Shown: piece after piece, positions 1 to 22,154 of the stretch
Layout: every line of letters begins with the position of its first letter
How positions within the stretch are numbered: the first letter of the stretch is position 1
Virus record (IMG/VR): IMGVR_UViG_3300047121_000266
Location: 1-22,154 of that record
From: a virus
DNA length: 22,154 nt
Strand: one strand, 5' to 3'
Made by a program: the position numbers and the translations under genes
Notes under the pieces: generated by a model
Seen by the model: the letters and a program-made list of their open reading frames with translations, nothing else
Databases searched by the model: none
What the model was told of the DNA's origin: nothing

Positions 1-1
1 G

Positions 2-172
2 GCGTCGAGCGTCACCGGGCCTGCAGGGTCATCAGTCACCGGACCCACCGGGCCTGCTGGTGCTGGAAGCACCAACGCCAGCGATTTGAGCACTGGCACA
101 GTTGCTCTTGCGCGATTGCCTGCTCAAGCACGAGCGAGCACCAACCTCTACCTCTGGTCGTCGTTCCGCTAG
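2..172 (+). CDS. Collagen-like fibre protein, C-terminal end (partial)
   Basis: This is the 3' end of a gene that begins before the window; the frame is open from base 2 to the TAG at 170-172 (56 codons). The visible peptide begins with Gly-X-Y triplets (GPAG, then GPTGPAGAG) typical of collagen-like phage fibres. It continues with the motif STNASDLSTGTVALARLP, which resembles sequences often found near the C-terminus of phage fibres. Collagen-like triplets in virions usually form trimeric stalks. Several genes downstream come neck, tail-terminator and tail-tube genes, so this could be a head fibre or a side fibre rather than a tail-tip fibre; the sequence does not decide. The fibre identity is inferred from composition and context; the protein's main body is not visible. 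Confidence 0.7.
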   Translation, partial: ASSVTGPAGSSVTGPTGPAGAGSTNASDLSTGTVALARLPAQARASTNLYLWSSFR

Positions 173-184
173 GAGTTTTCTTTC

Positions 185-568
185 ATGGCCCTCGAACCCG
201 CATTTGCTGTCACGCCTCGCATCGCAATAGTCAACGTCGCCACCGCAAACACGAACCGCGACGGCACTGGCACCGTTGCCACGCTCATCACAGGGGCCAG
301 TACCGGGACGCGAATCGCGGAGATCGTGGTGCAGGCCCGCGTCACGACCACCGCAGGCATGGTGCGGATTTTCCTGCACGACGGCACCAATTTCTTCTTC
401 TTCGATGAAGTCAGCATCGCCGCTGCAACCGTGTCTGCGAGCGTGAAAGGCACTCGTGTCAGCACGACCTTCAACAACCTCGTCCTGCCAAATGCGTCGT
501 GGTCGATCCGCGTCAGCACGCACAACGCGGAGTCGATAGACGTGACGGCTCTCGGGGCAGACCTGTGA
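185..568 (+). CDS. Small beta-rich virion fibre/decoration protein
   Basis: A 127-aa protein with no signal peptide or membrane segment, rich in Thr, Val, Ser and Ala with alternating hydrophobic residues, as expected for a beta-sandwich. AGGAG at 171-175 overlaps the stop of the upstream fibre gene and lies 9 nt before the ATG. Features such as MVRIFLHDGTN (about residues 59-69) and LPNASWSIRVSTHNAESI near the C-terminus recall small proteins that phages encode directly after fibre genes. The stop overlaps the next start in a GTGA arrangement, so the two genes are probably translationally coupled. A role as a fibre tip or capsid decoration is inferred from position; no enzymatic motif is visible. 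Confidence 0.6.
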   Translation: MALEPAFAVTPRIAIVNVATANTNRDGTGTVATLITGASTGTRIAEIVVQARVTTTAGMVRIFLHDGTNFFFFDEVSIAAATVSASVKGTRVSTTFNNLVLPNASWSIRVSTHNAESIDVTALGADL

Positions 569-1425
569 ATGCCGGGATTTTGAATAGTGGCTATGCGGCC
601 CCGGCTATGCCTGCGCCGATGCTGGGGAGACCAACGCCGGTCCCGTTGCCAGACGATCAGATTTATGACGCCGACGCAGCGGACTACCTACGCCGCGTAG
701 AGGCCGCGGATGGCGCGCCGCTAGAGCGTGGGATTCGGGTGGCGATTAATGACCTCGTCGTATCGCTGAAGAATGACGGCACTTGGGGACGACTGGGTGC
801 GGCCTGCATCCTCATGGGCGCGCGGACGCTGTCTGGTGCGCTCACGCCGCTCGTCGGCCCAGGACCAACGAACAGCAACTTCGTAACCGGCGACTACAAC
901 CGCCGCACGGGGCTAATTGGCAACGGATCGACAAAAACCCTTAACAGCAACAGAGCGCAGAACGCCGATCCGCAGGACGATGTTCATATGTGTGTCTATG
1001 CGACTTCAGTTGCAACAACTACCGGCGGCTTCCCTGTGTATATCGGCGTCGGCTCTGGCAGCGCTGGAGACTGCCACATTCTTGTGTCAAACAACGCAGT
1101 CGACGTGCTCGCTCGGATGCGCAGCGCTACGGTTGACACGTTTACTGGCCGCGCCACGGCGACGGGCCTAATCGGCTTCTCTCGCACGCAGGGCCACTGG
1201 TTCGCCGCGACCGCCGGGGCCAGCTCCCGGCAGTTCGCCCGTGCATCCCAGGCGTCGCGCACGGAAAGCACGCGAGTATTTTCTTCGCTCAACTTGAGCA
1301 CCGGCGTGGCGAACTTGTTTAGCAACGCGCGTCTGTCCTGGTACAGCATTGGCCGGGCCGTCGATCTGCCGGCACTCCAGGCGAGGCTGGATCAGTTTGT
1401 CGCTGGCGTGAGGGCGGCGATATGA
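565..1425 (+). CDS. Putative fibre / lectin-like virion protein
   Basis: A 286-aa protein. I choose the GTG at 565 because it overlaps the preceding TGA as GTGA, the coupling seen repeatedly in this operon; the frame is open further upstream to an ATG at 499, but that start would lie deep in the preceding gene. The N-terminus is Ala/Pro-rich. It is followed by a segment (YDADAADYLRRVEAADG, about residues 32-48) and a central region with GARTL and GDYNRRTGLIGNGSTK. This pattern occurs in phage fibre or appendage proteins and looks like a jelly-roll or concanavalin-like fold in which the ligand is usually a glycan. The C-terminal half is Ser/Thr/Ala-rich. Its place after a collagen-like fibre supports an appendage role. 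The family is recalled from pattern only, so function is tentative. Confidence 0.55.
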   Translation: MNAGILNSGYAAPAMPAPMLGRPTPVPLPDDQIYDADAADYLRRVEAADGAPLERGIRVAINDLVVSLKNDGTWGRLGAACILMGARTLSGALTPLVGPGPTNSNFVTGDYNRRTGLIGNGSTKTLNSNRAQNADPQDDVHMCVYATSVATTTGGFPVYIGVGSGSAGDCHILVSNNAVDVLARMRSATVDTFTGRATATGLIGFSRTQGHWFAATAGASSRQFARASQASRTESTRVFSSLNLSTGVANLFSNARLSWYSIGRAVDLPALQARLDQFVAGVRAAI

Positions 1426-1745
1426 CGCTCGGTGATTTGCCGCTCCCGATCTCCTACGACGACGCGAAACAGTACGCGCTCGTATTCACGCTGCCACTCG
1501 CCGCGCGGCTCGCCGAACTGCACGCGGTCCACGGCCATCCGGCCTGCGTTCCGGTGCCGCGAGCGATGACAGACGGGCGGTTGATGCTCTCGGCTGATCT
1601 GCTCACCGAGGTGATGCCCGGCGGGATGCTCCACGCCATGTGGCGAGCGGCAGACCAGGCGGTGCTGCTCGCAAGCGTCGAGGTGCTGCCATGGGACGAG
1701 GCCGTGGCGATGTTGCCGAGAGACGCAGACGGCGTGACAGGTTGA
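1422..1745 (+). CDS. Hypothetical protein
   Basis: A 107-aa protein whose ATG overlaps the previous stop as ATGA. It is mixed alpha/beta by eye with no membrane segment, cysteine cluster or recognisable catalytic motif. It begins with MTLGDLPLPISYDDAKQYA and has a hydrophobic central part (ADLLTEVMPGGMLHAMW). I do not recognise the family. It is the last gene of the fibre block; a 21-bp gap separates it from the carbohydrate cassette. It may be a fibre chaperone or a small structural partner of the gene before it, but nothing in the sequence shows this directly. Confidence 0.6.
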   Translation: MTLGDLPLPISYDDAKQYALVFTLPLAARLAELHAVHGHPACVPVPRAMTDGRLMLSADLLTEVMPGGMLHAMWRAADQAVLLASVEVLPWDEAVAMLPRDADGVTG

Positions 1746-1766
1746 CGCACCCGCTAGCGTCATGCC

Positions 1767-2837
1767 ATGGAGCACGACTTCGCGCTATCCATCCACGCCT
1801 ACTACGCCGGCGAGCTCGACACGGGCCGCAGGGCCTGCGAGCGACTGCTGTCGTCGCCGCTGCCCGAGGCCACCGAGCACCTCGTGCGGTCCAATCGCAC
1901 CTGGTACACGCCGACACTGGACACCCTCGTGCCCGTCCTGCCGGTGCGGATCGACGTGCCGCCGGCCGAGCCGGGCTGGTCTACGTTTAATCCGACGCTG
2001 ATCCGCCACGCCGGGCAGCTGCTGGCGATCGTGCGGTCGAGCAACTACCAGATCGTCAATGGCCAGTACCAGATGCCGGCGGCCGACGGCGGGCAGATCC
2101 GCACCCGGAACCAGCTCGTGCGATTCACCGGCGAGCTCGGCGTTGTGGATTGCCGCACGATCACGGACCCGGACTATCCCAGGAGCGGCTACGTCGTCAC
2201 CGGCCTCGAGGACTGCCGGCTGCGGCATACCCAAACGGGTATAGGCGTGTCGGCCACCGTGCGAGACGTGGCACCGTTTACGGACGGGCGGTGCCGGATT
2301 GCAGCGGCCGACCTGGACGTGGACACGGCGACGCTGGCAAACCTCAGGGTGCTCGACAGCCTGGCCACGCCGGGCGACGAGAAGAACTGGATGCCGATCG
2401 AGGGCCGTGGCGGCTGGCTCTACGGCAGCCACATCAACGGCCACGTCGTCACGGTGGACGACGACCCGACGCTGCCGGGCGCATGGCAACTCTGCCGCCG
2501 GTCGCCGTCGCCCGTTCTCGCGCGTGGCTTCCGTGGCGGCTCGCAGCTTGTGCCGTTCCGTGATGGCTGGCTGTGCTTGATTCACGAGGTGGCGATCGTC
2601 GATGCAGGCCACAGAGCCTACGAACACCGGTTCGTGTGGTTTGACAATTGGCTGCGGCTCGCGCGGGTGTCGCCGCCGTTCACGTTCCAGGTCCACCGAG
2701 CGATCGAGTTTGCAGCCGGGCTGGTAGCCGAAGGCGACCGTGTGATCGCGTCGTATGGCGTGCGTGACGCCGAGGCATGGCTGGCGGAACTGAGGGCCGA
2801 CGACGTATGGCAGCTACTCTCGTCACCGGCTACGTGA
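1767..2837 (+). CDS. GH130/GT108-like five-bladed beta-propeller protein
   Basis: A 356-aa protein. Residues 5-50 look like a short helical TPR-type segment, with AYYAGELDTGRRACERLL then LVRSNRTWY. The remainder has motifs that recall the GH130/GT108 (COG2152/DUF377) five-bladed propellers: FNPTL (74-78), VRSSNY (89-94), GLEDCR (146-151, where the family often has EDPR), EKNWMP (205-210), RGGSQLVPF (256-264), HE (273-274), HRFVWFD (287-293), IEFAAGL (313-319) and SYGVRDAEAW (329-338). Family members are mannoside phosphorylases or beta-mannosyltransferases acting on mannosides. It opens the glycan cassette, has no obvious Shine-Dalgarno sequence, and overlaps the next gene by 31 bp. Whether it breaks or makes a glycosidic bond cannot be read from sequence. 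Confidence 0.65.
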   Translation: MEHDFALSIHAYYAGELDTGRRACERLLSSPLPEATEHLVRSNRTWYTPTLDTLVPVLPVRIDVPPAEPGWSTFNPTLIRHAGQLLAIVRSSNYQIVNGQYQMPAADGGQIRTRNQLVRFTGELGVVDCRTITDPDYPRSGYVVTGLEDCRLRHTQTGIGVSATVRDVAPFTDGRCRIAAADLDVDTATLANLRVLDSLATPGDEKNWMPIEGRGGWLYGSHINGHVVTVDDDPTLPGAWQLCRRSPSPVLARGFRGGSQLVPFRDGWLCLIHEVAIVDAGHRAYEHRFVWFDNWLRLARVSPPFTFQVHRAIEFAAGLVAEGDRVIASYGVRDAEAWLAELRADDVWQLLSSPAT

Positions 2838-3511
2838 GGCTCGACAGTGTCCACCGGCCGCACGACCGCTACGCCAAACTCGGCCGCCGGCTCCTGGGCC
2901 TCGGGCAGCCCGGCGTCGCCTATTACGACGGGCCCGAAAAAGACCTCGTGTCGTGCATCACGACCAAGGTGCGGCCGACTTCGCTTAAACGCTGCTGGCT
3001 GCACGGCCCGGCCGTCGGGGCCCAGCCGCCGCACGGCGACCCGGTCAAAGACACGGTCGCCTATTGCGTGGTGCAGCACCAGAAGTCGAAGTGGCTGGCC
3101 GATGCCGCCGCAATTGTCGATTCGGACCTGCTGGTCTGGATCGACTTCGGCATCTTCCATCTGCCGCAGGTGACGGACGACCTAGTCATGGATTACCTCG
3201 ACGTGATCAACGACACGGCACCACGGGACAAGATCACCGCCCCGCAGGCGTGGCCGCTCACCGGTCGCCCGCTCATCGACTGGTCGAAGCCGGCGTGGTA
3301 TCTGCTCGGCGGCGTCATGGTCATGCCCACGGTGCTGTCGGGCTGGTTCCACGACAAGTGCGTCCAGTACGCCACGCTGCAACTTGAGAGCACGGGCCGG
3401 GCGACGTGGGAGGTCAACACCTGGGCCGCAATTGCCCGGGACAACCGCAACCGGTTTGCCTTCTACCAGGCCAACCACGACGAGACGATCTTCAGCGGGT
3501 ACACGCCATGA
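2807..3511 (+). CDS. HtrL/YibB-like putative glycosyltransferase, copy 1
   Basis: A 234-aa protein beginning MAATLVTGYV. I choose the ATG at 2807 because a GAGG-type site lies about 11 nt upstream and the hydrophobic VTGY strand then sits near the N-terminus as in the family; another ATG lies at 2777. Motifs expected for HtrL/YibB-like (PF09612) proteins are visible: VTGY (6-9), KSKWLADA (93-100), the strand VWIDFGIF (110-117) with the metal- or sugar-binding Asp, WEVNTWA (201-207) and ANHDETI (222-228). These proteins are predicted GT-A-like sugar transferases found in lipopolysaccharide and capsule loci. It ends in an ATGA overlap with a clear paralogue. Substrate is unknown. Confidence 0.68.
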   Translation: MAATLVTGYVRLDSVHRPHDRYAKLGRRLLGLGQPGVAYYDGPEKDLVSCITTKVRPTSLKRCWLHGPAVGAQPPHGDPVKDTVAYCVVQHQKSKWLADAAAIVDSDLLVWIDFGIFHLPQVTDDLVMDYLDVINDTAPRDKITAPQAWPLTGRPLIDWSKPAWYLLGGVMVMPTVLSGWFHDKCVQYATLQLESTGRATWEVNTWAAIARDNRNRFAFYQANHDETIFSGYTP

Positions 3512-4197
3512 AAGCCATGGCCGTCACCGGCTTCGTACACAACCCGTTCCCGGCCCGGCATCTGACCCAGGGCCAGTGTGCCGACCTGGGCGGCCGGCTG
3601 CGGGACGCCCTCGGCGTCCGCCTGCACACGTTCCAGGCAGCCCGCCTCGAGGACTGCTGGGCTCACCGGCTGCTCAGGGAAAACCCCGCGCTCATGCCGT
3701 CGTGTGCCAGCCCGCCGGCCGACCGGTTCCACGAGCCGGCCGACATGACCAAAAGCAACGTCGTGCTGTTGCAGCGGTACGAGTGGATGCGACGGGCGGC
3801 CGAACTCTACCCGGACGTCGATGTGTTTGCCTGGGTCGAATACACGGTTCTCAAGCAGCGAAACGTCACTCCCGACGTGCTGCGGTCGTTCATGGACGCC
3901 CTGGAGCAGCACCCGTGCGACTCGGTCACGCTGCCGGGCTGCTGGCCCAAAGGCGTAATTAACGACGCTGACGCTCACTGGCGTTTCGTGGGCTCGTGCT
4001 GGGTGTGCCCACGGCACCTGATTGGGTCGGTGTTCGATGCGGTCGAGACTGTGGCCAGCCTGCGGACCAGGCTCACGGGCCGCCTGTCGTGGGACATGAA
4101 CACGATGGCCTACGTCGAGCTGCTCGACGTGCTGCCGGTGCGCTGGTATCCGGCGGGCCACGACGAAACGCAATTCACGCACTACGGGAGATGGTGA
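3508..4197 (+). CDS. HtrL/YibB-like putative glycosyltransferase, copy 2
   Basis: A 229-aa paralogue of the preceding gene. The same landmarks appear in order: AVTGF near the N-terminus, TKSNVVLLQRYEWMRRA (81-97), FAWVEYTVL (107-115), WDMNTMA (195-201) and AGHDETQF (216-223). The Asp of the WIDFG strand in copy 1 is replaced by Glu (WVEY), which could change metal or donor use or reflect loss of activity. The ATG overlaps the preceding stop as ATGA. The open frame extends upstream to 3406, but the overlap and the N-terminal match to copy 1 support 3508. The two copies probably arose by tandem duplication and diverged strongly. Sugar-transfer activity is inferred from family resemblance only. 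Confidence 0.62.
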   Translation: MKAMAVTGFVHNPFPARHLTQGQCADLGGRLRDALGVRLHTFQAARLEDCWAHRLLRENPALMPSCASPPADRFHEPADMTKSNVVLLQRYEWMRRAAELYPDVDVFAWVEYTVLKQRNVTPDVLRSFMDALEQHPCDSVTLPGCWPKGVINDADAHWRFVGSCWVCPRHLIGSVFDAVETVASLRTRLTGRLSWDMNTMAYVELLDVLPVRWYPAGHDETQFTHYGRW

Positions 4198-4823
4198 TGA
4201 CGCTGCTTTGTGAACTGGCCGACAAGCATCAGACCGACAAGGGCGGCCGCTCGACGACCTACGGTGGCGTTGCTGGCGACACTTGCCACAACTACACGCC
4301 CTCCTACGACGCCATGTTTGGCAGCCGGCGCAACACCGTTCGCCGGGTGCTCGAGGTCGGCGTCAACGCCGGCTGCTCGCTTCGCATGTGGGAGGAATAC
4401 TTCCCGTCTGCCACGATCGTCGGGCTCGACATCCGCCGCGAGGTGCTGTTCACGGCCGGGCGGATCCAGTGTCACTACGCCGACCAAGGCAGCGGTGCGT
4501 CGCTTCTGGCCGCCGTGGAGGCCGCTGGCGGCGGGCCGTTCGACCTCATCATCGACGACGGGTCGCACGAGGACTGGCACCAGATCGTGACGGCGGAAAC
4601 GCTGCTTCCGTTCGTGGCCCCCAGCGGGGCGTTTGTCATCGAAGACATTGAGATCGACTGCCGGCCCGAGCTGCTCGCGGCCCGGATTCAGATGCCGCCC
4701 GGTTTCGCCTGGCGGCCGGTCGCATGCGGCGTGGGCATCGGCAAGGCGCGGTGCCACCCGGCGTGCCGGTTCTGCGGTGGCGCGGCCGGCGAGACGCTCA
4801 TCGTGTTTGAGAGGCTGCCGTGA
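4197..4823 (+). CDS. Class I SAM-dependent O-methyltransferase-like protein
   Basis: A 208-aa Rossmann-fold methyltransferase. The N-terminal signature ELADKHQTDKG (6-16), followed by HNYTPSYDAMF (31-41), is characteristic of sugar/macrolide O-methyltransferases of the Methyltransf_24 or mycinamicin/macrocin type. Motif I is LEVGVNAG (52-59), motif II is GLDI (76-79), and IDDGSHE (119-125) is the conserved catalytic/metal-binding region. GGGAG at 4186-4190 lies 6 nt before the chosen ATG at 4197; ATG 4191 and GTG 4194 are in frame alternatives. The C-terminus carries a CHPACRFC cluster (186-193), unusual for the family and possibly metal-binding. Placed between glycosyltransferase-like genes, it probably methylates a sugar hydroxyl, for example as a chain cap. 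The substrate is inferred. Confidence 0.75.
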   Translation: MTLLCELADKHQTDKGGRSTTYGGVAGDTCHNYTPSYDAMFGSRRNTVRRVLEVGVNAGCSLRMWEEYFPSATIVGLDIRREVLFTAGRIQCHYADQGSGASLLAAVEAAGGGPFDLIIDDGSHEDWHQIVTAETLLPFVAPSGAFVIEDIEIDCRPELLAARIQMPPGFAWRPVACGVGIGKARCHPACRFCGGAAGETLIVFERLP

Positions 4824-5869
4824 AGATCGGCGTCTACGCCCTGGCCCGCAACGAGGCAAAGCACGTCGCCGACTGGGCGGCCTCGTGCCAGGAGGCCGAC
4901 GTGCGGGTGGTCACCGACACCGGCAGCACCGACGGCACGGTGGAGGCCCTCGAGGCGGCTGGCGTGACCGTGGCCCGTGGCAACGTCGTGCCGTGGCGGT
5001 GGGACGACGCTCACAACCTGTCGCTCTACCACCTGCCGGCCGACGTGGACGTGTGCGTGCGGCTCGACCTCGACGAGCGGATTCAGCCCGGCTGGCGGCA
5101 AGCGATTGAGCGGGCGTGGACGGGCGGCACCAACAACCTCCACTACCGCTACGTCTGGTCGTGGCAGGCTCCTGGCGTGCCTGGCCTGTGGTTTCACTCC
5201 GACCGAGTTCACGCTCGACACGGGTTCCGCTGGTCCCAGGCGACCCACGAGGGCCTGACGTGCTGGGCCGGCGAGAAGGTGGCGGTGTTCGCCGAGGGAC
5301 TGGAGATCCACCACCACCGTGACACGGGCAAGAAACACAAGACGGACCTCAAGCTCCTGCGGGTGGCGGTGCGGGAGGCTCCTCACGACCCGCGCCCGCT
5401 CTGGTATCTGGCCCGGGAGGAGGAGTGGGCCGGCTGCCCGGAGGCTGCGGCCACGTTTGCGGCCTACCTCGCCATGCCCCACGGGCAGGCGACCGAACGG
5501 GCCTATGCCTACCGGGCCATGCACCGGCTGACGGGCGAGGAGCAGCACCTGCACGCTGCCGCTAAGGCGGCCATCGGCGAACCCGACGCCTGGCAGCAGC
5601 TCGCCCTGTGCCACTACCGCCGGCAGGAGTGGGAACAGTGCTACGGGTTTGCCCAGCAAGCCATCGCATCCGAGTGGCCGAGCACCCACGCAACGGATCC
5701 GCTGGCCAAAGGCAAGGCGTACGACCTGGCGGCGGTGGCCGCCTGGAACCTCGGAAACAGGCCCGAGGCCCTCACCCTGGCCCGGCAAGCGTTGGCATCA
5801 TGCCCTGACGACCCGAGGCTCGTGGCGAACGTCACGAACATGGAGCGTCTCTTGGAGGTGATGGCGTGA
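4820..5869 (+). CDS. GT2 glycosyltransferase with TPR-like C-terminal domain
   Basis: A 349-aa protein. Residues 1-160 are a GT-A family 2 transferase: MKIGVYALARNEA at the N-terminus, the nucleotide-sugar binding DTGSTDGT (33-40), and the metal-binding LDLDE (82-86). A His-rich segment EIHHHR follows at about residue 162. The C-terminal 180 residues are Ala/Leu-rich paired helices (for example RPLWYLAREEEW and DAWQQLALCHYRRQEWEQCYG) that read as TPR-like repeats, as found in protein O-glycosyltransferases and GT2-TPR proteins. The GTG start overlaps the methyltransferase stop as GTGA. The end overlaps the tail-terminator gene in the same way, tying the cassette to the tail operon. TPR domains can bind acceptor protein, which suits virion-protein glycosylation, but the acceptor is not known. 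Confidence 0.82.
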   Translation: MKIGVYALARNEAKHVADWAASCQEADVRVVTDTGSTDGTVEALEAAGVTVARGNVVPWRWDDAHNLSLYHLPADVDVCVRLDLDERIQPGWRQAIERAWTGGTNNLHYRYVWSWQAPGVPGLWFHSDRVHARHGFRWSQATHEGLTCWAGEKVAVFAEGLEIHHHRDTGKKHKTDLKLLRVAVREAPHDPRPLWYLAREEEWAGCPEAAATFAAYLAMPHGQATERAYAYRAMHRLTGEEQHLHAAAKAAIGEPDAWQQLALCHYRRQEWEQCYGFAQQAIASEWPSTHATDPLAKGKAYDLAAVAAWNLGNRPEALTLARQALASCPDDPRLVANVTNMERLLEVMA

Positions 5870-6309
5870 GTTCCATGCTAAAAGACCTCGCCGACGCTCT
5901 GGCTGATGGCCTCGACGCCACGACGTTTACAAGCGTGGCCACGCAGCCGACCGTGCAGCGGGTCAATTGGCCGAGCTACGACGTCGAGGACATGGCCGAC
6001 CCGGTCGTGGCCGTGACGCCAGGCTCGGACACGATCGAGCGGGTGGATCGAACTCGGCACCAGCACGACTACACGGTCAACGTCTTCGTCGGTCGCCACG
6101 CGCCGACCGACGCCCTGGCCGACGGGATGCTCGAGCTCGCCGAGGAGATCGTAGACACGATCCTCGCCCACTCCTGGGGCGCGGTGCAGTTCCCCACGGG
6201 CGTGACCAGCCCGCAGGCGATCACGATCGACATCAACCCAGACGATGCCCTCCAGGAACGCAACGTCTGGCGGGCGGTCATCACGGTCACCTACCGGACG
6301 TTTCGCTGA
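5866..6309 (+). CDS. Tail-terminator-like protein
   Basis: A 147-aa protein starting at a GTG that overlaps the GT2 stop as GTGA. It opens with a helix (MLKDLADALADGL), then beta strands including HQHDYTVNVFVGR (about residues 65-77), and a central helix (GMLELAEEIVDTILAHSW), closing with WRAVITVTYRTF. This helix-strand order with an aromatic-rich final strand matches siphophage tail-terminator or minor tail proteins of about 130-150 aa. These form the hexameric ring that ends the tail tube and joins the neck. The next genes are HK97 gp10-like and tube-like, which is the classical order. Family assignment rests on length, topology and synteny rather than a diagnostic motif. Confidence 0.65.
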   Translation: MSSMLKDLADALADGLDATTFTSVATQPTVQRVNWPSYDVEDMADPVVAVTPGSDTIERVDRTRHQHDYTVNVFVGRHAPTDALADGMLELAEEIVDTILAHSWGAVQFPTGVTSPQAITIDINPDDALQERNVWRAVITVTYRTFR

Positions 6310-7058
6310 TGGCACGGCCACGGTCGTCTGAGACGCATGCCAAGCTCGTTCTGCAGGCGCGCATTAAGAGCCAGTTCTTCGACCGTGCCAAGGTGCGAAA
6401 GGCACTAGAGAAGGCCAACTACGAAGCATTGCGAAAAGCTGGACGTGACATCCAGGAGGCGTCGAAGCGTGGCATTGGCCAAGCGGCTCCCAGGCAAACC
6501 AAGGCTGGGCGTAAGGCCGTCAAAGCCGGGGCCATCGTAGAGTTTGTGGGCGGGCTCTACCAAGACCTGACGATGCTTGGCAGCGGCAAGCCACGGCCAG
6601 CGGGCAAGCCAATCAAGTCGTGGGCACCCAAGCGGTTCGCCTACCGGGACGTGATGTTCTTCTGGGATGACGCCAAGAAAAGCGTCGTCATCGGAGCACT
6701 CAAAGCCGACTGGCTCGGCCGGCTACACGAGTTCGGCGGGTCGCTCGTGCTGAGAGCCTATCGCATCGGCGTCGGGGCCGCCCGCAATGCCTACCTGCGG
6801 CGACGGGGGTTCCGTGGCCAAGGCCGTGACGAGCGTGGCCGGTTCACCACCAAGGTGGCCCGTGGCAACCAGTACGAATACGGTGCCCTGATCTGGTCCA
6901 ACAAGCCGCTCAAGAGCAAACGCAACTGGGAAGCCACCACGATCACGAAAGTGGCTCGCTACCCGGCCCGGCCCTACATGCAGGGGGCCGCCGGCGTCCA
7001 GAAGGTCGTGGCCCGCATCCGTGAGCGGTTCCGCAACACGCTCCGCAAGGCCGGATAG
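6309..7058 (+). CDS. HK97 gp10-like neck/tail-completion protein
   Basis: A 249-aa basic protein. The ATG at 6309 shares one base with the preceding TGA; an open frame runs upstream inside the previous gene but is rejected. The N-terminal half is rich in Lys/Arg (VLQARIKSQFFDRAKVRKALEKAN). Two landmarks of gp10-like or phage virion-morphogenesis proteins are visible: LHEFGG (about residues 139-144) and the C-terminal ARYPARPYMQGA (about 216-227). Known relatives work at the head-tail junction during tail completion. At 249 aa it is longer than the usual 120-170 aa because of an Arg-rich insertion around residues 150-185 (YLRRRGFRGQGRDERGRF). A 78-bp gap with a promoter-like element follows. 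Confidence 0.72.
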   Translation: MARPRSSETHAKLVLQARIKSQFFDRAKVRKALEKANYEALRKAGRDIQEASKRGIGQAAPRQTKAGRKAVKAGAIVEFVGGLYQDLTMLGSGKPRPAGKPIKSWAPKRFAYRDVMFFWDDAKKSVVIGALKADWLGRLHEFGGSLVLRAYRIGVGAARNAYLRRRGFRGQGRDERGRFTTKVARGNQYEYGALIWSNKPLKSKRNWEATTITKVARYPARPYMQGAAGVQKVVARIRERFRNTLRKAG

Positions 7059-7067
7059 CCCGGGCCA

Positions 7068-7103
7068 CACCCCCTGCGGTCGCCCTGCCAAGCGTCCTAT
7101 TCT
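7068..7103 (+). promoter_or_regulatory. Promoter-like element upstream of tail-tube genes (copy A)
   Basis: CACCCCCTGCGG at 7068-7079 is followed after exactly 18 nt by TATTCT at 7098-7103, which fits a -10 consensus TAnnnT; the ATG of the first tube gene lies 33 nt downstream. The same 12-mer, with the same 18-nt spacing to TACGCT, recurs at 14979-15014. Both copies sit in the only two sizeable intergenic gaps of the window, and both are followed by a similar C/A-rich tract (CGGCAGCACAC versus AGCGGCACACC). A phage late promoter is the best reading. A repressor, stoperator-like or recombination boundary site is also possible. Confidence 0.5.
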
Positions 7104-7136
7104 CGGCAGCACACCCCCGCACACTCGGAGAGGCTC

Positions 7137-7475
7137 ATGGCCATCACGCTGGGCAAAGACGTCACGATCACCGGGCTCACCGGTGCCCGCACGATCACGC
7201 TCAACAACACCGCCAACGAGATCGACGTGACCTCGTTTGCAGACGGCTCGGCCGGCTTTCGCAAGTTCAAGAAGGCGCTCATCGAGCAGACGATCGAGGT
7301 GGAGTGCGTCGATTCCCCGGGCGTCAGTATTGGGGCCTCGTTCACGCTGACCGACACGGGACTCGCCACCAACAACGGGATCGAGTACGTCGTGACCAAC
7401 ATTGCCCGCGGCGAGCCGATCGACGGCATCCAGACGTTCACGGTGTCGGCGTCCCGCTTCAAGACTCAGACCTGA
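7137..7475 (+). CDS. Tail-tube-like protein, paralogue 1
   Basis: A 112-aa beta-rich protein with the N-terminus MAITLGKDVTITGL. GGAGAGG lies 4 nt upstream of the ATG. EIDVTSFADGSAGFRKF (about residues 28-44) is the kind of loop-strand found in siphophage tail-tube proteins, followed by EQTIEVECVD and the C-terminal IDGIQTFTVSASR. Tube proteins form stacked hexameric rings around the tape measure. Two further genes with the same N-terminal octapeptide pattern and the same IDG-x-x-T(F/Y)TV ending follow in tandem, so the tube gene is triplicated. This copy, closest to the promoter and preceded by the strongest ribosome-binding site, is the likeliest main tube subunit. The tube identity is inferred from pattern and synteny. 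Confidence 0.62.
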   Translation: MAITLGKDVTITGLTGARTITLNNTANEIDVTSFADGSAGFRKFKKALIEQTIEVECVDSPGVSIGASFTLTDTGLATNNGIEYVVTNIARGEPIDGIQTFTVSASRFKTQT

Positions 7476-7493
7476 CGAAAGGAACCACGATCC

Positions 7494-7814
7494 ATGGCCA
7501 TTGCTCTCGGCAAGGACGCATCCGCTCCTCCGTTCGGCACCGACATCATCTCGGCGACGTTCACCGAGGAGGTGGAGGTCATCGACGTCACCAACCGCAC
7601 CAACGCCAGCGGCACCACCGGCAACCCGGGCTATCGGGCGTTTGACGCTGGGTTCAAGTCGCAGACGTGGGAGATCGAGTGCCACGACGCCACGGGGCTG
7701 ATCGCAGCCCTGGAGAGCAACACGCCGACCAGCAGCTTCCTCGTGATGAACGTCGTGGAGAACGCTGCCATCGACGGAGCGGTCACGTACACCGTCACCT
7801 GCCGGCGGGGCTGA
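7494..7814 (+). CDS. Tail-tube-like protein, paralogue 2
   Basis: A 106-aa protein starting MAIALGKDASAP, with AAAGGA at 7478-7483 about 10 nt upstream. It shares with the preceding gene the MAI-LGKD start, a strand pair EVEVIDVTNRTN, the segment QTWEIECHDATGL, and the ending AIDGAVTYTVTCRRG. Between these anchors the sequences differ greatly, with a GTTGNPGYRAFDAG loop here replacing the SFADGSAGFRKF loop of copy 1. The 18-bp gap on its upstream side and 4-bp gap on its downstream side indicate one operon. It may be a second tube component, a tube-end ring or a surface decoration of the tube. The duplication is directly visible; the role is inferred. Confidence 0.58.
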   Translation: MAIALGKDASAPPFGTDIISATFTEEVEVIDVTNRTNASGTTGNPGYRAFDAGFKSQTWEIECHDATGLIAALESNTPTSSFLVMNVVENAAIDGAVTYTVTCRRG

Positions 7815-7818
7815 TCCC

Positions 7819-8175
7819 GTGGCGATCACCCTCGGCAAAGACTGCACCGTCTCGGCCGGCGGAAACGTCGCCAGTGCGCGGAACGTCACGTTCTCCTCTT
7901 CGGCCCGCACGATCGAGGTCGAGGAGTTCGGCAGCCGTTACTCGACGGTCTACACGACCGGCTACGAGCAGTCGGTGTCGATCGAGTTCAACGATTCAGC
8001 CGACGCCGCTGGCCTTATCACGGCCCTCGAGCAAGGCGCGCAGATCACCGTCTCGGGCGGTGCGGGCGGCTGGTCGTTCCCGGCTGTCGTGACTGGCGTG
8101 TCGGAAAACGATTCGATTGACGGCGTGGCTACATTCACGGTGGAAGCGCGGCGAACCCGAGAGGGGCTGCGATGA
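7819..8175 (+). CDS. Tail-tube-like protein, paralogue 3
   Basis: A 118-aa protein starting at GTG, 4 nt after the previous stop, with GGCGGGG as a weak upstream site. The peptide MAITLGKDCTVSAGG repeats the N-terminal signature of the other two copies. It is followed by TIEVEEFGSRYSTVYTTGYEQSV, where the loop sits in the position of the SFADGSAGF loop of copy 1. SVSIEFNDSADAAGLITALEQG resembles the ATGLIAALES part of copy 2, and the ending SIDGVATFTVEARR matches both. The C-terminal codons overlap the chaperone gene as ATGA. The stronger resemblance of copies 2 and 3 suggests they split from each other after copy 1. Role as tube or tube-like protein is inferred. Confidence 0.58.
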   Translation: MAITLGKDCTVSAGGNVASARNVTFSSSARTIEVEEFGSRYSTVYTTGYEQSVSIEFNDSADAAGLITALEQGAQITVSGGAGGWSFPAVVTGVSENDSIDGVATFTVEARRTREGLR

Positions 8176-8735
8176 AAGAGTTCAAGGACGACGAAGGCCG
8201 CCCGTGGCGGCTGGCACTGACGGTGGCCTCGGCCATCCGAGTGCGGGACATGGTGACCGTCGAGACGGACGAGCTCGACGACAACGGCGCGACCACCGGC
8301 CGCCGCAAAAGCGAGCCGTTCGACCTGGTCAACGTCGGCACGATCAGCCAGACGTTTCAGGTGTTGCGTGGCCAGTTCGCCAAGATTGGCGAAATTCTCT
8401 ACGCCATGCTGATCAAGCAGGTGGAGGAGAAAAAGCTGACGAAGGAAGAGTTCCTTGAGGGCCTGCGAGGCGACGCGCTTGATGCGGCGGCCCGGGCCTT
8501 GGAGCAGGAGCTCGTCGATTTTTTCCCCCTGCGGCTGCGAAAGATGGTCGGCCTGCTCGCAGCCAAGATGGACGAAATGTCCGTCGAACTGATGGACAGG
8601 GCCGAGGCCGGGCTGGCGGGGATCACGGCGGCGGATCTACCTGGGATGCCATCTGGGAAGCCGCCGGAATCCTCGGAGTCCACCCCGGAAAGTGGACTCT
8701 CCGACAACTCATCGCCGCCCGCCAAAGCCGCTTAG
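8172..8735 (+). CDS. Tail assembly chaperone (G-like)
   Basis: A 187-aa protein located between the tube genes and the tape measure gene, the invariant place of tail assembly chaperones. It starts with EFKDDEGRPWRLALTVASAIRV, typical of this class in high-GC siphophages, and is helical to about residue 157. The C-terminal tail is Ser/Pro-rich (KPPESSESTPESGLSD), a feature of zero-frame G products whose DNA also encodes the overlapping T frame. The frame -1 to this gene stays open to 8920 and has no start codon, so a longer G-T form is probably made by ribosomal frameshifting. Such chaperones coat the tape measure protein and recruit tube subunits. The ATG overlaps the preceding stop as ATGA. 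Confidence 0.78.
   Translation: MKEFKDDEGRPWRLALTVASAIRVRDMVTVETDELDDNGATTGRRKSEPFDLVNVGTISQTFQVLRGQFAKIGEILYAMLIKQVEEKKLTKEEFLEGLRGDALDAAARALEQELVDFFPLRLRKMVGLLAAKMDEMSVELMDRAEAGLAGITAADLPGMPSGKPPESSESTPESGLSDNSSPPAKAA
8519..8525 (+). promoter_or_regulatory. Candidate -1 frameshift heptamer TTTTTTC
   Basis: The zero-frame codons of the chaperone gene read GAT TTT TTC CCC, so the seven bases T TTT TTC fit the canonical X XXY YYZ slippery pattern in the correct phase. The -1 frame is open from the TGA at 8480-8482 to 8920, and this is the only canonical heptamer I found in that interval. One caution: codon third positions still favour the zero frame until about 8640, so the true slip could occur at a non-canonical site nearer 8640. 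Confidence 0.4.
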
Positions 8736-8920
8736 AGCACGACTGGTGGCACACGGCAAACCTGATCTGCACGCTCGCCAACCTGCACCGAGACAAGAAC
8801 AAGCCCGCCCAAGAGCCGTCGAAGTTCCATCCGTTCGCCAAGAAGAAGCCCGCCCGCCAGGCCACGCCTGAAGAAATCGCCAAGCTGCTCGGACCCAACT
8901 GGCATGAGGTGAAAACGTGA
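8642..8920 (+). CDS. T-frame extension of tail chaperone (G-T, -1 frame)
   Basis: In the frame -1 to the chaperone gene, a coding sequence runs to the TGA at 8918-8920. It reads TWDAIWEAAGILGVHPGKW, then LRQLIAARQSRLEHDWWHTA, then ANLICTLANLHRDKNK, and ends in a Lys/Pro-rich tail. This is the typical T domain of siphophage G-T proteins (WE(I/A)...AG..GV.P...TLR.L...R). No ATG, GTG or TTG occurs in this frame between the upstream stop at 8480-8482 and the GTG at 8909, so it can only be made as a fusion by -1 frameshifting. With a slip at 8525 the fusion would be 249 aa. The stated start marks where coding is evident, not the slip site. The end overlaps the tape measure GTG. Confidence 0.75.
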   Translation, partial: WDAIWEAAGILGVHPGKWTLRQLIAARQSRLEHDWWHTANLICTLANLHRDKNKPAQEPSKFHPFAKKKPARQATPEEIAKLLGPNWHEVKT

Positions 8921-11283
8921 GTGCCGGTCGGATTCGTCAAGGCGGTGTGTTTGTCGAGATCGGGGCGGATGCCCGGCAGTTCTTCGCTGCGCTGAACAAG
9001 GTGCAGAAGGAGGTGGCCCGGGTCGGACAGGCGATGACCTCGATGGGCTCACGCATGGCCGGCATCGGGGCGGCCATCGGTGCGCCCATCGTTTTGGCTG
9101 CTCGCCAGTTTGCCGGATTCGACGACGCCATCCGGCTCACGGGCGCTGTCAGCGGTGCGACTGGGGCCGACTTGCAAATGCTGAACGACCGGGCCCGCGA
9201 GCTCGGTGCCACCACTTCGTTTACGGCCATTCAGGTGGCCACGCTCATGGGCGAGCTCGGCCGGGCTGGCTTCAAGCCCGACGAGATCAACGCCATGACT
9301 GGTGCGGTGCTCGACTTGGCGAGGGCTAGCGGCACCGACGCTGCACTTTCGGCTGGAATCATGGCTGCGACCTTGCGGCAGTTCGGCTTGGGGGCGACCG
9401 ATGCCACCCGGGCTGCCGACGTGCTGACGGCTGCGGCAAATTCCACGTTCAACACTGTCGAGGGCCTGGGTGAATCGCTGAAATACGCCGGACCGGTCGC
9501 CAAGTCTCTTGGCATGAGCCTTGAGGACACGGCAGCCATCCTTGGCGTGCTCGGAAACGTCGGCATTCAGGGCAGCGAGGCCGGCACGGCCCTGCGGCGA
9601 TTGTCGGTCATCTCGGCCGGTGCTGGCGAAGAATTGCAGAAGTTGTTCGGCGTCAGCAACATGGATGCGGCCGGCAACCTGAAGCCGCTTGTTGACATCT
9701 TGGACGAGATCAACAAGGTCACGGCCGGGATGCCGGTTGCCGAACGCACCAGACGGATGGCCGAGGCGTTTGGGCTGCTCGGCATCACCTCGGCCAATGT
9801 GCTGTCGTCTTCGGCTGAAGGCGTTCGCGGCCTTGCCGATCAATTGCGGGCAGCCGGCGGCACCGCCGCTCGTACGGCCAAGGAAATGGACGCTGGCCTC
9901 GGCGGGTCAATGAGGATCCTGCTGTCCGCGATTGAGGGCACCGCTCTGGCGATTGGCGATGCGTTGGCCCCGTCGCTACAGCAAGCCGCCAAGTTTGCTG
10001 AGCAGACTTCCACGGCCATCACGTCGTTCGTCAAACGCCACCAGGAGCTAGTCGTCAGCGTGGCCAGCGGCGTGGCCGGCTTCGCCGCCGCAGGCGTAGC
10101 CATGTTGGCGATGGGCCACGTCGTGAGCATGGTGGCGTCTGTGTTTGGAACGCTGCTCATGGCATCCAAGGCCGTCGTCGCGCCGTTGTTTGCCATCGTG
10201 GCCACCGTGTCGTCGATGATCATGTCGTTCGCCGCCGCAGTGGCTGGCATACTGGCGTATTCGGCCACCTCGATCGCGGCGGCAGCGGCCAGTGGTGCGG
10301 CATGGGTAGCGGCTCACGCGCCGCTCGCCATCCTTCTTGGGCTTATCGCCGCTCTGGGCGTGGCGGCATTCAACCTTGTGGGCGGGTTTGATGGCTTGTC
10401 TGCCAGCATTCGCCAGGGCGTGGCATCGGCAGCGACCGATGCGTCTGTGGTGCTATCTGACCTGGGCCGTGTGGCTAAAACGACGATGCAGGGCGTTTAC
10501 GACTCTATCGTGGCCGGCGACCTCGAGGGGGCCATGGCCATCGCGCTCAAGGGCCTGCTGGCGGCGTGGATCCGTGGTACGAGCGCCCTGCAAGGCAAGA
10601 TCGACGGGTTCTTTGCGTTCATCATAAACAGCGCCGACGCCGCAGCGACGATTGCCAGCAATCCGCTCATTGCCTTTGATGCGATCCAAAGCCCGGAAAT
10701 TGTCGCCGATCGCCGAGCGTTGCAGCGCCGGCAGGACGCGCGGCTCAATCGAGTCACGGCCGACCAACTGTCTCGTGATGCCAAGGCGGTAGACGCGGAG
10801 AACGACCTGCGGAACATGACCCGAGATGCGGGCCTAACTCGCACGCTGCGTGGCCAGGCGGATGGCGTGATCGCTAGCGTTGGCAACGCTGGCTCAATGC
10901 AGCAGTTAACTGATTTGGCCGACGAGTTCTTCACACTCAAGGAAACCGGCCGGCTGGCTGCTGAACAGCAGCAGAAGTATGCCGACGCTGTGGACGCCGC
11001 CACGGAACGACTCAACGACCGTGGGTCGCCTGTTGTGGACGCAGGAACGCCAGCCGGCGGTCCCGGCGTGCCGCCACCACCACCGCCTCCAGATCCGGCC
11101 GCCCTGCAGCGAGCGGCCATGGCCGCCGCCGCAAGCCAAGCCGAAGTGGCCGGAACGTTTTCGGCCGACGCCGCTGGCGGCATGAGTTTTGGTTCGTCGC
11201 TGCAGCAAAAGCAGCTAGAAGAGCTCAAAGGTATCCGCGAAGAGGTCAAGAAACTGAACGACGACGGAGCCGTGGCCGCCTAA
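8917..11283 (+). CDS. Tail tape measure protein (TP901-type)
   Basis: A 788-aa protein starting at GTG in a GTGA overlap with the end of the T frame. The N-terminal 60 residues contain the helix FFAALNKVQKEVARVGQAM. A PhageMin_Tail/TP901-type core follows (about residues 60-330), with RQFAGFDDAIRLTG, ELGATTSFTAIQVATLMGELGRAGF, NTVEGLGESLKYAGPVAKSL and GSEAGTALRRLS. Residues about 370-490 hold several strongly hydrophobic stretches able to insert in membrane. A Pro-rich PPPPPPPDP stretch lies near residue 718, followed by a C-terminal helix ending EEVKKLNDDGA. Tape measure length sets tail length; at about 1.5 angstrom per residue this predicts roughly 120 nm. The protein also usually enters the cell envelope on DNA ejection. 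No peptidoglycan hydrolase motif was noticed. Confidence 0.92.
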   Translation: MSAGRIRQGGVFVEIGADARQFFAALNKVQKEVARVGQAMTSMGSRMAGIGAAIGAPIVLAARQFAGFDDAIRLTGAVSGATGADLQMLNDRARELGATTSFTAIQVATLMGELGRAGFKPDEINAMTGAVLDLARASGTDAALSAGIMAATLRQFGLGATDATRAADVLTAAANSTFNTVEGLGESLKYAGPVAKSLGMSLEDTAAILGVLGNVGIQGSEAGTALRRLSVISAGAGEELQKLFGVSNMDAAGNLKPLVDILDEINKVTAGMPVAERTRRMAEAFGLLGITSANVLSSSAEGVRGLADQLRAAGGTAARTAKEMDAGLGGSMRILLSAIEGTALAIGDALAPSLQQAAKFAEQTSTAITSFVKRHQELVVSVASGVAGFAAAGVAMLAMGHVVSMVASVFGTLLMASKAVVAPLFAIVATVSSMIMSFAAAVAGILAYSATSIAAAAASGAAWVAAHAPLAILLGLIAALGVAAFNLVGGFDGLSASIRQGVASAATDASVVLSDLGRVAKTTMQGVYDSIVAGDLEGAMAIALKGLLAAWIRGTSALQGKIDGFFAFIINSADAAATIASNPLIAFDAIQSPEIVADRRALQRRQDARLNRVTADQLSRDAKAVDAENDLRNMTRDAGLTRTLRGQADGVIASVGNAGSMQQLTDLADEFFTLKETGRLAAEQQQKYADAVDAATERLNDRGSPVVDAGTPAGGPGVPPPPPPPDPAALQRAAMAAAASQAEVAGTFSADAAGGMSFGSSLQQKQLEELKGIREEVKKLNDDGAVAA

Positions 11284-12227
11284 TGCCTACCTTCACTTGG
11301 GTCGAAGACCAGTCGAGCCGGTCCGCATCCATCGTCCGCAAGGGACGCAAGGCGACCAGCAACTACAAAAAGTCGTGGAAGATCTTCGGCTCGTCCGACG
11401 ACTTGGCCATCCACGCCGACATCGACCAGACGCTGTGGTCGCAATACCTGTTCTGGCAATACCCCGGACAGCCTCAGAACCAGCTGCACCTCGACCACTA
11501 CACGCTGGAATACTTGGGCGATGAAGCGTGGCAGCTCGAGGCCACCTACGTCAAGGAAGGTGCCGAGGATCCGAGTGGCGACAGTGGCGGCGGCGGCGAC
11601 GGCAGCGGCAATGGGTTCCGCCGGAGCCGGTCGTTTGACACCAGCGGCCAGACGTCGCACATGACGCAGGCGATCGCCGTTCCGCCAGATACTGGGGAGC
11701 GCAAGTATCAGCCCGGCCTTGCAGACCCTGCGCCAGATATGTCGGGCATCATCGGCGTGGACGGCAATTCCGTTCAGGGCGTGGACGTGGTCATTCCGGC
11801 GTTGCAGTGGACGGAGAGCTACGACGTGCCGGCTGCGTACGTCACCACTGCCTACATCAAGGCATTGTCTCGTGTCACAGGCACGGTCAATAACGCTGCG
11901 TTCCGTACGTTCCCGGCTGGCGAGGTGTTGTTTCTTGGTGCGTCGGGATCGCACGAGTGGGACGCAGAAAAAGGCGACGGCCCGTGGAGCCTGACGTACA
12001 AGTTTCTTGCCAGCCCGAACGCAGGTGCTGGGCAGACGCTGCCGGCACTCACCGTTGGCAACATCAGTGGCATTGAGAAAAAGGGCCACGAGTACCTGTG
12101 GGTGCGGTACGAGAACGCCGTCTCCGACTCCACGCTTGTCAAGGTGCCAAAGCACGTCTACGTGAATCGGGTGTACCGTGACGCCAACTTCGCCGACCTC
12201 GGCATTGGCACTGGAGTCGGTGGCTAA
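11283..12227 (+). CDS. Distal-tail-like protein with two domains
   Basis: A 314-aa protein; its ATG shares one base with the tape measure stop (TAATG). Residues 1-96 (beginning MPTFTWVEDQSS) form one beta-rich domain. A linker of Gly, Ser and Asp (97-112, including GDSGGGGDGSGNG) separates it from a second, larger beta domain with GVDVVIPALQWTESYDV, AAFRTFPAGEVLFLGASGS, WSLTYKFLASPNAG and HEYLWVRYENAV. The second domain resembles proteins found after the tape measure gene in other phages and may be a tube-like or Dit-like ring. Its position directly after the tape measure is that of the distal tail protein that starts the baseplate. The exact family is not recognised. No catalytic motif is visible. 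Confidence 0.6.
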   Translation: MPTFTWVEDQSSRSASIVRKGRKATSNYKKSWKIFGSSDDLAIHADIDQTLWSQYLFWQYPGQPQNQLHLDHYTLEYLGDEAWQLEATYVKEGAEDPSGDSGGGGDGSGNGFRRSRSFDTSGQTSHMTQAIAVPPDTGERKYQPGLADPAPDMSGIIGVDGNSVQGVDVVIPALQWTESYDVPAAYVTTAYIKALSRVTGTVNNAAFRTFPAGEVLFLGASGSHEWDAEKGDGPWSLTYKFLASPNAGAGQTLPALTVGNISGIEKKGHEYLWVRYENAVSDSTLVKVPKHVYVNRVYRDANFADLGIGTGVGG

Positions 12228-12919
12228 TGCCTCGCCAGGACGGACGCATCGAGCAGGGGCAGTCGCTGAAGTCGGCGATCTCGGCGCGCGCTTGGAACCG
12301 GGCGCAGGATGCGGCGGATATTGTGCTGGGGGGGCAGTATGGCTTCGCAGGGCAGCCAGAAATTCCACAACCACAAGCGTTGTATCGCTCAGTTCGCGTG
12401 GTGAAACCTTCGCCTTTCCGTCAGCTTCGATTTGGAATGATTGTTTTTTCTTCTACCGGCGTTCCGTCTGGCGATTCCAACCAAAATGCGATTGGAGTCA
12501 TTCCTCCAGGCACCGTTGGATTGGATTTCGCCGAGCCTTCGTACGCTGTTGCGTTTTCAGATCGCCGCCAGACTGCAAATAAAACTTTTGGCGTGATCGT
12601 GAGCGGCACATTGCCGGAACAAAACGGCGGCGCAACCGTAGCCAAAATTTGCACTAACGGAACTTGTTTGGCAATTGTGCGAAAAAACCCAGGTGTGTTT
12701 CTGCCAAAAGTCAGGCCCGCTGTTATTCGCTACGACTCCGACACCCAATACAATCTTCAAGGAATTGCAGAGGACACGGAATGTGGCCCTGCGGATCTTG
12801 TGTATTGGACAAACATTCGAGCGTTTAGCGCATCGCGACAAAACGCTGAAAACGTTGCGTCACCAGAACCGCTAGACGAAACCTTGGAAAACGTTTACTA
12901 CGCTGTGGTTCGGCTTTAA
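12227..12919 (+). CDS. Putative tail-tip protein, mosaic gene
   Basis: A 230-aa protein starting in a TAATG overlap. The first 45 codons (MPRQDGRIEQGQSLKSAIS and the following helix ARAWNRAQDAADIV) use GC-rich codons like the upstream tail genes: I count 43 of 60 G+C in the row 12241-12300. From about 12360 the same gene becomes AT-rich (27 of 60 in the row 12421-12480), with Asn, Lys, Ile and Phe more frequent and a beta-rich sequence. This is a chimeric gene: a conserved attachment helix joined to a foreign C-terminal domain, the pattern expected for receptor-binding or baseplate-peripheral proteins. The domain itself is unrecognised. It continues with the next gene in the same composition and a TAATG overlap. 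Confidence 0.55.
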   Translation: MPRQDGRIEQGQSLKSAISARAWNRAQDAADIVLGGQYGFAGQPEIPQPQALYRSVRVVKPSPFRQLRFGMIVFSSTGVPSGDSNQNAIGVIPPGTVGLDFAEPSYAVAFSDRRQTANKTFGVIVSGTLPEQNGGATVAKICTNGTCLAIVRKNPGVFLPKVRPAVIRYDSDTQYNLQGIAEDTECGPADLVYWTNIRAFSASRQNAENVASPEPLDETLENVYYAVVRL

Positions 12920-14970
12920 TGAGCGAGTGTCATGACTGCGACCAGGTGGAAATCGACCTGCTGATTGGTCGAGAGCCGTGGCGCGTATCTCGCAGCGTAG
13001 GGCATACCGGTCCAACTGGTGCGATTGGCGTCGCGCAAGACATGCGTTCGCCAACTGGCCCTTATGCGGCAATTGTAGAGCCGGAATTGTGTGGATGCGG
13101 ACCTGTGGGGATTAACGCTACCGCTACGTTTGGCTGGGTGCAACGCGAAGTTTTTCAAGATGGAACGCTGTTTGTCTACGCACTAGCCAACGACGACTTG
13201 TCCGCTGGAGCGTGGGTTTCAGTGGAAATAATTGCAAACCGGGACATTCCGATCGATACGGTTGACCGTGCAACTTTGCCCCTGTCGGCAGGAAACGATG
13301 CGCTTACCTTTGGTTTTGGGAGTCCTGGCAGTTTTTACGACATCCTAACCAGCGCCGTACACATTGAAGATGGCTCGTATGTCGTGGCAGAGCGAAGCAT
13401 GCTAGTTACGATCCAAAACAACTCGTATGCAGATAGCGCTACACCTGCGTATTTCAAAAACGCGAGATCGCGTGATTTTACTGGTCCCGTCAGGGTCGCT
13501 GCAGGATACGGATCCACTGTGATCCATGAACTTGAAGGCATGGCCCCAGCAGCATCACGCTTGAACAATATTTATTCGGCAACCAGTTTGAGTGTTGCGG
13601 CAATGCCGTTCGACAACACCTGGCAGTCGTCTGCCGCTGTCACTCGGGTGTCTTTGTTGGCGCGTTTCGATGACCGCTCTGTTGCACTTCCCGTAAATAT
13701 TCCAAATACAGAGTTTTCTCCGAACGAAGATGCCTCGCTGCTTAGGAACGCCATTCGTTTTGACTACGACGCCGCTCGCGTGCCAAACGCACAGACGGAA
13801 CCACTCAATCCGCCTTACGGAATAGCGCCGGCAACAGTAGATCGCGTACTTGTGCGCCATGTCGTCGGCAATCGGCGAACAGACGTAATTGTGCCTGCTT
13901 CTGCGACTGGGCCAAAAAACGCGGAGTTGCCGCCGATTACGAGTGCTCCGCTTAGGACAAATGCAAGTTCGTTTTTTATTCGCTATGGCGACAACAGTAG
14001 TGTGCCGCGGTCGGTGTTTGAAGACACTCGCCATAGCTTGCGGGCTGACATGCATGACAAGCCGCAATGCTATGCATTTGACGGCCCAACGTGGCATGAG
14101 CGTTCACTGGTGCGTTACGGATCAAATCTTGCTGTCGATGGAGCGCGCCACAAATTGACCGTATCTTTTGACTGGCAACCGCCAAGCGCAAGTCAGTACG
14201 CACTTGTGCGAGCCACATCGGGCGGAAGCTGGGCAATCCGAATCAATCCCCCTTTTGAACTTATTGGCGGCAGCGTAATCGATTTGCGCCCATCAATTCA
14301 AACGTCAAATCTAATGCCCGGAATGTATGCATCCGCAACTTGCGAGCTTGCGGAAATTGAAATTGACTCCGTGCCCGGCGAGTTCCGCCGCACGAACAAT
14401 GAAATTGTGGAATATGATGTGCCAGTAGATTTGCGTGTTCAGCCATTTATGCATGTATGGGCATACACTGACATTTTGCAGTCTGCAAGGCCAGCTCCAT
14501 CGTCCGTGTCGTTGCCATTGCCTGGCGAGTCCGAAATGACGCTGGATGCATACACACAATATGCCGCAGCTTCTCCGGCAGCATGGGGACTGCAGTTTCT
14601 GTCTTTTCCATCCGCGACGCTGCGTCTTCATGTTGAATTGTGGGCAAAACTCATGCTTCGCACGGTTGAACCTGTACATCCTGAATACAACCGACTTCCG
14701 TTTGGCATGAATTTAGACAAGTGGGACGGAGAGCGAGTTTGGTACGCGCGCCTCGTCGCGCCGCAGCCCGTGGTGTTTGTTTTGACCCCGCAGCAATGCG
14801 ACGCGATTGGCAACGGCCAAACCGTATCTGGATTGCGACGCCGGGCAAATCCGCAAAATTTAAACAACACTGCTGAAACTGGTTCTCCATGTAGCGTGAC
14901 GTGCTCATTTGCCTAAACGGGAGCCGACTGTCATCTGACTTGCGGGCGCAATCGACATTTGTTTTGTCGT
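12360..14970 (+). other. AT-richer island within tail-tip genes
   Basis: Base composition drops from about 70% G+C to about 45-55% in counted 60-base rows, starting inside the gene at 12227 and ending just before the second promoter-like element at 14979. Codons ending in A or T become common. Adjacent genes on both sides are GC-rich. This points to a segment acquired from another phage, most likely by exchange of receptor-binding genes. Confidence 0.65.
12919..14916 (+). CDS. Putative tail-tip / receptor-binding protein
   Basis: A 665-aa protein with a TAATG-coupled start. It opens with MSECHDCDQVEIDLLIG and a short collagen-like turn (GHTGPTGAIG, about residues 29-38). The rest is long, beta-rich, low in Lys, with no membrane segment and no catalytic motif that I can identify. 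It contains repeated strand-like stretches and many Pro/Asn/Ser residues. A cysteine-bearing C-terminus (SPCSVTCSFA) mirrors the cysteines at the N-terminus and CGCG near residue 60. Placement at the end of the tail module and the AT-rich composition shared with the preceding half-gene suggest a host-contact protein. The longest tail gene after the tape measure is often the central tip or receptor-binding protein. Function is inferred. Confidence 0.55.
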   Translation: MSECHDCDQVEIDLLIGREPWRVSRSVGHTGPTGAIGVAQDMRSPTGPYAAIVEPELCGCGPVGINATATFGWVQREVFQDGTLFVYALANDDLSAGAWVSVEIIANRDIPIDTVDRATLPLSAGNDALTFGFGSPGSFYDILTSAVHIEDGSYVVAERSMLVTIQNNSYADSATPAYFKNARSRDFTGPVRVAAGYGSTVIHELEGMAPAASRLNNIYSATSLSVAAMPFDNTWQSSAAVTRVSLLARFDDRSVALPVNIPNTEFSPNEDASLLRNAIRFDYDAARVPNAQTEPLNPPYGIAPATVDRVLVRHVVGNRRTDVIVPASATGPKNAELPPITSAPLRTNASSFFIRYGDNSSVPRSVFEDTRHSLRADMHDKPQCYAFDGPTWHERSLVRYGSNLAVDGARHKLTVSFDWQPPSASQYALVRATSGGSWAIRINPPFELIGGSVIDLRPSIQTSNLMPGMYASATCELAEIEIDSVPGEFRRTNNEIVEYDVPVDLRVQPFMHVWAYTDILQSARPAPSSVSLPLPGESEMTLDAYTQYAAASPAAWGLQFLSFPSATLRLHVELWAKLMLRTVEPVHPEYNRLPFGMNLDKWDGERVWYARLVAPQPVVFVLTPQQCDAIGNGQTVSGLRRRANPQNLNNTAETGSPCSVTCSFA

Positions 14971-14978
14971 TCCTGCCC

Positions 14979-15014
14979 CACCCCCTGCGGATTAGCCTCC
15001 AGCCGCCATACGCT
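14979..15014 (+). promoter_or_regulatory. Promoter-like element upstream of GT71-like gene (copy B)
   Basis: CACCCCCTGCGG at 14979-14990, then 18 nt, then TACGCT at 15009-15014, matching copy A at 7068-7103 in sequence and spacing. It lies in the largest noncoding gap (14917-15118), at the exact place where composition returns from AT-rich to GC-rich. The rest of the gap holds a weak 5-bp inverted repeat (CGACA...TGTCG at 14953-14969) and a possible mini-ORF at 15041. It probably starts transcription of the accessory and lysis genes. Confidence 0.5.
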
Positions 15015-15040
15015 AGCGGCACACCACTCAGGGACGCCCG

Positions 15041-15076
15041 ATGGCCGTCTTTTCGCAGCTTCCGGCCGACCCGTGA
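15041..15076 (+). CDS. Possible 11-codon leader ORF
   Basis: ATG at 15041 is preceded by AGGGA (15030-15034) at 6 nt spacing and encodes MAVFSQLPADP followed by TGA. It sits 26 nt after the TACGCT of the promoter-like element and in frame with the downstream GT71-like gene, but separated by the stop. It could be a leader peptide or the remnant of a gene start carried with the duplicated promoter. It is too short to judge coding potential. Confidence 0.22.
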   Translation: MAVFSQLPADP

Positions 15077-15118
15077 CGTGGTAGACAAGCTCGCCACGTC
15101 TCGGAATTGGTGCTCCAC

Positions 15119-16045
15119 ATGACATTCCGCACCGCCCTCGCTGACCGTCTCGCCGCTGCGGCCCCGCCGCTGCCGCCGGTCGCCGACTACCGTGGCCTCG
15201 TCATCGTCGCCGGTGGTGAGCTCTACGGCCGGCTGGCGTGGAACCTCATCACCACGCTCCGGGGCCTGGGCTGCACGCTGCCGGTCGAGCTGTGGCACTT
15301 CTCCCACGAGATGCCCGAGCCGATGCGTTCGGTGTTCACAAGTGAGCCGGGCGTTCGCCTGGTGGACGTGGGCCAATACTGCCGGGAGCACGGCATTGCT
15401 ACACGGGCCGTGGCCCGGTCGCCGCAGCACGCAGGGTGGTGGCTCAAGTCATTCGCCCTGCGGCATTGCGGGTTCGCCGAGGTCATGCTCTTGGACGCCG
15501 ACAACGTGCCAGCCGTCGATCCCACCTGCCTGTTCCACGACACGGCCTACGAGCGGGCGGGTGCGATGTTCTGGCCCGACCTGCCGCCCAGCCGGGAGCG
15601 TGGCCAGTGGGTGCCCGAGGGGGCGTGGCGGGCCGTGGGCCTCGAGCCCGTGCCGACGGCCCGGCCGTTTGAGTCTGGGCAAATCCTGGTAAACCGCCGC
15701 CGGCACCTTCATGCCCTCGACGTGGCCCTGGTGCTGAACGACCACAGCGACGAGGTCTACCAGTTCGTCTACGGCGACAAAGACACGTTCCTGCTGGCGT
15801 GGCACCTCTGCGGGCAGCGTTACCACATGCCGCCCAAAAACCCAGCGTGGCGGCATCCGGCTATTTGCCAGCACGACAGCAACGGGAACCTGGTCTTCCA
15901 GCACGCCTGTGCCGCCAAGGCCGAGATCGCCCGGGGCGAGGTCGTGCCGGGCATCGTCAATCGCCGGTTCGCCCCGGATGCCGCTGCCGAGTTCGACCGG
16001 CGGGCCGCAGCGGCACTCGCCCGCTGGACGCCTCATGTAGCGTGA
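15119..16045 (+). CDS. GT71-like (alpha-mannosyltransferase-type) glycosyltransferase
   Basis: A 308-aa protein; ATG at 15119 is chosen over in-frame TTG 15107 and GTG 15110, none having a good ribosome-binding site. The order of motifs recalls GT71/Mannosyl_trans3 enzymes: GLVIVAGG strand (26-33), LPVELWH (54-60), WWLKSFAL (107-114), the metal-binding LLDADNVP (124-131), FWPD (151-154), ESGQILV (185-191), and YGDKDTFLLAW (218-228). GT71 enzymes transfer mannose or a related sugar from a nucleotide donor. It is separated by about 9 kb from the main glycan cassette but lies in the same late gene cluster, directly after the tail-tip genes. Sugar and acceptor cannot be deduced. The stop overlaps the next gene. 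Confidence 0.78.
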   Translation: MTFRTALADRLAAAAPPLPPVADYRGLVIVAGGELYGRLAWNLITTLRGLGCTLPVELWHFSHEMPEPMRSVFTSEPGVRLVDVGQYCREHGIATRAVARSPQHAGWWLKSFALRHCGFAEVMLLDADNVPAVDPTCLFHDTAYERAGAMFWPDLPPSRERGQWVPEGAWRAVGLEPVPTARPFESGQILVNRRRHLHALDVALVLNDHSDEVYQFVYGDKDTFLLAWHLCGQRYHMPPKNPAWRHPAICQHDSNGNLVFQHACAAKAEIARGEVVPGIVNRRFAPDAAAEFDRRAAAALARWTPHVA

Positions 16046-16338
16046 CCGGCATGGCACCGGTTCGCAAACGACGAACGGTCTACGTGGGCGACCAGCGCTG
16101 GAAGATCCAGCGCAACGCCAGGCTGCGGGACTGCGACGGCAAATGCGACTACAAGACCCGCACGATTTTCCTGCGGGCGGGCCTCCACGGGTCCGACCTG
16201 CTCGACACGATCCTCCACGAACTCATTCATGCCCGCTGGCCCGACTTGTCGGAGGACGCCGTGTGCGAGTTCTCCGAGACGGTCAGCGCCCTGCTCGATG
16301 CGGAAGGATTCCGACAGCCTGACGACCACGAGGAGTGA
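16042..16338 (+). CDS. HExxH metallopeptidase-like small protein
   Basis: A 98-aa protein if read from the GTG at 16042, which overlaps the previous stop as GTGA; the ATG at 16051 is an equally possible start. Neither has a clear ribosome-binding site. HELIH (59-63) gives the HExxH zinc site, within LLDTILHELIHARWPDLSED. EDAVCEFSE (71-79) offers a possible Glu third ligand. The N-terminal half is basic and has RDCDGKCDYKTRTIFL, a strand pair before the active-site helix, as in SprT/ImmA-type minimal proteases. Phages carry such short HExxH proteins with unknown targets. The active-site motif is seen; proteolytic activity is inferred. Confidence 0.65.
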   Translation: MTGMAPVRKRRTVYVGDQRWKIQRNARLRDCDGKCDYKTRTIFLRAGLHGSDLLDTILHELIHARWPDLSEDAVCEFSETVSALLDAEGFRQPDDHEE

Positions 16339-16342
16339 TGCC

Positions 16343-16594
16343 ATGGCGAAGGCCAGCATTATCGAAGAGGTGGCGGCGTTGATCCCCGAGAACCCGGGCG
16401 TACGGCCCTGGTGGGACCGGCTCGACGCCAAGCAGGCGGCACTGGCCGCCGAGATCCTGGCAGCGTGGAAGGCCGGCACGTTCGGTAGCAAGCGGCGGCC
16501 CGCCGCCACGGCGATTGCGGCGGCCCTGCGCCGGCACGGAGTGAACATCGGCTACCAAGGAGTGGATACATGGCTACGCCGTCTCGGAAAGTAG
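16343..16594 (+). CDS. Small helical protein, possible DNA-binding
   Basis: An 83-aa protein starting at the ATG at 16343, with AGGAG at 16331-16335 and 7 nt spacing; the longer open frame upstream is inside the preceding gene. The N-terminal part MAKASIIEEVAALIPENPG precedes two helices. A basic segment GSKRRPAATAIAAALRRHGV and then IGYQGVDTWLRRL resemble the helix-turn-helix arrangement of small phage regulators or terminase-like adaptors. No known family can be named. It overlaps the phosphoesterase gene by 25 bp and is likely co-translated. A DNA-binding role is a weak inference from charge and helix pattern. Confidence 0.6.
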   Translation: MAKASIIEEVAALIPENPGVRPWWDRLDAKQAALAAEILAAWKAGTFGSKRRPAATAIAAALRRHGVNIGYQGVDTWLRRLGK

Positions 16595-17652
16595 TGGCCG
16601 AGGTGGCCGCCGACGTGGCCTCGGCCGAGCAGCTGGCCGCCGACGCTGAATTGGCTCGGCTGCGGAGCGAGGTGGCGTCGTACCGAAATAGGTACAAGGC
16701 GGCCCTCGCCCAGATCGACAAAGAGCGGGAGCGGGCGGACGCCCTCGTGTCGCTCAAGGGCATCGACTCGGCCGGAGTTCGCGAATCGCGAACGGGCAAG
16801 ACGACAAAGCATCCGGCCACGATGGTCGTGATGCTCTCAGACATCCACTGCGAAGAGACAGTGCGCCCCGAGACCGTCAACGGGCTGAACGAATTCAACC
16901 TCGACATCTGCGACGCGCGGCTCGCTGAACTCTGGGAACGGTTCTTCGCCATGCTTGAGCACGAGCGGCAGCTGTGCCGCATCGACCGGGTGTGCATCTG
17001 GATTGGCGGCGACGTGATTACTGGCATGATCCATCCCGAGCTCGCCGAAGAAAACAGCCTGCACCCCCTGGCGGCGAAGCGGTGGATCGGCTCGCGGCTC
17101 CGCGGGTTCATCGATGCCGTGAGCGGCAAAGCGAAACAAATAGTGGTAGCGACTTCCTGCGGGAATCATGGCCGAACAACTGAGAAGCTCCGCACGAACG
17201 AGGCGGACACGTCATACGAACACGACCTCTACCTGACGATGCAGGCCGAGGAGCGTCGGAAGAACGTCCGCTGGCTTGTGGGCGAAGGGCATTTGAACTA
17301 CGTCGATCTCGACGGGTTCGTGGTTCGGTTCTCGCATGGTCACTCAGTGAAGTACCAAGGCGGAATCGGGGGCGTGCATGTGCCACTGCGAAAGAAGATC
17401 GCCGCGTGGGACGCCACGAGCCGTGCTGACTTGACGTGCATTGGACATTGGCACCAGTTCAGTTGGGGCCGCTCGGGCCGCTACATCACGAACGGAAGCG
17501 TTATCGGCTACTCCGCGTACGCCGTGCGCATCGGTGCTGAAGGCAGCGAGCGACCGTGCCAGGCCGCGTTCGTGATCGACCACGGGCGAAACGAAGTCAC
17601 GAAGGCGTATCCCCTGTTCTGCGACCGCGACTTGAGAAAGGCAAAGGAATGA
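16570..17652 (+). CDS. Calcineurin-like metallophosphoesterase with coiled-coil N-terminus
   Basis: A 360-aa protein with AAGGAG at 16557-16562 before the ATG. Residues 17-60 are a charged helical/coiled-coil segment (SYRNRYKAALAQIDKERERAD). All metallophosphoesterase motifs are present: LSDIH (89-93), GGD (146-148), GNH (198-200, in CGNHGR), HGH (256-258), and GHWH (292-295). The two-metal active site therefore appears intact. Such enzymes hydrolyse phosphoester bonds in nucleic acids, nucleotides or phosphoproteins. Phage members are often nuclease-like, distant from Mre11/SbcD, and here no SbcC-type ATPase lies nearby. The next gene (Nmad1-like) points towards nucleotide or DNA processing. 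Substrate is unknown. The stop overlaps the next ATG. Confidence 0.83.
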   Translation: MATPSRKVVAEVAADVASAEQLAADAELARLRSEVASYRNRYKAALAQIDKERERADALVSLKGIDSAGVRESRTGKTTKHPATMVVMLSDIHCEETVRPETVNGLNEFNLDICDARLAELWERFFAMLEHERQLCRIDRVCIWIGGDVITGMIHPELAEENSLHPLAAKRWIGSRLRGFIDAVSGKAKQIVVATSCGNHGRTTEKLRTNEADTSYEHDLYLTMQAEERRKNVRWLVGEGHLNYVDLDGFVVRFSHGHSVKYQGGIGGVHVPLRKKIAAWDATSRADLTCIGHWHQFSWGRSGRYITNGSVIGYSAYAVRIGAEGSERPCQAAFVIDHGRNEVTKAYPLFCDRDLRKAKE

Positions 17653-18317
17653 CGACCACGACTCTGCAACAGGCGAACGACGTGCTGCGACAGGCCGTGG
17701 CGGACCGACTGGCCGGCACGCCAACCGACGATCCCAAGATGGCCGGCTACACGCCGATGGCCGCCTCGCTCGCCGGCTGCAAGCCCGCCCAGGAGGCGGC
17801 GGCACGCTGTTTTGATACGACAACCCAGAGCGTGCCGGTAACTCCCGAGGAGCCCGTGGCGTCGATTCCCGTGGACTGGATTCTCCAGGGCGAGCGTGAA
17901 CTGCGGCAGCAGCGTCTCACCGGCGATGGCGTGAAGAACGCTCCCAGTGATACCTACGCCGAGTGGCAGCCGTCGTTTCAGGGCGACGCACTGCGGCCCG
18001 GGTCGGCCGAGTTCCTGGCCGTGCTCGACGAGCTCAAGCAGCTGCACCTCCGCAAGACGCTCGACTACGGCGTGGACGAAGACGCCCTGTCAAATATCCG
18101 CATGTCGGCCGACATCGTAAACCTTCCGGCGTGGGCCGGATGCGTGCTCCGCATGATGGACAAGATGCACCGGCTCCGGGCGTATTTCAGGCGCGGCAAG
18201 GTCGAGTTCGACGGCCTCGAGGACACGCTCAAGGACATCGCCTGTTACGCCGTGATTGCCGAAGTGCTGCGTCGTGAGGGCCACACACCCTGCCTGGCGG
18301 GCAAGCGACAGGCGTAG
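17649..18317 (+). CDS. Nmad1/DUF1599-like nucleotide-modification-associated protein
   Basis: A 222-aa protein starting in an ATGA overlap, with AAAGGA upstream. Residues 1-115 are low-complexity and unfamiliar. Residues 118-210 match the helical domain called nucleotide modification associated domain 1 (DUF1599): EFLAVLDELKQLHLRKTLDYG (120-140, written here as one helix and turn), then DALSNIRMSADI, then GCVLRMMDKMHRL (164-176), then EDTLKDIACYAVIAEVL (191-207). The spaced acidic residues are typical of MazG-like folds that bind nucleotides with magnesium. Known associations are with phage DNA-base modification and nucleotide-pool genes. The family call is from memory of the pattern. It is followed at once by a GC-rich hairpin. 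Confidence 0.65.
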   Translation: MTTTTLQQANDVLRQAVADRLAGTPTDDPKMAGYTPMAASLAGCKPAQEAAARCFDTTTQSVPVTPEEPVASIPVDWILQGERELRQQRLTGDGVKNAPSDTYAEWQPSFQGDALRPGSAEFLAVLDELKQLHLRKTLDYGVDEDALSNIRMSADIVNLPAWAGCVLRMMDKMHRLRAYFRRGKVEFDGLEDTLKDIACYAVIAEVLRREGHTPCLAGKRQA

Positions 18318-18322
18318 CCTCG

Positions 18323-18342
18323 GGGCGTGATCGCTCACGCCC
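18323..18342 (+). terminator. Terminator-like hairpin
   Basis: GGGCGTGA (18323-18330), loop TCGC, and TCACGCCC (18335-18342) form a perfect 8-bp stem with a 4-nt loop, followed by ATTTT (18343-18347). It begins 5 nt after the stop of the Nmad1-like gene. It could be a weak intrinsic terminator or attenuator. It also contains the GTG (18327) of the next ORF, so it may control that gene's translation. Confidence 0.45.
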
Positions 18343-18566
18343 ATTTTCGCCGAGGCGGTGAACAAGGCCGCGAGCCGCTCGCTGCCCCGGGCGACGTGCA
18401 GTCGCTCGCCAAGGGCTACACGCCGAGCCAGGCGTTTTGGGGCAAGGTCACGAGCAAACGGCCCGAACGGCTGTCGCCGGAAGATCTCGCGCTCCAGGCG
18501 TTTCGCTTGGGCGTAAAGCCGGCCACCCTGCGATCGGCCATTGAGTCGGGAGCCCTCGATGGCTGA
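18327..18566 (+). CDS. Hypothetical small protein
   Basis: A 79-aa protein. The GTG at 18327 lies in the left arm of a perfect 8-bp hairpin; the next in-frame start, GTG 18396, has no obvious ribosome-binding site. The N-terminal part is rich in Arg, Gly and His. The C-terminal part (SPEDLALQAFRLGVKPATL, then RSAIESGALDG) looks like a helix-turn-helix or small helical bundle. The family is not recognised. The end overlaps the next start by 8 bp, so it reads as part of the operon. The hairpin at its start suggests it is expressed weakly or under control. Confidence 0.5.
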   Translation: MIAHAHFRRGGEQGREPLAAPGDVQSLAKGYTPSQAFWGKVTSKRPERLSPEDLALQAFRLGVKPATLRSAIESGALDG

Positions 18567-19092
18567 CACGCTCACCGACTCACTCACCGGGCAGTTTCGC
18601 ACGTCGATGCAGTGGACCCGCACCGACACGCAAGAGGTCGGCACGGTCACGAACCGCAAGACCGCTAGTGGCACCTACACGCTGACCGACGGCGACGGGC
18701 CGGGCGAGGCCGACCTGGTGTTCGCCGACTCGCGCACCATCCCGGCAAACACGGTCGAGGAGTTCGATCTGCTGAACCTGACGCAGCAGGCCCTCGGAGT
18801 CACGGTGCCGTTCACGTTCCGCCAGTTGCGGGCGATCCGAGTCGTGAACACGAGCACGACTGCCGGCCGGCGGTTGCTTATCGGCGTCGATCCTGGGCGG
18901 CCCACGGTCGTCTACGCCGCCGAGGTCGGGCCCGGCTCCGAGTGGTTTTCGATTAACCAAACGGATGCTTGGGAGGTCACGGCCGACAACAGCGTGATCC
19001 GCATCAGCAACCCCAATGCAGCGTCCGTGACGTACGAGCTGTACCTGTTCGGCACCTCGGTGGCAGCGGGAGGCAGCGGCAGTGGCAGCTAG
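18559..19092 (+). CDS. Beta-rich structural-like protein, paralogue 1
   Basis: A 177-aa protein; ATG 18559 with GGAG (18549-18552) at 6 nt is chosen over an upstream TTG. It is Thr/Val/Asn-rich with strand patterns and no membrane segment or signal peptide. Landmarks are YTLTDGDGPGEADLVF, TIPANTVEEFDL and the strand AIRVVNTSTTAGRRLLIGV, ending in ELYLFGTS and a flexible Gly/Ser tail. The next gene shows the same order (DGTGDDQA, TVAASATTTIDL, ALLIVNRSTTASLAVNG, VEVYIVG). Proteins with this look are common among phage head or tail decoration proteins, but here they sit just before the membrane-protein cluster. Function is unknown. Confidence 0.55.
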   Translation: MADTLTDSLTGQFRTSMQWTRTDTQEVGTVTNRKTASGTYTLTDGDGPGEADLVFADSRTIPANTVEEFDLLNLTQQALGVTVPFTFRQLRAIRVVNTSTTAGRRLLIGVDPGRPTVVYAAEVGPGSEWFSINQTDAWEVTADNSVIRISNPNAASVTYELYLFGTSVAAGGSGSGS

Positions 19093-19579
19093 TTTCTCGC
19101 TCATCGGGGCGCTCCGGGTCGTGCCGACGTGGGCCGACGACCTCAACACGACCACCGTCACCGATTCGGCGACGGCCAATCTCACGTTCGCCATTGCCGA
19201 TGGCACCGGCGACGACCAGGCCAACGGCTACCACAAAGACGTGATCACCGTGGCCGCTAGCGCCACGACGACGATCGACCTCCGGGCGTTGCCGCTCAAG
19301 CTATTCGGCGGCACGGGCACGCTGTCGCTCGCCAAGGTCAAGGCCCTGCTGATCGTCAACCGCTCGACGACGGCCAGCCTGGCGGTCAACGGCAGCACGA
19401 CGAACCGGTGGACCGCCCTGTCGGCCGGCGCGATGACGCTCGGGCCTGAGGGCGTGCTCTACGTCACGCATCTAAACGCCGGCTATGCGACGACCGCCAC
19501 TGACAAGGTGATCGCCATCACGAACAACGGGGCCAGTGCGGCCGACGTCGAGGTCTACATCGTGGGAGTGAAGTCATGA
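19082..19579 (+). CDS. Beta-rich structural-like protein, paralogue 2
   Basis: A 165-aa protein from GTG 19082, with GGGAGG at 19069-19074 and an 11-bp overlap with the preceding gene. It aligns by eye with the previous protein over most of its length: DGTGDDQANGYHKDVITV, then ATTTIDLRALPLKLF, then VKALLIVNRSTTASLAVNG, and the final EVYIVGVKS. It lacks the Gly/Ser tail. The pair is a second case of tandem duplication of a beta protein in this window. A virion-associated or secreted role is plausible; no motif indicates an enzyme. Its stop overlaps the next ATG as ATGA. Confidence 0.55.
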   Translation: MAASFSLIGALRVVPTWADDLNTTTVTDSATANLTFAIADGTGDDQANGYHKDVITVAASATTTIDLRALPLKLFGGTGTLSLAKVKALLIVNRSTTASLAVNGSTTNRWTALSAGAMTLGPEGVLYVTHLNAGYATTATDKVIAITNNGASAADVEVYIVGVKS

Positions 19580-19950
19580 TCGGAAGTGCTCCTGTGACGG
19601 CGACGGAAAACCTGCTGACCGTGTCGGAGAAGATCCGAGCGTTTATCGCCACGGCCAAGGTGGCCGCCACCAACGGGCTCACCGTCGGCGAGTTTGCCGA
19701 GCTCACCGTGGCCTTGCTTCGGGTGGTGGTCGCCGCCCTCGACACGATTCCGGGCGACGGGCCGGGCAAACGGGAATGGGCCCTCGAGGCCGTCGGCCAG
19801 TTGTTCGACGCCGTCGCTAACAAGTGCATCCCGACGCTGGCGTGGCCCGTGTGGCTGGTCGTGCGGCCGGCGGTTCGGTCGCTCGTGCTCATGGCTGCCA
19901 GCGGTGCCATCGAATCGCTGCTGCCTCTCATCAGGAAGGTCGCCACATGA
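19576..19950 (+). CDS. Small protein with hydrophobic C-terminal half
   Basis: A 124-aa protein coupled to its neighbours by ATGA overlaps on both sides. The N-terminal half has helices (NLLTVSEKIRAFIATAKV and ELTVALLRVVVAALDTI). The C-terminal half is hydrophobic (IPTLAWPVWLVVRPAV and SLVLMAASGAIESLLPL), compatible with one or two membrane or amphipathic helices. It starts the cluster of membrane-anchored genes at the end of the window and could be a holin-like or pinholin-like component. No holin family is recognised and the hydrophobic segments are broken by Arg, so the membrane call is moderate. Confidence 0.55.
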   Translation: MIGSAPVTATENLLTVSEKIRAFIATAKVAATNGLTVGEFAELTVALLRVVVAALDTIPGDGPGKREWALEAVGQLFDAVANKCIPTLAWPVWLVVRPAVRSLVLMAASGAIESLLPLIRKVAT

Positions 19951-20495
19951 CTACGGGTCTGCTCGTCATCGCCGTCGCCATCGCCCTGGCATGGCCGTGG
20001 ATCAAGGCCCACGCGCCCACGATGGACCTGACCCGGCTGGACCGGCACCACTATGCCGCCCTGGCCCTCGGCGTGGCCGCCCTGCTGTCGTTCGCCAACC
20101 GCTCGACTGGCAAGCCTGAACCCGAGCCCGGCCCGCCACAGCCCACCACGCTTGATCTGCGGGGCACCTTTGTCGGCCCTGACGCCGCAGCCAATGCAGC
20201 CACCACGGCGGCCCTGTGCCACGAGCTGGCCGCCGAGATCGAATGGGACGCCACACAGCCGAATCCGCTGATCACGACCGGCGTCGCCTTTGACGAGCTG
20301 CGGACGCGCAGCCGGCTCCTGCTCTGCCGAGGCGTGAGCCTGGGCGAGAAGCATCCCCGGGCCCGGGCGGCGATCGAGGCGTATCTCAATGCCAACGCTG
20401 GCACGTCTGGCGGCCCGCTGACGCCCGAGGCTAAGTCCAAGTGGGTGGCGGCCTACCGTGAGGTCGGTGAGGCTGCGGAGGCCGCCGTGCGATGA
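19947..20495 (+). CDS. Membrane-anchored protein with two TM segments
   Basis: A 182-aa protein from the ATG in an ATGA overlap at 19947. Residues 3-19 (TGLLVIAVAIALAWPWI) and about 35-47 (YAALALGVAALLS) are membrane segments. They are followed by a Pro/Glu linker KPEPEPGPPQP (about 54-64) and a soluble, helical C-terminal domain of about 115 residues. The short linker KPEPEP recurs in the protein encoded at 21636. The topology (hairpin plus external or internal soluble domain) is consistent with a holin-like or spanin-like role in lysis, but no homologous family is recognised. It is directly upstream of and coupled to the cysteine-peptidase gene. Confidence 0.58.
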   Translation: MTTGLLVIAVAIALAWPWIKAHAPTMDLTRLDRHHYAALALGVAALLSFANRSTGKPEPEPGPPQPTTLDLRGTFVGPDAAANAATTAALCHELAAEIEWDATQPNPLITTGVAFDELRTRSRLLLCRGVSLGEKHPRARAAIEAYLNANAGTSGGPLTPEAKSKWVAAYREVGEAAEAAVR

Positions 20496-21628
20496 GCGTG
20501 ACGCCCCGCGCCCGCTGGCAGATCGTCGCCGCCCTGGTGCTCCTGGGGCTGGGATTGTGGCTGGCCATCCAGCCCGGTCGGGCTCCGGTCGTCGGCGACA
20601 ACTTCGGATATACGCCCAACCCCGAAGGTGTGGCCGAGTTCCTCGCTGAACTGGGTGAGCAGCGGTTCTTCCGCCAGGCCGCCCCCGAGGCCATGGCAAA
20701 GGCCGAGCGGGTGGACACGTTTCTCTATCGGGCGATGGCCAAGGCCCACCAGGCCCGCTACGGCCGGCCCTGGGTAGTCGAGCGGCAGGGCATCGGAGAC
20801 TGTGTGGCCTGGGGCGCGATGCACGCCGTGTGGTGTAGCGAAAGCATCTCGTGGGATCTGAAGCTTGTGCCCGAACCGCCGCTGATGCCGAGCGTCGAAG
20901 CGATCTACGGCGGCTCGCGCGTGGAGGCCCGCAACAAACCCGAGGGCTCGGGCGGGTGGAGCGACGGGTCATTCGGCGGCGCGGCTGCCCACTGGCTGCG
21001 GGACTGGGGCGTGGTCTACCGCCAGCCGTTCCCGGATCTCGGCTACGACCTCACGGCCTACTCGGCGGAACGGTGCAAGCAATGGGGCAACTGGGGCGCG
21101 GGTGGGCAGGGCGACAAAGGCCGGCTCGACGCCGTTGCCAAGAAGCATCCGGCCCGGCACGTCGTGGCTGTCCGCACCTGGGAGGAATGCGTGGCGGCCC
21201 TCACCGCCGGCTTCCCGGTGACCATCGCCTCGAGCCAGGGCTTCGCCAGCCGTACCGACGAGTCGGGCGTGCTCGCCCCGTCTGGCACCTGGATGCACCA
21301 GATGTGCCTGGTCGGAATTCGCTTCGCCGAGAAATCGCCGCCCGGCGTGCGGCCGGTCGATGCGTGTCTCGTGCTCAACAGCTGGGGCACGAAGTGGCTG
21401 ACCTACGCCGGCAAGTATCCGGCTGACCAGCCCGATGGTTCGTTTTGGGCCGAGCGCCCGGTCGTCGAGCGAATCCTGAAGCAAGGCGACTCGTACGCCA
21501 TCGGCGACATCAAGACTGGGTTCGCGTGGCGCGACATCCATAACGGCCGGTGGCTGATGCCGGCACCGATCGACTCCCTATCGTCCAGCGGGACGGCAGT
21601 GCCCATGAGCCTGTCGCTCGCGCAGTGA
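20492..21628 (+). CDS. Membrane-anchored papain-like cysteine peptidase
   Basis: A 378-aa protein; ATG 20492 overlaps the preceding stop as ATGA. Residues 10-26 (QIVAALVLLGLGLWLAI) form a single N-terminal membrane anchor or uncleaved signal. The catalytic core has the landmarks of clan CA, family C1: QGIGDCVAW with Q99 and C104, WMHQMCLVGIR with H269, and CLVLNSWGTKW with N296. Glu/Gly/Trp-rich stretches lie between. Cysteine proteases of this class are rare in tailed phages, which usually lyse with glycosidases, amidases or NlpC/P60 enzymes. In this cluster it may act as a lytic enzyme, process virion proteins, or cleave envelope proteins. The active-site residues are seen; the substrate is unknown. 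Confidence 0.78.
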   Translation: MSVTPRARWQIVAALVLLGLGLWLAIQPGRAPVVGDNFGYTPNPEGVAEFLAELGEQRFFRQAAPEAMAKAERVDTFLYRAMAKAHQARYGRPWVVERQGIGDCVAWGAMHAVWCSESISWDLKLVPEPPLMPSVEAIYGGSRVEARNKPEGSGGWSDGSFGGAAAHWLRDWGVVYRQPFPDLGYDLTAYSAERCKQWGNWGAGGQGDKGRLDAVAKKHPARHVVAVRTWEECVAALTAGFPVTIASSQGFASRTDESGVLAPSGTWMHQMCLVGIRFAEKSPPGVRPVDACLVLNSWGTKWLTYAGKYPADQPDGSFWAERPVVERILKQGDSYAIGDIKTGFAWRDIHNGRWLMPAPIDSLSSSGTAVPMSLSLAQ

Positions 21629-21635
21629 GGTGATG

Positions 21636-21902
21636 ATGAAGCTCGACCGCAACACGCTGATGATCCTGGCCACGGCGTTCGCAATCGGCTATTGGCTCGC
21701 TGGCGGCAAGCCGGAACCGGAGCCCAAGCCGCTCGACGATCGGCCCGTGGTGCGGTGGATCGTCCGCACGGCGAAGCAGCTGCTCTGGATTGCCGTGTTC
21801 GTCGAGCCCGCCCCGGCAGACGTCACCGATCGGCATCTGGCTCGCACACACACGGTCGGCCCCGATGGCTATGCCGTGATCGACCACGGAGACGGCTGGT
21901 GA
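21636..21902 (+). CDS. Small single-TM protein with Pro/Glu linker
   Basis: An 88-aa protein. I choose ATG 21636 because GAGG (21627-21630) lies 5 nt upstream; in-frame GTG 21630 and ATG 21633 are alternatives. Residues about 7-22 (TLMILATAFAIGYWLA) form one membrane helix. KPEPEPKP (about 25-32) repeats the linker of the protein encoded at 19947. A second hydrophobic stretch RTAKQLLWIAVFVEP may be amphipathic. The C-terminal end is polar. The size and topology are those of small lysis-cassette or phage membrane proteins such as spanin or antiholin components, but no lipobox or known family is visible. Confidence 0.55.
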   Translation: MKLDRNTLMILATAFAIGYWLAGGKPEPEPKPLDDRPVVRWIVRTAKQLLWIAVFVEPAPADVTDRHLARTHTVGPDGYAVIDHGDGW

Positions 21903-22154
21903 TGACGCTCTGGCATTGGATCCTCTGGGTGCTGACCTGGCTGTCGAGCGACCCGGCGTCGTTTGACCGGGAGGCCGGGCGGGCCGCCGCCGCCGTCACG
22001 GCCGCCAGGGCCAGCATGGCCGTCGAGCCCCCGGCACCCACGCCGCCCGGGCCAAAGCCGCCCAAGCCCGAGAAATGCACCGAGTGCAACGGCACCGGCT
22101 GGATCGTCCACGGCGACGGGCACCGCACTCGCTGCCCGTGTGGAGCCACTGGCT
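21902..22154 (+). CDS. Membrane-anchored CxxCxGxG zinc-finger protein (5' part)
   Basis: The gene starts at ATG 21902, overlapping the previous stop by one base (TGATG), and runs off the window after 84 codons. Residues 1-15 (MTLWHWILWVLTWLS) are strongly hydrophobic and serve as anchor or signal. An Ala-rich helix and a Pro-rich linker (PPAPTPPGPKPPKPEK) lead to a DnaJ-like zinc finger: CTECNGTGW, then CPCG, about 18 residues later. It shares the anchor plus Pro linker layout with its two neighbours. DnaJ-type fingers bind unfolded protein or zinc; here it may bind a partner in the envelope module. The C-terminal part is not visible. Confidence 0.62.
   Translation, partial: MTLWHWILWVLTWLSSDPASFDREAGRAAAAVTAARASMAVEPPAPTPPGPKPPKPEKCTECNGTGWIVHGDGHRTRCPCGATG

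Follow-up and report, generated by a model that had tools for sequence, protein, structure and literature searches.

The window analysed here is an entire IMG/VR virus record of 22,154 bp, incomplete at its upstream end. Genes A to E occupy nt 1767–5869 as five plus-strand genes in a row, with neighbours overlapping by 1–31 nt. They are located between fibre-like genes on the 5′ side and a head-tail and tail block on the 3′ side (Table 1). The stop codon of E and the start codon of the next gene overlap as GTGA at nt 5866, which indicates translational coupling. An earlier note on this DNA had described a five-gene glycan cassette tied to the next gene by this overlap, together with a sixth gene (F). 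The overlap is present, and gene coordinates, HMMs, predicted folds and synteny confirm the arrangement. The labels "tail terminator" and "neck" are putative, resting on position with weak HMM matches. The tape measure call is solid in the window, and the capsid and terminase calls are solid in relatives.

Table 1. Genes of the cassette and its surroundings in the window.
Feature	Position (nt)	Strand	Basis or relatives
g01, small fibre-associated protein upstream of the cassette	185..568	+	cassette-adjoining homologues in L005, L016, L063, L077
Fibre-like protein	565..1425	+	phrog_17104, E 3e-73; relatives in Synechococcus phages
g03, last gene 5′ of the insertion site	1422..1745	+	
Gene A, N-terminal helical (TPR-like) hairpins and predicted GH130/GT108-fold propeller	1767..2837	+	
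Gene B (slot), predicted GT-A-fold glycosyltransferase, HtrL/YibB-like	2807..3511	+	AlphaFold2 and Foldseek
Gene C (slot), paralogue of B	3508..4197	+	28% identity to B
Gene D (slot), predicted class I SAM methyltransferase, Methyltransf_24 type	4197..4823	+	HMM matches
Gene E, GT2 domain and C-terminal TPRs, putative initiating protein O-glycosyltransferase	4820..5869	+	HMM matches
Putative tail terminator	5866..6309	+	position; weak HMM match
Gene F, GT71, 3′ of the tail-tip gene	15119..16045	+	PF11051

Predicted products of genes A to F

The AlphaFold2 model of A (pLDDT 94.3) is a five-bladed propeller, and its top 41 Foldseek matches in the PDB are GH130 enzymes or Leishmania MPT. The match to Glyco_hydro_130 (PF04041) is below threshold (E 0.019, 14.3 bits against a gathering cut-off of 26), and hhalign aligns A to GH130 with an E value of 7e-7. 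Sequence-only searches of the PDB with the A and B profiles gave no meaningful match, leaving the folds alone as informative. For A the predicted structure settles the fold as GH130/GT108. Residues N75, R90, E148-D149-x-R151, K206-N207, H273, Y285 and D334 are invariant in a 53-sequence alignment. Among these, D149, the catalytic Asp of GxEDxR, and the mannose-site residues N75, R90 and D334 align with GH130. One of three basic residues that presumably bind phosphate in GH130 is missing from A, the Arg of the LHR motif aligning with G220. The identity of these GH130 residues is taken in part from PMC4599007. A shares the fold and the catalytic-site residues N75, R90, E148-D149, K206 and D334 with GH130 phosphorylases and hydrolases and with GT108 mannosyltransferases (PMC4599007), but differs by its 10–20% identity, its N-terminal helical hairpins, the absent phosphate-site Arg and its score under the Pfam cut-off. 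Cellular homologues are few, with 6 loci found in about 85,000 genomes by a scan that required exact peptide patterns.

The model of B (pLDDT 94.6) matches LARGE1 and GT6 in Foldseek (E about 1e-5, probability 1.0, TMq 0.45–0.54). Its predicted structure settles the fold of B as that of a GT-A glycosyltransferase. The likeness to HtrL/YibB is a weak HMM match, and by score B is no member: PF09612 gives E 0.05 (13.8 vs 24.1 bits) and TIGR02192 gives E 6e-4 (19.6 vs 264.9 bits), both below cut-off. A W-[IVM]-D-x-G motif occupies the place of a plain DxD. A Pfam match of B to copper amine oxidase (0.0012) is also below cut-off, and was judged to be due to chance given the GT-A fold. C has no family match by HMM, is 28% identical to B (1e-18) and carries Glu in place of the motif Asp; its activity may be altered or absent. 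D matches the methyltransferase family phrog_21658 (7e-15) and Methyltransf_24 (E 2.2e-5, 25.7 bits against a cut-off of 26.3). With its SAM-binding motif and conserved C-terminal Cys cluster, its sequence supports assignment as a class I SAM methyltransferase. An alternative GTG start for D is present at nt 4194.

E matches phrog_13126, a beta-1,4-glycosyltransferase, at E 1e-74. D83-x-D85-E86 in the GT2 domain is invariant in 25 E sequences, some family members match PF00535, and TPRs are found at the C-terminus in the family. The best solved relatives of the catalytic profile are GmaR (1.4e-7), 7msk (1.9e-7), which we take to be ThuS, and SunS (5e-4). These enzymes glycosylate flagellin or peptides; SunS and ThuS make S-linked sugars on bacteriocins, and GmaR doubles as a transcription anti-repressor.

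F matches PF11051 (GT71), the alpha-mannosyltransferase MNN1 family, at E 2.8e-35 (122.5 vs 22 bits), and weakly matches MNT2 in the PDB. It is present in just 7 of the 28 loci covering its site, so F lies outside the cassette proper. HMM searches, AlphaFold2 and Foldseek thus support the families earlier proposed for A to F, and with them the idea of a virion-glycan pathway. The evidence falls short of the capped, probably mannose-type oligosaccharide that was part of that idea: A retains the GH130 catalytic Asp and the residues of the mannose site, but a phosphate-binding Arg is gone and F is optional.

An exchangeable slot between A and E

Synteny of the cassette extends over 71 non-redundant related loci from uncultured, mostly lake-water phages. 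Throughout these loci A and E flank a slot of 0–3 genes, with 15 different slot contents, and every slot family recognised by Pfam is a methyltransferase or a glycosyltransferase. In one pair of phages A and E are about 94% identical, yet the slot genes differ entirely. The gene after E is always that of the putative tail terminator (69 of 69 non-redundant loci). Some phages of the lineage have no module and an empty site instead; in the cassette-less L240 the g03 homologue stands directly 5′ of the putative tail terminator. The conservation with tail genes that the earlier note had asked about therefore holds among carriers, while part of the lineage is without the module. In some relatives, of the L021 type, an NDP-sugar epimerase adjoins A on its upstream side.

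Between the window and L005, dN/dS is 0.07–0.18 for A to E, indicating purifying selection. This and the synteny in the 71 loci show that the cassette is not a chance assembly. Slot exchange, module transfer, the constant gene after E, the 15 slot types and purifying selection lead us to describe A-[slot]-E as an optional, exchangeable module with fixed ends and a swapped middle. To call it an unusual mixed cassette, as was done before, understates the case, since A and E alone are constant. Few cultured phages are known to glycosylate their virions; the present dedicated module, with its precise insertion and swappable middle, comes from uncultured phages represented by hundreds of metagenome contigs.

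Collagen-like fibres as candidate target

Collagen-like sequence was defined as at least six GXY triplets, (GXY)≥6, and scored between the capsid and A genes. It was found in 27 of 36 carriers and 1 of 6 non-carriers (p=0.011, with few non-carriers and kinship ignored). The reverse strand, used as the control, gave 0 of 42. GPT repeats are encoded between capsid and A in near relatives of the window (L001, L003, L005); the window itself, with its upstream end missing, has no collagen gene. About a quarter of carriers, including L008–L010, L076 and L082, have no upstream repeat of at least six triplets, and record G008 has no collagen repeat at all, so the target may differ in these phages. Thr at the Y position (47% in carriers, 29% in non-carriers) was dropped as a carrier-specific feature, control loci reaching 58%; co-occurrence alone was retained.

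The association extends to other phages. In the unrelated phage DSL-LC01 the E homologue lies just 3′ of two collagen genes. Collagen is nearby in 53 of 80 E-like loci and in 3 of 80 reductase control loci, the controls lying outside virion genes. Relatives of E in the jumbo phages PaBG, Lu11, HRDY3 and NCTB have no collagen gene nearby.

A comparable layout is known from Clostridioides difficile. SgtA (358 aa), encoded next to the collagen-like protein BclA3, starts O-glycosylation on Thr and O-GlcNAcylates Thr of BclA3 GPT peptides in vitro (PMC7157674). E (349 aa) resembles it in size and layout, with a GT2 domain, C-terminal TPRs and a collagen-like gene nearby; both traits, the TPRs and the collagen-like gene, occur in the E family, the second upstream of A in the carriers counted above. 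SgtA belongs to a bacterial spore-coat system, whereas E is borne by a phage within the virion operon, along with A and an exchangeable slot.

Proposed function and alternatives

The protein- and peptide-glycosylating relatives of E, the SgtA-like layout and the co-occurrence with collagen suggest, with moderate confidence, that A-[slot]-E is a protein-glycosylation module in which E initiates on a virion fibre and A and the slot genes elaborate the glycan. The module would be expressed together with the virion genes. E would bind the fibre protein and set the first sugar on Thr or Ser, the likeliest sites being the G-X-T repeats of collagen-like fibres whose genes are immediately upstream. 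By its fold, A may add or trim a beta-mannoside-type sugar. The slot products, in the window the GT-A enzymes B and C and the methyltransferase D, would extend, branch and O-methylate the glycan, and the upstream epimerase could supply the donor in some relatives. We infer the substrate, the sugar identity and the order of steps from sequence and predicted structure. A swap of the slot would change the outer glycan and retain the initiating and core steps. The purpose is probably shielding or altered adsorption.

A bolder proposal, which we make tentatively, is a glycan-variation system: the E/A pair with its swappable slot would let near-identical lake phages differ in the O-glycans of their collagen-like fibres, recombining like a serotype cassette. 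If the collagen-like fibre is the target, a definite enzyme (E) and its substrate motif (GXT) become linked to a way of changing virion surface sugars by recombination. Other phages that encode a GT2-TPR protein near collagen genes would likewise gain a testable function for it.

The module might instead glycosylate another virion protein, such as a capsid decoration or tail tube protein, with the nearby fibres being incidental; we regard this as rather unlikely. In mycobacteriophages the C-termini of capsid and tail-tube proteins carry glycans acting as a shield (Freeman 2023, as cited in PMC12619734), whereas here the likely target is the fibres; searches with A and E returned no mycobacteriophage among the matches. 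In favour are the coupling of E to the putative tail terminator, its place next to the tube genes and the absence of collagen repeats from some carriers. E homologues of unrelated phages, however, adjoin collagen genes, and no Ser/Thr-rich extension at the C-termini of capsid, decoration or tube proteins separates carriers from non-carriers. That no virion-protein C-terminus differs clearly between the two groups was also counted against fibre glycosylation, as was the missing motif Asp of C. The Thr/Ser-rich fibre, one of three candidates named in the earlier note, fits the collagen evidence better than tube or tip.

An alteration of the host surface (O-antigen or exopolysaccharide), serving superinfection block or progeny release, is improbable. 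HtrL/YibB-type proteins are linked to LPS core loci in enterobacteria, and the integrase in full records of relatives makes these phages probably temperate. Yet the products of A to E are of cytosolic type, with no membrane segments and no flippase, so that nothing among them favours this second option of the earlier note; the genes keep their position inside the virion operon across relatives, and E resembles protein and peptide glycosyltransferases. That the genes are cargo, auxiliary or decaying, and play no part in the virion would agree with the optional presence and variable content, but is still less credible given the purifying selection, the invariant catalytic residues (53 A and 25 E sequences) and the constant place. 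Glycosylation of phage DNA bases against restriction is highly implausible: glycosyltransferases acting on hypermodified phage DNA are known (cited in PMC12619734), but in Pfam ten larger non-structural proteins from three full records matched ordinary DNA methyltransferases as well as RecT and a sliding clamp, with no hydroxymethylase among the ten, and the cassette lies in the virion operon, with an E that has TPRs and protein-glycosyltransferase relatives.

The phages carrying the fibre-glycosylation candidate module are probably of siphovirus type. Their integrase has no phage match and weak plasmid matches. A planctomycete or a picocyanobacterium is our guess for the host: the fibre-like protein has its relatives in Synechococcus phages, and among plasmids the g29 protein has a single relative (28%), carried by pPLIM01 of Planctopirus limnophila.

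The cassette and its gene families

The window corresponds to a single IMG/VR virus record of 22,154 bp. Positions 1767–5869 of the window are occupied by five plus-strand genes, A to E, with short overlaps between neighbours; the stop of E overlaps the start of the next gene in GTGA. A to E, and F beyond the tail-tip gene, were compared with Pfam and PHROGs profiles. AlphaFold2 models of A and B, for which the input alignments were relatives of the window's own proteins, are of high confidence (pLDDT 94.3 and 94.6). Foldseek groups A with GH130 phosphorylases and Leishmania GT108 enzymes, and places B nearest to GT-A glycosyltransferases, e.g. LARGE1 and GT6. C is a paralogue of B (28% identity), with Glu in place of the motif Asp of B. 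The earlier note's gene calls are therefore right, by HMM matches for D, E and F, predicted folds for A and B, and paralogy for C. No convincing membrane segments were found in A to F. F, which the earlier note counted as a sixth gene, is optional (7/28 loci); a glycosyltransferase in its own right, located by the tail tip, describes it better.

Features of the window and of related loci
Feature	Position	Description
g03	1422–1745	last gene ahead of A
A	1767–2837	GH130, profile match below cut-off only
B	2807–3511	HtrL_YibB, profile match below cut-off only
C	3508–4197	no family match (Pfam, PHROGs)
D	4197–4823	methyltransferase (Pfam, PHROGs)
Cys cluster of D	4740–4800	conserved RC-x3-C-x2-C at the C-terminal end, unusual in a small methyltransferase; possible metal site
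E	4820–5869	phrog_13126 (1e-74) plus TPRs
Putative tail terminator	5866–6309	named by position; weak HMM support
Tail-tube-like paralogues	7137–8175	three in tandem, 112, 106 and 118 aa, about 30–35% identical
g17/g18, tail-tip region	12000–15000	GC drops from about 64–68% to 53–55%
F	15119–16045	GT71 by Pfam, 2.8e-35
g29	20492–21628	conserved protein, no Pfam match
GalE-type NDP-sugar epimerase	L021:8619–9569	inserted right before A; also in relatives (one subgroup)
Split E	L042:2722–3126	two open frames; apparently a frameshift or assembly error
Tandem A-like gene	L157:6844–8979	Ignavibacteriae MAG; two A-like domains fused, 734 aa open frame; no obvious phage surroundings

A aligns with bona fide GH130 proteins by profile (E 7e-7), and its N75, R90, E148-D149-x-R151, K206-N207, H273, Y285 and D334 fall on GH130 motif residues. 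The corresponding residues of BT3780, Asn74, Arg89, Glu141-Asp142, Lys199 and Asp363, are mannose-binding or essential (PMC4599007). The spacings of the two proteins are equal, 15 from N to R and 57 from D to K. N75, R90, E148, D149, K206, H273, Y285 and D334 are all invariant in 53 relatives of A. A has G220 where the LHR motif has its Arg, a residue we take to be one basic phosphate contact of phosphorylases. A thus looks active but is a non-canonical member, and may be a transferase, a hydrolase or a phosphorylase.

The best solved relatives of the catalytic-domain profile of E are GmaR (1.4e-7), a flagellin O-GlcNAc transferase, 7msk (1.9e-7), presumably ThuS, and SunS (5e-4). The DxD of E is invariant in 25 E sequences. 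Its C-terminal portion is TPR, whose sub-threshold likeness to the peptide-binding TPR of prolyl-4-hydroxylase counts as no more than a hint.

Fixed ends, an exchangeable middle and empty sites

IMG/VR scans gave at least 579 relatives of A and at least 209 of E. With profile HMMs and a custom gene caller that recovers the genes of the window, the order A, slot (the genes between A and E), E was found in 71 loci, non-redundant in that E is below 95% identity or the slot differs. The slot holds 0–3 genes in 15 combinations, most commonly one Methyltransf_24 protein (40 loci); the others are HtrL-like GTs, GT2, a GT34-like protein, FkbM and other methyltransferases. Some loci carry an NDP-sugar epimerase immediately upstream of A. 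The cassette is kept with tail genes among carriers, a check proposed in the earlier note: the putative terminator directly follows E in 69/69 loci whose contig continues. In distant relatives A, C, D and E keep about 47–53% identity and B 35%, where the tape measure and putative terminator keep about 28%.

The slot is exchanged between near-identical phages. L109 and L102 share 94% nucleotide identity along A and, starting some six bases into E and continuing to the tail genes, 89%, whereas their slots are B-C-D (about 1.9 kb) and one methyltransferase gene (about 0.55 kb). The breakpoints lie within the final ~60 nt of A and the opening ~6 nt of E. A single FkbM gene insertion distinguishes L107 and L113, whose flanking sequences are 94.5–97.5% identical. 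Between L109 and L113, A is 91% and E 89–97% identical, but the terminator and tail genes fall to 68–71%; therefore the module moves between phage backbones too.

Searching from the capsid gene, independently of the cassette, yields carriers and non-carriers alike. Six non-carrier loci run directly from fibre to putative terminator, and A and E are both missing from the whole records (29–41 kb). In cassette-less L240, the terminator starts 3 bases past g03, the gene ahead of A in the window. In the literature covered, including few subscription papers, we found no description of a fixed-end module with an exchangeable middle at a set virion-operon site.

A candidate acceptor and the rival readings

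Virion glycosylation by phages and SgtA-type collagen glycosylation are already known. In C. difficile, SgtA starts O-GlcNAc modification at Thr in the collagen-like GPT repeats of a protein encoded beside its own gene (PMC7157674), and E is alike in layout and size. Between the capsid gene and A, collagen-like repeats of at least six triplets occur in 27/36 carriers versus 1/6 non-carriers (p 0.011, uncorrected for relatedness), with 0/42 in the reverse-strand control. The window is truncated upstream and does not reach this region; GPT-type repeats are present at that place in L001, L003 and L005, the relatives nearest to the window. In DSL-LC01, an unrelated lake phage, two collagen genes precede the E homologue (39%). 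With this homologue as query, collagen repeats were found near E-like genes in 53/80 loci, versus 3/80 for ribonucleotide reductase, an imperfect control because reductase genes sit away from virion genes. Thr richness at Y of the triplets was equally high in control loci.

The best reading is that E would start O-glycosylation of a fibre protein of the virion, that A together with the enzymes of the slot would finish the glycan, and that exchange of the slot would change its outer part. The analysis itself gives folds, motifs, synteny, selection, slot exchange and empty sites; the acceptor, sugars, step order and benefit of the module are those we infer. Alternatively, capsid or tube might be glycosylated, as in mycobacteriophages (cited in PMC12619734), or the module might alter the host surface. 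DNA modification is a further rival; no hydroxymethylase occurs among ten scanned proteins from full records of relatives, records which hold integrase, RecT, sliding clamp and DNA methyltransferases. As for neutral cargo, A–E are subject to purifying selection (dN/dS 0.07–0.18, window vs L005).

Other features of the window

The triple tail-tube-like paralogues are common to the window and most relatives, with fewer copies in distant ones. The GC content of the g17/g18 region suggests recent import, and the interval past g17 is another similarity break between L109 and L102. The sole relative of g29 in the plasmid collection is on Planctopirus limnophila plasmid pPLIM01, which has a complete complement of virion genes of phage type and resembles a phage-plasmid; the match is a possible lead to the host.
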